50,750 bases of DNA. Origin: an uncultured Bacteroidia bacterium. Lineage in GTDB: Bacteria > Bacteroidota > Bacteroidia > Bacteroidales > UBA932. Positions 1-50,750 of the stretch are shown piece after piece; within the stretch, counting starts at the first letter, position 1; each line of letters begins with the position of its first letter. The translations under genes and the position numbers were made by a program. The stretch is from contig CADBFO010000015.1 in NCBI GenBank assembly GCA_902794005.1, positions 1 through 50,750 of the forward strand, written 5' to 3'. The notes below the pieces were generated by a model. The model searched no databases and had not been told where the DNA came from. It was given only the letters and a program-made list of their open reading frames with translations.

Positions 1-480
1 GCGTACTTTGTTTAGCTTATGGAGTTCCTCCAGAGTATGTTCACGCTCTTGCATGGTAGCCGTTAGTTTAATGGCTCCCCCGGTAATGATGTATCGGCCA
101 GATTCCAGTCTGATGGCATATAGCCGTAGCCAGGATGCATGGGTGTGATATTGCCCCTTTGCTTTTTCTCTTCCCAGCAAAACTTCCGACAATCTGGTAT
201 TTTCCAATGGCCGGAACAACTCATCCAGATTTGCATCCGGGTCTATGTCCATGATAAGGCATTCCAAATCATTGGCGTCATCGACTGTATCGAACACAGC
301 GCGGTCTATATCCGTGATATGGAAGAAGGAAGACAAGTCCTCTACATGTTTCGTAAAGAACGCTCTTAACCATTCATAATCATTCCATTGCGTAAACACT
401 CTCTCCAAAATGTTTACATCGTCTCCATCATACATCACAGCCCACAGCCGTCCGTTGTCAAGTATTCTTTCAAACCTCAT
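1..480 (-). CDS. Toxin-like conserved hypothetical protein, 3' end outside window
   Basis: An open frame starts with ATG at 480 and reads without a stop to base 1, so the C-terminus lies outside the window. The 160 visible residues begin MRFERILDNGRLWAVMYDGD and include ALDDLE-like acidic stretches, the segment LLGREKAKGQ and, near the edge, ITGGAIKLTATMQEREHT. I recognise this from Bacteroidota genomes as a widespread uncharacterised protein usually encoded just upstream of a small XRE-type helix-turn-helix gene, an arrangement typical of toxin-antitoxin pairs; the partner would lie beyond base 1. No catalytic motif is visible. A good promoter and an imperfect palindrome sit just upstream. 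Family recall is from memory, function is inferred. Confidence 0.7.
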   Translation of the reverse strand, partial: MRFERILDNGRLWAVMYDGDDVNILERVFTQWNDYEWLRAFFTKHVEDLSSFFHITDIDRAVFDTVDDANDLECLIMDIDPDANLDELFRPLENTRLSEVLLGREKAKGQYHTHASWLRLYAIRLESGRYIITGGAIKLTATMQEREHTLEELHKLNKVR

Positions 481-495
481 ATCATGTACTTTTTG

Positions 496-526
496 CAAAA
501 GTAATACAATTATCTCAGTTAATCAA
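496..526 (-). promoter_or_regulatory. Promoter of the left-edge TA-like gene, with palindrome
   Basis: On the minus strand TACTTTTG (503 to 496) matches the Bacteroidota -7 core TAnnTTTG, with TTG (526 to 524) 20 bases upstream as the -33 element. The -7 core is half of an imperfect palindrome, TACTTTTTGCAAAAGTA (487-503), a plausible autoregulatory operator next to the ATG at 480. Confidence 0.6.
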
Positions 527-565
527 CTTTTGGGTTGATTATTTGTAAAAAGGTATAAGAAAACG

Positions 566-586
566 AAAAAGGCGCCAGCAGGCGCC
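566..586 (-). terminator. Rho-independent terminator (minus strand)
   Basis: A 6-bp perfect stem GGCGCC/GGCGCC with a 4-base loop; read on the minus strand it is followed by TTTTT. It would stop leftward transcription before the TA-like gene at the window edge. Confidence 0.6.
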
Positions 587-749
587 CGGCGGAGGGCGTG
601 TCTTTGCCCCAGGCACCGCGACGACTAGCAAAGACATACTAGCCCGGACACCGCGGGGGAGTTTGAGGGGGCACAGCCCCTTCAATGCCCCTGGGGGCGG
701 CTGCGAAGCAGCGGGGGATCAAACGAAGTGGAGTCCCTTCACCCGCGCG

Positions 750-777
750 AAAAAGCCGGCCCTCGAAGAGGCCGGCT
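750..777 (-). terminator. Rho-independent terminator of the 894-1457 gene
   Basis: AGCCGGCC (754-761) pairs perfectly with GGCCGGCT (770-777) around an 8-base loop, and the minus strand continues with TTTTT. It lies about 120 bases after the stop of the secreted protein gene. The same hairpin recurs at 2598-2619 behind the AbiEii gene. Confidence 0.65.
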
Positions 778-844
778 CGTGCGTGGTTGTTAACAAATTT
801 CTAACCAATTTTAAAGACCTGATAGCGGTCTATCTATTTGGAAT

Positions 845-870
845 TCAGACGCCTGCAATTGCTTCGCAAC
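845..870 (-). pseudogene. Remnant of an AbiEii-like gene 3' end
   Basis: The minus strand reads EAIAGV-stop here, nearly identical to the EAIASV-stop that ends the AbiEii toxin gene at 2689, and the following bases (down to the hairpin at 750-777) align with the DNA after that gene: both share TTTGGAATTCAGACGC, GGTTGTTAAC and the AGCCGGCC hairpin. Only the last few codons and the 3' flank survive. The simplest reading is that a second AbiEii cassette once stood here and was replaced or deleted. Confidence 0.5.
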
Positions 871-893
871 ACGAAATCCTTTAACAATGGATA

Positions 894-1457
894 TTAGCAA
901 TCGTTCGTGAACATATGGATGGATTGGATAATTCCATTTTCATCCACGATCACATAGGCCGCATCATCACTTCGTATGGGTGAAAAATAGTAGACATTGG
1001 GATCCCTATCACTTTGGCGGATGATCCATTCCCCCTTGCTCTTTTGGGGGCTGATTCTCTGACCTACCCTTAAACCACCTCTGAGGTAATCACTTCCAAC
1101 CGAGAAACGGGGTGAGACGATATCATATTGTCCCAGGCATCCATTAACAAAACTGATTTCATCACCGCTTTCCAGTTTCACGATGAATATATGCTCACCG
1201 GTGCAATCTCCCCAGTATTCATTATACTCCCTGACCGGCCCAAAAGTCCGTTCGATGCAGCCAATAGCAGTATTCCGTCTCTCTTTGCTCATTGTAGGTC
1301 CATCATCTCCCCAATACTTCTCGGTATCCGGAAAGCCAGTACTAAATACCCTGGCGCCAAACGGAACCTGTCCGATGGCCTGCGCTTGCAGGGCAACGGG
1401 AATGAATAGAAGCAATAGTATGACCTTGAATCGTTTCATTTGCAGTCGGTTTTTCAT
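894..1457 (-). CDS. Secreted protein of unknown function, cysteine-containing
   Basis: A 187-residue protein with an N-terminal signal peptide; residues from the internal Met7 read MKRFKVILLLLFIPVALQAQ, a classical signal with an AQA-type cleavage site, so translation may start at 1439 rather than 1457. The mature part has four cysteines (in the contexts AIGCIER, GDCTGEH, NGCLGQY and the C-terminal NDC), compatible with two disulfides in the periplasm or outside the cell. I recognise no domain. It stands alone between two toxin-antitoxin modules, with its own promoter (core at 1475-1482) and a strong terminator, so it may be cargo acquired together with the neighbouring cassettes. Confidence 0.75.
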   Translation of the reverse strand: MKNRLQMKRFKVILLLLFIPVALQAQAIGQVPFGARVFSTGFPDTEKYWGDDGPTMSKERRNTAIGCIERTFGPVREYNEYWGDCTGEHIFIVKLESGDEISFVNGCLGQYDIVSPRFSVGSDYLRGGLRVGQRISPQKSKGEWIIRQSDRDPNVYYFSPIRSDDAAYVIVDENGIIQSIHMFTNDC

Positions 1458-1474
1458 GTGCTTGATTGCATATG

Positions 1475-1482
1475 CAAATATA
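1475..1482 (-). promoter_or_regulatory. -7 promoter core of the secreted protein gene
   Basis: The minus strand reads TATATTTG, a perfect TAnnTTTG core, 17 bases upstream of the ATG at 1457. No convincing -33 TTTG is seen. The core sits in the near-palindrome CATATGCAAATATATG. Confidence 0.5.
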
Positions 1483-1495
1483 TGGTTATATTCTG

Positions 1496-1915
1496 TTACG
1501 TATTCCCATCCGGACTGCCAAAGCAGATAGCATGCTTCCCGTTAATCACGTCCTGTTGTATAACCTCAGTGACTTGCAACAGTTCAGGAATGTTTGTCTT
1601 TACGGTGTTGAATATGCCTTCAGTGTCCACGTCGCCATATTCGTGGGAAAGGAAATTGCGCATCCCAAAGACCGAATCCCATGGAATGGATTTGTAGGGA
1701 TTAAAGAACTCCCGGCCACAGAGATTCCGGATCTTTACAAAGCTTTCTGTAATGTATTGCAGGCTCATTCCGCAAGCCCGGAAAACAATCATTCCAGAGG
1801 TGCTTGAGACGAAATTGTCAGGTTGCAGAATATCCTTGCTCATCTCTTTCAGGAGTTTCATCTCTTGAAGGCTGGTGTCTAACAAGGATAACACACGTTC
1901 TTTCTTAGTCAACAT
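1496..1915 (-). CDS. hepT: HepT-like HEPN toxin (DUF86 family)
   Basis: A 139-residue helical protein of the HEPN family, the toxin of MntA/HepT type VII toxin-antitoxin systems, in which HepT acts as an RNase and the MntA partner silences it by AMPylation (established for the Shewanella pair). The HEPN signature RX4HXY is intact near residues 104-111 as RNFLSHEY. I place the start at the ATG at 1915 because it follows AAGGAGG by a few bases, a rare clear Shine-Dalgarno in this window, whereas the in-frame codon at 1933 is TTG. The ATG lies inside the last codons of the upstream nucleotidyltransferase gene (11-base overlap), so the two are translationally coupled. Toxicity is inferred from family and motif. 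Confidence 0.82.
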   Translation of the reverse strand: MLTKKERVLSLLDTSLQEMKLLKEMSKDILQPDNFVSSTSGMIVFRACGMSLQYITESFVKIRNLCGREFFNPYKSIPWDSVFGMRNFLSHEYGDVDTEGIFNTVKTNIPELLQVTEVIQQDVINGKHAICFGSPDGNT

Positions 1916-2405
1916 AGACAACCTCCTTTTCAAGATGATTCTTGAATGAATCGGGAAGACGAGATTTGGAAGAAATCAGGTCTATGTGCCTTCCGAAAAC
2001 GGTTTCCAATTGGCGGGTAATGGTTGAATACAGGAACAAATCCGGTTTTGTAAGTGTTACAATAATGTCGATATCACTATCGGCCCGAGCTTCGTCTCTT
2101 GCGAAACTGCCAAACAGGCCGATTCTTTCAATCCCAAGCTCAGCTTTGTTGCATAAATAGTAAACCTTAAGCATGGATAGTAGTTGCTCTCGGCCCAAAG
2201 CATTACCACCTCTCACATCCTCATAATGTACAACTGCCTTATAGCCCAGTGCATCCAGTACACGGGCATACGTAGCAGGACTTCCCAGTTTCCCGCTTTC
2301 CATCCTGGAAATCTGTGATTTGCTCATTCCCGCCAGAATTCCCACCTGCTCCTGCGTCATCCCCCGGGCCTTTCGCATGCTTTGTATGTCGGCGACTTTA
2401 TACAT
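1905..2405 (-). CDS. mntA: XRE helix-turn-helix fused to MntA-type nucleotidyltransferase antitoxin
   Basis: A 166-residue two-domain protein. Residues 1-55 form an XRE-type helix-turn-helix (MRKARGMTQEQVGILAGMSKS region followed by ISRMESGK). The C-terminal half is a minimal nucleotidyltransferase with the hallmark GSFARDEARADSDIDI (GSF-x-R ... D-x-D, about residues 99-114), predicted to AMPylate and neutralise the HepT toxin encoded downstream. The fused helix-turn-helix suggests that the antitoxin also represses its own promoter, a job done in many other TA systems but not by stand-alone MntA. The gene starts at ATG 2405, 14 bases from a perfect -7 core, and overlaps hepT by 11 bases. Confidence 0.85.
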   Translation of the reverse strand: MYKVADIQSMRKARGMTQEQVGILAGMSKSQISRMESGKLGSPATYARVLDALGYKAVVHYEDVRGGNALGREQLLSMLKVYYLCNKAELGIERIGLFGSFARDEARADSDIDIIVTLTKPDLFLYSTITRQLETVFGRHIDLISSKSRLPDSFKNHLEKEVVYVD

Positions 2406-2419
2406 ATCCTTCTTTTTCG

Positions 2420-2427
2420 CAAAGATA
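2420..2427 (-). promoter_or_regulatory. -7 promoter core of the mntA-hepT operon
   Basis: TATCTTTG on the minus strand, a perfect TAnnTTTG core, 14 bases upstream of the mntA ATG. It would be the natural target of the fused helix-turn-helix domain. Confidence 0.55.
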
Positions 2428-2597
2428 CGATAAGTTTAATAAATATGCAGCATATTACAAACAAAATGCGTGGACTTTTGAGCGAAGCGATTGAGCCGAA
2501 GGCGAACAGGCGGCTTCTGCCGCCAGCTCCTCCCCGATGGAGGGGTTTGGGGTGAGGGTAACGTGGGCCGACGGAGTCCTTCACCCCAGCACGCGAA

Positions 2598-2619
2598 AGC
2601 CGGCCCGAGAAGGCCGGCT
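2598..2619 (-). terminator. Hairpin after the AbiEii gene (probable terminator)
   Basis: AGCCGGCC pairs with GGCCGGCT around a 6-base loop, extendable outward by ACGCG/CGCGT across a two-base bulge. The T run after it is short (TT), so termination strength is uncertain. It is the counterpart of the hairpin at 750-777. Confidence 0.45.
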
Positions 2620-2688
2620 CGCGTGCGGGGTTGTTAACTTATATCGAACTTTTTTGAACGATCTTGACGATATATATCTGTTTGGAAT

Positions 2689-3313
2689 TCAGACGCTTGC
2701 AATCGCCTCGCGGATGTTGGCCTTTACGACGCCCCAATCTGTGTCGTCAAACATAAATGGCATGGGATCGGACTCCGCGTCTTCAAAGTAGGATAGGCTC
2801 TTTATAGCAATGAACAGTGATCCGTCCGGATACTTCTGCATATACATGTCCAAGATTTCCTTCAAAGAGAAGATTTGAAGGAGTCGATTCATATCAATGA
2901 AATCCTTCTTGGTGCCCCGGCCGATGATTGCCGCCACTTTCATTGCGGCAATGTCTTTTACATCGGCAAGCCGAATGCCGTCTTCTTCTACAGGGGTATC
3001 AATCCAGTCATATTTGTAATTGACGATATCAACTTTAACGCCGTCAATCAAATAAATATGGATGTTCTTGGACTCCTTTGTTCTTGGACTCCTTGACAAT
3101 TGTTACGTCGTGATTCTCACGCAGGAGGTCCTGAAGTTCATCCGGCGTCTGAGGAACTGTTCCGAAGAAATCAAGACCCACCGATCTGCGATGCCCGAGT
3201 TGCAAAGCCAAAGCCGTGCCGCCTACAAGACGGCACTCCTTAAGCAATTCAAGCAACTGAAGATCCTTCAGAAGCTGGAGTGTTGCGGGATAGATTGTCT
3301 GGTATTGTAGCAT
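2689..3313 (-). pseudogene. AbiEii-family nucleotidyltransferase toxin, frameshifted
   Basis: The intact family member would be a roughly 200-residue nucleotidyltransferase toxin that modifies RNA in the cytoplasm. The N-terminal part (ATG 3313) reads MLQYQTIYPATLQLLKDL and contains LVGGTALALQLGHRRS; the C-terminal part continues in another frame with HIYLIDGVKVDIVNY, LADVKDIAAMKVAAIIGRGTKKDF and ends at 2689. The frame is broken by a perfect 16-bp tandem duplication (3063-3078 and 3079-3094); removing one copy restores the reading KESKNIHIYL. In addition the expected D-x-D metal site after HRRSV reads GLD, so the first aspartate is glycine. The start overlaps the upstream antitoxin gene by 46 bases. 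Likely inactive, unless the repeat slips back and the glycine is tolerated. Confidence 0.85.
3063..3094. repeat. Perfect 16-bp tandem duplication inside the AbiEii gene
   Basis: TGTTCTTGGACTCCTT occurs twice head to tail (3063-3078, 3079-3094). Sixteen is not a multiple of three, so gain or loss of one unit switches the AbiEii reading frame. Confidence 0.95.
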
Positions 3314-3573
3314 CGGAACTGTTCGATAGGGGTTCTGGAAACGGTGCTTATAAAAGAAAGAGCTTTCGCGTCGAGTGTTCTCAGTTTCTTGGCAGTATCG
3401 ACGATACTATCAAGACCATAATATGCGAGCAGATGCTTCCAGTCCTCATATTGGCCATACTCCAAAACCCTTTGGACAATGAATGAAGCATTTGCCGATG
3501 GATCAATGGAAGACCGGTCCACATCCCAGAAGATGTAGTCCGAAAAGCCTTGTATGCACTCTTTCTTAGACAT
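3268..3573 (-). CDS. DUF6922-type antitoxin-like protein, partner of AbiEii
   Basis: A 101-residue protein starting MSKKECIQGFSDYIFWDVD with the pattern IDPSANASFIVQRVLEYGQ and EDWKHLLAYYG, which I recognise as the small protein (DUF6922) that precedes AbiEii-type toxins in Bacteroidota and is the presumed antitoxin. ATG 3573 is chosen because a perfect promoter core lies only 7 bases upstream, ruling out the longer upstream frame that would run through the tRNA gene. Its last 46 bases overlap the toxin gene start. The gene itself appears intact, so the cell keeps the antitoxin while the toxin frame is broken. Confidence 0.75.
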   Translation of the reverse strand: MSKKECIQGFSDYIFWDVDRSSIDPSANASFIVQRVLEYGQYEDWKHLLAYYGLDSIVDTAKKLRTLDAKALSFISTVSRTPIEQFRCYNTRQSIPQHSSF

Positions 3574-3580
3574 ATCTTCG

Positions 3581-3588
3581 CAAATATA
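3581..3588 (-). promoter_or_regulatory. -7 promoter core of the DUF6922-AbiEii operon
   Basis: TATATTTG on the minus strand, seven bases before ATG 3573, so the transcript would begin at or within a couple of bases of the start codon. It abuts the terminator of the tRNA-Leu gene. Confidence 0.55.
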
Positions 3589-3601
3589 CAAAAAAGGCAC
3601 A

Positions 3602-3628
3602 AAAAAACTCCCTCTGCCGGGAGTTTTG
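3602..3628 (-). terminator. Terminator of tRNA-Leu
   Basis: AAAACTCCC and GGGAGTTTT form a 9-bp stem around a 6-base loop (3604-3627); the minus strand continues with a T run. It directly follows the tRNA 3' end. Confidence 0.8.
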
Positions 3629-3710
3629 TGCGGGTGAAGGGACTCGAACCCATACGCCTTGCGGCACCAGATCCTAAGTCTGGGTTGTCTACCAATTCCA
3701 ACACACCCGC
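3629..3710 (-). tRNA. tRNA-Leu (anticodon UAG)
   Basis: 82 nt without an encoded CCA. The acceptor arms GCGGGTG (3710-3704) and CACCCGC (3636-3630) pair fully, with discriminator A at 3629. The anticodon stem CCAGA/TCTGG encloses CTTAGGA, giving anticodon UAG for CUN leucine codons. The long variable arm TGCCGCAAGGCGT and the T-loop GGTTCGAGTC are typical of class II tRNA-Leu. The acquired-looking patch 1-3.6 kb ends right at this tRNA's 3' side, a common integration position, although I see no attachment-site repeat. Confidence 0.95.
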
Positions 3711-3754
3711 ATGTGTTTGCCGGGAAAACGCCCGGCACGTCACGAATGGAACTG

Positions 3755-3762
3755 CAAAGATA
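3755..3762 (-). promoter_or_regulatory. -7 promoter core of tRNA-Leu
   Basis: TATCTTTG on the minus strand, 44 bases before the tRNA 5' end and just after the prmA stop. Between them lies a GCCGGG/CCCGGC hairpin (3719-3736) that would sit in the tRNA 5' leader or end prmA transcription. Confidence 0.45.
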
Positions 3763-3773
3763 AGGAAAAAAAA

Positions 3774-4619
3774 TCACTTGACGAATTCCAGGCAGGCCCA
3801 TCCCTCCCGGGCCGATTCTCCGGCCCACGAAAGCCCGAGGGAGAGGGCTTCCTTGTGGATGATGGGAGCGTCGGCCGTGAAAAAGCCGCTCAGGAGAAGG
3901 CGTCCGCCGCGGCGGAGAGAGCGCACATAGGTGGGAAGGTCTTCCAGGATGATGTTGCGATGGATATTGGCCAGGAGCACATCATAGGTTCCCATCTGCA
4001 GGAGAGACGCATCTCCGCAGGCCGTTTCCACGCGCGTCCCCACCCGGTTCCAGCGGGCGTTGCCCCAGGCCGAGCGGGCCGCTACGGCGTCGATGTCCAC
4101 GGCAAACACCTTCCGGGCGCCCATCTTGGCCGCCAGGATGGCCAGGATCGCCGTTCCGCAGCCCATATCCACTACATGGCGCCCTTTGATGGCCTCTTCC
4201 ATCCCCAGCATCCGCTGCATCATCATGTATGTCGTATGGTGATACCCGGTCCCGAACGCCATCTGAGGGTTGATCCGGATGTTGAAACGGGTGTGGGGAA
4301 CATCGGTATTGCATGGGGCTTTCACCGTCACCGTCCCGTCCACGACGATGGGCTGGAAACGGTCCTCCCAGGCCTGGTTCCAGTTCTGTCCCTGTACGGG
4401 TGCGGCGGAAAACCCTTCCACGGCCGGATAGCCGCTCAGGACCACCTTTACGTCCGAGGCCTTGTAGTCCGTCGTCTGGATATAGCATTTCAGATAAGGC
4501 TCTTCGGTGACAAAAGAGTCGAAGGGCAGGTCGGACAGTTCGGCGGTCAGGATTTCGGCCATCTCTTCCGTAAAGGGATTCAACTTCACGGAAACTTCCA
4601 GGTAATCAAAACTATTCAT
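3774..4619 (-). CDS. prmA: Ribosomal protein L11 methyltransferase
   Basis: A 281-residue SAM-dependent methyltransferase that trimethylates lysines and the N-terminus of ribosomal protein L11 in the cytoplasm. The PrmA signature is at residues 117-130 (NPQMAFGTGYHHTT, family consensus NPGMAFGTGTHPTT), followed by the SAM-binding motif VVDMGCGTAILAI (149-161), AVDID (173-177) and the catalytic-site LLANIH (215-220). The N-terminal 100 residues are the L11-binding domain, including the conserved NWNQAWEDRFQP. The start codon lies inside the last codons of the upstream AsmA-like gene (8-base overlap), so prmA is translated as its downstream partner. Confidence 0.95.
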   Translation of the reverse strand: MNSFDYLEVSVKLNPFTEEMAEILTAELSDLPFDSFVTEEPYLKCYIQTTDYKASDVKVVLSGYPAVEGFSAAPVQGQNWNQAWEDRFQPIVVDGTVTVKAPCNTDVPHTRFNIRINPQMAFGTGYHHTTYMMMQRMLGMEEAIKGRHVVDMGCGTAILAILAAKMGARKVFAVDIDAVAARSAWGNARWNRVGTRVETACGDASLLQMGTYDVLLANIHRNIILEDLPTYVRSLRRGGRLLLSGFFTADAPIIHKEALSLGLSWAGESAREGWACLEFVK

Positions 4620-7600
4620 CCTCTTCTTTTTTCAAAGCGGCCTCCCGGGTGAGGCCGACAATCTCTTCCTTCAAGGCTTCCCGGCGGTTCAGGGTCTGTT
4701 TTTCCACCTGTTCGATGAGTGCGGAAACCCGGCTCAGCGAGTCGGAAGCGGGCGTTTCCGCCGGAGCGTTCGGAATCTCCAGCGAGGAAACCGGTTTCAG
4801 ATACTCTTCGGTGCGGTTCTCCTGCAGGGCTTTTTCCACCCCCAGTTCAAAGACATTGTGGATGGCGGCCACCAGGCTGAACTGTACGGTGTCCAGCTGT
4901 TTGGAATAGGCCGGAACATTGGCGTTCAGGTACTTGGCTTTTCCCAGGCGATAATGGATGTCATCGAAATCCTGTCCCCATGCGTTGAGGCCGAATTTCA
5001 CCAGGAGGGGGGAACGGATCACCGAAATGTGGTAATTGAACTGCCGGTTCAGGTGCTGGATGCCGCTGGCGGCCAGTTGATAGCGGTCCACGTTCATTAC
5101 GAAGGGGAACACCTCCAGCACATTGTCGCGGACCATTCCGGTGACCTTCATTTCATCAATATGGGCCGATGCCCGGTTGCGGAACATGAGCATATTGGCA
5201 ATCTTGGTGAACTCTTTGCTGTCTTTGAGCGTGAGGTCCTTGCCGGAAATCTTCATGATTCCGTTGATGGAGGGTTTCACCAGGTTCATCAGGGTGTCGA
5301 TGTCCGAGGTGGCGGTGAGGGAACAGTCCAGGTCTCCGCCGAAACTGGTGAGCATGGGCATGATGCTGTCCACGGCGGGGAAGAGCGTAATCACTTTTTC
5401 GGCCGTGATGTCCACCAGATTCAGGTCGAAACCGGCTTTGATGTCGTCCTTGGCGCGGCTGGCATAGAAACCCTCGAAGTAGATGTCTCCCATGTTGGAG
5501 GCGGCGACGGCATTGGTGATCTGGAGGGTGCGCTGCTGCATGGCCACGTCGGCCGCGGCCCAGTTGATGAGGAGGCTGTCATATTTGATACCGCTGGCTT
5601 CCAGCGAGAAATCCACATCCAGGTTGGACGGAAGCACGAAAAGCCGGCTCACGGTGCTGTCGGAAGGAAGCTGCGCCTGGTCCACGGCCTTCTCCACGGC
5701 TTCGTCGCTGGCCTGCGAAAGGGTCTTGGGGGCCGAATAAGCGCTGTGGTACGCATAGCCCCGCAGGAGTTCGTTGACGTCGATATAGTTGCTCCGGACA
5801 TCGGCCTTGAGCTTGAGGCGGCTGCGTCTGCGGCCGATGAGTGCCCGCCTGAGTCCTGTGAGCTGCGCCTGGGCCGTCACATCCGATTCCCCGGCTTTCA
5901 GGGTGATGCTTTGCAGCTTCAGGGTGTCGTTTACGAAGGAACCTTTTACGGCTTCCAGGCGGGTTTGGAGCGGGAATGAGGGCAGGATGGCCCGGCCGCC
6001 GCTCAGGTCCAGGTGGCCGTCGATGTCCCATTCCCGCACATATTTCCGGAGGCTCTCCCCCAGGTTGATCCGGATGTCGGCCTTGGCAAAATCGTCATTC
6101 GTGTGCGGAAGGCTGCGCAGGCGGCGGGTGCTGTCCCGCGGCGGCCTCCGCCGGGCGATATACCTGGAGGCGGCCAGGTCGAATTTGGCGTCTTTCAGGG
6201 CGAACATGTTTTCGCCGCTGCGCAGGCGCAGACGCCCGCTGCTGGAGGTAAGCGCCAGCCGTGGCGACGGCTTTTCCGGCGTGGCCGGCGTAATCCGGAA
6301 GGTTTCCGTGTTGTCCCTGACCCCCAGGCTCAGCCCCTTTTCGTCCTTGAGACGCAGATTGCCCACTTTCAGGAGGCCCATCAGGGCGGTCAGCTCTTTT
6401 CCGCCCCGCAGGATATTGGCCGAATTCTGCATCAGGATCCGGACCCCGCCGGCTTTTACGAACATGGAGCCGATGTTTACGTCCAGGGTGTCGGCATCGG
6501 CCTTGAGCGCCAGGACGCGGGCGCCTTTGGGGAGGTTCCTGTCGATGCTGTTGGCTTTGGTGGCCAGATGGACCTCCAGGCGGGGAAGCTGGGCCGTGAG
6601 GCTGTCGGAGGGGAGTTCCACATACAGGTCCCGGGCGGTGAGCCCGCAGTTGACGGTGCTGTTTCCGATCCGGGCGGCATTCAGCTCGGAAAGCCGTGCA
6701 CGGCCGCTGATCCGGGCGTCAATCTGCCCGTTCCCCTCAAGTCCCATCTCCCGGGTGAAGGCGCGGGTGAGCGAATCCACCCGGGCGTGGATGGTTCCTT
6801 CAAGGCCAATCAGGGGGTCTTCCCCCAGGACATCCTTGGCATACCCGTTGAGGTTGATGCGGGCCCCGACGATATCCACGAAGAGTTTTTCGATGTCGGC
6901 GTGGATGATCTGAAGGTCGTCGGTGGTGACGGAAGCGTCCACGGCCAGCCTTCCCTTGCGCCCCAGTCCCTCATAATCGACCGTGGCGGGGGGAATCAGA
7001 AGGCGGGCGTTCACCCGGGGGGTCAGGCCGTCTCCCCAGGTTCCCTTTACGCTGGCGTCCAGGCTGATCCGGGCGTCGGTGTCCATTTTCTTCAGGAACG
7101 GGATATTGTCCTGATATTCTTTGATCAGGTCTCCCAGCGGACAGTCTTTGATGGTGGCGGCAAGGTCCATGTCCAGCCGCCCGTCTTCCGATTTACGGAA
7201 GCTGCCCGCGCCGACCAGGCCGATGGAAGAGAGCCCCAGTTTCAGACGGTGGATGTCCACGGCCAGGTTTCCGGGTGCGGTTTCGGGAAACGAAGCGTCT
7301 GCATCCAGGTGGATGGGCACCTGCAGACGCCCGTATGCGGCGGTACGGAGATAGGCCTTGGCATCGGCCTCAAGGGTCATGCGACGCTGCTCCATCCCGG
7401 CGCGCAGCCGTTCCATTCCAAGGGCCACCGTATCGGCCGGGAGCCGGCCGGAGACAAAGAGGGAATCCATGGAAACGGTTTTTCCTTCCAGCACCATCCG
7501 GCGCATGGTGAAAAGCCCCATTAGGGTGTCTTCCGGATGGGTGAAAACAATGAAAGGCCGGTCCGAGAGCGTTATCTTGTGAAAGCGGATGGCGGGAACA

Positions 7601-8133
7601 GGCTTTTTGAGGGTGTCTTCCGCCGACTCTTCCCCGCCGAGGGGAAGGATGTCCCAGTTGGCGGCCGTGGAGTCGTAATAATGGGCGAAGATGCGCGGCC
7701 GGATCAGCTCCAGGTTACGGATATCGTACTCTCCTTTCAGGAGGGCGATATAATTCAGGGACAGGTCCAGGCGCCGGAAGGAGGCGAGGGTGTCGGTGAG
7801 GCTTTCCCCGGTCCCTTCCACTTGATTTCCGGCCTGCAGGAGGTTGAAACGTTTTGACGGGTTGGCGTACAGGGAATCGTAACGGGCATACCGGCTGTGC
7901 GGGTAGGTGATGGTGAAGTCTTCGGCTTCCAGATGCAGGTAGGGAAAGCTCTTGATGACATGGGCCTTTACTTCCCGGAACGCCACATCCCCTTCCACCA
8001 GGTCGGCCGCAATGCCGTTCACCAGGCCGGTGAGCACTTTGGGCCGCAGGGTGATCTGCAGGCCGACGAGCAGCGCCAGAACCGTCCCGGCCAGCCCCAG
8101 AACGACATTCCGTATGATTTTTCCTGCCTTCAT
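4612..8133 (-). CDS. AsmA-family large envelope protein
   Basis: A 1173-residue protein with one N-terminal membrane helix (residues 8-28, VVLGLAGTVLALLVGLQITL) and a very long periplasmic body of short beta repeats typical of AsmA/YhjG-like proteins, members of the bridge-like lipid-transfer superfamily thought to carry phospholipid between membranes. The AsmA N-terminal pattern is visible: AHVIKSFPYLHLEAEDFTI, then RNLELIRPRIFAHY. The last 80 residues are charged and partly coiled. A perfect promoter core overlaps the stop of the preceding gene and lies 7 bases from the ATG. It is followed by prmA with an 8-base overlap. Lipid transport is inferred from the family. Confidence 0.88.
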   Translation of the reverse strand: MKAGKIIRNVVLGLAGTVLALLVGLQITLRPKVLTGLVNGIAADLVEGDVAFREVKAHVIKSFPYLHLEAEDFTITYPHSRYARYDSLYANPSKRFNLLQAGNQVEGTGESLTDTLASFRRLDLSLNYIALLKGEYDIRNLELIRPRIFAHYYDSTAANWDILPLGGEESAEDTLKKPVPAIRFHKITLSDRPFIVFTHPEDTLMGLFTMRRMVLEGKTVSMDSLFVSGRLPADTVALGMERLRAGMEQRRMTLEADAKAYLRTAAYGRLQVPIHLDADASFPETAPGNLAVDIHRLKLGLSSIGLVGAGSFRKSEDGRLDMDLAATIKDCPLGDLIKEYQDNIPFLKKMDTDARISLDASVKGTWGDGLTPRVNARLLIPPATVDYEGLGRKGRLAVDASVTTDDLQIIHADIEKLFVDIVGARINLNGYAKDVLGEDPLIGLEGTIHARVDSLTRAFTREMGLEGNGQIDARISGRARLSELNAARIGNSTVNCGLTARDLYVELPSDSLTAQLPRLEVHLATKANSIDRNLPKGARVLALKADADTLDVNIGSMFVKAGGVRILMQNSANILRGGKELTALMGLLKVGNLRLKDEKGLSLGVRDNTETFRITPATPEKPSPRLALTSSSGRLRLRSGENMFALKDAKFDLAASRYIARRRPPRDSTRRLRSLPHTNDDFAKADIRINLGESLRKYVREWDIDGHLDLSGGRAILPSFPLQTRLEAVKGSFVNDTLKLQSITLKAGESDVTAQAQLTGLRRALIGRRRSRLKLKADVRSNYIDVNELLRGYAYHSAYSAPKTLSQASDEAVEKAVDQAQLPSDSTVSRLFVLPSNLDVDFSLEASGIKYDSLLINWAAADVAMQQRTLQITNAVAASNMGDIYFEGFYASRAKDDIKAGFDLNLVDITAEKVITLFPAVDSIMPMLTSFGGDLDCSLTATSDIDTLMNLVKPSINGIMKISGKDLTLKDSKEFTKIANMLMFRNRASAHIDEMKVTGMVRDNVLEVFPFVMNVDRYQLAASGIQHLNRQFNYHISVIRSPLLVKFGLNAWGQDFDDIHYRLGKAKYLNANVPAYSKQLDTVQFSLVAAIHNVFELGVEKALQENRTEEYLKPVSSLEIPNAPAETPASDSLSRVSALIEQVEKQTLNRREALKEEIVGLTREAALKKEEDE

Positions 8134-8140
8134 TAACCCG

Positions 8141-8148
8141 CAAAGTTA
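8141..8148 (-). promoter_or_regulatory. -7 promoter core of the asmA-like/prmA operon
   Basis: TAACTTTG on the minus strand, seven bases before ATG 8133. It overlaps the TAA stop (8146-8148) of the upstream creatininase gene, so the two genes may be transcribed separately and the asmA message would be nearly leaderless. Confidence 0.5.
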
Positions 8149-8907
8149 ATAAAGTTCTTTTGTACAGAGGTCCACCACCAGGGCGGAAAGGGCCCGGACA
8201 ACGTCGCGGGCATAGCGTTCCCCTTTCTCCGCCGTGGATTTGAGCGGATTTCCAACGCCGGTGTCGGAAGAAATTCTGGACCAGTCACGGGGAATCCATG
8301 CAGCCTTTTTCTTCAGTCCTTCAATGGCAAAGGGACGGGATTGGCCCTCTCCGGCATATTCCATCCTCACCAGTTCGGGGTGATAGTACAGCATGACCGA
8401 CGTCTCCTGCTCTCCGGCGTGGTCGTCCAGCGTTTCGTCAAAGTAATCTTTCCGGGGGATGAAACCGAACCAGTCGCTTTGGGCAATGAGGAAGCCGGGC
8501 TTTTCCACGGCAAGATCCCGTATCATCCCCTTGAAATTGTTCCCTCCATGGCCGTTGATGATGAGTAGCCGCCGGATTCCGCAGCGTTCCAGGGAGGTCA
8601 CGATATCTTTCAGGATGGAAAACTGGGTGGACTGGGAGGCGTGCAGGCAGAAGGGAAGGTCTGTCTGTCCCGGATTCTGGGAGCCCAGCGGAATTCCCGG
8701 AAGCACCATGGCCCGGATGCCTGCAAGACTTGACTGTGCCGCCACATCCAGCCCGATGCAGCGGGAGAGAATGACATCGGTACAGTAGGGGAGATGCCCG
8801 TTGTGCGGTTCTGTCGCGCCCCAGGGCAGAATGGCCAGGTCGTAGTCCGCATGCTGCCGTACTTGTCCCCAGGAGGATTGGCTGATATCGAAGGAAAGGT
8901 CTGACAT
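8146..8907 (-). CDS. Creatininase-family amidohydrolase
   Basis: A 253-residue metal-dependent hydrolase of the creatininase/MftE/FAPy-deformylase fold. The metal ligands of the family are all in place: E33, H35 and D44 in GATEPHNGHLPYCTD, H120 in NGHGGN and the acidic site in HAGEQETS (163-170). Family members hydrolyse cyclic amides or formamides, or process small modified peptides; the substrate here cannot be told. ATG 8907 is chosen because a promoter core lies 14 bases upstream and the N-terminus then matches the family. A radical SAM gene is found 3 kb away, but not adjacent, so a mycofactocin-like role is not supported. Confidence 0.87.
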   Translation of the reverse strand: MSDLSFDISQSSWGQVRQHADYDLAILPWGATEPHNGHLPYCTDVILSRCIGLDVAAQSSLAGIRAMVLPGIPLGSQNPGQTDLPFCLHASQSTQFSILKDIVTSLERCGIRRLLIINGHGGNNFKGMIRDLAVEKPGFLIAQSDWFGFIPRKDYFDETLDDHAGEQETSVMLYYHPELVRMEYAGEGQSRPFAIEGLKKKAAWIPRDWSRISSDTGVGNPLKSTAEKGERYARDVVRALSALVVDLCTKELY

Positions 8908-8921
8908 AACAATTGTTTTTA

Positions 8922-8929
8922 CAAAAATA
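8922..8929 (-). promoter_or_regulatory. -7 promoter core of the creatininase gene
   Basis: TATTTTTG on the minus strand, 14 bases before ATG 8907; divergent from the regulator promoter at 8971-9003. Confidence 0.5.
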
Positions 8930-8970
8930 GTAATAATATTTGTGACAGGACAGGAAAGAGTGGACCGGAC

Positions 8971-9003
8971 TTTGCACACATTGAAAAAATATTGCGATAT
9001 TTG
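8971..9003 (+). promoter_or_regulatory. Promoter of the NtrC-like regulator/cmk/ispH operon
   Basis: TTTG (8971-8974) as -33 and GATATTTG (8996-9003, one mismatch to TAnnTTTG) as -7, 21 bases apart, 19 bases upstream of the ATG at 9023. Confidence 0.5.
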
Positions 9004-9022
9004 CATAAATCAAAATAAAGAC

Positions 9023-10171
9023 ATGAAAATTCTCATAGTTGACGACGAAAGGGCGATCCGCTACTCCCTGAAGGAAATCCTGGAAATGGAGAATTACCAG
9101 GTGGAATCGGCGGAAAACGGCCGTGAAGGGTTGGAGAAAGCGGAAAAAGAAAAATACGACGCCATTTTCTGCGATATCAAAATGCCGGAGATGGACGGGA
9201 CGGAAGTGCTCTCCAAACTCATTGAAGAGGGCATTGAAACACCGGTTATCATGATCTCCGGCCATGCCGATATCACTACGGCCGTGGACTGCATCAAGCG
9301 GGGCGCTTTTGATTTCATCGAAAAACCCCTGGACCTGAACCGCATCCTCATTACCCTGAAAAATGCCACTGACAAGGCTTCGCTGGTAAAGGAAACCAAA
9401 ATCCTCAAGAAGAAAATCTACGGTCGCGAGATGATCGGCGCTTCGGAGCCCGTCCTGCACCTGAGAGATATGATTGGAAAGGTGGCTCCCACCCAGGCCA
9501 GCATCCTCATCACCGGCCCCAACGGTTCCGGCAAGGAGCTCGTGGCCCAGAGCATCTACCAGCTTTCGGAACGTTCCATGATGCCGTTCGTGGAGGTGAA
9601 CTGTGCGGCCATCCCTTCGGAACTGATCGACAGCGAACTCTTCGGGCACAAGAAGGGCTCGTTCACATCGGCCATCCGCGACCACAAGGGCAAATTCGAA
9701 CAGGCCGATGGCGGAACCATCTTCCTGGACGAAATCGGAGACATGTCCCTGGCCGCCCAGGCCAAGGTTCTGCGGGTGCTGCAGGAACGCAAGCTCACGC
9801 CCGTGGGCGGTGACAAGGAAATCACCGTGGACGTGCGGGTGATCGCCGCCACCAACAAAAACCTGCAGGAAGAGATCCGGCTGGGCAATTTCCGGGAAGA
9901 CCTTTACCACCGGCTCAGCGTCATCGTGCTGAAGGTTCCCGCTCTGGACGACCGCAAGGACGACATTCCGCTTCTGGTGGAACATTTTTCGCAGCGGATA
10001 TCGGCCGAAAGCGGAAAACCGGTCCGCCCCTTCGCTCCCGAGGCCCTGAAACTCCTTCAGGAACGTCCCTGGCCGGGCAATATCCGTGAACTCCGCAACG
10101 TGGTGGAACGCCTTCTGATTCTGGGCGGAACCCCCGTCAGTGCACAAGATGTAAAAGATTACGTAATATGA
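9023..10171 (+). CDS. NtrC/NtrX-like response regulator, receiver plus AAA+ domain, no DNA-binding domain
   Basis: A 382-residue two-domain regulator. Residues 1-120 are a receiver with acidic VDDE (6-9), phospho-acceptor D51 in FCDIKMPEMDG and the conserved lysine in FDFIEKPLD. Residues 140-370 are a sigma-54-activator AAA+ ATPase with Walker A GPNGSGKE (about 165-172), Walker B GGTIFLDEIGDM and the arginine-finger region. The sigma-54 contact loop GAFTGA reads GSFTSA (about 212), and the protein stops at DVKDYVI with no Fis-type helix-turn-helix. Both changes are unusual for an NtrC activator and recall NtrX-type proteins. It shares an operon with cmk (ATGA overlap). The probable sensor is the NtrY-like kinase at 17.4-20.9 kb. 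Confidence 0.88.
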   Translation: MKILIVDDERAIRYSLKEILEMENYQVESAENGREGLEKAEKEKYDAIFCDIKMPEMDGTEVLSKLIEEGIETPVIMISGHADITTAVDCIKRGAFDFIEKPLDLNRILITLKNATDKASLVKETKILKKKIYGREMIGASEPVLHLRDMIGKVAPTQASILITGPNGSGKELVAQSIYQLSERSMMPFVEVNCAAIPSELIDSELFGHKKGSFTSAIRDHKGKFEQADGGTIFLDEIGDMSLAAQAKVLRVLQERKLTPVGGDKEITVDVRVIAATNKNLQEEIRLGNFREDLYHRLSVIVLKVPALDDRKDDIPLLVEHFSQRISAESGKPVRPFAPEALKLLQERPWPGNIRELRNVVERLLILGGTPVSAQDVKDYVI

Positions 10172-10884
10172 GCAGCATTCCCGACATCATCATCGCCGTA
10201 GATGGCTTTTCCTCTACGGGGAAGAGTACTTTTGCCAAACTGATTGCCAAGGAATTCGCTTTCCTTTATCTGGACAGCGGCGCCATGTACCGCGGTGTCA
10301 CCCTGGCCGGCATGGAAGCCGGCGTCATCGGGGACGGAAAGATCGATGAGAACGGCCTTCAGGGCATCATCGGCCCGCTGGACCTTCACTTCCGCCAGGA
10401 AGAGGGTGCCACCAGACTGTATCTGGGGGAACGTTGCATCGAGAGCGAAATCCGCGGCTGGGACGTCTCCCAGTATGTAAGTCCGGTGAGTGCCATTCCC
10501 TGGGTGCGCAATTGGGTGGACGAGCGGCTCCATGCCTTCTCGGAGGGCGGCCGTGTCATCATGGACGGCCGGGATATCGGCACCACCGTCTTTCCCGATG
10601 CCCAGCTCAAGATTTTCATGACGGCCGACCCCGCCGTCAGGGCGCAGCGCCGCTATGACGAACTGGTCGCCAAGGGAGAGACCACCACCCTGGAAGAGGT
10701 GCTGGCCAATCTGCAGGACCGCGACTACCGGGATTCCCATCGGCCCACCTCGCCGCTCCGCCGGGCCGATGACGCCTATGTCCTGGACAATACGCACATG
10801 ACCCTTCACGAGGAGGTGGTGTGGATGCTGGGCCTGCTTCAGGGAAAATTCGCTCTTCTGGAAAGTCCCGGTCTGTCATGTTGA
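10168..10884 (+). CDS. cmk: Cytidylate kinase
   Basis: A 238-residue P-loop kinase that phosphorylates CMP and dCMP with ATP in pyrimidine nucleotide salvage. The Walker A is GFSSTGKS (13-20), followed by the CMP-binding LYLDSGAMYRGVTLAG, the family signature MDGRDIGTTVFPDAQLKIFM, and the LID region ending in RDYRDSHRPTSPLRRADDA. The start overlaps the stop of the response regulator gene by four bases (ATGA) and the end overlaps ispH by seven, so the three genes are one coupled operon. The cmk-ispH order is common in Bacteroidota. Confidence 0.96.
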   Translation: MSSIPDIIIAVDGFSSTGKSTFAKLIAKEFAFLYLDSGAMYRGVTLAGMEAGVIGDGKIDENGLQGIIGPLDLHFRQEEGATRLYLGERCIESEIRGWDVSQYVSPVSAIPWVRNWVDERLHAFSEGGRVIMDGRDIGTTVFPDAQLKIFMTADPAVRAQRRYDELVAKGETTTLEEVLANLQDRDYRDSHRPTSPLRRADDAYVLDNTHMTLHEEVVWMLGLLQGKFALLESPGLSC

Positions 10885-11747
10885 ACGTAGAGATCGACGG
10901 CGGCTCCGGCTTCTGCGGAGGGGTCATCCGGGCCATCACCCGGGCCGAGGACTACCTCGCCGACCATGAGCGGCTGTATTCTTTGGGCGCCATCGTTCAC
11001 AATGAGGCCGAACTGTCCCGTCTCCGGGAACGCGGCCTGGTTACGGTGGAGAGTCTTTCCGATGTCCCCGACAGCGGGTCGGTCCTTATCCGTGCCCACG
11101 GCGAACCGCCGGCCACTTACGAGGCTGCCGCCGCCCATCACCTGGAAGTAATCGACTGTTCCTGTCCCGTGGTGCTGCAGCTGCAGCGCCGGATCCGGGA
11201 GGCTTATGCCCGTCTGCACCAGGATGGCGCTCACGGACAGGTGATTATCTTCGGCCGGGTGGGCCATGCGGAAGTACTGGGCCTTCTGGGCCAGGTGGAT
11301 GGCGATGCCCTGGTGGTGGAAAGCACGGACATGCTGGGAAGCGTGATCGATATGCTGGACTTTACCCAGCCCATGGAGATTTTCTCCCAGACCACCAAAA
11401 GTCCCTCGGAATATGCCCGGGTCTGCGAAATGCTGCGAAGCCGCGGCGCCCGGCTCACCGTGCATGATACCATCTGCGCGCAGGTGGCCAACCGGCACAA
11501 GCATCTGGCCGCCTTTGCCAGGGAGCACGACGTGATTATTTTCGTTTCAGGGAAGTCTTCTTCCAACGGAAAGGTTCTCAGCGACCTCTGCCGCAGCGTG
11601 AATCCCAGGACTTACATGGTGGGAAGCATCGAGGACATTGCCCCGGAATGGATCAGTGAGGGAGACCGTGTGGGAATCTGCGGGGCGACATCCACCCCCA
11701 AGTGGCTGCTGGAGAAAGTGGCGTCCGCCGTACGCACGCTTCGCTAA
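10878..11747 (+). CDS. ispH: 4-hydroxy-3-methylbut-2-enyl diphosphate reductase
   Basis: A 289-residue [4Fe-4S] enzyme that makes IPP and DMAPP in the last step of the MEP isoprenoid pathway. The three cluster cysteines are C13 (GFCGGV), C96 (IDCSCPVV) and C200 (DTICAQVANRH); substrate-binding H41 (VHNEAEL) and H74 (IRAHGEPP) are present, as are SGKSSSNGKVLSDLC and the C-terminal CGATSTPKWLLEKV. ATG 10878 is chosen because the N-terminus then begins just before the first cysteine, as in the family, and gives a seven-base overlap with cmk. The stop overlaps the convergent lipoprotein gene by four bases. Confidence 0.96.
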   Translation: MLNVEIDGGSGFCGGVIRAITRAEDYLADHERLYSLGAIVHNEAELSRLRERGLVTVESLSDVPDSGSVLIRAHGEPPATYEAAAAHHLEVIDCSCPVVLQLQRRIREAYARLHQDGAHGQVIIFGRVGHAEVLGLLGQVDGDALVVESTDMLGSVIDMLDFTQPMEIFSQTTKSPSEYARVCEMLRSRGARLTVHDTICAQVANRHKHLAAFAREHDVIIFVSGKSSSNGKVLSDLCRSVNPRTYMVGSIEDIAPEWISEGDRVGICGATSTPKWLLEKVASAVRTLR

Positions 11748-12124
11748 AGATTCCGGTTCAATTTGATGACGATGTCCCTTTGCCGGAGGTCTGCCAGGGT
11801 CGTGTCCTTGGCGGCATAGACTCCGTTGGCGTCCGTGAACTGAAGATAAGGCCCTTCCCCCAGGTCGCGGACGAAGGGAATGAACACTTCGCACTTTCCG
11901 TCGGCCCCGGTGGTTCCGATGATCTGGTAGATTCCTTCCTTGAGAGGCTTGGCTGCGATGCCGATTCCTTCCAACGGCTCACCGGTGCGGGCCGATACCA
12001 GGGAAAAACGCATGGGAGCGCCGCCTTCCCGATATTCAATCTGGGGGGAACCGTAGCAGGCCTGGAAAACAAAGAGGGCGCCGGTGAGGGATGCGCCTTT
12101 GAGGATGTCGTGCAACCATTTCAT
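11744..12124 (-). CDS. Lipoprotein of the rSAM/lipoprotein system
   Basis: A 126-residue lipoprotein with a short signal ending in the lipobox LFVFQAC (C23). The mature part reads YGSPQIEYREGGAPMRFSL, then an Ig/CNA-like beta sandwich pattern (SARTGEPLEGIGIAAKP, GADGKCEVFIPF) and ends KLNRNL. I recognise it as the lipoprotein that always accompanies a particular radical SAM enzyme in Bacteroidota (TIGR04134, paired with TIGR04133). It is transcribed divergently from that enzyme across a 39-base spacer. Its function is unknown; by context it may be the substrate or an acceptor of the enzyme, the cysteine-glycine-serine-proline start (CYGSP) being a candidate modified segment. That last point is a guess. 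Confidence 0.82.
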   Translation of the reverse strand: MKWLHDILKGASLTGALFVFQACYGSPQIEYREGGAPMRFSLVSARTGEPLEGIGIAAKPLKEGIYQIIGTTGADGKCEVFIPFVRDLGEGPYLQFTDANGVYAAKDTTLADLRQRDIVIKLNRNL

Positions 12125-12125
12125 A

Positions 12126-12164
12126 TTGCAAAGAAAGCGATTATTTCCTATATTTGCAAATATA
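12126..12164. promoter_or_regulatory. Divergent promoters around a 16-bp palindrome
   Basis: The perfect palindrome TATATTTGCAAATATA (12149-12164) contains a TAnnTTTG core on both strands. Rightward: TTG (12126-12128) is 20 bases before the core TATATTTG (12149-12156), and the radical SAM ATG is 7 bases further. Leftward: either the mirrored TATATTTG (12164 to 12157), or TTTCTTTG nearer the lipoprotein start with the palindrome's TTTG as its -33 element at 20-base spacing. Either way, opposite polymerases, or a dimeric repressor, would compete for the same bases. Confidence 0.6.
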
Positions 12165-13213
12165 TGAATCCTTTCGTATTCCGTCTTTTCCGCGACAACG
12201 AAGTCCGTGTCCACGAGCTCAATTACTTGTTTTGGGAATGTACCACCCGCTGCAACCTGCATTGCCGTCACTGCGGGAGCGACTGTTCGGTCCAGAGCCG
12301 GGAAAAAGATATGCCGCTGGAGGATTTCCTGCGGGCGCTGGACACCATTCCTTCCTCGCACCGCCCCAAGGATTTCATCGTGGTGCTCACCGGCGGAGAG
12401 CCGCTTCTGAGGCCGGATATCGAAACGGCGGGCAGGGCCATCCGGGCGCGGGGCTTCGGCTGGGGCATGGTGTCCAACGGATGGTTCTACGACGAAAGCG
12501 CCCATTCAAGGCTTATGGGGGCCGGGATGGGGGCCCTGACCATCAGCCTGGACGGCCTGGAAGCCTCTCACGACTGGATGCGGGGCCTGAAAGGCAGTTA
12601 TGCCCGGGCGCTCCGTGCCATCGGCCTGGCTGCGGCAGACCCCCGGCTCAATGCCGATGTCGTCAGCTGCGTCAACAGGAAAAATCTCGCGGAACTGCCC
12701 CGGATACACGACGTCCTGGCCGGTCTTGGCGTGGCGCAGTGGCGGCTTTTCACCGTCATTCCCATCGGCCGTGCCGCCGATGAACCGGACATGCATCTTT
12801 CCGGGGAAGAATTTGTGGGCCTGATGGAATTCATCAGGGAAAAGCGGGAACAGGGGGGCGGCATGAAAGTCACCTTCAGCTGCGAAGGCTTCCTGGGCCG
12901 ATACGAGGAAAAGGTGCGGGACACCCGCTATTTCTGCCGGGCAGGCGTGAACATTGCATCCATTCTGATTGACGGCCGCATCTGTGCCTGTCCCAACATA
13001 GACCGGGACCTGTTTTCACAAGGCAGCATCTACCGGGATAATTTCTTCGAAGTGTGGGAAAAAGGTTTTCTGCCTTACAGAAACAGAAACTGGGCCAGGA
13101 AGGGTTCTTGTGCTTCCTGTGCCCAGTGGAAAAACTGCCTTGGCAATGGCATGCATAACTGGCACGGCTCCTGTTGTGAGCTTCTCCAGTGCCACTATTC
13201 CAAGACGCTGTAA
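12164..13213 (+). CDS. Radical SAM/SPASM enzyme of the rSAM/lipoprotein system
   Basis: A 349-residue radical SAM enzyme. The [4Fe-4S] cluster motif is CNLHCRHC (C30, C34, C37), followed by the SAM-binding LTGGEPLLRPD (GGEP 77-80) and the strand SLDGLEASHDWMRG. The C-terminal SPASM/twitch domain has cysteines in YFCRAG, ICACPNID, GSCASCAQWKNCLGNGMHNW and CCELLQCHY, enough for one or two auxiliary clusters. This matches the uncharacterised Bacteroidota enzyme paired with a lipoprotein (TIGR04133 by recall). SPASM enzymes usually modify peptides or proteins, so the adjacent lipoprotein is the obvious candidate substrate. The start at 12164 follows a perfect promoter core by 7 bases. Its stop directly abuts that of efp. 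Confidence 0.88.
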   Translation: MNPFVFRLFRDNEVRVHELNYLFWECTTRCNLHCRHCGSDCSVQSREKDMPLEDFLRALDTIPSSHRPKDFIVVLTGGEPLLRPDIETAGRAIRARGFGWGMVSNGWFYDESAHSRLMGAGMGALTISLDGLEASHDWMRGLKGSYARALRAIGLAAADPRLNADVVSCVNRKNLAELPRIHDVLAGLGVAQWRLFTVIPIGRAADEPDMHLSGEEFVGLMEFIREKREQGGGMKVTFSCEGFLGRYEEKVRDTRYFCRAGVNIASILIDGRICACPNIDRDLFSQGSIYRDNFFEVWEKGFLPYRNRNWARKGSCASCAQWKNCLGNGMHNWHGSCCELLQCHYSKTL

Positions 13214-13783
13214 TTATTTCACGCGCTGGCCGTAGCTGCGGTCGGTGGTGTTGACGGTGATGATTTCGCCGGTTTCGATGAACAGGGGAACCATGATTTT
13301 GGCACCGGTCTCGAGGGTGACTTCCTTCAGGGCGGAAGTGGAGGCGGTGTTGCCCTTCACGGCGGGTTCGCTGTAGGTGACTTCCAGGGTTACGTAGGTG
13401 GGAAGCTCGCAGGTGAGGCAGCGCTCTTCGGGTTCGGTCATGAACATCATTTCCACATGCTGGCCTTCTTTCATGAGGTCTGCATTGTCCACTACATCGT
13501 GAGGCAGGGTGATTTGCTCGTAGGTTTCTTCGTGCATGAAGTTGAAGGCCTCGCCGTCATCGTAGAGGAACTGGTAGGGACGGCGCTCTACGGAGATGGT
13601 GTCCAGTTTCACACCGGCGGTGAAGGTATTCTCCAGGATGCGGCCGTTTTCCAGGTTGCGCAGTTTGGTTTTCACGAAGGCAGGACCCTTGCCGGGTTTT
13701 ACATGCTGGAAGTACACAACAGCGCAGGGTTTGCCGTTGAACATGATGTACATTCCGTTCTTCAGATCAGCAGTTGTTGCCAT
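13214..13783 (-). CDS. efp: Elongation factor P
   Basis: A 189-residue translation factor that enters the ribosomal E site and rescues stalling at polyproline stretches. The three beta-barrel domains are evident: the KOW-like N-terminus with the conserved loop VKPGKGPAFVKTKLRN (the tip lysine after PG is the residue modified in many bacteria), then TFTAGVKLDTISVERRPYQFLYDD, and the C-terminal signature region ETGAKIMVPLFIETGEIITVNT. No EpmA/EpmB modification genes are in this window. The gene has its own promoter at 13824-13855 with a 40-base leader. Confidence 0.97.
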   Translation of the reverse strand: MATTADLKNGMYIMFNGKPCAVVYFQHVKPGKGPAFVKTKLRNLENGRILENTFTAGVKLDTISVERRPYQFLYDDGEAFNFMHEETYEQITLPHDVVDNADLMKEGQHVEMMFMTEPEERCLTCELPTYVTLEVTYSEPAVKGNTASTSALKEVTLETGAKIMVPLFIETGEIITVNTTDRSYGQRVK

Positions 13784-13823
13784 AAAATTGGTATTTGGTT
13801 AATTGTTCAGACGTAATAACTCA

Positions 13824-13855
13824 CAAAAATAACGATTTGTCACTTTTTCTGCAAA
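13824..13855 (-). promoter_or_regulatory. Promoter of efp
   Basis: On the minus strand TTTG (13855 to 13852) and TATTTTTG (13831 to 13824) are separated by exactly 20 bases, a full Bacteroidota promoter. Confidence 0.65.
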
Positions 13856-13876
13856 TTTTCTTTTACGAAAAAAGCG

Positions 13877-13884
13877 TACCTTTG
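13877..13884 (+). promoter_or_regulatory. -7 promoter core of hrpB
   Basis: TACCTTTG lies only five bases upstream of the hrpB ATG at 13890, so transcription should start at or right next to the start codon. Confidence 0.55.
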
Positions 13885-13889
13885 TCTTG

Positions 13890-16391
13890 ATGGAAAACGG
13901 CCGTCTCATACGCGAAAGCTCCCGTCTTCCGGCTTCTGCCATAGCCGGAGCGGTCAACGACGCCCTTGGGCAAAACCGTTCGCTGGTCGTGACGGCCCCT
14001 CCCGGAGCCGGAAAATCCACGCTCCTGCCCCTGACCATCCTGGACGCGCTTCCCTCCGGCGGAAAAATTCTCATGCTGGAACCCCGGCGGGTTGCCGCCC
14101 GCCAGATTGCCGCCCGGATGGCCTGGCTGCTGGGAGAGGAAGTGGGGAAGACGGTGGGCTACCGGATCCGTTTCGAGAGCCGGATATCCCCGGACACCCG
14201 CATCGAGGTTCTTACGGAGGGCATCCTGACCCGCAGGCTCATCGAAGACCCGGGTCTGGAGGGTGTTTCCGTGGTCATTTTCGACGAATTCCATGAAAGA
14301 AGTCTTGCGACCGACGAGGCCCTGGCCCTCACAAGGCAGGCCCAGGCGCTTCTGAGGGAGGATTTGCGCATCGTGGTCATGTCGGCCACCATCGACACTT
14401 CGGCCCTTTCCGCTTCCCTGCAGGCGCCCGTCGTGGAGAGCGGGGGACGGATGTTTCCCGTCGAAATCCTCCGCGGCCCCGTGGAGGCGGATGAGAAAAA
14501 TGTTGCGGAACTGGTGGCGGCCACCGTCCGGGAGGCGAATGGCTCCCGGGAGGGCGATATCCTGGCCTTTCTTCCCGGCGAGGCCGATATCCGTCGCTGC
14601 GCCGCCCTGCTGGGCAATACGCTCGGCGCCACGAAAGTCTTTCCGCTCTACGGACTCCTGTCCAATGCCGCACAGCGGGCGGCCATCGCGCCCAGTGCCC
14701 CGGGGGAGAGAAAAGTGGTGCTGGCAACGCCCATCGCCGAAACCTCGCTCACGATCGAGGGCGTGCGCATCGTGGTGGATTCCGGCCTTTGCCGCAAGCC
14801 TGTCCATGATTCCCGGAGCGGCCTCAGCCGGCTGGAGACCGTGCGCATCAGCCTGGACATGGCCACCCAGCGCAGCGGCCGTGCCGGACGGGTGGCCCCC
14901 GGTGTGTGTTACCGTCTCTGGAGCGCCGCCACCGAATCCCGGATGGCCGCGGTAAGGACGCCGGAAATCCTGTCGGCCGACCTTTCCGGCCTTGTTCTGG
15001 ATGCCGCTGCATGGGGAGAATCCGACCTTGCTGCGCTTCCCTGGCTTACGCCCCCGCCCGCGCCGGCTCTTCGCAGCGCCCGGGCCCTGTTGGCGTCCCT
15101 GGAGGCCATCGGAGCGGACGGGAGGATTACCCCGCACGGGAAAGCCCTTTCGGCCCTTCCTTGTCATCCCAGAATCGCGCAGATGCTTCTGTGCGCCGGA
15201 ACGGCCCGGGAAAAGGCCCTCGCGGCCGATGTTGCGGCCCTTCTGGAAGAGAAGGATCCGCTGGGCGACGGGACGGAAAGCGGCCTGGACCTCCGCCTCC
15301 GGGCGCTTCGGAAAGCCCGAAGGGAGCGTCAGCCGGGCCGGTGGGACCGGATTCTCCGGGTTGCGGAGCAGTATGCCGCCATGGTGCGCGTGGAGGCCGA
15401 CAACGGCCCCGCCGATCCTTACGAGGCGGGTGCGCTTCTGGCGTCGGCTTATCCGGAGCGAATCGGCCACCTTTGGAAGGAAGGCGCCGGGCGCTACCTT
15501 CTGTCCGGAGGAGAACTGGCGGCCGTGGATCCGTCCGACCCCCTGTCGGGGGCCGAGTGGGTGGCCGTGGGCAGCATGAATGCAAATCCCGGTGGCGTGG
15601 GGCGGGTGTTTCTGGCCAGCCCGGTCGCCCGGGAGGATTTGCTGGGAATGGCTGCTGTACGGGAGGTCATTTTCTGGGACGGCAAGGCCGGCACCCTTAC
15701 GGCCCGGCGCGAAACCCGGCTGGGCGTCCATCTTCTGGCCCAGAAACCCCTTTCGGAGGTCCCCGAAGAAGAGGTGTTGCGGGTCCTTGCGGCGGCGGCC
15801 CGGAAGGACGGCCTGTCGATGTTCGATTTTTCGGACGAAGTCCTTTCGCTTCAGCGGAGAATCTCGGCCGTGTCTGCCTGGCACCCGGAACTGGAAATCC
15901 CTTCCGTCTCTACCGAAACCCTCCTGGCGCAGGCAGACAGCTGGCTTCCGGCTTTTGCGGGCCATGCCCGGACGGGTGCGGCCCTCAGGAAGATAGACCT
16001 GTCGGAGGTAATCTGGAGCCTCCTTCCCCATGAACTGCGGCAGACGGTCGAGCGGCTGGCGCCCGCCCAGATCGAAGTTCCCAGCGGAAGCCGGATCCGC
16101 CTGGACTACCGCCAGGGTGCGGAGGCCCCGGTCCTGCGGGTGCGTCTCCAGGAGTGCTTCGGCCTGTTGGATACGCCGCGCGTGGACGGCGGAAGGGTAC
16201 CTGTCCTGATGGAACTCCTGTCTCCCGGATACAAACCCGTGCAGCTCACCGCCGATCTCAGGAGTTTCTGGGAGACTGCCTACTTTGAGGTACGGAAAGA
16301 ACTCCGGCGGCGTTATCCCAAGCACGCGTGGCCGGACCGTCCCCTGGACAGCGCTCCCGTGAGGGGCGTGAAAAAGAAAAACGGCTTCTAA
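13890..16391 (+). CDS. hrpB: ATP-dependent DEAH-type helicase HrpB
   Basis: An 833-residue DEAH-box RNA helicase of the HrpB family. Walker A is APPGAGKST (37-45), motif Ia LEPRRVAARQIAARM, motif II is DEFH (132-135), motif III MSAT, motif V region TPIAETSLTIEGVRIVVDSG and motif VI QRSGRAGRVAPGVCYRLW. The C-terminal part carries the HA2-like and HrpB-specific regions (LSPGYKPVQLTADLRSFW and YPKHAWPDRP). The physiological RNA target of HrpB is not known. Start at ATG 13890, five bases after a promoter core. Its stop overlaps that of the convergent DUF4783 gene by four bases. Confidence 0.95.
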   Translation: MENGRLIRESSRLPASAIAGAVNDALGQNRSLVVTAPPGAGKSTLLPLTILDALPSGGKILMLEPRRVAARQIAARMAWLLGEEVGKTVGYRIRFESRISPDTRIEVLTEGILTRRLIEDPGLEGVSVVIFDEFHERSLATDEALALTRQAQALLREDLRIVVMSATIDTSALSASLQAPVVESGGRMFPVEILRGPVEADEKNVAELVAATVREANGSREGDILAFLPGEADIRRCAALLGNTLGATKVFPLYGLLSNAAQRAAIAPSAPGERKVVLATPIAETSLTIEGVRIVVDSGLCRKPVHDSRSGLSRLETVRISLDMATQRSGRAGRVAPGVCYRLWSAATESRMAAVRTPEILSADLSGLVLDAAAWGESDLAALPWLTPPPAPALRSARALLASLEAIGADGRITPHGKALSALPCHPRIAQMLLCAGTAREKALAADVAALLEEKDPLGDGTESGLDLRLRALRKARRERQPGRWDRILRVAEQYAAMVRVEADNGPADPYEAGALLASAYPERIGHLWKEGAGRYLLSGGELAAVDPSDPLSGAEWVAVGSMNANPGGVGRVFLASPVAREDLLGMAAVREVIFWDGKAGTLTARRETRLGVHLLAQKPLSEVPEEEVLRVLAAAARKDGLSMFDFSDEVLSLQRRISAVSAWHPELEIPSVSTETLLAQADSWLPAFAGHARTGAALRKIDLSEVIWSLLPHELRQTVERLAPAQIEVPSGSRIRLDYRQGAEAPVLRVRLQECFGLLDTPRVDGGRVPVLMELLSPGYKPVQLTADLRSFWETAYFEVRKELRRRYPKHAWPDRPLDSAPVRGVKKKNGF

Positions 16392-16843
16392 TACGCCGTC
16401 TGGCGGGAAATGTTAATTTGCTGGATTTTGTAGGGCTCTCCCGCGAAGGAAGTGGCGTAGATGGTAACCTGGAAGAGCTCTCCGCCGGCATTCAGGAGGC
16501 CGATCATATACTTTTTGTTGCTTTCCGAAGCCCTGTGCGTCATCTGGAAGGAGCGTGGCGTATTGGCCTGGAAAAAGCTGCGGAGAATTTCGCGGGCCTG
16601 CTTCTTGGAACAGTTGCGGGAAGAGGAGATGATGGTGACGTCCAGGTTGTCGGCAAACCAGGTGGAGAGCGATGCGGCATCTCCGGAAGCCAGATATTTT
16701 GTAATGGAAGAGAAGACGGCAAAACCGTCCTCCGGGGTTTGTTGAAGGGTTTTTGTGCTGCTCATGAACTGTGACTGAGCCTGTGCCGTTACACAAAAAC
16801 ACAGCAGAACGACTGACAAAAGAATATGGAACGTCTTTTTCAT
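16388..16843 (-). CDS. DUF4783-family exported protein
   Basis: A 151-residue protein with a signal peptide (MKKTFHILLSVVLLCFCVTA then QAQ). The mature domain is a small NTF2-like alpha/beta cone, by pattern SITKYLASGDAASLSTWFADNLDVTI and LRSFFQANTPRSFQMTHR, matching the DUF4783 family of Bacteroidota. NTF2-like folds bind small ligands or act as scaffolds; no role is established. It is divergent from rlmH with a 50-base spacer and I find no clear promoter on its side. Confidence 0.8.
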   Translation of the reverse strand: MKKTFHILLSVVLLCFCVTAQAQSQFMSSTKTLQQTPEDGFAVFSSITKYLASGDAASLSTWFADNLDVTIISSSRNCSKKQAREILRSFFQANTPRSFQMTHRASESNKKYMIGLLNAGGELFQVTIYATSFAGEPYKIQQINISRQTAY

Positions 16844-16856
16844 TCGGGTGTTTATC

Positions 16857-16887
16857 TTGCAAATTCCGCGCCGAATTGTTATTTTTG
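16857..16887 (+). promoter_or_regulatory. Promoter of rlmH and the NtrY-like kinase
   Basis: TTG (16857-16859) and TATTTTTG (16880-16887) are 20 bases apart; the ATG at 16894 follows six bases later, predicting a leaderless message. Confidence 0.6.
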
Positions 16888-16893
16888 CGTTTG

Positions 16894-17367
16894 ATGAATA
16901 TCGTTTTGCTGACCGTCGGCCGTACCGACGTCAAATGGGTGAAGGAAGGCCTGGACCTGTATGCGTCCCGGCTGGTTCACTATGCCCCCTTCTCCGTAAA
17001 CGAAATTCCGGAACTCAAGAAGGTGTCGGCCCTTTCCAGGGAGCAAATCAAAGAAAAGGAAGGGGAACTGATCCTGAAGCAGCTGTCTCCTTCCGACACC
17101 CTCATTCTCCTGGACGAGCACGGAAAGGAATTCCGTTCCGTGGAATTTGCCGATTATATCCAGCGGCAGCTCTCCTCCGGCGCCCGCAGCCTGGTTTTCG
17201 CCGTCGGCGGGGCTTACGGTTTCTCGGAAGCGGTTTATTCCCGTGCCCGGGGGAAAATCTCCCTTTCCAAGATGACTTTTTCCCATCAGATGGTTCGCAC
17301 GGTCTTTGCAGAACAGCTTTACCGCGCCTTTACCATCCTGAAGGGAGAACCTTATCACCATGAATAG
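16894..17367 (+). CDS. rlmH: 23S rRNA pseudouridine(1915)-N3 methyltransferase
   Basis: A 157-residue SPOUT methyltransferase that N3-methylates pseudouridine 1915 in helix 69 of 23S rRNA. The knot region is recognisable: LILLDEHGKEFRSVEFADYI, the SAM-binding FAVGGAYGFSE, and the C-terminal signature MTFSHQMVRTVFAEQLYRAF ending in EPYHHE. Length and termini match the family. The promoter core is six bases upstream. The end overlaps the start of the histidine kinase gene by eight bases, so both are co-translated. Confidence 0.96.
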   Translation: MNIVLLTVGRTDVKWVKEGLDLYASRLVHYAPFSVNEIPELKKVSALSREQIKEKEGELILKQLSPSDTLILLDEHGKEFRSVEFADYIQRQLSSGARSLVFAVGGAYGFSEAVYSRARGKISLSKMTFSHQMVRTVFAEQLYRAFTILKGEPYHHE

Positions 17368-20300
17368 GAAAAGAATCATACGGCACTGGGTGTCGGTCGC
17401 TCTCATGGCGGCCGCCCTCCTTGTGTTTGCCGCCTCCTTCTTTTCCGGCATCGGCCGCGGCCACATCAACGGGGTTGCCCGGGAATTGAGCGGGAGGGTG
17501 GAAAAACGCATGCAGGTGCTGGACGCTTCTATCGCCCAAGCCCTGGAAGGGGATACCGGGGAATGGATGAACCTCGGCGACCTTCCGGAAGACATGGTGG
17601 TTTACCGCTATGTGGAAGACACCCTGCAGAGCTGGGCCAACCAGTTCCCCATCCGTAATGACGACATCCGCCCGCAGGCGCTGGTGCAGCGGCTGGGAGA
17701 CAGCCGGAACAGTTTCGTCTCTCCGCTCCGGGACGTGAACGAATATCCCGGTTTTGTCAACCTCGGCTCCAAATGGTATCTGGTCAAGAAGGTGGTTTCC
17801 GACAAATGCCAGGTGATTGCCGGTCTGGAGATGGTGGATGAACTCCAGGCTGGGTCTCTCAACGGTGTGAATCCCCATTTCCGGGTGGAAGGACGCTATC
17901 GGATCCGTCCCCTGTCGGCCGGAGTGGGAGCGCCGGTGGTGGTGGGCGGCGTGCCCCTTTTCATGCTCACCTCGGAAGGAGAAACGGAGTCGTCCCAACG
18001 GCATTCGGCCTTCCTGTGGATGGCTGTGGCGCTTCTTTTTTCCGGGCTTCTGCTGTTCCTGAATGCCCATCCCAGCCGGCTTTCGCTGGCCGGGGTCATC
18101 CTTATTCAGCTTGTGGTGCTGGGCTGGATGTATTTCTATGGCCGCAACCTGGCGCCGAATTCCCAGCTGTTCTCTCCGCTGCTGTATGCCGACGGCCCTC
18201 TCCTGTATTCCCTGGGCGCCGTGGTCGTTCTCAATCTGGCCATCACCATCTTCGTCATGGACCTGTATCTGGTGCGCTGGACCTTGCTGAAGGGCCTTCG
18301 GCGCTGGAACAGCCGCTGGTTGCAGGGGCTCTCCGCCTTCGGAATCGTGCTTACGCTTGCCGTCATCATCCTGTACATCCACCTTACCTTCCGGAGCATT
18401 TCAGTCAACTCCAGCATTTCGTTGGAATTGTACAAAATCACCCTCCTGAGTCCTTATACGGCCATTGTTTACATCTCCTTCCTGGCCCTTTCGCTCACCA
18501 TTCCGCTGCTTGTCCAGATTCTGTCGCCCATCCTCCGTTCCCTGACGGGCTTGCGGTATGACATGTTTTCCTTGCGCGGGAGAATCGGCTATGCCACCGT
18601 GGTGGGCATTTATTTTGTGACGACCTCGTCCATGCTGGGCTTCGAGAAAGAGGAGAACCGGGTGGACGTCTGGGCCAACCGCTTGGCCATGGACCGGGAC
18701 ATCGCCCTGGAAATCCAGCTCAGAAGCACGGAAAATGCCATTTCGACGGATGCCATGATCGGGGCCCTGTCCGTTCTGGAAGGCAGTGCGGACATCATCC
18801 GCAACCGGCTGGTGAGCACTTACATGGGTCGCATTTCGCAGGACTATGACATCGCTGTCCTGCTGCCCGGAAGCGACATCGCCGCCAATGCCTTGTTCCA
18901 GGAACGTGTCCAGGGCGGGGTCCGGCTCAGCGAAAACTCCCATTTCTTTTACAGTACCATCGGCAGCGGACGCGCTTCCTATACGGGCCTTTTCTCCTAT
19001 TATGTCAGGGATTACGGTCCGTGCTCGGTGCTGGTTACGGTAGAATCCAAGCACAACCGGGAAGACCGGGGCTATCTGAGCCTCCTGGGCATTGCCGACC
19101 CGGGGCGCGTAACCCTTCCGCCGGTCTATTCCTGGGCCAAATATGCCGACGACCATCTTGTGCAGTACAAAGGCCTTTACCCTTATCCCACCGTCCATTC
19201 GGGACTCCTGAAAAAACTGGCCGACGAGAGACCTTCGGGCCATGTGGACCAGGAAGGCTGGTGCCACTTTGTCCACAACGTTTCCGAAGGGGAGGTCATC
19301 GTCATCTCCCGGCCCAGCACGGAATGGCTGTACTATGTGGTGGAGGGATTCCTTTTTGCCATCCTGGCCTTCCTGTTCATATCGGCCCTTGTCTGGCGGC
19401 GCCGTGGCAGCGAGGGAAGGCGTTATTTCCAGAACAGGATCGGCATGGTGATGTACCTGTCCCTGCTGGTGACCCTGGTGGCCATGGCGGGATTCAGCGT
19501 CTGGTTCGTGTACAAGCGCAACAATGCCGATATGGAAAGCATCATGACCGCCCGCATCAACTCGCTGCAGGCCATGCTGCAGGAACGTATGCGGCAACTG
19601 GACCATCCGGGGGACATGCGTACGGCGGAGGTGCTGACAACCATTGAGGGCGTGGGAAACAACCTCAAGTGCGACATCTCCCTGTTCGACCTTTCCGGCC
19701 GGGTGGTGATGAGCACCACCCCGGAGGTATATGACCGGATGATTCTGGGACACCGGCTGGAAGACAACGCCTTCGAGCAGATCATGTTTGCCCACAAGCG
19801 TTTCTACATGCATCGGGAAAAGGTGGGCAGGCGCAGTTACTATGCCCTCTATGCTCCCGTGATGAACAGCAGCGGGCGCATGGTGGCCATTGTGTCTTCT
19901 CCCTTCACGGACATCACGCACGACCTCGAGAGCGAGGCCATCCTTCACATTGCCACGGTCATCACCATCTTCCTGTTGCTGCTGCTCATTTCCCGCTTCG
20001 TCACCTTCGAAGTGGTGAGCCGCATGTTCCGTCCCATTTCGGAACTCCGGCAGAAGATGAGCGTCACGGATATCGATTACCTGGAGCCGCTGGAATACGA
20101 CCAGGACGACGAGATTACCCCGCTGGTGCAGGCCTACAACCGAATGGTGCATGACCTCGGGGAGAGTTCCCGCCGTCTGGCGCAGGTGGAACGGGACAAG
20201 GCCTGGACCGACATGGCCCGCCGCGTGGCCCATGACCTCAAGAACCCCCTCACGCCCATCAAACTGCAGCTCCAGATGCTCATGCGCATGAAAGACTCCG

Positions 20301-20866
20301 GCAACCCGCAGTGGCAGGAGCGGTTTGACGAGGTGGCCCAGACCGTCCTTTATCATGTGGACCTTCTGGCCGATTCGGCCGACCAGTTCTCCACCTTCGC
20401 CAAGATGTATGACCAGAAGGCGGAACGCCTGGATCTGGATGCCCTTATCCGTCAGGAAGTGGACCTGTTCGACTCCCGGGACGACATCTCACTGGACTAT
20501 TTCGGCCTGTCCGACGCCATCGTGGATGCGCCGCGTCCGCAACTGACCCGTGTGGTGGTGAACCTGATCACCAACGCCATCCAGGCCATCGATGAGCAGG
20601 AAGGGGAGAAGCGCCTGGTGGTTTCGCTCCGCAACGCCATGGAAGACGGCTTCTACGATATCGTGGTGGAAGACAACGGCCCCGGCGTGGACGAGAAGAA
20701 CCAGGAAAAGATTTTTACGCCGGACTTCACCACCAAGACCAGCGGCTCCGGCCTGGGCCTGGCCATTTGCCGCCGCATCGTGGAACACTGCGGCGGAACC
20801 ATTTCCTATTCGCGTTCCTTCAGACTGGGCGGAGCCTGTTTTACCGTAAAGTATCCCAAAGCATGA
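17360..20866 (+). CDS. NtrY-like membrane sensor histidine kinase, very large
   Basis: An 1168-residue membrane kinase. One N-terminal helix (about 10-30) and an extracytoplasmic segment are followed by a cluster of about five helices (roughly residues 215-430), a second extracytoplasmic domain (430-650), two helices, a further sensor loop, a last helix and a HAMP segment (VSRMFRPISELRQKM). The kinase core has phospho-acceptor H958 in AHDLKNPLTPIKLQ, N box NLITNAIQAID, G1 DNGPGVDEKN and G2 TSGSGLGLAICRRI. The LKNPLTPIKL signature is of NtrY type. The likely cognate regulator is the NtrC/NtrX-like protein 7 kb upstream. It overlaps rlmH by 8 bases and the serine hydrolase gene by 4. Confidence 0.9.
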   Translation: MNRKRIIRHWVSVALMAAALLVFAASFFSGIGRGHINGVARELSGRVEKRMQVLDASIAQALEGDTGEWMNLGDLPEDMVVYRYVEDTLQSWANQFPIRNDDIRPQALVQRLGDSRNSFVSPLRDVNEYPGFVNLGSKWYLVKKVVSDKCQVIAGLEMVDELQAGSLNGVNPHFRVEGRYRIRPLSAGVGAPVVVGGVPLFMLTSEGETESSQRHSAFLWMAVALLFSGLLLFLNAHPSRLSLAGVILIQLVVLGWMYFYGRNLAPNSQLFSPLLYADGPLLYSLGAVVVLNLAITIFVMDLYLVRWTLLKGLRRWNSRWLQGLSAFGIVLTLAVIILYIHLTFRSISVNSSISLELYKITLLSPYTAIVYISFLALSLTIPLLVQILSPILRSLTGLRYDMFSLRGRIGYATVVGIYFVTTSSMLGFEKEENRVDVWANRLAMDRDIALEIQLRSTENAISTDAMIGALSVLEGSADIIRNRLVSTYMGRISQDYDIAVLLPGSDIAANALFQERVQGGVRLSENSHFFYSTIGSGRASYTGLFSYYVRDYGPCSVLVTVESKHNREDRGYLSLLGIADPGRVTLPPVYSWAKYADDHLVQYKGLYPYPTVHSGLLKKLADERPSGHVDQEGWCHFVHNVSEGEVIVISRPSTEWLYYVVEGFLFAILAFLFISALVWRRRGSEGRRYFQNRIGMVMYLSLLVTLVAMAGFSVWFVYKRNNADMESIMTARINSLQAMLQERMRQLDHPGDMRTAEVLTTIEGVGNNLKCDISLFDLSGRVVMSTTPEVYDRMILGHRLEDNAFEQIMFAHKRFYMHREKVGRRSYYALYAPVMNSSGRMVAIVSSPFTDITHDLESEAILHIATVITIFLLLLLISRFVTFEVVSRMFRPISELRQKMSVTDIDYLEPLEYDQDDEITPLVQAYNRMVHDLGESSRRLAQVERDKAWTDMARRVAHDLKNPLTPIKLQLQMLMRMKDSGNPQWQERFDEVAQTVLYHVDLLADSADQFSTFAKMYDQKAERLDLDALIRQEVDLFDSRDDISLDYFGLSDAIVDAPRPQLTRVVVNLITNAIQAIDEQEGEKRLVVSLRNAMEDGFYDIVVEDNGPGVDEKNQEKIFTPDFTTKTSGSGLGLAICRRIVEHCGGTISYSRSFRLGGACFTVKYPKA

Positions 20867-22188
20867 ATATTATGAAAAAAACGCTGCGTTGGCTTCTTGC
20901 CATCCTTTTGCTCCTTCTGCTTGGAGGATGCCTTTATCTGAACACCCTGATGCCCATTATCACGGGCTATGCCGCCAAGAATCTGGCATCGGCCGTATTC
21001 GTTTCCGGCAGGGACCCTGCCGATGTGGAGAAGCTGGACCTCCATTTTTCTTTCATCCGCTTCAATCGCAACAAGGTGGACAATGAGAACAAGACGGTTA
21101 CCAGCCGCTTTCTTTGGGCCAAGTCCACGGCTGCCTACCGGGAGGGATATGGCGTGACCCTTCTTCGGGGAAAGGAGACTGCCCGCTTGCAGGCGGAAGC
21201 CTTCCCGCTGGAAAAAGAAGCGGAGGGCGTCCATGTGCTGCATCCCGGGGATTCGGCCCTTTCGGCCCGGCTCGATCCCATCGCCAAGGCTTTTGTCGAT
21301 GAGCGGAAATACAGCGGAACGCCCTTCGCCTTTGTGGTCCTTCACAAGGGAGGCGTGGTCGCGGAGCGCTACCGGGAGGGGATGTCGGCCCGGACGCAAC
21401 TGCTGAGCTGGAGCATGGCGAAAAGCTTTGTCAATGCCCTTGCAGGCATCATGAGCAAGGATGGAATGGTGGACATTTTCGCCCCCCTGGACATCCCCGA
21501 GTGGCAGAACGACGGGCGCAGGGAGATAACCCTCAACGACCTGATGCAGATGCAGAGCGGGCTGGAGTGGAACGAGGACTATGGCAATCGCTCGGATGTG
21601 AATCTCATGCTGCACCGCGAAGAGGACATGGGGCTCTATGCCTTGTCCAAACCCCTTCAGGACAAGCCCGGCACCCACTGGTACTATTCCAGCGGCAGCA
21701 CCAACATTGTCATGCGTTATCTTCGCGGCAAGTTTGGTTCCGACGCGGAGTTCCTTGGCTATATCCGGGAGCGTCTTTTTGCCCCTCTGGGCATCCGGAA
21801 CGCCCATTTTGAGCCCGATATGAGCGGAACCCCCGTGGGGTCTTCCTACCTGTATGCCACAGCCCGCGATTTTGCCGGTTTCGGACAGTTGTATCTGGAT
21901 GACGGCTGCGTGGGCGGAGAACGCATCCTCCCCGAAGGATGGGTGGACTACACGGTCTCTCCGGCATCGGCCAGCGGGGACCGGTACGGTGCTTTCTTCT
22001 GGCTGAACCGCTGCCATGTGTGCCCGGATGTCCCGGAGGACATGTTCTCCTGCAACGGGCATGACGGCCAGCAGATTTATATCATCCCTTCCAAGGAGCT
22101 GGTGGTTGTAATCCTGGGCTACTCGCCCAAGCCGGACCACGTCATCGACTTCAACGGGCTCCTGCGGGACGTCATTGCGGCATTATAG
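20863..22188 (+). CDS. Serine hydrolase lipoprotein (beta-lactamase/PBP-like fold)
   Basis: A 441-residue exported protein. The signal peptide ends in the lipobox LLLLGGC, so it is probably lipid-anchored in the envelope. The class C beta-lactamase/DD-peptidase motifs are SMAK (S184, K187), a YYSSGSTN element in place of Y-x-N, and HDGQQ in place of K-T-G. The GVVAERYREGM and LLSWSMAKSF contexts are typical of 6-aminohexanoate-dimer-hydrolase-like enzymes, so an esterase or amidase activity is as likely as peptidoglycan hydrolysis. ATG 20863 overlaps the kinase stop by 4 bases; Met4 at 20872 is an alternative start. The 3' end overlaps the convergent alpha-galactosidase gene by six bases. Confidence 0.87.
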   Translation: MNIMKKTLRWLLAILLLLLLGGCLYLNTLMPIITGYAAKNLASAVFVSGRDPADVEKLDLHFSFIRFNRNKVDNENKTVTSRFLWAKSTAAYREGYGVTLLRGKETARLQAEAFPLEKEAEGVHVLHPGDSALSARLDPIAKAFVDERKYSGTPFAFVVLHKGGVVAERYREGMSARTQLLSWSMAKSFVNALAGIMSKDGMVDIFAPLDIPEWQNDGRREITLNDLMQMQSGLEWNEDYGNRSDVNLMLHREEDMGLYALSKPLQDKPGTHWYYSSGSTNIVMRYLRGKFGSDAEFLGYIRERLFAPLGIRNAHFEPDMSGTPVGSSYLYATARDFAGFGQLYLDDGCVGGERILPEGWVDYTVSPASASGDRYGAFFWLNRCHVCPDVPEDMFSCNGHDGQQIYIIPSKELVVVILGYSPKPDHVIDFNGLLRDVIAAL

Positions 22189-24420
22189 CTGCTCCGCTTC
22201 CAGGACAAAGACGGCGGAGCTGTAAATCCGGCGGAGGCGCGGGTTGAAGGCGCCTCCCATCAGGAAGTCTCCCGTGAAACTTTTTCCGTTTCCCCACCAG
22301 CAGGATTTGTCGGTGTTCTGTTCGCTCACCCGGTAGGTGCGGGAAGGGTCCAGGCCCTGCAGGCGGAAGGCTTTGCCGCCCACGTTGCGGGATTCGTAGT
22401 CCAGGCAGTAGGTGAAAACGACCGCACGGGACTTGTCCTCCGACACATACATGAGCCCATAGCTGTTGCTGTCGTAGGGAGAACCCAGGCGGTAAAGGTC
22501 TCCGTGGAAGACGAGGTCCCGGTACTGCTTGTAGGAGCGGATGCAGCGGTCGGCCAGGGCGCGATCATCGGCCGACAGGTTCTTGGGCTGCAATTCCATC
22601 CCCAGGCGGCCGGCGCAGGCCATGTCGAAGCGGAATTTGAGCGGTGTCGTATTGCCCGTCTGGTGGTTGGGGACGGCAGAGACATGCGACCCCATCACGC
22701 AGGCGGGATAGATAAGGCTGGTTCCGTACTGGATGAAGGCCCGGGACCGGGCGTCGGTGTTGTCGCTGGCCCATACCTCGTTGCAGTAGCGGAGGGAACC
22801 GTAGTCTATCCGGCCGCCGCCGGAGGAACAGCACTGAATCAGGACGCGGGGATATTTTTCCCGGATGCGCCGCATTACATTATAAAGGCCCTGGGTGTAT
22901 TCAATGAAGAACCTGTCCTGCCGGGAGCCCAGATAAGTGCTTCCGAAGCTCTGGATCACGCGGTTGCAGTCCCATTTGATGTAGTCGATGCCGGGAGCCA
23001 GCTGCATGGTCCGGTCGAAAATGCCGAAGACAAAGTCTTCCACGGCCGGATTGGAGAGGTCCAGCACCCATTGGTTGCGGCCTTGATAAATCTCCCGGCC
23101 GGGACTTTGTACCACCCATTCAGGGTGCTTCTGTGCCAGTTCCGAACGGGGATTCACCATCTCGGGTTCTATCCAGATGCCGAATTTGAGCCCCTTGGAG
23201 TGGGCATAGGAGGCCAGATAATCGATTCCTTCCGGGAGTTTGGCCGTGTTGACTTCCCAGTCTCCCAGGCCGGATTTGTCCCCGTTGCGCGGGAACTTGT
23301 TGCCGAACCAGCCGTCGTCCAGGACAAACATTTCGAGGCCCATTCCGGCTGCGTCGTCCATCATGCGGAGAAGGGTTTCGGTGGTGAAGCTGAAGTAGGC
23401 GCCTTCCCAGCTGTTCAGCAGCGTGGGATTCACCTGTCCGCCCCCATAGATGCTGTATTTGCGGGCCCAGCGGTGCAGGTTGCGGGACGCTTTTCCGGCG
23501 CCTTCGCCGGACCAGGTGTAAATCATGTCCGGGGTTGTGAAAGTGGCTCCGGCAGCCAGGGGATAGGCGCTGGCGAAGGGACTGATGCCCGTGAGGATAT
23601 TGAGCCTGCCGCCGCTGTCGCGCTCGAAACTCAGGCGGAAGTTCCCGCTCCAGGCCAGGGCGCCGGCAATGACCTCGCCGGCCGTCTCACTGAATTCCCG
23701 TGTCCCGAGGCTCAGGAGGAAGGAGGGGTTGTTGGCCTGCGTGGTCTGCGTTCCGCGGCGGCTCTCGATAACTTTCACGTCATGCCCCAGGAGTTCGTGT
23801 TCCGTCTGCATTTCGGCCGCCCAGGCACCCCAGAAGTGCGTCAGGAGGTAATCGTCGGCCTGGACATAGAGGGAGGAGGAAGCGTAGTTCAGCAGTTCCA
23901 CCGCCTGTTTTCCGCCGTTGAGGATTTCCGTGTGCGTGACGATGATGTCTTCCGCAGGGTAGGCTTCGAACACCAGGTTCACAGACAGTTCCGTCACATA
24001 ATCCTTGAGGGAGAGGGTGGTGACCCGGCAGCCTTCGCGTACCTGGGTCGATACGCCGGTGAAATAGAGTTCGGTGTTGTGGGTGCCGTCGGCATACTTT
24101 ACCTGCAGGGCGGGTTCTCCGACGAAACGGCCGCCGGCGGAGGGGTAGGCGAGACCGACACAGGTGTTGTAGTCTTCTGCGATGAGAATCTCCTCTGCAT
24201 ACTGCTCCGGCCGGCCGATACGGGTGCCGTAATGCCGGGTGTAAACCTGCCCGTTTTCCTTTACCAGGAACACCAGGGAGGAGTTTTCCGTTTCCACGGA
24301 AACGACTTGCCGCTGCACGGCCGGGGGGATTACGGGCGGTTTGGCGGGTTTTTGGTTTTTTCTGGCTTGGGGGGAGGGCAGCATCGCCAGGACGGCTGCA
24401 AGGAGGGCAATCAGTTTCAT
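22183..24420 (-). CDS. Alpha-galactosidase, GH36
   Basis: A 745-residue exported enzyme that releases alpha-1,6-linked galactose, for example from raffinose-type sugars or galactomannan. A signal peptide (MKLIALLAAVLAMLPSPQA) precedes an N-terminal beta-sandwich (about 30-300) and a TIM barrel with MFVLDDGWFGNK, the nucleophile D484 in DYIKWDCNR and the acid/base in WASDNTDAR (about 553). Conserved CSSGGGRIDYG is present. It is convergent with the serine hydrolase and divergent from the GH3 enzyme and sugar symporter, which suggests joint use of plant glycosides. Confidence 0.94.
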   Translation of the reverse strand: MKLIALLAAVLAMLPSPQARKNQKPAKPPVIPPAVQRQVVSVETENSSLVFLVKENGQVYTRHYGTRIGRPEQYAEEILIAEDYNTCVGLAYPSAGGRFVGEPALQVKYADGTHNTELYFTGVSTQVREGCRVTTLSLKDYVTELSVNLVFEAYPAEDIIVTHTEILNGGKQAVELLNYASSSLYVQADDYLLTHFWGAWAAEMQTEHELLGHDVKVIESRRGTQTTQANNPSFLLSLGTREFSETAGEVIAGALAWSGNFRLSFERDSGGRLNILTGISPFASAYPLAAGATFTTPDMIYTWSGEGAGKASRNLHRWARKYSIYGGGQVNPTLLNSWEGAYFSFTTETLLRMMDDAAGMGLEMFVLDDGWFGNKFPRNGDKSGLGDWEVNTAKLPEGIDYLASYAHSKGLKFGIWIEPEMVNPRSELAQKHPEWVVQSPGREIYQGRNQWVLDLSNPAVEDFVFGIFDRTMQLAPGIDYIKWDCNRVIQSFGSTYLGSRQDRFFIEYTQGLYNVMRRIREKYPRVLIQCCSSGGGRIDYGSLRYCNEVWASDNTDARSRAFIQYGTSLIYPACVMGSHVSAVPNHQTGNTTPLKFRFDMACAGRLGMELQPKNLSADDRALADRCIRSYKQYRDLVFHGDLYRLGSPYDSNSYGLMYVSEDKSRAVVFTYCLDYESRNVGGKAFRLQGLDPSRTYRVSEQNTDKSCWWGNGKSFTGDFLMGGAFNPRLRRIYSSAVFVLEAEQL

Positions 24421-24438
24421 GTTTTCTGAAATTTCTCT

Positions 24439-24446
24439 CAAAGGTA
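24439..24446 (-). promoter_or_regulatory. -7 promoter core of the alpha-galactosidase gene
   Basis: TACCTTTG on the minus strand, 18 bases before ATG 24420. Confidence 0.5.
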
Positions 24447-24486
24447 GGCAGAATTTGGCAAAAGAAAAAAATCTAATAATTAGTTG

Positions 24487-24494
24487 TATCTTTG
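24487..24494 (+). promoter_or_regulatory. -7 promoter core of the GH3/symporter operon
   Basis: TATCTTTG, 34 bases before the ATG at 24529; ATGs at 24496 and 24499 lie at or before the expected transcription start and are disfavoured. Confidence 0.5.
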
Positions 24495-24528
24495 TATGAT
24501 GTACCGAAAAAGTAAATATTCTCATATT

Positions 24529-26835
24529 ATGAAAAAGTCGCTGATTATTTTGAGTGCGGTCCTGCTTGCGGCCTGTGCTCCCAAGGGGCCCCGGGCTATT
24601 CCCGCCGACAAGGAAGTGGAAGCCAAAGTGGAAAAGGTTCTGAAGGGGATGACCCTGGAAGAAAAGGCCGGCCAAATGGTTCAACTGAATATTTCCGTCC
24701 TGGAGGATGAGACGCGCGAAGCCATCGACCCGGCCAAGCTGGACCGGATTATCGGCCAATATAAAGTGGGGTCCATCCTCAATGTGATGAACGATCGTTG
24801 CCATTCCCGCGAGGTGACGGCCGCCATGGTTCGTCAGATTCAGGAAAAGTCCATGGAGGCCATCGGCATCCCCTGTATTTATGGACTGGACATGATTCAT
24901 GGCGCTTCTTACCTGTCGGACGGTTCCATGTATCCGCAGGAAATCAATCTGGCCGCCACCTTCAACCGCGAGTACGCGCGCCTGATGGGCCGGGCAATGG
25001 CTTATGAGACCCGTGCCGCACAGGTGGCCTGGGTTTTCTCCCCGGTGATGGACCTGGGCCGTGACCCCCGCTGGCCGCGTGTCTGGGAAAGTTACGGCGA
25101 AGACCCGTATCTGCAGGCCCAGATGGCCCGTGAGGAAACCCTTGCCATCCAGGGAGGGGACCCCAACCACATCGATCTGGAGCATGCCGCCGTTTCCATC
25201 AAGCATTTCATGGGTTACGGCGTTCCGGTGAGCGGAAAAGACCGCACTCCGGCCATCATCGCCGAGAACGACCTTCGCGAAAAGTTCTTCGCTCCGTTCC
25301 TGGCCTGCTTCCGTGCCGGCGCCCTCACCGCCATGGTGAACTCGGCTTCCATCAACGGTATCCCTACGCACTGCAATGCCTTGCTCCTGAGCGGATGGGT
25401 GAAGGAGCAGCTGGGCTGGGACGGCATGCTGGTCACCGACTGGGCCGATATCGACAACCTCTACAAGCGCGACCATGTGGCTGCCGACAAATACGAGGCT
25501 GTGGAGATGGGGATCAATGCCGGTATCGACATGATTATGGACCCGTACGATCCCGAGTGCTGCAATGTGATTGTCGAGCTTGTCAAGAGCGGCCGCATCT
25601 CCGAATCCCGTCTCAACGACGCCGTGCGGCGTGTTTTACGCCTGAAAGTGCGTCTCGGCCTGTTTGACAAGCCCAACTGGGACTATGCCTATCCGGACTT
25701 CGGCAGCGAGAAATTCGCACGGGAATCCTACGCCGCCGCCCTGGAAAGCGAGGTGCTCCTGAAAAACAACGGCATTCTGCCGCTGAAGGAAAATGCCTCC
25801 ATCCTGGTAACCGGCCCCAACGCCAACAGCCTCCGCACCCTGAACGGCGGCTGGAGCTATACCTGGCAGGGGAATGCCGACGAATATGTTCCCCAGTACA
25901 ACACCATCCTGGAAGCCCTGCAGCGCCGTTTCCCCAAGGTGACGTACGCGCCCGGCATCACCTATCTGGGAAATAACTGGAAGGCCCGGGACTGGCAGGA
26001 CGAGGATGCTTCCGGCATCGATGCCGCCGTCAAGGCCGCCCGCGGGGCCGATGTCATCGTGGCCTGCATCGGCGAGAATACTTATTGCGAGACGCCCGGT
26101 AACATGGACGACCTGAACCTGTCGGCCAAGCAGAAGGAACTGGTGAGAAAACTGGCCGCAACCGGAAAACCCGTGGTGCTGATTCTCAACGAAGGCCGCC
26201 CGCGCCTGATCGGCGATATCGAGCCGCTGGCCGCCGCGGTGGTGGACGTGATGCTTCCGTCCAATTTCGGGGCCGATGCCCTGGCCGCCCTGCTGAGCGG
26301 CGACGAGAACTTCTCGGGAAAACTGCCGTTCACCTATTCCAAGCATATCAATGCCCTCCATACCTACGACTACAAGGTCACCGAACATCGCGAGACCATG
26401 GCGGGATCCTATAATTACGATGCCGTCATGGATGTCCAGTGGCCCTTCGGCCACGGCCTCAGTTATACCACTTTCGCTTATAAGAACTTCGTTGTATCGG
26501 CCGAGAATTTCAAGGCCGGCGATGTCCTGACGGTGTCGGTGGACGTGACCAATACCGGAGACCGTTCCGGCAAGGAAGCTGTCCTGCTGTACAGTTCCGA
26601 CCTGGTGGCTTCCCTGATTCCCGACGTGAAACGCCTCCGCGGTTTCGAGAAAATCTCCCTGGAGGCCGGTGAGACCAAGACGGTCACTTTCCAGCTGCAG
26701 GCTTCCGACCTGGCTTTTGTGGGGGCCGACGGCCGCTGGCGCCTGGAGGAAGGCGATTTCCGCCTTTCCTGCGGCGGACAGGCCACGCAGGTCCACTGCA
26801 CCGAAACCAAGGTCTGGGACACCCCGAACATTTGA
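24529..26835 (+). CDS. bglX: Beta-glucosidase-like glycoside hydrolase, GH3
   Basis: A 768-residue lipoprotein (signal MKKSLIILSAVLLAACAPKG, lipobox LAAC), probably periplasmic or on the cell surface. The GH3 N-terminal barrel shows CIYGLDMIHGASYL, VFSPVMDLGRDPRWPR and GESYGEDPYL-like VWESYGEDPY, with nucleophile D304 in LVTDWADI. The C-terminal sandwich contains LLKNNGILPLKE and GENTYCETPGN, followed by a fibronectin-III-like end (VSVDVTNTGDRSGKEAVLLY). It probably cleaves terminal beta-linked glucose or xylose from oligosaccharides. ATG 24529 is chosen because it starts a proper signal peptide. Forty bases separate it from the symporter gene. Confidence 0.92.
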   Translation: MKKSLIILSAVLLAACAPKGPRAIPADKEVEAKVEKVLKGMTLEEKAGQMVQLNISVLEDETREAIDPAKLDRIIGQYKVGSILNVMNDRCHSREVTAAMVRQIQEKSMEAIGIPCIYGLDMIHGASYLSDGSMYPQEINLAATFNREYARLMGRAMAYETRAAQVAWVFSPVMDLGRDPRWPRVWESYGEDPYLQAQMAREETLAIQGGDPNHIDLEHAAVSIKHFMGYGVPVSGKDRTPAIIAENDLREKFFAPFLACFRAGALTAMVNSASINGIPTHCNALLLSGWVKEQLGWDGMLVTDWADIDNLYKRDHVAADKYEAVEMGINAGIDMIMDPYDPECCNVIVELVKSGRISESRLNDAVRRVLRLKVRLGLFDKPNWDYAYPDFGSEKFARESYAAALESEVLLKNNGILPLKENASILVTGPNANSLRTLNGGWSYTWQGNADEYVPQYNTILEALQRRFPKVTYAPGITYLGNNWKARDWQDEDASGIDAAVKAARGADVIVACIGENTYCETPGNMDDLNLSAKQKELVRKLAATGKPVVLILNEGRPRLIGDIEPLAAAVVDVMLPSNFGADALAALLSGDENFSGKLPFTYSKHINALHTYDYKVTEHRETMAGSYNYDAVMDVQWPFGHGLSYTTFAYKNFVVSAENFKAGDVLTVSVDVTNTGDRSGKEAVLLYSSDLVASLIPDVKRLRGFEKISLEAGETKTVTFQLQASDLAFVGADGRWRLEEGDFRLSCGGQATQVHCTETKVWDTPNI

Positions 26836-26875
26836 TTCCCGCCCATTGTTTCACTGCTCTAAATAACCGACAGTC

Positions 26876-28219
26876 ATGGCAAAATTATCAGAGAAAATAG
26901 GATATGGCCTGGGTGACGCCGCCGCCGGCGGTATTACCTGGAAGGTCATGTCCATCGCTTTTCCCTTCTTCTTTACCAACATTTTCGGCCTCACCGTGGC
27001 CGATGCCGGTGCGCTGATGCTTCTGGCGCGCCTTTTTGACGTGGTGACCGATCCGCTGATGGGCGCCATCGCCGACCGTACCAAAACCCGCTGGGGCACC
27101 TATCGGCCCTGGCTGATCTTCGGCGCCATTCCGCTGGGCGTGGTGTTTGCCCTGCTGCTCTATACGCCCGATCTCGGCCCCGGAGGCCGCAGGGTTTATG
27201 CGTATGCCCTGTACCTGCTGATGATGGCGGTATATACCGCCGTGAACGTGCCGTACGGTTCGCTTCTGGGCGTAATGACCGAAGACAGCAACGAGCGCAA
27301 TGAATTCTCTTCGTTCCGGATGGTGGGTGCCTATGCGATGGGCTTCATCACCCTTTTCTCCTTCCCGTATCTGCAGAAGATGGTGGGCGGAACGCCGGCG
27401 CATCAGTATGCCGTACTGGGCGTGGTGCTGGGCGCACTCGCCGCCTTGGGCACCCTGGCCTGCGGCCTTCTCACCCGGGAGCGCCTGGAGCCGGTCCGGC
27501 CCGAGAAATTCTCCCTGAAGCCTTTTGCCGACCTCCTTCACAACAAGCCGTGGATATACCTGACGCTGATCGGCATCTGCACCAACTTCTTCAATGGGTT
27601 CCGCTATGCCGTGGCTGCCTATCTGTTTGAATATTGCATGCATGGGGACGTGACGGTTTCCGGCCTCATCATCAATTACACCGTATTCATGATGTTCGGC
27701 GAGGCGGTCTGCATGGTTGTCGGCGGCCTCACGCCCCGTTTTACCAAGTGGGTGGGCTCCAAGTACAAGGCCTTCGCCTGGTCGGCCATCATCTGCGCCG
27801 TCTCCTCCATCGCCTTCTTTTTCATCCCCATGGACCCCGCCTGGATCTGGGTGATGATTGCCAATGTCATCGTAACGTCTGTCGGCATCGGCATCTATTC
27901 TCCGTTGCTGTGGTCCATGTACGCCGATGTGGCCGACTATGCCACCGAAAAGAACGGCACCTCTTCCACAGGCCTTATCTTCTCGTCCGGAACGATGGCC
28001 CAGAAGTTTGGTTCGGCCATCTCGGGCGCCCTTGTGGCCCTGCTCCTCGGTGCCGCCGGCCTTCTCTCCAGCCAGGATCCCGTCACCGGCGAAACGGTGG
28101 TCACCATCAGCAACCTGGGCGGCGTGCAGCACATGGTATGGGCCCTTTTCTCGCTCTTCCCGGCCGCCATCGCCCTCCTGATCCTCTTCCTCCTTCGCCT
28201 CTACCCCATCAAAAAGTAA
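26876..28219 (+). CDS. GPH-family sugar:cation symporter (MelB-like)
   Basis: A 447-residue transporter with about 12 membrane helices. The N-terminal KIGYGLGDAAAGGITWKVMS and the motif RLFDVVTDPLMGAIADRTKTRWGTYRPW are hallmarks of the glycoside-pentoside-hexuronide family, which couples uptake of di- or oligosaccharides to Na+ or H+. The central loop contains VMTEDSNERNEFSSFRMVGA, also typical. It follows the GH3 gene in the same operon, so it likely imports the sugars freed by the two glycosidases through the inner membrane. Its 3' end lies about 40 bases before the first RAYT-unit palindrome. Confidence 0.93.
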   Translation: MAKLSEKIGYGLGDAAAGGITWKVMSIAFPFFFTNIFGLTVADAGALMLLARLFDVVTDPLMGAIADRTKTRWGTYRPWLIFGAIPLGVVFALLLYTPDLGPGGRRVYAYALYLLMMAVYTAVNVPYGSLLGVMTEDSNERNEFSSFRMVGAYAMGFITLFSFPYLQKMVGGTPAHQYAVLGVVLGALAALGTLACGLLTRERLEPVRPEKFSLKPFADLLHNKPWIYLTLIGICTNFFNGFRYAVAAYLFEYCMHGDVTVSGLIINYTVFMMFGEAVCMVVGGLTPRFTKWVGSKYKAFAWSAIICAVSSIAFFFIPMDPAWIWVMIANVIVTSVGIGIYSPLLWSMYADVADYATEKNGTSSTGLIFSSGTMAQKFGSAISGALVALLLGAAGLLSSQDPVTGETVVTISNLGGVQHMVWALFSLFPAAIALLILFLLRLYPIKK

Positions 28220-28260
28220 TCCGGGTGGCCGGCAGGGTGCTGATATTCAGCTGTTTGCAT

Positions 28261-28293
28261 ATAATCCTCTGCGCTATTTGCGCAGAGGATTAT
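28261..28293. repeat. REP-like palindrome, left boundary of the RAYT unit
   Basis: Perfect 14-bp arms (ATAATCCTCTGCGC and its complement) around the loop TATTT, followed by GCGTAAGTTGC. The right boundary (29997-30041) has the same stem and the same CGTAAGTTGC tail in the same orientation, but its loop is AAATA, the reverse complement. The hairpin may also end transcription of the symporter operon. Confidence 0.9.
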
Positions 28294-28318
28294 GCGTAAG
28301 TTGCTGGTAGTCAACAGA

Positions 28319-29239
28319 TTATTCGTCACCCCGAAGGTGCAGATATTTCTCTATTTGGCGTGGACGGGCCGATGTCCGTTTCCTGAGGATGGCTGCCGCT
28401 TCCCTTTTTTGGTTCTCGGGCAGGGAAGGAATATCCATCAGGTTTTTCACGATTTTTTCCTTGAGCAAAACTGCGGCGCACTCTTGATACACGGCATCCG
28501 AGTACTTGTCATGGTCTTCTTTGATTTCGTAGTCACTCCCCGTATTGTCGTGCAGAGACCGAAGAAAGGCGTCATAATCTCCATAATAGCCGATAACTTC
28601 TTCATAGTCAATGCAGTTCCAAAGAGAGATGATGCTGTCGACGATTTGCCTGAATTCATAGGCATCGAGCTGCTTTTCCCATCGCAGAAGCTGGGCGTAG
28701 TGTAAATGACCGTTTCCCGTGCAGATTCTCTTGATTTCCTTCAGGATTCTCCGGAAGCGTGCCGATTTCCCGGCCAGCTGAACAGGTGCCGAGTATGGAT
28801 TTTTTTCGCGGGCGTAGCGTGCGAAATTCCAGCGATAGTCCTCCGCCCTCTCCACGATCTTTCTCTCGACAGGATTGTTGTAATTGTAATTGATGGTTGT
28901 TCTGACCTGTTTGTTTCCCAGTTTGGCCGAACTCATGAAGCGGGGTTTGAAAAGCGGCCCCCTTCTTCCCCTGGATTCATTCCATTCCCGTGCAAACAGA
29001 TGCGTGTACTGCTGTACAAACTTGGCAAGGGTGGTCCCGTCAGGAACGATGACCGTGTTATGTGTATGATCTGCCATGGGGCAAAGGGCAAGGACCGGAA
29101 TTCCATAGCGTCTGGCGACAGTGCAGTAAATGGTGAAGAATACCAGATAATCATAGAGGGTATAGAAGATGACTACACCGCCGATCGTTTGCTGGCATAC
29201 ATGGTGAACCTGTCCCGGATAGACTCTCCTTTTTTTCAT
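28319..29239 (-). CDS. REP-associated tyrosine transposase (HUH/Y1 family)
   Basis: A 306-residue IS200-like HUH nuclease. The metal-binding HUH motif is in CPMADHTHNTVIVP (HTH) and the catalytic tyrosine region is YNYNNPVERKIVERAEDYRW, matching the YIxxNPVxxGxVxxPEDYxWSS signature of RAYTs. The N-terminus MKKRRVYPGQVHHVCQQTIGG is typical of Bacteroidota members. A C-terminal extension of about 150 residues ends with QKREAAAILRKRTSARPRQ, which could be a helix-turn-helix for palindrome recognition. ATG 29239 is chosen because this is where family similarity starts; the frame is open further upstream. The gene appears intact. Confidence 0.85.
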   Translation of the reverse strand: MKKRRVYPGQVHHVCQQTIGGVVIFYTLYDYLVFFTIYCTVARRYGIPVLALCPMADHTHNTVIVPDGTTLAKFVQQYTHLFAREWNESRGRRGPLFKPRFMSSAKLGNKQVRTTINYNYNNPVERKIVERAEDYRWNFARYAREKNPYSAPVQLAGKSARFRRILKEIKRICTGNGHLHYAQLLRWEKQLDAYEFRQIVDSIISLWNCIDYEEVIGYYGDYDAFLRSLHDNTGSDYEIKEDHDKYSDAVYQECAAVLLKEKIVKNLMDIPSLPENQKREAAAILRKRTSARPRQIEKYLHLRGDE

Positions 29240-29370
29240 GCATTTCAGGCGTCCCGCTAGTGAGATACGCTCCGGCAAGATATTCAGGAGTTTTCGGGAA
29301 TCCAAGAATCGTAAAAAAGATAGCGTTGTTTCAGGTGTTTTTTCATTGTTTTTTACGATTGCGTGATGTT

Positions 29371-30018
29371 TCAGGATTCCCAGATTACCCATTTTCGGTC
29401 CAGTTGAATCCTTTTGGGCTTCCCGGCACGCCCTGTTATCTGATACAGACCGGTGTCATCCACCAAAGTTGCCAGGGCATGGTTAACGCGGGCGATGTTC
29501 ACGTTCAAGTCGTTGTTGAAAAGGTCCAGGATCCGGCTTACCCGGGTGGTGATTTCTGCGGGGCTGGAACTTCTGCTTACCCGCCTGTAGAGTCCTCTCA
29601 GTTCTTTCTCGTAATCTGCGATACATTTTAACTGTATTCCTTCAGGATGCCGCAGAAAAAGGAGCAGGACCGATTTTGCCATCGGCCTGATTTTCAATTC
29701 TTTTTTGCCGATAAAGACTCTAAGGGTCTGGGTGATTCTGACATATTGGGAAGGGATGGCGGGACTTAATCCGCGTCGCCTGACTTCTTCGGACGCTGCA
29801 CGCACGAAAGAAATCAGTTCTTCTGTTTCCCGTTCCTCCCAGCGGATGCCATAGTCATTGAAAGGCTCCTCAAGGCCTTTTCGGGAGAGAAAGTAAATAG
29901 CCAGCAAACCCAAATCTGTCATCTCGTATCTTTTTTTCGCAAGATAATCAAATTCCGCGACAGTGGGTGGCTGGTAACCGCTTGATTTGTAGGCGTTTAC
30001 GGATAATCCTCTGCGCAA
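29371..30018 (-). CDS. Winged-helix-like protein of the RAYT unit
   Basis: A protein of 215 residues if it starts at the TTG at 30018, or 183 if at the ATG at 29922. I recognise the family as a common, uncharacterised Bacteroidota protein: IRPMAKSVLLLFLRHPEGIQ, LKCIADYEKELRGLYRRVS and a C-terminal YQITGRAGKPKRIQLDRKW. The last 110 residues follow the helix and wing order of an OmpR-type winged helix, so DNA binding is inferred. The longest frame starts inside the right-hand palindrome, so the hairpin overlaps its 5' end. It precedes the transposase gene by 131 bases and may regulate or assist it. Confidence 0.65.
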   Translation of the reverse strand: MRRGLSVNAYKSSGYQPPTVAEFDYLAKKRYEMTDLGLLAIYFLSRKGLEEPFNDYGIRWEERETEELISFVRAASEEVRRRGLSPAIPSQYVRITQTLRVFIGKKELKIRPMAKSVLLLFLRHPEGIQLKCIADYEKELRGLYRRVSRSSSPAEITTRVSRILDLFNNDLNVNIARVNHALATLVDDTGLYQITGRAGKPKRIQLDRKWVIWES

Positions 30019-30041
30019 ATAGCGCAGAGGATTATCCGTAA
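29997..30041. repeat. REP-like palindrome, right boundary of the RAYT unit
   Basis: Perfect 20-bp arms (29997-30016 and 30022-30041) around the loop AAATA, followed by GTTGC. It shares the inner 14 bp of each arm and the tail CGTAAGTTGC with the left copy at 28261. Confidence 0.92.
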
Positions 30042-30093
30042 GTTGCAGCGTATCAATAGTTTACTTGTCAGCGGATGGATCGCATGCAGGCGC

Positions 30094-30122
30094 AAAAAAA
30101 GCAACCCGGCTGTGGGTTGCTT
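30094..30122 (-). terminator. Terminator of rpmH
   Basis: AAGCAACCC (30099-30107) pairs with GGGTTGCTT (30114-30122) around a 6-base loop, and the minus strand continues with seven T. It lies just after the rpmH stop. Confidence 0.85.
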
Positions 30123-30127
30123 GTTTT

Positions 30128-30280
30128 CTACCAGCGGTCTTCGTCGGAGACGGAGAGTTTCTTACGGGCGTGGCGGCGACGGGCGCTAAGGACGCGACGA
30201 CCGTTGGCGCTGGCCATCCGAGCGCGGAAACCATGCTTGTTCACACGCTTGCGGCGGGAAGGTTGGAATGTTCTTTTCAT
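30128..30280 (-). CDS. rpmH: 50S ribosomal protein bL34
   Basis: A 50-residue, highly basic ribosomal protein. The sequence begins [20 protein letters not shown], contains [20 protein letters not shown] and ends [10 protein letters not shown], which is diagnostic of bL34 with a short Bacteroidota-type acidic tail. It has its own promoter (30317-30346) and terminator (30094-30122). The usual neighbours dnaA, rnpA and yidC are absent here; the right-hand neighbour is rsmG, and the left one is the RAYT unit, which may have inserted beside it. Confidence 0.97.
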
Positions 30281-30316
30281 GATATCTCTATTTTATATTT
30301 TTCGCATAAGGGACTG

Positions 30317-30346
30317 CAAAGGTAGCAATTCCCCCGGAAAAAACAA
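30317..30346 (-). promoter_or_regulatory. Promoter of rpmH
   Basis: On the minus strand TTTG (30346 to 30343) and TACCTTTG (30324 to 30317) are 18 bases apart, 36 bases before ATG 30280. Confidence 0.6.
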
Positions 30347-30348
30347 AA

Positions 30349-30993
30349 TTATTTTTCGATATGAATGACCAGTTTCCCTTCGTACCAGGAATCCTGCAGC
30401 CAGGCCGATACGGGCCAGGTATGGACCGACCCCCGTGCCAACTTGTGACGGGCCATCACCAGGGCAATCTCTTCATTCACGTCGCCGCCTTTCAGGTAAA
30501 GAATGCCCTGCGTGTACTTCCCTTTCACCCAGGGGAAGAAATCGGGCAGGGAAGCGACCGCCCGCGAAACCACAAAATCGAAGCTTTCCGGAAGCGATTC
30601 CGCCCGGGCATTCACCACCCGTACGTTCTTCAGGTCCAAGGCCGATGCAACCGCCTGTGCCACAATGGTTTTCTTGCCAACGGAGTCGCACAGGACAAAA
30701 CGGGCCGACGGATACAGAATGGCCAGCGGAATGCCGGGAAATCCGCCGCCGGTCCCCAGGTCCAGCACCGACGCGCCGGCAAAGCGCTTTTCCAGTTCCG
30801 GCACGGTGAGAAGATAGCGGGCAATGGCCAGCGAATGAAGGACATGATGCTCATAGAGGGCGTCGATATCTTTTCGGGAAATCACATTGATTTTGGCATT
30901 CCACTCCCGGTACAGGGCATCCAGTGCCTCCAGGCGGGCCAGCTGGCCGTCCGATAAAGGGAAATCGGCCTTCAGGAGTTCTTTCCAGTTCAT
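30349..30993 (-). CDS. rsmG: 16S rRNA (guanine(527)-N7)-methyltransferase
   Basis: A 214-residue methyltransferase that makes m7G527 in the 530 loop of 16S rRNA; its loss gives low-level streptomycin resistance in other bacteria. The signature WNAKINVISRKDIDALYEHH and the SAM motif VLDLGTGGGFPGIPLAILYP are present, as are RAVASLPDFFPWVKG and the C-terminal IHIEK. The start overlaps the stop of the sigma factor gene by four bases (ATGA). Confidence 0.96.
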   Translation of the reverse strand: MNWKELLKADFPLSDGQLARLEALDALYREWNAKINVISRKDIDALYEHHVLHSLAIARYLLTVPELEKRFAGASVLDLGTGGGFPGIPLAILYPSARFVLCDSVGKKTIVAQAVASALDLKNVRVVNARAESLPESFDFVVSRAVASLPDFFPWVKGKYTQGILYLKGGDVNEEIALVMARHKLARGSVHTWPVSAWLQDSWYEGKLVIHIEK

Positions 30994-31544
30994 ACCACTT
31001 CCCCCCGGAGCATCATTTTGGCCAGGTACTGCTTGCCACGGCGGATGCGTGTGCGGACCGTATTGAGCTCCAGGTCCAGCTCTTTCGCAATCTCTTCGTA
31101 TTCCAGTTCTTCAATCATATACTTGATCATCACGTCCTTGTACAGAGAGGGCAGTTCGTCGATGTAACCCATCAGCCGCTGGTGGACTTCGTCGTTGATA
31201 ATTTCCTCCTCGGGTGTAAAGTCCGTGAGCTGGGCATTTTCACTGCCTTCTTTTTTCTCGTCTTCCCGGTGGATGGAGGAGAGATGATCCAGAGCGGTTC
31301 GGGTGGCAATCGTGAGGAGCCAGGGCCGGAATTCCCTTGTCGTGTCAAAACTGTTCAAGGCCGAAAAGGCTTTCTGGAAGCTCTCCGTAACCACATCGTC
31401 CACGTCGGCCTTCCATTGGAAATAGCCGCTGACACGGCCGCGGACCGCCCGTTCGTGAATCTGGTACAGGGCCCGGTAGGCCATCTGGTCACCGCCGATG
31501 GCCATCTCCACCAGTTCTTTGTTGGAAGCGTTTAAATAGTTCAT
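30990..31544 (-). CDS. ECF-type RNA polymerase sigma factor
   Basis: A 184-residue sigma-70 family protein with region 2 (YRALYQIHERAVRGRVSGYF, then DVDDVVTESFQKAF for -10 recognition) and region 4 (LPSLYKDVMIKYMIEELEYE, then EIAKELDLELNTVRTRIRRG) joined by an acidic linker. No anti-sigma gene follows, as with the housekeeping-type ECF factor often found beside rsmG and polA in Bacteroidota. ATG 31544 is chosen because the start is ten bases after the polA stop and fits the family. It is coupled to rsmG by an ATGA overlap. Confidence 0.9.
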   Translation of the reverse strand: MNYLNASNKELVEMAIGGDQMAYRALYQIHERAVRGRVSGYFQWKADVDDVVTESFQKAFSALNSFDTTREFRPWLLTIATRTALDHLSSIHREDEKKEGSENAQLTDFTPEEEIINDEVHQRLMGYIDELPSLYKDVMIKYMIEELEYEEIAKELDLELNTVRTRIRRGKQYLAKMMLRGEVV

Positions 31545-31554
31545 AATCTGTTTG

Positions 31555-34182
31555 CTAATGGGCCTCCAGCCAGTTGATTCCCGACGAGCATTCCACCGTG
31601 AGCGGAACCGAGAGTTCCATGACATGCTCCATGACCTCTGTCACCAGCGTTTGGAGGGCAGGCACTTCTTCGGGAAAAGCGTCGAACACCAGTTCGTCGT
31701 GAACCTGCAATACCATCCGGCTTCTGAGCCCCGCTTCTTCCATGCGACGGGACACCCCGATCATCGCCAGTTTGATGATATCGGCCGATGTCCCTTGGAT
31801 GGGGGCGTTCACCGCGTTCCGTTCGGCCAGAGAGCGGACGTTGGCATTGTGGGCGTTGATGTCCGGCAGATAGCGGCGCCGGCCGAAGAGGGTTTCCACA
31901 TATCCGTGCTCCTTGGCGAAGGCGATGCTCCCGTCGATGAACGAGCGGATGGCGGGGAAGGAGGCGAAATAGTCCTCGATAAGCTGCTTGGCCGCCCCGC
32001 GGGGCAGATGCAGCCGCTGCGCCAGGCCGAAGGATGAAATGCCGTACATGATGCCGAAGTTGGCCGTCTTGGCCATGCTTCGCTGTTCCCGCGTGACTTC
32101 TGAAACGGGTATGCGGAAAATCTTGGCGGCGGTGGCGGCGTGCACGTCCATCCCTTCCCGGAAAGCCTGCGTCAGATGCTCGTCACCGCTCAGGTGCGCC
32201 ATGATGCGTAGTTCAATCTGGGAATAGTCGGCCGATACGATGACCCCTTCCGGCGTTCCGGGGACGAAGGCCTTGCGGATTTCCTTTCCGCGCTCGGTGC
32301 GGATGGGGATGTTCTGCAGGTTGGGATTGGAGGAGGACAGCCGTCCGGTGGCGGTAAGCGCCTGATTGAACGTGGTGTGTACACGTCCGTCCACCTCGGA
32401 GATATAGGTGGGGAAAGGCTCGATATAGGTGGAAAGCAGTTTTTTGACAGCCCGGAATTCCAGAATCTCATCTACGATGGGATGCCGGTCCGCAATGGTC
32501 AGAAGCGTGGCTTCATCGGTGGCGTACTGGCCTTTGGAACCGCTCTTTTTGGCTTTCGGGTCCAGCCTCAGCTTCTCGAACAGCACGTCTCCCACCTGCT
32601 TGGGAGAGGAGATGTTGAGCGTCGGCTCCCCGGCCATTTCCCGGATGCGGATTTCGCGTTCCGAGAGTTCCTTGCGAAGCCCGTCCGCGAAGTGGCGGAT
32701 TACGCTCAGGTCCACCTTCACGCCGTCTCGTTCCATCTGCGTAAGCACTTTGGCCAGAGGCTCTTCCATGTTGTCGTAGATGGAGGGAAGCTGCTCCCGC
32801 AGTTTATCTCCGAGCGGCACCAGGATGGCGGCTTCCTTGAAGCGGGAAGGCTCGGGATTCTCGTCGAAAAGGGAGCCTGTGCTTCCGGCAGCCTCTTCTT
32901 CAATAGATACGCCCAGGCAGGTCTTGGCCAGGGCGCCGAGTTCGTGGCTGCGCTCCGGATTCAGGACATAGTGCATCAGCTTGACATCGTTCCAGCGTCC
33001 CCGGAGCCGGATGCCGGCCTGCGCCAGGATATGGGCCTGTCCTTTCAGGTCCGCCCCGTATTTGGCAATGGCGCTGTCTTCCAGCAGCTCCCGGGCCTGC
33101 AAGGCATCTTCCAGGATGCAGACCTTGCCTCCCGCGGAGAGAATCAGCCGCCTGGGCGCGGCGAAGATGCCGGCCCCCCAGGCTTCGGTAATGAGGCCGA
33201 TGGATCCTGCCGCCTCGGCGGCGGCAATTACTTCCCGGGCCGGTGCTTCCTTTACGGGAAAGGATTCTTCGCTTCGCTCAGACTGAAAGATGCCATCCTG
33301 AGGTGCGGCTGCGTCGAAGGCGCTCAAATACTTTTTGAGCGAATTGAATTCGTACAGGTCGAAGAGTTCCCTGAGCCGGGGCCGGAACGTTCCGCTGCAG
33401 CGCATGTCGTCCAGTGTCACGGGCAGCGACATGTCCGTCTTGATGGTCACGAGGGCTTTGGAGAGGGCCATGTGCGGCCGGGCTTCCAGGAACAGGGCCT
33501 GCTGTTTGGGCGGAAGCTCCCCGATATGGGTGTAGATGTTCTCCAGCGTTCCATATTTGGCGATGAGTTTGGCGGCGCCCACCTCTCCCACGCCTTTCAC
33601 GCCGGGCACATTGTCGGCCGTGTCGCCGCAGATGGCCAGCATGTCAATGACCTGGGAGGGGTCGGAAATGCCCCACTTGGCACAGAGCTCGGGGATGCCC
33701 CAGATTTCGGCATCGGTCCCGCTCTTGCCGGGCTTGTACTGGAAGGCATGCGGGCCGATGAGCTGCCCGTAGTCCTTGTCCGGCGTCACCATATATACAT
33801 CCAGCCCCCCGCCGGCATGCCGGGCGGCTACGGAGCCGATGACATCATCGGCCTCGAAGCCGGGAACCATCAGTACCGGAATGTTCATGCTTTGCACCAG
33901 GTCCGTGAGGGGCTCCAGCGCATCGATGACCAATTGCGGGGTGGGGGGACGGGTCCCCTTGTATTCCGGGTACATCCGGTGGCGGAAAGTGCCGCCCGGC
34001 GGGTCGAAAGCCACCGCCAGATGAGAGGGCTTTTCCCGCTCCAGCAGTTCCAGGAGGTATTTGGTAAAGCCATAGAGGATGGACGTGTCCGCTCCCTTGG
34101 AGTTGATCATGGGCCGGCGCAGGAAGGCATAGTACATCTTGAACACCAGCGCATGCCCGTCTATGAGGAAGAGTCTGTCCAT
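31555..34182 (-). CDS. polA: DNA polymerase I, proofreading site degenerate
   Basis: An 875-residue repair and Okazaki-fragment polymerase. The N-terminal 5'-nuclease domain (1-290) has FLIDGHALVFKMYYAF, VPGFEADDVIGSVA and TPDKDYGQL. The middle 3'-5' exonuclease-like domain lacks the catalytic DxE (it reads GLITEA), so it should not proofread. The polymerase domain has motif A DYSQIELRIMAHLSG, motif B RSMAKTANFGIMYG and motif C QVHDELVFDAF. Around residues 298-306 the linker reads QSERSEES, encoded by a copy of a dispersed intergenic repeat. The gene starts three bases after ettA and is followed by the sigma factor. Confidence 0.96.
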   Translation of the reverse strand: MDRLFLIDGHALVFKMYYAFLRRPMINSKGADTSILYGFTKYLLELLEREKPSHLAVAFDPPGGTFRHRMYPEYKGTRPPTPQLVIDALEPLTDLVQSMNIPVLMVPGFEADDVIGSVAARHAGGGLDVYMVTPDKDYGQLIGPHAFQYKPGKSGTDAEIWGIPELCAKWGISDPSQVIDMLAICGDTADNVPGVKGVGEVGAAKLIAKYGTLENIYTHIGELPPKQQALFLEARPHMALSKALVTIKTDMSLPVTLDDMRCSGTFRPRLRELFDLYEFNSLKKYLSAFDAAAPQDGIFQSERSEESFPVKEAPAREVIAAAEAAGSIGLITEAWGAGIFAAPRRLILSAGGKVCILEDALQARELLEDSAIAKYGADLKGQAHILAQAGIRLRGRWNDVKLMHYVLNPERSHELGALAKTCLGVSIEEEAAGSTGSLFDENPEPSRFKEAAILVPLGDKLREQLPSIYDNMEEPLAKVLTQMERDGVKVDLSVIRHFADGLRKELSEREIRIREMAGEPTLNISSPKQVGDVLFEKLRLDPKAKKSGSKGQYATDEATLLTIADRHPIVDEILEFRAVKKLLSTYIEPFPTYISEVDGRVHTTFNQALTATGRLSSSNPNLQNIPIRTERGKEIRKAFVPGTPEGVIVSADYSQIELRIMAHLSGDEHLTQAFREGMDVHAATAAKIFRIPVSEVTREQRSMAKTANFGIMYGISSFGLAQRLHLPRGAAKQLIEDYFASFPAIRSFIDGSIAFAKEHGYVETLFGRRRYLPDINAHNANVRSLAERNAVNAPIQGTSADIIKLAMIGVSRRMEEAGLRSRMVLQVHDELVFDAFPEEVPALQTLVTEVMEHVMELSVPLTVECSSGINWLEAH
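33263..33286. repeat. Dispersed repeat copy inside polA
   Basis: On the minus strand TCAGTCTGAGCGAAGCGAAG followed by AATC matches the widespread element TCATTCTGAGCGAAGCGAAGAATC; a related copy lies at 41083-41107. Here it is read in frame as SERSEES in a linker. Confidence 0.75.
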
Positions 34183-34185
34183 GGG

Positions 34186-35865
34186 CTACTCCATCAATTT
34201 CTTGTATTTGAAACGTTTGGGTTCTGCATCGGGGCCCAGGCGCATCTTGCGATTGGCTTCGTATTCCTGATAGTTTCCCTCGAAGAAGACCACCTTTCCC
34301 TCGCCTTCATAAGCCAGAATGTGGGTGGCGATACGGTCCAGGAACCAGCGGTCGTGGCTCACCACCACGGCGCAGCCGGCGAAATTCTCCAGACCCTCCT
34401 CCAGGGCGCGGATGGTGTTCACATCCACGTCGTTGGTGGGTTCGTCCAGGAGCAGCACGTTGCCCTCGTCCTTCAGGGTAAGCGCCAGGTGCAGGCGGTT
34501 GCGTTCACCGCCGGAGAGGATGCCGCAGCGCTTTTCCTGGTCGGCCCCGGAAAAATTGAAACGGGAAACCCAGGCGCGGGCGTTCACATCCTTGCCGCCC
34601 ATGCGCACCCATTCGGAATTGCCGGCGATGGTCTCATAGACCGTCTTGTCCGGGTCAATGGAACGGTGCTGCTGGTCTACATAAGAGATTTTCACCGTCT
34701 CTCCGATTTCGATGCTGCCGCTGTCGGGCTGTTCAATGCCCATGATGAGGCGGAAAAGCGTGGTTTTTCCGGCGCCGTTGGGGCCGATGACGCCCACGAT
34801 GCCCGCCGGGGGCAGTTCAAAGCTGAGGTGCTCGAAAAGAAGCTTGTCCCCGTATGCTTTTGATACGTCGTTGAAGACGATGACCTTGTTGCCCAGGTGC
34901 GGTCCGTTGGGGATATAGATTTCCAGATTGGCCTCTTTTTGTTTGGTGTCGGCCGATGCCAGTTTTTCGTAGGCGCCCAGACGGGCCTTCTGTTTGGCCT
35001 GGCGGGCTTTCGGGGCCATTCGCACCCATTCCAGTTCCCGCTCCAGGGTTTTGCGGCGCTTGGATTCCTGCTTCTCCTCCAGGGCCAGGCGCTTGGTCTT
35101 CTGGTCCAGCCAGGAGGAGTAATTGCCTTTCCACGGAATGCCTTCTCCGCGGTCCAGTTCCAGAATCCATCCGGCCACGTTGTCCAGGAAGTAGCGGTCG
35201 TGCGTGACGGCGATCACCGTGCCCTTGTACTGCTGCAGGTGGGCTTCCAGCCACTGGATGGATTCGGTGTCCAGGTGGTTGGTGGGTTCGTCCAGAAGCA
35301 GTACGTCGGGTTCTTGCAGGAGCAGCCGGCACAGGGCCACCCGGCGGCGTTCACCGCCGGAGAGTTCCTTGATTTTCTGTTCCGAAGGCGGGCACTGCAG
35401 GGCATCCATGGCACGCTCCAGCTTGGAATCGATTTCCCATCCGTTCACCTGTTCTATCTGTTCGGTGAGTTCTCCCTGGCGTTCGATGAGGCGGTTCATC
35501 TGGTCTTCATCCATGGGCTCCATGAATTTCATGGAAATCTCATTGTATTCCGCCAGGATGTCCATGACGGGCTGAACCCCCTCCTGAACCACTTCCAGGA
35601 CCGTTTTCTCCGGATCCATCTGCGGTTCCTGCTCCAGGTATCCCACAGAATACCCCGGAGCCCAGACCACCTCTCCCTTGTAGGATTTTTCCACGCCGGC
35701 AATAATCTTCAGGAGCGTGGATTTACCCGATCCGTTGAGGCCGATGATGCCAATCTTGGCCCCATAGAAGAAGCCCAGGTAAATGTCTTTGAGGATGACT
35801 CGGTTGTTGTGGGGGAGGATTTTGCTCACCCCGTTCATGGAAAAGATAATTTTCTCGTCGGCCAT
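34186..35865 (-). CDS. ettA: ABC-F translation factor EttA
   Basis: A 559-residue cytoplasmic ABC-F ATPase without membrane helices, which binds the ribosomal E site and gates the first elongation cycle according to energy state. Two nucleotide-binding domains are complete: Walker A GLNGSGKST and GPNGAGKTT, signatures LSGGERRRVALCRLL and LSGGERNRLHLALTL, Walker B VLLLDEPTNHLDTES and VLLLDEPTNDVDVNT. The arm region and the linker (ERELEWVRMAPKARQAKQKA) are of EttA type. polA starts three bases after its stop, so both are probably cotranscribed. Confidence 0.95.
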   Translation of the reverse strand: MADEKIIFSMNGVSKILPHNNRVILKDIYLGFFYGAKIGIIGLNGSGKSTLLKIIAGVEKSYKGEVVWAPGYSVGYLEQEPQMDPEKTVLEVVQEGVQPVMDILAEYNEISMKFMEPMDEDQMNRLIERQGELTEQIEQVNGWEIDSKLERAMDALQCPPSEQKIKELSGGERRRVALCRLLLQEPDVLLLDEPTNHLDTESIQWLEAHLQQYKGTVIAVTHDRYFLDNVAGWILELDRGEGIPWKGNYSSWLDQKTKRLALEEKQESKRRKTLERELEWVRMAPKARQAKQKARLGAYEKLASADTKQKEANLEIYIPNGPHLGNKVIVFNDVSKAYGDKLLFEHLSFELPPAGIVGVIGPNGAGKTTLFRLIMGIEQPDSGSIEIGETVKISYVDQQHRSIDPDKTVYETIAGNSEWVRMGGKDVNARAWVSRFNFSGADQEKRCGILSGGERNRLHLALTLKDEGNVLLLDEPTNDVDVNTIRALEEGLENFAGCAVVVSHDRWFLDRIATHILAYEGEGKVVFFEGNYQEYEANRKMRLGPDAEPKRFKYKKLME

Positions 35866-35882
35866 AGCGTTGCGGTTTTCTG

Positions 35883-35890
35883 CAAAGATA
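35883..35890 (-). promoter_or_regulatory. -7 promoter core of the ettA-polA operon
   Basis: TATCTTTG on the minus strand, 17 bases before the ettA ATG at 35865, in the short gap after the upstream hydrolase gene. Confidence 0.5.
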
Positions 35891-35908
35891 CTGTAAAAAC
35901 AAAAAGAA

Positions 35909-36661
35909 CTAATAACGAAGTTTCAGAAAAACGGGAAAATGGTCGGAAAGATTTCCGCTTCCCTCCGTGAGGACGCGGGCTTCCGTCACTTTGACGGGCG
36001 CCGCCGACTTCAGGGAGAAAATGTAGTCGATGCATGCGTGCGGATCTTCCGTGGAAAAGGTGAACGACAGGGGAGAGAGGCGCTCCCAGACCTCTTCCAA
36101 AGTGGAAATGACGGGGCTGTTCGGGAGGGAATTCATGTCTCCGCACAGTAGAACCGGCTTTTCATGGCCGGAATAGCGGGCCAGGAACCATTCGTTGATC
36201 AGCTTCGCCTGAGCGAGCGGCGCTTCCTCTCCCATGAAGTCCAGGTGCACGGAAGCGAACACGCAGCGGTCGGTTTCCACGATGGCGACGCTGCGCGGTT
36301 CGCAGCCGTCGCCCTTCGGCAATGCCAGACGGAAGGTTTGGCCGATGGGGAGTGCGGACACCACCCCGTTCCCATAGGCGCCGCCCGCAAAAGGAAAGGC
36401 CGATGCGAAGGCGTATTGCCAGCCGCCCAGTTCGTCGGCCAGCCGCTGCAATTGAAAATCGGAATGACGGCGGTTGCAGCTGTCCAGTTCGTTGAGGGCC
36501 ACCAGGTCGCAGCCCTGTTGCCGGATGAGATCGGCCACATCCGGAAGACTGTACTTTTCATATTTGGAGAAGGCACCCACGTTATAGCTCATCACCGCAA
36601 GCTCCCGTGAGGTACAGGACAGGGCCAGGATGGACAGAAGGATGAAAACGATTTTTTTCAT
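35909..36661 (-). CDS. Endonuclease/exonuclease/phosphatase-fold lipoprotein
   Basis: A 250-residue exported protein with a lipobox (ILALSC, C16), so it probably acts in the envelope. The EEP fold is shown by VMSYNVGAF, the metal-binding glutamate in LVALNELDSC, VHLDFMG, the CGDMNSLPNS active site and the C-terminal LSDHFPVFL. Such secreted members hydrolyse phosphodiesters, for example lipids or nucleic acids; the substrate cannot be told. It is divergent from a glycerophosphodiester phosphodiesterase gene, which makes a shared role in phosphate or lipid-headgroup scavenging plausible. Confidence 0.88.
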   Translation of the reverse strand: MKKIVFILLSILALSCTSRELAVMSYNVGAFSKYEKYSLPDVADLIRQQGCDLVALNELDSCNRRHSDFQLQRLADELGGWQYAFASAFPFAGGAYGNGVVSALPIGQTFRLALPKGDGCEPRSVAIVETDRCVFASVHLDFMGEEAPLAQAKLINEWFLARYSGHEKPVLLCGDMNSLPNSPVISTLEEVWERLSPLSFTFSTEDPHACIDYIFSLKSAAPVKVTEARVLTEGSGNLSDHFPVFLKLRY

Positions 36662-36677
36662 GACAAGTCGGTTTTAA

Positions 36678-36685
36678 CAAAAGTA
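36678..36685 (-). promoter_or_regulatory. -7 promoter core of the EEP lipoprotein gene
   Basis: TACTTTTG on the minus strand, 16 bases before ATG 36661. Confidence 0.5.
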
Positions 36686-36706
36686 ATGACTTTTTTGGAA
36701 AATTCG

Positions 36707-36714
36707 TATCTTTG
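36707..36714 (+). promoter_or_regulatory. -7 promoter core of the glycerophosphodiesterase gene
   Basis: TATCTTTG, 24 bases before ATG 36739; back to back with the promoter at 36678-36685. Confidence 0.5.
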
Positions 36715-36738
36715 ACCGGATTGAAAAACAATGTCGAT

Positions 36739-37500
36739 ATGAAATACTGCAACCTCTTCATTCTCGGTCTTCTTTTTTGTTTTCAGGGATATGCCCAGAA
36801 TATCTGTGCCCACCGCGGTTTCTGGAAATGTGACGAAGCCGTCAATTCCCAGAATTCCCTGGCCGCGCTTCGCCTGGCCCAGGAGAACGGATTCTGGGGC
36901 AGCGAGTTCGACGTCCATCTGACCGCCGACGGGATTGCGGTGGTGAACCACGATGCCGATTTCCACGGACTCCCCATTCAGAAAAGCACTTACAAGGAAC
37001 TTCTGGCATACCGCCTGCCCAACGGGGAAAACATTCCCACCTTGTTCGAATATTTGGAACAAGGGAGAATGTCTTCCTGCATGCTGGTATTGGAAGTCAA
37101 GCCCCAGTCGTCCGTCCCGTCCACCATCCGTCTCGTCCAGCGCTGCATCCAGGCCCTGCGCAATTACGGCCTTCTGGACCCTTCCCGGGTGATGTTCATC
37201 TCTTTCAGCTTCGAGGCCTGTGAGTGGATTGCCAAAAATCTGCCGGGCTTTGGCAACCAGTACCTGGAGGGCGACAAGGATCCGGAGACGGTACACGCAA
37301 GCGGCATTGAGGGAATCGATTACCACTACAGTGTTTTCAAGAAGCATCCGGACTGGGTAAGCCGCGCCCATGCCCTGGGGATGAGCGTGAACACCTGGAC
37401 GGTGGACAAAAAGGAGGACATGGAGTATGTGAAGGGCCTTGGCGTGGATGTCATCACCACCAACAACCCGCTCTTACTCCAGGAAGTGATTGTCCCGTAA
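36739..37500 (+). CDS. Glycerophosphodiester phosphodiesterase, exported
   Basis: A 253-residue GDPD-family TIM barrel with a signal peptide (MKYCNLFILGLLFCFQGYAQ). It hydrolyses glycerophosphodiesters to glycerol-3-phosphate and an alcohol. Key elements are CAHRGFW, the metal and general-acid pair in SEFDVHLTADG and VVNHDADFHGL, LVLEVKPQ, and SVNTWTVDKKEDM. ATG 36739 starts the signal peptide and lies 24 bases after a promoter core. Its last 27 bases overlap the convergent esterase gene, so the two transcripts are complementary at their ends. Confidence 0.92.
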   Translation: MKYCNLFILGLLFCFQGYAQNICAHRGFWKCDEAVNSQNSLAALRLAQENGFWGSEFDVHLTADGIAVVNHDADFHGLPIQKSTYKELLAYRLPNGENIPTLFEYLEQGRMSSCMLVLEVKPQSSVPSTIRLVQRCIQALRNYGLLDPSRVMFISFSFEACEWIAKNLPGFGNQYLEGDKDPETVHASGIEGIDYHYSVFKKHPDWVSRAHALGMSVNTWTVDKKEDMEYVKGLGVDVITTNNPLLLQEVIVP

Positions 37501-39198
37501 GAAATCGGCTATCCGGTCCATCCAGGTGTAACTTCCCGTTCCGGGAGAGGCCTTCCGCTGGAAGCAGTGATCGCGTTTTGCGAGGGTATGCAGTTCGGCC
37601 GGAATGCCCATCATACGCATTTTTTCCCAGACTTTCACGGAGTTCATGGCGGCCCATCCGTCGGCATCGCCGTGGAGGAGCAGCATGGGAGCCGTGCTCA
37701 GGTCGAAGGAGAATTCCGGAACCAGGGTGGCGCTGTCTGCGTTTCCTCCCGTGGTGTTATAGGCTTCCGCCCCGTCGGTGAGGGCATAGGCGGGATAGAT
37801 GCCGATGCCCCACTGCACGTTGCAGGGAAGCTTATCCACATTGTCGATCGGCAGATAGGATTTGTGACGGGACGAAGTGACCCCCATCAGCGTAAGGTGT
37901 CCTCCGGCCGATGAACCCATGATTCCGATCTTGTCCGGAGCCAGTCCGAACGATTCGGCCTGGCTTCGCACCAGGCGGATGGTGCGCTGGAGGTCCTGCC
38001 AGGCAGTGGTGTGCTTGGAAAGTCCCTTCGGGCGCGGAGTGCGGTATTTCAAAGTGACGACCGTGATGCCCAGGGCATTCAGGTAGCGGCGGACCGGGGC
38101 CACCTCAAAGCCGTCGGGATCGTTCCCGGTATAGGAACCGCCGGAATAGACAATCTGGATGGAATTGGTTTTCTTGACGGCGGGGAAGTGCCATTCAATA
38201 TAAGGGATGCACTGCTCCTCCTGCCGGTTGGGAATCCGGCCTTCCGGCCACACGTCCTGCCGGATGCAACGCTCCCTGTCCTCATCGGAGGTGAATCGGT
38301 CCATCAGGAGCACTTCGGGCTCGAGACTGCCCAGGAAACCCATCTGACGCAGGAATTCAATGCCCCGCTCAAAGCCGATGGCTGCGTGTCCGCGGTTGGG
38401 ATACAGGTGCAGCTCGGCCGGGACGCCCATTTCACGCAGTTTTCTGTAAACCAGGGTGGAGGCGGTGGGAGGATAGGGATCCAGTTGTCCGTGATGGAAG
38501 CTCATCGGGCAGGTCTTCTCGTCAAAGGCGAATACGCTGCTCAGGGCCACATCCGGTCCATATCCCTCCCGGGTGGCCGGGCAGCCGGCCTCTCCGTCCG
38601 TGGTGGCATAGGCCGGTGCGTTCACAATGGCCCAGTTGATATGGCAGGAGAGGCTGTCCAGGTCGTCCACCGGGGCATAGGCCCTGTTGAGTGAACTCGT
38701 TGCCAGCAGCAGCGACAGGTGGGCGCCGGCCGACATGCCGACTACGCCAATCCGTTCGGGGTCGAAGCCTCTCTTGGCCGCCTGGTTCCTGACCAGGCGC
38801 ACGGCCCGCTGCCCGTCATCCCAGGCACTCTGATAGATCGGAAGCCCTTTGGGACGCGGCGTACGATAGACCAGATTCACGCACTGCACGCCGACTTTGG
38901 TGAGCTCTTCCTTCCAATACTGTACGTATTTGACATCGCAGGTATTGAAATAGCCGCCTCCCGAAATGAGAATCATGCAGGCGCCGTTGGGGTTTTCCGG
39001 AGCGGGATACCATTCCAGGAACGGCATCCGGTGGGAATCCGGGTCGAAGCCGGGGGCTTCGGAGACATCGGTCATGGCAGCGATCTGATGCGGCTGGGCA
39101 TCGGGCATGCGGCCTTCCGGCCAAAGCGGCACGCGCTCCTGGGCCAGGAGGCTGATGCCGGCGAAGAAAACGATGAGGGGTAAGAAAATCTTTTTCAT
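37474..39198 (-). CDS. Secreted double-domain alpha/beta-hydrolase (esterase)
   Basis: A 574-residue exported protein (signal MKKIFLPLIVFFAGISLLAQ) made of two homologous alpha/beta-hydrolase domains. Domain 1 has the oxyanion region LISGGGYF, nucleophile S156 in GMSAGAH, HGQLDPY and NRGHAA; domain 2 has IVYSGGSYTGN, S430 in GSSAGGH, HGDADGW and KRDHCF. Both share NLVYRTPRPKGL / TLKYRTPRPKGLS, clear proof of internal duplication. The family resembles acetyl-xylan and other carbohydrate esterases of the BD-FAE type. Both catalytic triads look complete. It is the last gene of the long minus-strand operon. Confidence 0.88.
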   Translation of the reverse strand: MKKIFLPLIVFFAGISLLAQERVPLWPEGRMPDAQPHQIAAMTDVSEAPGFDPDSHRMPFLEWYPAPENPNGACMILISGGGYFNTCDVKYVQYWKEELTKVGVQCVNLVYRTPRPKGLPIYQSAWDDGQRAVRLVRNQAAKRGFDPERIGVVGMSAGAHLSLLLATSSLNRAYAPVDDLDSLSCHINWAIVNAPAYATTDGEAGCPATREGYGPDVALSSVFAFDEKTCPMSFHHGQLDPYPPTASTLVYRKLREMGVPAELHLYPNRGHAAIGFERGIEFLRQMGFLGSLEPEVLLMDRFTSDEDRERCIRQDVWPEGRIPNRQEEQCIPYIEWHFPAVKKTNSIQIVYSGGSYTGNDPDGFEVAPVRRYLNALGITVVTLKYRTPRPKGLSKHTTAWQDLQRTIRLVRSQAESFGLAPDKIGIMGSSAGGHLTLMGVTSSRHKSYLPIDNVDKLPCNVQWGIGIYPAYALTDGAEAYNTTGGNADSATLVPEFSFDLSTAPMLLLHGDADGWAAMNSVKVWEKMRMMGIPAELHTLAKRDHCFQRKASPGTGSYTWMDRIADFLRDNHFLE

Positions 39199-39216
39199 AT
39201 TGGAATAGAATGGATT

Positions 39217-40449
39217 TTATTCACGGAACAGGTCCCTGGAGGGGAGTTGGGCGCTGTAGCGGTTCCGCAGGTTCTCGAAGAGAGCGGCGATGTTGCGGGC
39301 GAAGCGGGAACCGCGCCAGGTGGAGGTGTTGGAGATGAACACCCAGCATTCTCCGTCAGGATAAGTCTTGACAAGGGCCTGGGTGCCGGAGAAGGAACCG
39401 GATCGGGTCCATTCGCCCGTGGGCTTGGTATCGTTCCAGCCCAGGGAGAAGGTGTCCGGATCGTAGTAATCGGTCATTTGGTTGACGGAAAACGGAAGCA
39501 GGATGTCTTCTACCGGCCCTTTTCCGTCGATGGAAGCGATGATGCGCGCCAGTTCGACGGCCGATCCCGTCCACCCTCCGGCGCCCAGCGAGCCGCTGAT
39601 GTTGTTTCCTCCATAGCACTTGTCCACGGCGGCAAAGCGGCCGTCGAAGGAAGGAGACTGCACGGCCTCCGAATGCATGTAGTAGCGGCTCTCTCCGGGA
39701 TGCCGGTCTTGAAGGTAGTTGCCGGCCAGGCGGAAACCGTGGCAGCGGGCGGGGGCAAAGACCTCCTGCTGCATGAACGCTTCGTAAGGCATGCCGGACA
39801 GCTTTTCAATGATGAGGGAAAGGAGAAGGTAACCGAAGTTTGAATACTCCTGCGTGGTGCCGGGTTCATAGTAGAGCCTTCGCGAGAGTTGCGTCCTGAG
39901 AAGTTCTGTCAGGGAAGGGTAGGGGGAGAACACGGGGTCTCCGTCACGGGAGGTGAAACCGGCCTGGTGACGGAGCAGGTGCTCAACCGTAATCAAATAA
40001 TAATTGTCGTCCCGGATGTAGGCATCGTATTCGTTCAGGATGCCATAGGGGCCGAAGACGGGAGAATTCAGAAACAGCTGTTCCTTTTCCTGGAGGCGCA
40101 TGACGCCCACTGCGGTGAGGAGTTTGGAGACGGAGGCCAGGCGGAGGGTGGTTCCCGGGGTCATGGGCGTCGCGGCATCGGCCTTTCCGTATCCGCGGGC
40201 GTAGAGAAGGGAATCGCGGCGGCAAACGGCCAGCGAAACGCCGTGCAGGCTCCAGAAATTCATGAAACTGTCCACCACCGCATCCATTTCCGGAAGGGAG
40301 GACAGGTCGTTGGTAATGGCTTTGTTGAGAGAATCCCGCCAGGGAATGGGCGCCGTTTCCTCCTCCATTGCGCGGCGGCCGTACGAGAGACAGAACCCGC
40401 CGGCAAGGGCAAGGAGCAGAAGAAACAGTATGAAGCCCGCTTTTCTCAC
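39217..40449 (-). CDS. Beta-lactamase/PBP-fold serine hydrolase
   Basis: A 410-residue protein with an N-terminal membrane anchor or signal (FILFLLLLALAGGFCLSYG). Motifs are SVSK (S106, K109), YSN (in TTQEYSNFGYLLLSL) and a HxG-like C-terminal RSGSFSGT. The pattern is that of class C beta-lactamase-like esterases and D-aminopeptidases, so it is not by itself evidence for antibiotic resistance. The start overlaps the stop of the kinase-like gene by four bases. Confidence 0.88.
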   Translation of the reverse strand: MRKAGFILFLLLLALAGGFCLSYGRRAMEEETAPIPWRDSLNKAITNDLSSLPEMDAVVDSFMNFWSLHGVSLAVCRRDSLLYARGYGKADAATPMTPGTTLRLASVSKLLTAVGVMRLQEKEQLFLNSPVFGPYGILNEYDAYIRDDNYYLITVEHLLRHQAGFTSRDGDPVFSPYPSLTELLRTQLSRRLYYEPGTTQEYSNFGYLLLSLIIEKLSGMPYEAFMQQEVFAPARCHGFRLAGNYLQDRHPGESRYYMHSEAVQSPSFDGRFAAVDKCYGGNNISGSLGAGGWTGSAVELARIIASIDGKGPVEDILLPFSVNQMTDYYDPDTFSLGWNDTKPTGEWTRSGSFSGTQALVKTYPDGECWVFISNTSTWRGSRFARNIAALFENLRNRYSAQLPSRDLFRE

Positions 40450-41054
40450 TTGATTTTACCGGTACGTCGGCCGAAGTCGATGATCATGTCGGCGGTTCCC
40501 TCCACGCCCAGAGTGGAACTGTCCACGCAGAGATGGTAGTTGGAGGCCTGTCCCCAGGCGCCGAAGGTGTAGTAATTGTAGTAGGTCTCGCGGGTCCGGT
40601 CTTTGCGCCGCATCAGTTTTTCGGCCTCGTCGGCACTGATTCCTTCGCTTTTCATCAGGCTCTGGATGCGGTAGGGTTCCGGTGCGGTGATGAAGACATT
40701 GAGACAGTCGAGGTCCCGGAGGATATAATCGGCACAGCGGCCGATGATGATGGCGTCGCCCTTGGCGGCGATGGATTTGATGACCTCGCTCTGGATGCCG
40801 AACATCACATTGTCGCTGACATAGCCCCCGTCCATGAATCCCAGCCGGCTGGAGGCGAAGAAACTGGAAAAGGAGAACAGGCTCTTTTCTTCGGCCTTGG
40901 CGAACAGGCTTTTGGAGTAGCCTTCCTCCTCGGCCGTCTTGGAGATGAGTTCGTTGTCGTAGAAGGGAATGCCCAGTTTCTGACCGATGGCATGTCCGAT
41001 ATGGCCGCCGGCACTGCCGAAAGACCGGCCGATATTGATGATGGTGTGCTGCAT
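40446..41054 (-). CDS. Cytidylate-kinase-like family protein
   Basis: A 202-residue P-loop protein of the cytidylate-kinase-like group (Cmk2/AAK26-like), distinct from the true cmk at 10.2 kb. The nucleotide-binding loop is GRSFGSAGGHIGHAIGQKLG instead of a GxxxxGKS loop, as usual for this group. Conserved YDNELISKTAEEEG, AIIIGRCADYILRD and FITAPEPYRIQ follow. Its substrate is unknown. ATG 41054 is chosen because the bases upstream are a dispersed repeat rather than coding. It overlaps the serine hydrolase gene by four bases. Confidence 0.87.
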   Translation of the reverse strand: MQHTIINIGRSFGSAGGHIGHAIGQKLGIPFYDNELISKTAEEEGYSKSLFAKAEEKSLFSFSSFFASSRLGFMDGGYVSDNVMFGIQSEVIKSIAAKGDAIIIGRCADYILRDLDCLNVFITAPEPYRIQSLMKSEGISADEAEKLMRRKDRTRETYYNYYTFGAWGQASNYHLCVDSSTLGVEGTADMIIDFGRRTGKIK

Positions 41055-41064
41055 ATCTTTTGTC

Positions 41065-41107
41065 ATTCTGAACGTGTCTTTTGTCATTCTGAACGAAGTG
41101 AAGAATC
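41065..41107. repeat. Dispersed intergenic repeat, one and a half copies
   Basis: TTTGTCATTCTGAAC occurs twice (about 41060-41076 and 41078-41094); the second copy continues GAAGTGAAGAATCT, the complete form of the widespread TCATTCTGAGCGAAGCGAAGAATC element. It fills the gap between the MATE and kinase-like genes, and the MATE stop codon lies at its edge. Confidence 0.75.
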
Positions 41108-42507
41108 TAAATCTGGCTCCCCAGAATCCCGGGATCATCCCCGTCCCCGAGTCTCCCGAGTTTTCTCAGGAGGCTCCAGCCGAAAAGGGCGGTAATGACG
41201 GCCGAGAGGGTGTCGGAAATGGGAAAACTGTACCATACCCCGCTTTCCGATTCCAGCAGCGAAGGCAGGATATAGATGCAGGGAAGCAGGAAAAGCAGTT
41301 GCCGCGAAAGCGACAGGAAAACCGACTTTTTCACCATTCCCAGGCATTGGAACAGGTTGGTGGTGACCATCTGGAATCCGATGATGGGAAAGGCCAGGTT
41401 CATGACCCGAAGCCCGTGGGAGGCCTTCTGAATCAGGACGGGGTCGCCGGTGAAGATTCTGACCATGGGCCCGGAGAGGAACTCGGAAAACAGGAAGCCG
41501 GCGCAGAGCACGAGCGTGGCCCAGCCGGCGGTCTTGATATAGACCTCCCGCACACGGCCGTACTGCCGGGCGCCGAAGTTATACCCTGCGATGGGCTGCA
41601 TGCCCTGGTTGAACCCCATCACAATCATCACGAAGAGGAAACTGATGCGGTTCACGATCCCGTATGCGCCGATGGCGAGGTCTCCGCCCCATTTGACCAG
41701 CTGCTGGTTGATGAACAGTACCACAATGCAGCTGGCGAGGTTCATCAGGAACGGTCCCAGGCCGATGGCCAGGGAATCCTTGGCGATTTTCCAATCGACC
41801 CGGAACATTTTCCGCGAGCGGGGAAGGTGAAGGAAACGGTCGGGGTTGAGAAAATACCGGAACGTGTAGCACAGCGCCAGGCACTGGCACAGCACGGTGG
41901 CCAGCGCGGCCCCCTGGATGCCCAGGCCCAGCGTAAAGATGAAGATGGGGTCCAGGATGGCGTTGGCGGTCACCGTGAACAGGGTGAGGCCCATTGCCAG
42001 TTTCGGATTGCCTGACGAGCGGATGATGGCGTTCATTCCGAAATACAGGTGGGTGACGGCGTTTCCGACGGCGATCACGGTCATATAGTCCCGGGCGTAG
42101 GGGAGCGTGGCGTCCGATGCCCCGAAAAAGCGCAGGATGGGATCCATCCACAACAGCATGACGGCCGTGAAGATAACGCCCGTGATGATGTTCAGGGTGA
42201 CGTCGTTGCACAGGACTTTTCCTGCGGCGCGGTAGTTTTTCTGTCCCAGCAGGACGGAGATCATGGTGGCGGCGCCCACTCCCACCAGCGTGCCGAAGGC
42301 GGTGGAAATGTTCATCAGGGGGAAGGTGACGGCAAGACCGGCGATGGAAAGGGACCCTACCTCGGGGATATGGCCGATATACACGCTGTCCACCATATTG
42401 TACAGCGAAGACGCCGTCATGGCAATGATGCCGGGGACGGCGTATTGCCGGATCAGCGAACCGATGGGTTTGGTTCCGAGCTCTGCAGGTACGGCTGTTC
42501 CTGCCAT
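41107..42507 (-). CDS. MATE-family efflux transporter
   Basis: A 466-residue inner-membrane protein with about 12 helices in two bundles, as in the NorM/DinF-type multidrug and toxic-compound exporters driven by Na+ or H+. Typical segments are AVPGIIAMTASSLYNMVDSV, GMNAIIRSSGNPKLAM, GLGIQGAALATVLCQ and MQPIAGYNFGARQYGRVREV. It starts two bases after the FKBP gene stop and belongs to the same operon. The substrate is unknown. The stop codon TAG is formed at the edge of the dispersed repeat. Confidence 0.94.
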   Translation of the reverse strand: MAGTAVPAELGTKPIGSLIRQYAVPGIIAMTASSLYNMVDSVYIGHIPEVGSLSIAGLAVTFPLMNISTAFGTLVGVGAATMISVLLGQKNYRAAGKVLCNDVTLNIITGVIFTAVMLLWMDPILRFFGASDATLPYARDYMTVIAVGNAVTHLYFGMNAIIRSSGNPKLAMGLTLFTVTANAILDPIFIFTLGLGIQGAALATVLCQCLALCYTFRYFLNPDRFLHLPRSRKMFRVDWKIAKDSLAIGLGPFLMNLASCIVVLFINQQLVKWGGDLAIGAYGIVNRISFLFVMIVMGFNQGMQPIAGYNFGARQYGRVREVYIKTAGWATLVLCAGFLFSEFLSGPMVRIFTGDPVLIQKASHGLRVMNLAFPIIGFQMVTTNLFQCLGMVKKSVFLSLSRQLLFLLPCIYILPSLLESESGVWYSFPISDTLSAVITALFGWSLLRKLGRLGDGDDPGILGSQI

Positions 42508-42509
42508 GG

Positions 42510-43541
42510 CTACAGGAGTTCGACTTCAAAAAGGAGCGGAGAGTAGGGCGGGATGGTCTGCCCGCTTCCAGTGCTGGCATAGCCCAGGGTGGAAACGAAC
42601 AGGATGATTCCCTTCTGCCCCAGCCAGTGCATCTGGGATACGCCGGCAGAGAATCCCTCGATGAGGGAACTGTCGTTCATTTTTATCTCCGTGTAATTGG
42701 AGCCGATGGTCAGGTTGGCGGCCGTATAGCTTCTGGAGCTGTTGTAGATGCCGGCATCCTTGGCGGCTTTCTCCAGGGTGGTGTCAAAAACCTGCCCGTT
42801 CAGGAGCCTGCCGGTATAGTTGATCTTGATGGTGGTATCGGCCGGGAATTTCTTCGTGCCGACAAACCCGGAACTGTCGGTGAGAAAATAGAAACGGCCG
42901 TCGGCCTCTTCCCCGACCTTGACGGGGGAGGGTTTGATGCCCTCTCCGAAGGTGCGGAGGACGTAACGGGCCAGGCTGTCCTTTTCCATCTGCTCGATGT
43001 CGCTGACCTGTCCGCCGAGGGTGACGGTATATTCCAGGGAGCTGTCCTGCGTGCTGTTGTTCAGGTATTCCTTGAAAGTGCCGTACCGGCTGGTGGTCAG
43101 CAGGCATGCGGGAACGAGGGCTTTCCGTGTTCCTCCCATGCGCATGCCCCGCAGGATGCCGTCCAGACCCGCATAGCTCATGTTCTCTCCCGTCTGCAGA
43201 AAGCGCGGACCGTAGTAGTTCCCTTTGACGTATGTTCCCAGCTGCTGGGCCGTCTTTTCTTCCTGGGTGGAGGAGACGGTGCCGCCGAGGGTGCGGATGG
43301 TGATGCTGGCATAGGTGTATAGGGAATCTTCACTCCAGGGCTTGCCGGTTCCGGGCGTGTCCTCGAGGATATAGATTCCGGATTCGTCGGGGGTGACATG
43401 CGGGTAATATTTCTCGATGAACTTTTCCAGATATTCCTGGGCCTTTTCTCCGGTGGTCAGGGTTGTTTTCTGGGCGCAGCTTACGGCCAGGATGCCGGCG
43501 AGGAGGGCGAGGGGGATTCTTTTGAGCATGTTATTATTCAT
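42510..43541 (-). CDS. FKBP-type peptidyl-prolyl isomerase lipoprotein, two domains
   Basis: A 343-residue lipoprotein (signal MLKRIPLALLAGILAVSC, so Met5 at 43529 is an alternative start). It contains two FKBP-like domains. The C-terminal one is canonical, with INYTGRLLNGQVFDTT, LIEGFSAGVSQM and SPLLFEVELL; the N-terminal one is divergent (ASITIRTLGGTVSST, LDGILRGMRMGGTRKALVPA). FKBP lipoproteins help fold proteins in the periplasm. It overlaps the end of the preceding FKBP-like gene by eight bases. Confidence 0.88.
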   Translation of the reverse strand: MNNNMLKRIPLALLAGILAVSCAQKTTLTTGEKAQEYLEKFIEKYYPHVTPDESGIYILEDTPGTGKPWSEDSLYTYASITIRTLGGTVSSTQEEKTAQQLGTYVKGNYYGPRFLQTGENMSYAGLDGILRGMRMGGTRKALVPACLLTTSRYGTFKEYLNNSTQDSSLEYTVTLGGQVSDIEQMEKDSLARYVLRTFGEGIKPSPVKVGEEADGRFYFLTDSSGFVGTKKFPADTTIKINYTGRLLNGQVFDTTLEKAAKDAGIYNSSRSYTAANLTIGSNYTEIKMNDSSLIEGFSAGVSQMHWLGQKGIILFVSTLGYASTGSGQTIPPYSPLLFEVELL

Positions 43542-44100
43542 TGTCTATATTCTCTATCCAAAATTGATATGCCAGGGCACTTCTTGCAGGAATCGTGCCC
43601 CGCTCTGCATTTCCGAAACCAAATTCTCCGGTAAACAGGACAATGCACTCGTCATACTGCTGTACACCCTGCAGGCCATCGATTAGGCCGCCTACGAGCG
43701 TTTTGTCCAGGGTGAGGGTGTCCAGCTTGTAGCGGAGCGTGTCGGAAAGGTTCCAGTTGGCCTGCTCGGCGATGACTTTCACGTTGGTGGCAATCAGGTT
43801 GCTGCTGGTGATGGTGGCGCCGGTAAGGGTATAGCAGGCGTAATAAAGCGACACCTTCCCGCCTTGCCGGAGGGAATCCCGCTGACCGAGAACGCGGTCC
43901 AGCGTGTCGTGCAGGGTGAGCCGATAGACACTTCCGTTGCGGACCAGGGTGGCGTTGGTATCGGCCTTCATCTGGGCGGAAATGAACCCCTCGATGAAAG
44001 TGGCCTGCCTGTCGTACGTGGCCTTGAGCGACTCCCTGGAACAGGCGCCCAATCCGGCCAGGACCAGAGCCGCAAACAATATGACGCTGCTTTTTTTCAT
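43534..44100 (-). CDS. FKBP-like lipoprotein
   Basis: A 188-residue lipoprotein (signal MKKSSVILFAALVLAGLGAC, lipobox LGAC). The mature domain has the order of an FKBP fold (SLYYACYTLTGATITSSN, TLVGGLIDGLQGVQ, CIVLFTGEFGFGN, ALAYQFWIENI) but lacks several residues of the isomerase pocket, so it may be a chaperone or a binding protein. It lies between nrnA and the two-domain FKBP gene, overlapping each (4 and 8 bases). Confidence 0.8.
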   Translation of the reverse strand: MKKSSVILFAALVLAGLGACSRESLKATYDRQATFIEGFISAQMKADTNATLVRNGSVYRLTLHDTLDRVLGQRDSLRQGGKVSLYYACYTLTGATITSSNLIATNVKVIAEQANWNLSDTLRYKLDTLTLDKTLVGGLIDGLQGVQQYDECIVLFTGEFGFGNAERGTIPARSALAYQFWIENIDNE

Positions 44101-45119
44101 TTCAGAAAGGATTTGAGGGCGTTTTCCACATAGGCGGCGGCATCTTCTGCAGAGGCGATGTCCGTGCCGATGAACAGCTTTCCTCCGGAGGCGTTCTCGT
44201 GCCCGCCGCCGTGGAAAAAACGCTGTGCAAGCGCCTGGGCCGATGTCCCTTTCTTGGAGCGGATGGAGACACGGAAATGGCCCCGGTCTTCTTTGAGAAG
44301 GAGGCTCAGGCGGACGTCTCCGATGGTGAGCGGTACGTTCACGAGCCCTTCGGCTTCTCCTTCGCGGAGATCGAAGCGCTGTTGGATTTCCCGGGTGAGG
44401 AGCATATAGGCGCATCCGCCGGGAAGAATCCTGAGCCCTTCATACTGCATGTATCCCATGAGCCGGACCCGGTTTTCCCGGTAGCCGTTGTAGATTTTCT
44501 GCAGCAGGGCATCCCGGTCTATTCCGGCGGCCATCAGTTCCGACGCCATCCGGAAGGTGGATGGAAACACGGAGTTGGCAAAATTGTTGGTGTCCGTGGT
44601 CATTCCGCTGAGGAGGGCGGTGCCGGCAGGAAGCGTCACTTCCCAGTCCAGGGCCCTGAGTATCCAGTACAGCAGTTCCGAGGCCGATGAAACCTCCGGC
44701 GTGGAGAACACGACATCGAAACGGGCCGTGTCCGGATTCAGGTGATGGTCGATGAGTACTTTCCGGGCCGGAGAAGCTTCCAGAAGGGGTTGCAGGGCTT
44801 CGGTGCGGTCAAAGGCGTTGCAGTCCAGGAGGATGACAAGGTCGGCCCCGCGCAGGAAGGATTCCGACTTTTCCGCTTCCCGGTCATGGAAATAACAGCG
44901 TACTTCCGGTGAGAGGATGAAACGGATGTTCTCGCCCGGCGTGTCGGAAAACACGCAGGCTACTTCTTTTTTGCCCCGGGAGAGCAGGGTAAGGGCCATG
45001 GCGGTGGCGGCGCCCAGGGCGTCTCCGTCCGGATGCGTATGGCCTACGACGGCCACCTTGGCGGCACATTGCACCAGGGCGTCGAATTGAAAAATGCGCT
45101 CTTGTCGGATAGAATCCAT
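44097..45119 (-). CDS. nrnA: DHH/DHHA1 phosphoesterase, NrnA-like
   Basis: A 340-residue phosphoesterase that degrades short oligoribonucleotides (nanoRNA) and 3'-phosphoadenosine 5'-phosphate. Metal-binding motifs are HTHPDGDALG, LLDCNAFDR and the DHH motif LIDHHLNPD; the DHHA1 domain ends with FFHGGGHENASGGKL. ATG 45119 is chosen because a promoter core lies 21 bases upstream; the in-frame TTG at 45143 overlaps that core. It is the first gene of the seven-gene minus-strand operon down to 37474. Confidence 0.92.
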   Translation of the reverse strand: MDSIRQERIFQFDALVQCAAKVAVVGHTHPDGDALGAATAMALTLLSRGKKEVACVFSDTPGENIRFILSPEVRCYFHDREAEKSESFLRGADLVILLDCNAFDRTEALQPLLEASPARKVLIDHHLNPDTARFDVVFSTPEVSSASELLYWILRALDWEVTLPAGTALLSGMTTDTNNFANSVFPSTFRMASELMAAGIDRDALLQKIYNGYRENRVRLMGYMQYEGLRILPGGCAYMLLTREIQQRFDLREGEAEGLVNVPLTIGDVRLSLLLKEDRGHFRVSIRSKKGTSAQALAQRFFHGGGHENASGGKLFIGTDIASAEDAAAYVENALKSFLK

Positions 45120-45140
45120 GGGCAAAACTTTTTGCGATGG

Positions 45141-45148
45141 CAAATTTA
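45141..45148 (-). promoter_or_regulatory. -7 promoter core of the nrnA operon
   Basis: TAAATTTG on the minus strand, 21 bases before ATG 45119; it would drive the operon nrnA to esterase (45119 to 37474). Confidence 0.5.
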
Positions 45149-45181
45149 CAAAAGATTATTGCTTTTGAGAAATGATTTTTT

Positions 45182-45189
45182 TAACTTTG
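45182..45189 (+). promoter_or_regulatory. -7 promoter core of the 45.2 kb plus-strand operon
   Basis: TAACTTTG, 33 bases before ATG 45223, divergent from the nrnA promoter. Confidence 0.55.
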
Positions 45190-45222
45190 TCGGAAGTTTG
45201 GAAATTATAAAACACTAAAATA

Positions 45223-45948
45223 ATGAACAAAGGTTTAAAAATCGGTATCGAAATCCTTCTGGCAGCCCTTATCTGCCTCCTCGTCTGGCTTACGGTGAAG
45301 AGTGTTCAGAAGCCCGTGAAATTCAACAATGAGCTCAAGGCACGTTCAGAGGTCGGCATCCAGCGTCTTAAAGATATCCGCACCCTTCAGGTGGCCTTCA
45401 AGAGTGTCAACGGCCGTTTCAGCCCCAGCGTGGACTCGCTCAAGATGTTCTATGAAAACGGCAAGATGGACATCGTCATGCAGATCGGCTCCCACGATGA
45501 CTCCCTGGCCGTAGCCAATACGGAAGCCATCAAGAAGGCCGTGCAGAAGGCCAACCCCCGTCTCAGGGGAGCAGACCTCAATGCCAAGTTGTCCGAAGCC
45601 TATCTGGACGCGTACAAAGCCGGTCAAAAAGTGGTTTTCTCCACGGTGACGGAAATTCCCGTGAAGGATACCCTTTTCCACAATCGCCCGGACTTCTGCA
45701 TCGACTCCCTGGCTTTCATTCCTTTCTCCGGCAAGCAGCGCACGGAAATGGAATCCACCGTCAAGATGGTTTCCGGTGTCCAGGTTCCCCTGTTCGAGGC
45801 CCGTATGCCTTACAAGGCCCTGTGCAAGGGAATGGACAATCAGCTCCGCATCAACAAGGATGCCGAGTGCCGCGACCAGAACAAGTATGAAGGCCTGCAG
45901 GTGGGCAGCATAACCGCTCCCAACAACAATGCGGGTAACTGGGAATAG
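45223..45948 (+). CDS. Membrane-anchored conserved protein of unknown function
   Basis: A 241-residue protein with one N-terminal helix (LKIGIEILLAALICLLVWLT) and the rest outside the cytoplasm. After the helix come a basic/charged segment (KFNNELKARSEVGIQRLKDI) and FSPSVDSLKMFYENGKMD, then a beta-rich C-terminus. I recall it as a conserved Bacteroidota protein found upstream of DUF3822 and rsmD, of unknown role. The RTLQVAFKSVNGRFSPSVDS part resembles the pilin-like pattern after an N-terminal helix, but no prepilin cleavage motif is seen. Confidence 0.7.
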   Translation: MNKGLKIGIEILLAALICLLVWLTVKSVQKPVKFNNELKARSEVGIQRLKDIRTLQVAFKSVNGRFSPSVDSLKMFYENGKMDIVMQIGSHDDSLAVANTEAIKKAVQKANPRLRGADLNAKLSEAYLDAYKAGQKVVFSTVTEIPVKDTLFHNRPDFCIDSLAFIPFSGKQRTEMESTVKMVSGVQVPLFEARMPYKALCKGMDNQLRINKDAECRDQNKYEGLQVGSITAPNNNAGNWE

Positions 45949-45955
45949 TCCTTCC

Positions 45956-46648
45956 ATGGACCAGACCCATACCTCATATACAGGAATATCCATTCAAGTT
46001 TCCTTGAGTGGATATTCTTTTAAGGTCCGTACCGGAGAAGAGGAGACCCCTCGTTCGGCCTGGATCGGGGCGGAACGCCTCTTTACCACCCCGGAATTCC
46101 AGCGCCGGTATCAGCATGTGGAAGTGTCCCTGCTCACTCCCAAGGTGGCGCTGGTCCCGGAGAGCTTCTACAATCCGGGAACGGCCCGTCCTGCCCTGGC
46201 GGAAGTGGCGGCCTTGGAAGAGGGGGATTTCGTGGAGTCTGTCAATCTGCCGTCCCTGGCTTCGGTCCTGGTGTTCTCCAATTCGATAGGGGAGTCCTTG
46301 TCCAAGGTGATCGCCCAGACGGTGCTTCCGCCGTCGGGCGTGCCGGTGAGGGTCCTTCCGGAAATGTATTATCTTCTCCGTCAGTTGGAGACTCTGCCGG
46401 AATACAATAAAATCGTAGCCTCCTGGAGGGACGGCTGGCTGCATCTTGTCGTGGCCCAGGGAAAGAGCCTTCTGCTGGCCAATGTCTTCGAAGCTCCGGA
46501 TTTCACCACGGCGCAGTATTTCCTCTTCCTCGGCATGAGACGCCTTCAGCTGAACCCCGAGGTGTCCACCGTCTGTTTCCGTACCCCGCTGGATCCGGGA
46601 GCGGAAATGTCCCTGTACCGCTACTTCAAGGGGGTGGTGCAACTATGA
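45956..46648 (+). CDS. DUF3822-family protein
   Basis: A 230-residue protein of the Bacteroidota-specific DUF3822 family, with an actin/ribonuclease-H-like duplicated fold by pattern: SIQVSLSGYSFKVRTGEE near the start and WLHLVVAQGKSLLLANVF in the second half. The function is unknown. It is cotranslated with rsmD (ATGA overlap at 46645-46648), which hints at a link with ribosome assembly or simple operon convenience. ATG 45956 is used because it follows the previous stop by seven bases. Confidence 0.82.
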   Translation: MDQTHTSYTGISIQVSLSGYSFKVRTGEEETPRSAWIGAERLFTTPEFQRRYQHVEVSLLTPKVALVPESFYNPGTARPALAEVAALEEGDFVESVNLPSLASVLVFSNSIGESLSKVIAQTVLPPSGVPVRVLPEMYYLLRQLETLPEYNKIVASWRDGWLHLVVAQGKSLLLANVFEAPDFTTAQYFLFLGMRRLQLNPEVSTVCFRTPLDPGAEMSLYRYFKGVVQL

Positions 46649-47175
46649 GAATCATCGGGGGGAAATGCAAGGGAAAAGTCATCCTGCCGCCGGCGGGCTA
46701 CAAGGCGCGTCCCACCACGGACTTTGCCAAGGAGGGCCTTTTCAACATCCTGGACAATGAGTACGAGTTCGAGGACTTGAAGGTGCTGGACCTTTTCGGG
46801 GGCACCGGATCCATCGCCTTTGAATTCGCTTCCCGCGGGGCGGCCCGCGTCTATTGTGTGGAGATGGCCCGTGAGAATGCGTCCTTCATCAAGACGGAGG
46901 CCGATCGGCTGGGACTGAACAATGTTACCATGGTGCGGGACAATGTCTTTGACTTCCTTCCCATCTGCCGGGAGAAATTCGACATCGTGTTCGCCGATCC
47001 TCCATACGCCCTGGATGGGCTGGAGAACCTGCCGGACCTGGTATTCGCTGCCGGTATCCTGCATCCGGAGCGCTATTTCATCCTGGAACACGGAGACGAA
47101 CACTCTTTTGTGAACCATCCCCGTTTTGTTAAAGAACGCCATTACGGGCGCGTACATTTTAGTTTTTTTGAATAG
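46645..47175 (+). CDS. rsmD: 16S rRNA (guanine(966)-N2)-methyltransferase
   Basis: A 176-residue methyltransferase that makes m2G966 of 16S rRNA. The N-terminal MRIIGGKCKGKVILPPAG and RPTTDFAKEGLFNIL are diagnostic, followed by SAM motif LDLFGGTGSIAFE and the catalytic FADPPY (motif IV). Start overlaps DUF3822 by four bases; the cstA-like gene starts two bases after the stop. Confidence 0.95.
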   Translation: MRIIGGKCKGKVILPPAGYKARPTTDFAKEGLFNILDNEYEFEDLKVLDLFGGTGSIAFEFASRGAARVYCVEMARENASFIKTEADRLGLNNVTMVRDNVFDFLPICREKFDIVFADPPYALDGLENLPDLVFAAGILHPERYFILEHGDEHSFVNHPRFVKERHYGRVHFSFFE

Positions 47176-47177
47176 TC

Positions 47178-48641
47178 ATGTATTCTTTTCTGCTTAGCAT
47201 CGTCGCCCTGGTTCTGGGCTATGTTTTTTACGGGGCTTTCGTAGATCGGATGTTCGGCCCGGATCCCAATCGTCCTACGCCGGCCGTCACCAAAGCTGAC
47301 GGCGTGGACTTTATCCAAATGCCTTCCTGGCGGGTGTTCATGGTGCAGTTCCTGAACATCGCGGGTACCGGCCCCATCTTCGGCGCCATCATGGGCGCCA
47401 AGTTCGGCCCGTCCAGTTACCTCTGGATTGTCCTGGGCTGTATTTTCGCCGGCGCCGTGCATGATTATATGGTGGGCATGATGTCCCTCAGGCGCGGGGG
47501 CGTAGGCGTTCCCGAACTGGTGGGGGACTATATGAGCAAGGCCACCAAGGTTGTGATGCTCATTTTCTCCATTGTCCTGCTGGCACTGGTGGGCACTGTC
47601 TTTGTCTATAGCCCTGCGCTTATTCTGGGAGACATGGCCGGCGACGGCACTTCCCAGTCCATCATGCTCTGGGTCGGGATCATCTTCCTTTATTATGTCA
47701 TCGCCACCCTGCTGCCCATCGACAAACTGATCGGCAAGATTTATCCGGTGTTTGCCGTGGCGCTGCTGTTCATGGCCGTGGCGCTCATGGTGTGTCTGTT
47801 TGTCAAATGGCCGCATCTGCCCGAAATCTGGGACGGCCTGACCGGCTGGCAGGACAAGGCGGGCCTCAAGGACCAGCCCATCTTCCCGTGCCTGTTCATC
47901 ACCATCGCCTGCGGCGCCATTTCCGGTTTCCATGCCACCCAGAGCCCGATGATGGCCCGTTGCCTGGGCAATGAGAAACAGGGTCGGCCCATCTTCTACG
48001 GGGCCATGATTACGGAAGGCCTGGTGGCCCTTATCTGGGCGGCCGTGTCTTCCTGGTTCTTCTTCGACGGCGGCGCCGCCCAGGTGGGGTCGGACATTAC
48101 GGCATCGGCCCCGGCGGTGGTGACCAAGGTTTCGCAGGGCTGGCTGGGCGTCGTGGGCGGCATCCTGGCCGTTCTGGGCGTCGTGGCGGCCCCCATCACC
48201 TCCGGCGATACGGCCTTCCGCAGCGCCCGCCTCATCATCGCCGACTTCGTGCGCCTGCCTCAGAAGAAACTCGGCAGCCGGCTTGTGCTGGCCATTCCGC
48301 TCTTTGCGCTGTCGGCCCTCCTGCTGTGGTACAATATTTCCGACGCCAACGGTTTCAACGTGATCTGGCGCTACTTCGGCTGGAGCAACCAGGCCCTGGC
48401 CACCATCATGCTCTGGACGGCCACCACTTATCTCCTGAAGGAAAAGGACGGCTGGTGGTTCCTCGTGACTTATTTCCCCGCCGTGTTCATGACGGCTGTA
48501 TGCTTCTGTTTCATCCTGGTGGACAAAATCGGCTTCGGCGTGCCGCAGCAGTACACGCCCTTGCTGGCCGCCCTTTCGGTGGCGGGATCGCTCATCGGCT
48601 TCCATTTCCTGAATTATCATAAAAACGCAAAAAAATCGTAA
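47178..48641 (+). CDS. cstA: CstA-family peptide/pyruvate transporter (short form)
   Basis: A 487-residue inner-membrane protein with about 12 helices, of the CstA family (carbon starvation protein; CstA and its paralogue BtsT take up peptides or pyruvate in E. coli). Conserved elements are NIAGTGPIFGAIMGAKFGPS, WIVLGCIFAGAVHDYMVGM, FHATQSPMMARCLGNEKQG and SGDTAFRSARLIIAD. It is shorter than E. coli CstA (about 700 residues), lacking the extra C-terminal helices, as usual for the Bacteroidota group. It starts two bases after rsmD. Confidence 0.92.
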   Translation: MYSFLLSIVALVLGYVFYGAFVDRMFGPDPNRPTPAVTKADGVDFIQMPSWRVFMVQFLNIAGTGPIFGAIMGAKFGPSSYLWIVLGCIFAGAVHDYMVGMMSLRRGGVGVPELVGDYMSKATKVVMLIFSIVLLALVGTVFVYSPALILGDMAGDGTSQSIMLWVGIIFLYYVIATLLPIDKLIGKIYPVFAVALLFMAVALMVCLFVKWPHLPEIWDGLTGWQDKAGLKDQPIFPCLFITIACGAISGFHATQSPMMARCLGNEKQGRPIFYGAMITEGLVALIWAAVSSWFFFDGGAAQVGSDITASAPAVVTKVSQGWLGVVGGILAVLGVVAAPITSGDTAFRSARLIIADFVRLPQKKLGSRLVLAIPLFALSALLLWYNISDANGFNVIWRYFGWSNQALATIMLWTATTYLLKEKDGWWFLVTYFPAVFMTAVCFCFILVDKIGFGVPQQYTPLLAALSVAGSLIGFHFLNYHKNAKKS

Positions 48642-48642
48642 T

Positions 48643-50268
48643 ATGCTGGACAAAGAACGCGGGCTGTATGTAGCCCATTCCGAAAACGGACCGCTTTCCC
48701 TGGTGGGAAAGATGATCAACCGCCATGGACTCATCGCAGGAGCCACCGGCACCGGTAAAACCGTTACCCTGCAGGTCTTGGCCGAAACATTCTGCCAGGC
48801 CGGCGTTCCCTGCTTCATGGCCGACATGAAAGGAGACCTCAGCGGCATCTCCCAGGCCGGTAAACTCTCCGGCTTCATCGAGAAACGCCTGCCGGAATTC
48901 GGCATCTCCGACCCTCAGTTCCAGCCGTGCCCGGTACGCTTTTTCGATGTTTACGGTGAGCAGGGACATCCCATGCGCAGCACCATCTCCCGCATGGGGC
49001 CGGAGATGCTGGGCCGCCTGATGGACCTCAATGAAACCCAGACGGGCGTGCTGAACATCGTCTTCCGCATTGCCGACGACAACGGCCTGCTGCTCATTGA
49101 CTTGAAAGACCTTCGGGCCATGCTCAATTTCGTGGGACAGAACGCGGCGGAATACACCACGAAGTACGGCAATGTGACATCGGCCTCGGTGGGCGCCATC
49201 CAGCGCGCGCTGCTGGCCCTGGAGAACCAGGGGGCCGAAAAGTTCTTCGGCGAGCCGGACTTTGACATCTACGACCTCCTGCAGTGCGAGGGCGGCAAGG
49301 GCATCATGAACGTCCTTGCGGCCGACCGCCTCATGCTCCAGCCCAAGCTGTATTCCACCTTCCTGCTGTGGCTGCTGTCGGAACTGTATGCCACCCTGCC
49401 CGAGGTGGGCGATATGGACCTTCCCAAGCTGGTGTTCTTCTTCGACGAGGCGCACATGCTCTTCGAAGGCACCTCCAAGGCCCTCACGGACAAGATTGAG
49501 CAGGTGATCCGCCTCATCCGTTCCAAGGGTGTGGGCATCTATTTCATCACCCAGAGCCCCACGGACATTCCGTCCAACATCCTGGGCCAGCTGGGCAACC
49601 GTGTGCAGCATGCCCTTCGTGCCTACAGCCCCCAGGACCAGAAAGCCGTGAAAGTGGCGGCCGACACCTTCCGTCCCAACCCGGCTTTCAAGACGTATGA
49701 TACGCTGCTGGAGCTGGGCACCGGCGAGGCCCTGGTCTCCTTCCTGGACGAAAAGGGTACGCCTTCCATCGTGGAGCGGGCCAAGATCCTCTTCCCGCTG
49801 AGCCAGATCGGCGCCATCACCGAAGAGCAGCGGGCCGATTTGATCAAGCGCAGCCGTCTTTTCGGCCGGTACGACCATGTGATTGACCGCGAGAGCGCCT
49901 ACGAGCTCATTGTGGCCGCCACCCAGGAAGCCGAGCGCCAGAAGGCCGAAATTGAAGCTGCCGAGGAGGCCGAAAGGCAGGCTGCCATTGAGGCCAAGGA
50001 AGCCGCCCGGGCCGCCAAGGAGGCCGAAAAGGAAGCGAAGGAACGGGCCAAGAAAGCCAAGAACAGCATTGCCTCCAAGGTGCTGAAGAGTGTCCTCACG
50101 GCCGTCACCGGCGTGGCCGCCGCCGCTGCTGCCGACGCCATCACCGGCAAAAAGTCCTCTTCCAAGACTTCCACCACCAAGAAAGCCGTGACCAAAGCCA
50201 CCCGCAGCGCCACCAGCACCCTCACCAAGGAGCTCACCCGCAGCATCCTGGGGAATTTGATCAAGTAG
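48643..50268 (+). CDS. HerA-like ATPase, DUF853 family
   Basis: A 541-residue P-loop ATPase of the HerA/FtsK group (DUF853, YjgR-like). Walker A is GLIAGATGTGKTVTLQV (about 29-45), Walker B LVFFFDEAHMLFEG, and the arginine-finger region includes GVGIYFITQSPTDIPSNILG and RVQHALRAYSPQD. The last 110 residues are a charged Ala/Glu/Lys coiled coil followed by a Ser/Thr/Lys-rich tail. The cellular role of the family is not known; HerA relatives are DNA translocases, but no NurA nuclease is nearby. It starts one base after the cstA stop. A hairpin terminator follows at 50331. Confidence 0.9.
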   Translation: MLDKERGLYVAHSENGPLSLVGKMINRHGLIAGATGTGKTVTLQVLAETFCQAGVPCFMADMKGDLSGISQAGKLSGFIEKRLPEFGISDPQFQPCPVRFFDVYGEQGHPMRSTISRMGPEMLGRLMDLNETQTGVLNIVFRIADDNGLLLIDLKDLRAMLNFVGQNAAEYTTKYGNVTSASVGAIQRALLALENQGAEKFFGEPDFDIYDLLQCEGGKGIMNVLAADRLMLQPKLYSTFLLWLLSELYATLPEVGDMDLPKLVFFFDEAHMLFEGTSKALTDKIEQVIRLIRSKGVGIYFITQSPTDIPSNILGQLGNRVQHALRAYSPQDQKAVKVAADTFRPNPAFKTYDTLLELGTGEALVSFLDEKGTPSIVERAKILFPLSQIGAITEEQRADLIKRSRLFGRYDHVIDRESAYELIVAATQEAERQKAEIEAAEEAERQAAIEAKEAARAAKEAEKEAKERAKKAKNSIASKVLKSVLTAVTGVAAAAAADAITGKKSSSKTSTTKKAVTKATRSATSTLTKELTRSILGNLIK

Positions 50269-50330
50269 GTATCCGGAGGGACTCCGCTTCGCACTTTGCG
50301 CCGCGGTATGGCCCTCCCTCCCATGCGTTC

Positions 50331-50370
50331 AAGCACAGCCTTGGCTTCGGCCCCGGCTGTGCTTTCCCTT
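50331..50370 (+). terminator. Terminator of the HerA-like operon
   Basis: AAGCACAGCC (50331-50340) pairs perfectly with GGCTGTGCTT (50355-50364); the inner loop holds a further GGC/GCC stem, and TTTCCCTTT follows. The T run is interrupted, so efficiency is uncertain. Confidence 0.55.
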
Positions 50371-50488
50371 TGGGGCCGCCCCTTGCTCTCGCGGGGTGCA
50401 CAAACCCTTCGGAGGGCGTCCCTTCCTCTTGCCGTGTTGACATTCGGAGAGCCCCTTTGGGAATAAACGGGCGCAGTAGCTCTTGAGT

Positions 50489-50578
50489 GCTGCCATCGTC
50501 CCATTCTTTGGACCTATGACAGCATTTAAGGCGTTTTTTGCTGTCATCGTCCCATCTTTTGGACCCATGACTGCATTT
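50489..50578. repeat. Two 39-bp direct repeats, 12 bases apart
   Basis: GCTGYCATCGTCCCAT followed by YTTTGGACCYATGACWGCATTT occurs at 50489-50527 and 50540-50578 with five differences. The period is 51 bases, a multiple of three. Confidence 0.85.
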
Positions 50579-50698
50579 GATTATCCGGCGGAATTTCAGT
50601 AAATTTGAGAACGGAATCAAGTCCATAACAGATAAACCAGAAAATATAGAGTGTAAGCATTCGGTGAACCCCGTGTAGGGATTCGGTTCGAGAAGTTG

Positions 50699-50706
50699 TA
50701 GTTTTG
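50699..50706 (+). promoter_or_regulatory. Promoter core at the right edge, possible gene start at 50736
   Basis: TAGTTTTG is a perfect TAnnTTTG core; 29 bases later ATG (50736) opens a frame reading MQDSP that runs off the window. Between them lies a CGGAGA/TCTCCG hairpin. Whether a gene follows cannot be seen. Confidence 0.3.
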
Positions 50707-50750
50707 CAAGTTTGGTCGGAGATTCTCCGACGAAGATGCAAGATTCTCCG

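Follow-up and report, generated by a model that had tools for sequence, protein, structure and literature searches.

Two hairpins with a common stem and oppositely directed loops enclose a two-gene cassette in the window, that is the whole stretch of 50,750 nucleotides analysed here. The cassette encodes a putative transposase of the RAYT type (P0001) and a partner protein (P0002). The question raised by this locus is what the hairpins are, and whether they bound a mobile unit, as was proposed in an earlier note on this DNA, or are part of something distributed over the genome.

The cassette and its hairpins

The description in the earlier note of two palindromes with a common stem, opposite loops and a common tail is confirmed in the sequence. 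The left palindrome reads ATAATCCTCTGCGC-TATTT-GCGCAGAGGATTAT (28261-28293) and the right one ATAATCCTCTGCGC-AAATA-GCGCAGAGGATTAT (30003-30035), the two loops being reverse complements of each other, and both are followed by the tail CGTAAGTTGC, at 28295-28304 and 30037-30046. The 14-mer stem (no mismatches) and the exact tail are each confined to these two sites within the window. The right stem extends beyond the shared 14 bp, and 33 identical bp are present as inverted repeats on either side of the cassette. Each hairpin is the centre of a complete 109-bp element (Table 1), and the left element starts 3 bp past the stop codon of the MFS gene. As single-stranded DNA the two elements fold more strongly than their shuffles, with z from -5.5 to -8.5. 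The earlier note had covered the hairpins; that they sit in a 109-bp element, that the ends of this element differ by lineage, that arms are swapped and that the cassette as a whole can be inverted had escaped it. The names rpmH, rsmG, MFS, pfkA and lpxK are what we take these genes to be, judged from their sequences and not from a family search.

Table 1. Features of the cassette locus (positions in the window)
Feature	Position	Strand	Remarks
MFS-type transporter gene	26876..28219	+	conserved left neighbour of cassette
Left complete 109-bp element	28223..28331	.	arm 41, hairpin 27, arm 41
Left central hairpin	28261..28293	.	14-bp stem, loop TATTT on +
RAYT ORF P0001, 357 aa	28319..29392	-	stop codon inside left element
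Partner ORF P0002	29371..30018	-	no known family
Right complete 109-bp element	29965..30073	.	
Right central hairpin	29997..30041	.	20-bp stem, loop AAATA on +
Terminator-like stem adjoining rpmH	30099..30122	.	separate from 109-bp element
rpmH (ribosomal protein L34)	30128..30280	-	conserved right neighbour of cassette

The 109-bp element in its own genome

The genome of the window (G000; 2,062,857 bases in 57 contigs, 89% complete) carries the hairpin with at most three mismatches at 81 places, and the reversed pattern, used as control, at none. All 81 copies align gap-free as a 109-bp element composed of a 27-bp hairpin centre and two arms of 41 bp, which are inverted relative to each other. 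When the 162 arms are pooled outward, the information per column is high at fixed positions and close to zero past position 41. The arm consensus, read outward, is TWTRCGTAA-N4-YTGATNATCAR-N4-TTR-N3-GYCACCC, and it is identical for left and right arms when all copies are oriented by the A-loop (80 of 81, without the one truncated at a contig end). The loop is AAAAA in 72 copies and AAATA in five, both window copies being among the five. With the tail CGTAAGTTGC one of the two equivalent arms begins; the tail is a direct repeat, as the earlier note had it, and its reading as a one-sided guide is rejected because the arms share one consensus and the loop is tied to neither of them.

The arm contains a 25-bp dyad with fixed spacing. 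An RNA or DNA hairpin formed by the arm was rejected, since covariation sought in candidate arm pairs within this genome was absent; Rfam gave sub-threshold matches to the arm at most (best E 0.089).

The copies are dispersed between genes, and eight of the 81 lie inside an ORF call of at least 80 amino acids. The 73 elements with both neighbours called are found between divergent (21), convergent (17) and co-directional (35) genes, and of the 73 gene 3' ends next to an element, 28 fall from 13 bp inside to 12 bp outside it. Elements, e.g. L085 and L100, often coincide at their start with a neighbour's stop codon or run over it, and its TGA can belong to the end GGTGAC. At two loci the elements stand in tandem, with units of about 401 bp (L086; C12 56671, 57072 and 57473) and about 268 bp (L104; C34 22891, 23160 and 23428) running from hairpin centre to hairpin centre. 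Spread of the elements by phages or plasmids was considered and rejected: the exact hairpin was not found in the viral contigs searched, the plasmid search gave no match, and the phage search with P0001 returned one match, over 38% of the protein at 25% identity (E 3e-7).

The transposase and its partner protein

P0001 scores 23.8 bits against the Pfam model Y1_Tnp (cut-off 23) and 47.2 bits against the NCBIfam model REP_Tyr_transpos (NF047646), which is under the cut-off of 80 for the latter. On this footing its earlier designation as a HUH/Y1 transposase of the RAYT type holds, and all 24 aligned relatives match NF047646 at E ≤0.001 (best E 3.5e-13). H109, H111, Y169 and N173 are invariant in the 24 aligned proteins, the HUH histidines and the catalytic tyrosine motif being present. 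The motifs of P0001 are DHTH, FK and YNYNNP, and some relatives have NHLH or NHIH. Because the homologues begin near residue 52, the start of the RAYT gene is probably at 29239. Its stop codon lies 13 bp inside the left element, and the same 13 bp are found at seven other loci (L052, L053, L055, L056, L068, L077 and L078); the stop is 17-40 bp inside the element at L054, L057, L058, L064 and L076, and outside it at others, e.g. L061, L070, L071, L079 and L080.

The genome of the window holds one close RAYT copy. A profile search of the same genome finds three distant Y1-like ORFs besides P0001, which are open frames at G000:C6:105447 (295 aa), C10:28366 (442 aa) and C34:13125 (326 aa). Several relatives carry two or more RAYTs of this type, with up to six matches, fragments included, so the single copy is true of this genome and not of the family.

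For P0002 the ATG at 29922 is probably the start, giving a protein of 183 aa whose gene would lie outside the right element. Neither P0002 nor the members of its alignment have a significant match to a family or to a PDB sequence. Single alignment members reach three winged-helix-type models at E 0.13-0.24, all weak, in searches in which unrelated models come down to E 0.0043. P0002 may or may not be winged-helix-like, as it was called in the earlier note. In the first locus set the partner gene is present at L052 and L053 and absent from the loci of the other relatives; among the 31 named RAYT loci it is present in 16, which are those with a best-segment identity of at least 47% to P0001. In close pairs both genes are under purifying selection, with dN/dS of 0.05-0.09 for the RAYT and 0.08-0.14 for the partner (five pairs each, from one sub-clade that does not include the genome of the window).

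Distribution of RAYT genes and elements

The genomes compared are assemblies, many of them drafts in more than 50 contigs. A close RAYT (E ≤1e-30) is present in 22 of the 37 genus genomes, own included, and the search with P0001 gave no match in 24 genomes from other families; the profile search, which covered 22 of the 36 genus relatives, gave weak matches in two of the 14 other-family genomes run. The titles of the 31 named loci give uncultured Bacteroidales or Bacteroidia as the source, and in several cases a rumen or gut sample. The RAYT loci may partly come from the same species, and L203 and L228 are from one metagenome-assembled genome.

Of the 61 loci scanned (a set of 30, own included, and the 31 named ones), 40 have the RAYT bracketed by elements on both sides; the remaining 21, some of them without a RAYT frame, were dropped from this count, and the gene position at L072 was assumed. 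Shuffled controls, scored for arm skeleton plus central stem, gave elements in none of five. At the 40 loci the loops of the paired elements have the same direction in 17, opposite directions in 14 and undecided ones in nine, and the supposition that opposite loops are something special to the unit is not supported.

The arm skeleton TAA-N4-YTGATNATCAR-N4-TTR is common to the genus genomes scanned and constant, while the central hairpin and the terminal inverted repeat vary by lineage. The outer ends carry GTGG in our genome and CTGG, GTGA or CGTGTT in other lineages; they are conserved within a genome and covary between lineages. The foot of the central hairpin is TTACGYATA, without GTAG or GTGG. 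In the stretches read, the genomes differ in centres and ends: in the relative G005, 50 of 54 half-stems begin ATCCTCGG. G006, with five RAYT matches, has several different centres. G019 (seven elements; loci L182-L187) has two families, each with a centre and ends of its own, one of them resembling the family of G028.

Over 48 cross-lineage elements, 81% of the cells are paired (stem 91, terminal repeat 71), compared with 45% in shuffled and 38-41% in slid controls. The figure for the stem is partly so by construction, because the elements were found by a stem rule of at least eight pairs; the terminal repeat, its innermost column excepted, was not a selection criterion. The covariation score for the same elements is 0.83, against 0.20 when shuffled, and the number of pairs with a change on both sides is non-discriminating (22 observed, 21.7 shuffled). 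RAYT distance and stem distance correlate at 0.66 over 16 loci (0 of 2000 permutations), a relation that may arise from common descent alone; it was calculated on 51 of 55 elements, four with long inserts or weaker scores being excluded.

A strict pattern for the arms lacked sensitivity, and a covariance model was made in its place; it matches 32 of the 37 genus genomes at E ≤0.1 (best 1.7e-19). In 29 of these 32 the best match exceeds the best one outside the genus (4.6e-4), where nine of 24 genomes have weak matches. Both strands were counted and 63 candidates scored per genome, so the model counts are saturated. The median number of matches is 54.5 in the 22 genomes with a close RAYT and 4 in the 15 without (p 3.4e-5, kinship ignored), a comparison in which the model favours RAYT-bearing genomes because it was built from elements at RAYT loci. 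The linkage between hairpins and RAYT genes, named in the earlier note as a test, is found both in the bracketing of the loci and in these counts. Two genomes run against the trend: G030 (97% complete) has at least 63 model matches and no close RAYT was found in it, and G036 has a RAYT with one in-frame TGA and zero model matches.

Chromosomal place, empty sites and inversions

The cassette lies between rpmH and the MFS gene in our genome, in G005 and in G019, and near rpmH in 16 of the 31 named loci, with the MFS gene also present in 14 of them. The proposal that the two genes form a mobile unit does not agree with one copy here and the same place across genomes. The direction of the cassette relative to rpmH is away in 12 and toward in six of 18 rows, with four changes of orientation on the best RAYT tree, a number which could be lower on another tree since four of its 15 inner branches are weakly supported (L215, whose reading frame is unclear, was excluded). 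Elsewhere, the block between elements that holds gene B (L100/L177) is inverted between G000 and G005, as are, in the match table, the blocks L087/L171 and L082/L167; L102/L175, L092/L176 and L091/L180 are colinear.

Empty sites in close relatives, also looked for on the suggestion of the earlier note, exist, and like the linkage test this outcome favours an element that is mobile and tied to the RAYT. In our genome an element lies between the convergent genes pfkA and lpxK; in G005 and G028 these two genes are likewise convergent and have no element between them. At the other 22 of 25 genus pfkA loci no element is matched by the model immediately behind pfkA, lpxK being oriented otherwise or not found beside pfkA in these. 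G028 also lacks both element and cassette at rpmH, which is weaker evidence because the MFS neighbour there is just 35% identical.

Exchange of half-elements

When the arms are compared, 113 pairs are identical at 33 or more of 41 positions, with a column-shuffled expectation of about 4 and a random mean identity of 23/41. Among the 104 non-local pairs, the sister arms are unrelated (≤26/41) in 77 and related (≥33/41) in 12, and the loop is flipped in 53 and not in 51. Where the arms share the outer flank (22 pairs) the sisters are unrelated in 16 and related in three; where the flank is unrelated (87 pairs) these numbers are 66 and nine. Because members recur from pair to pair, these counts do not represent independent events. 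The idea that the hairpin can flip within its arms is borne out in so far as loop direction differs between homologous arms, 11 of the 22 flank-sharing pairs being flipped and 11 the same, and it stands in a broader form, with near-identical arms joined to unrelated sisters. The simplest reading of these sequence comparisons would be an exchange at the hairpin, in which the loop has no fixed orientation and copying may stop at the outer edge as well. In G005, at sites where one flank or both are shared, arm identity is close to random (17-30/41), and centre and ends differ in step with the genome.

Interpretation and alternatives

We consider it probable that the hairpins are the centres of a population of REPIN-like, non-autonomous elements of 109 bp, which a domesticated RAYT maintains; the gene is single-copy here and stays at one chromosomal place. 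On the best reading this RAYT belongs to a poorly described Bacteroidetes type and half-elements are exchanged at the hairpin, with the RAYT, we infer, as the catalyst. When an element becomes single-stranded, the HUH core would bind the central hairpin, nick it and rejoin the cut end to half of another element, and the long C-terminal part of the RAYT or a host protein would read the arms as double-stranded DNA. The hairpin being nearly symmetric, top and bottom strands would serve equally, so that loops flip and arms re-pair; copies that no longer fit the current RAYT would be lost or overwritten, so that hairpin and ends change together throughout the genome. A far-reaching form of this, which we put forward tentatively and think rather doubtful, is a genome-wide strand exchange in which some 80 near-symmetric sites would be continually re-paired at the hairpin by the domesticated HUH enzyme and its partner, with centre and ends rewritten together, the DNA between sites inverted, the enzyme's own cassette flipped and the double-strand code of the arms fixed for the genus.

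Against the RAYT-kept element population count the two exceptional genomes G030 and G036, the additional RAYTs of several relatives, the RAYT score under the NCBIfam cut-off, the lack of arm covariation within the genome, and RecA recombination between 109-bp repeats, which could also yield inversions. RecA is the main rival for these, and a scheme in which the RAYT spreads the elements and RecA-type recombination or gene conversion produces the arm swaps, loop flips and inversions is possible, if on balance unlikely. It would account for the 33 identical bp as inverted repeats around the cassette, for tandem units that run hairpin to hairpin and for the inverted blocks between elements elsewhere; it fits poorly with the many near-identical arms that have unrelated flanks (the 87 pairs, 66 of them with unrelated sisters too, the pairs sharing members) and with a homology of just 27-41 bp, which is little for RecA. 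That the elements are binding sites of a chromosome-organising host protein and the RAYT link incidental is improbable: the 25-bp dyad of the arm, with its fixed spacing and lack of covariation, does resemble the site of a double-stranded DNA protein, and G030 has its matches without a close RAYT, but the hairpin sequence follows RAYT distance and elements bracket the RAYT at 40 of the 61 loci.

We give very little credit to two further explanations. Transcription terminators would suit the gene 3' ends that fall at the element edges; the elements, however, occur in divergent and co-directional as well as convergent settings, the terminator scan does not list those of the window, and rpmH has a terminator-like stem of its own. 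The cassette with its hairpins as a mobile transposon would explain the element at each end and the absence of the cassette from rpmH loci elsewhere in the genus, and is hardly compatible with one copy, no identical copies elsewhere in the genome, and the same rpmH place in our genome, G005, G019 and the 16 named loci.

With the RAYT-kept population as the preferred reading, the record of exchange left in the copies (arm families that re-pair at one point, loops in both directions, hairpins that track the enzyme) opens the RAYT reaction to testing, and recognition can be studied with enzymes matched to their own hairpins. Small inversions in uncultured gut Bacteroidales may have one of their sources here.

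Relation to known systems

Our elements and their RAYT belong to a known kind of bacterial repeat system, in a version of which little has been described. In the open-access literature searched no description of the 109-bp element was found, the paper treating Bacteroidetes members being PMC6006769, in which TnpAREP subclass 2.6 (Bertels group 5) of the Bacteroidetes has atypical structures around its genes. The likeness lies in the phylum, in a HUH-Y1 gene flanked by atypical structures without a GT[AG]G foot, and in copies elsewhere in the genome (PMC6006769). The parts of that account drawn on here give no element length, arms, ends or swapping (PMC6006769). The motifs differ, being NH[LIV]H, WQ and YIH[QN]NP in subclass 2.6 and DHTH, FK and YNYNNP in P0001 (PMC6006769).

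The TnpAREP of E. coli cuts REP in single-stranded form and recombines it in vitro (PMC8266576), and the mechanism proposed here is modelled on this cleavage and strand transfer. The REP/BIME sequences are likewise mosaics of half-units in inverse orientation, but each REP has a GTAG foot and an imperfect hairpin, and no arm skeleton of this kind is mentioned in the parts of PMC8266576 drawn on here. With IS200/IS605 our system shares the HUH-Y1 family and, presumably, hairpin recognition; in contrast to the multiple near-identical copies of that IS type, the RAYT is a single copy at one place, and P0001 has Y-x-x-N-N-P instead of the Y---Q motif (PMC6006769). Like a REPIN, the element has two inverted halves. 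In the REPINs of Pseudomonas fluorescens, as given in PMC3116915, conservation is highest at the ends and the variable spacer shows compensatory changes, whereas our elements keep both centre and ends fixed within the genome and the arms vary without covariation.
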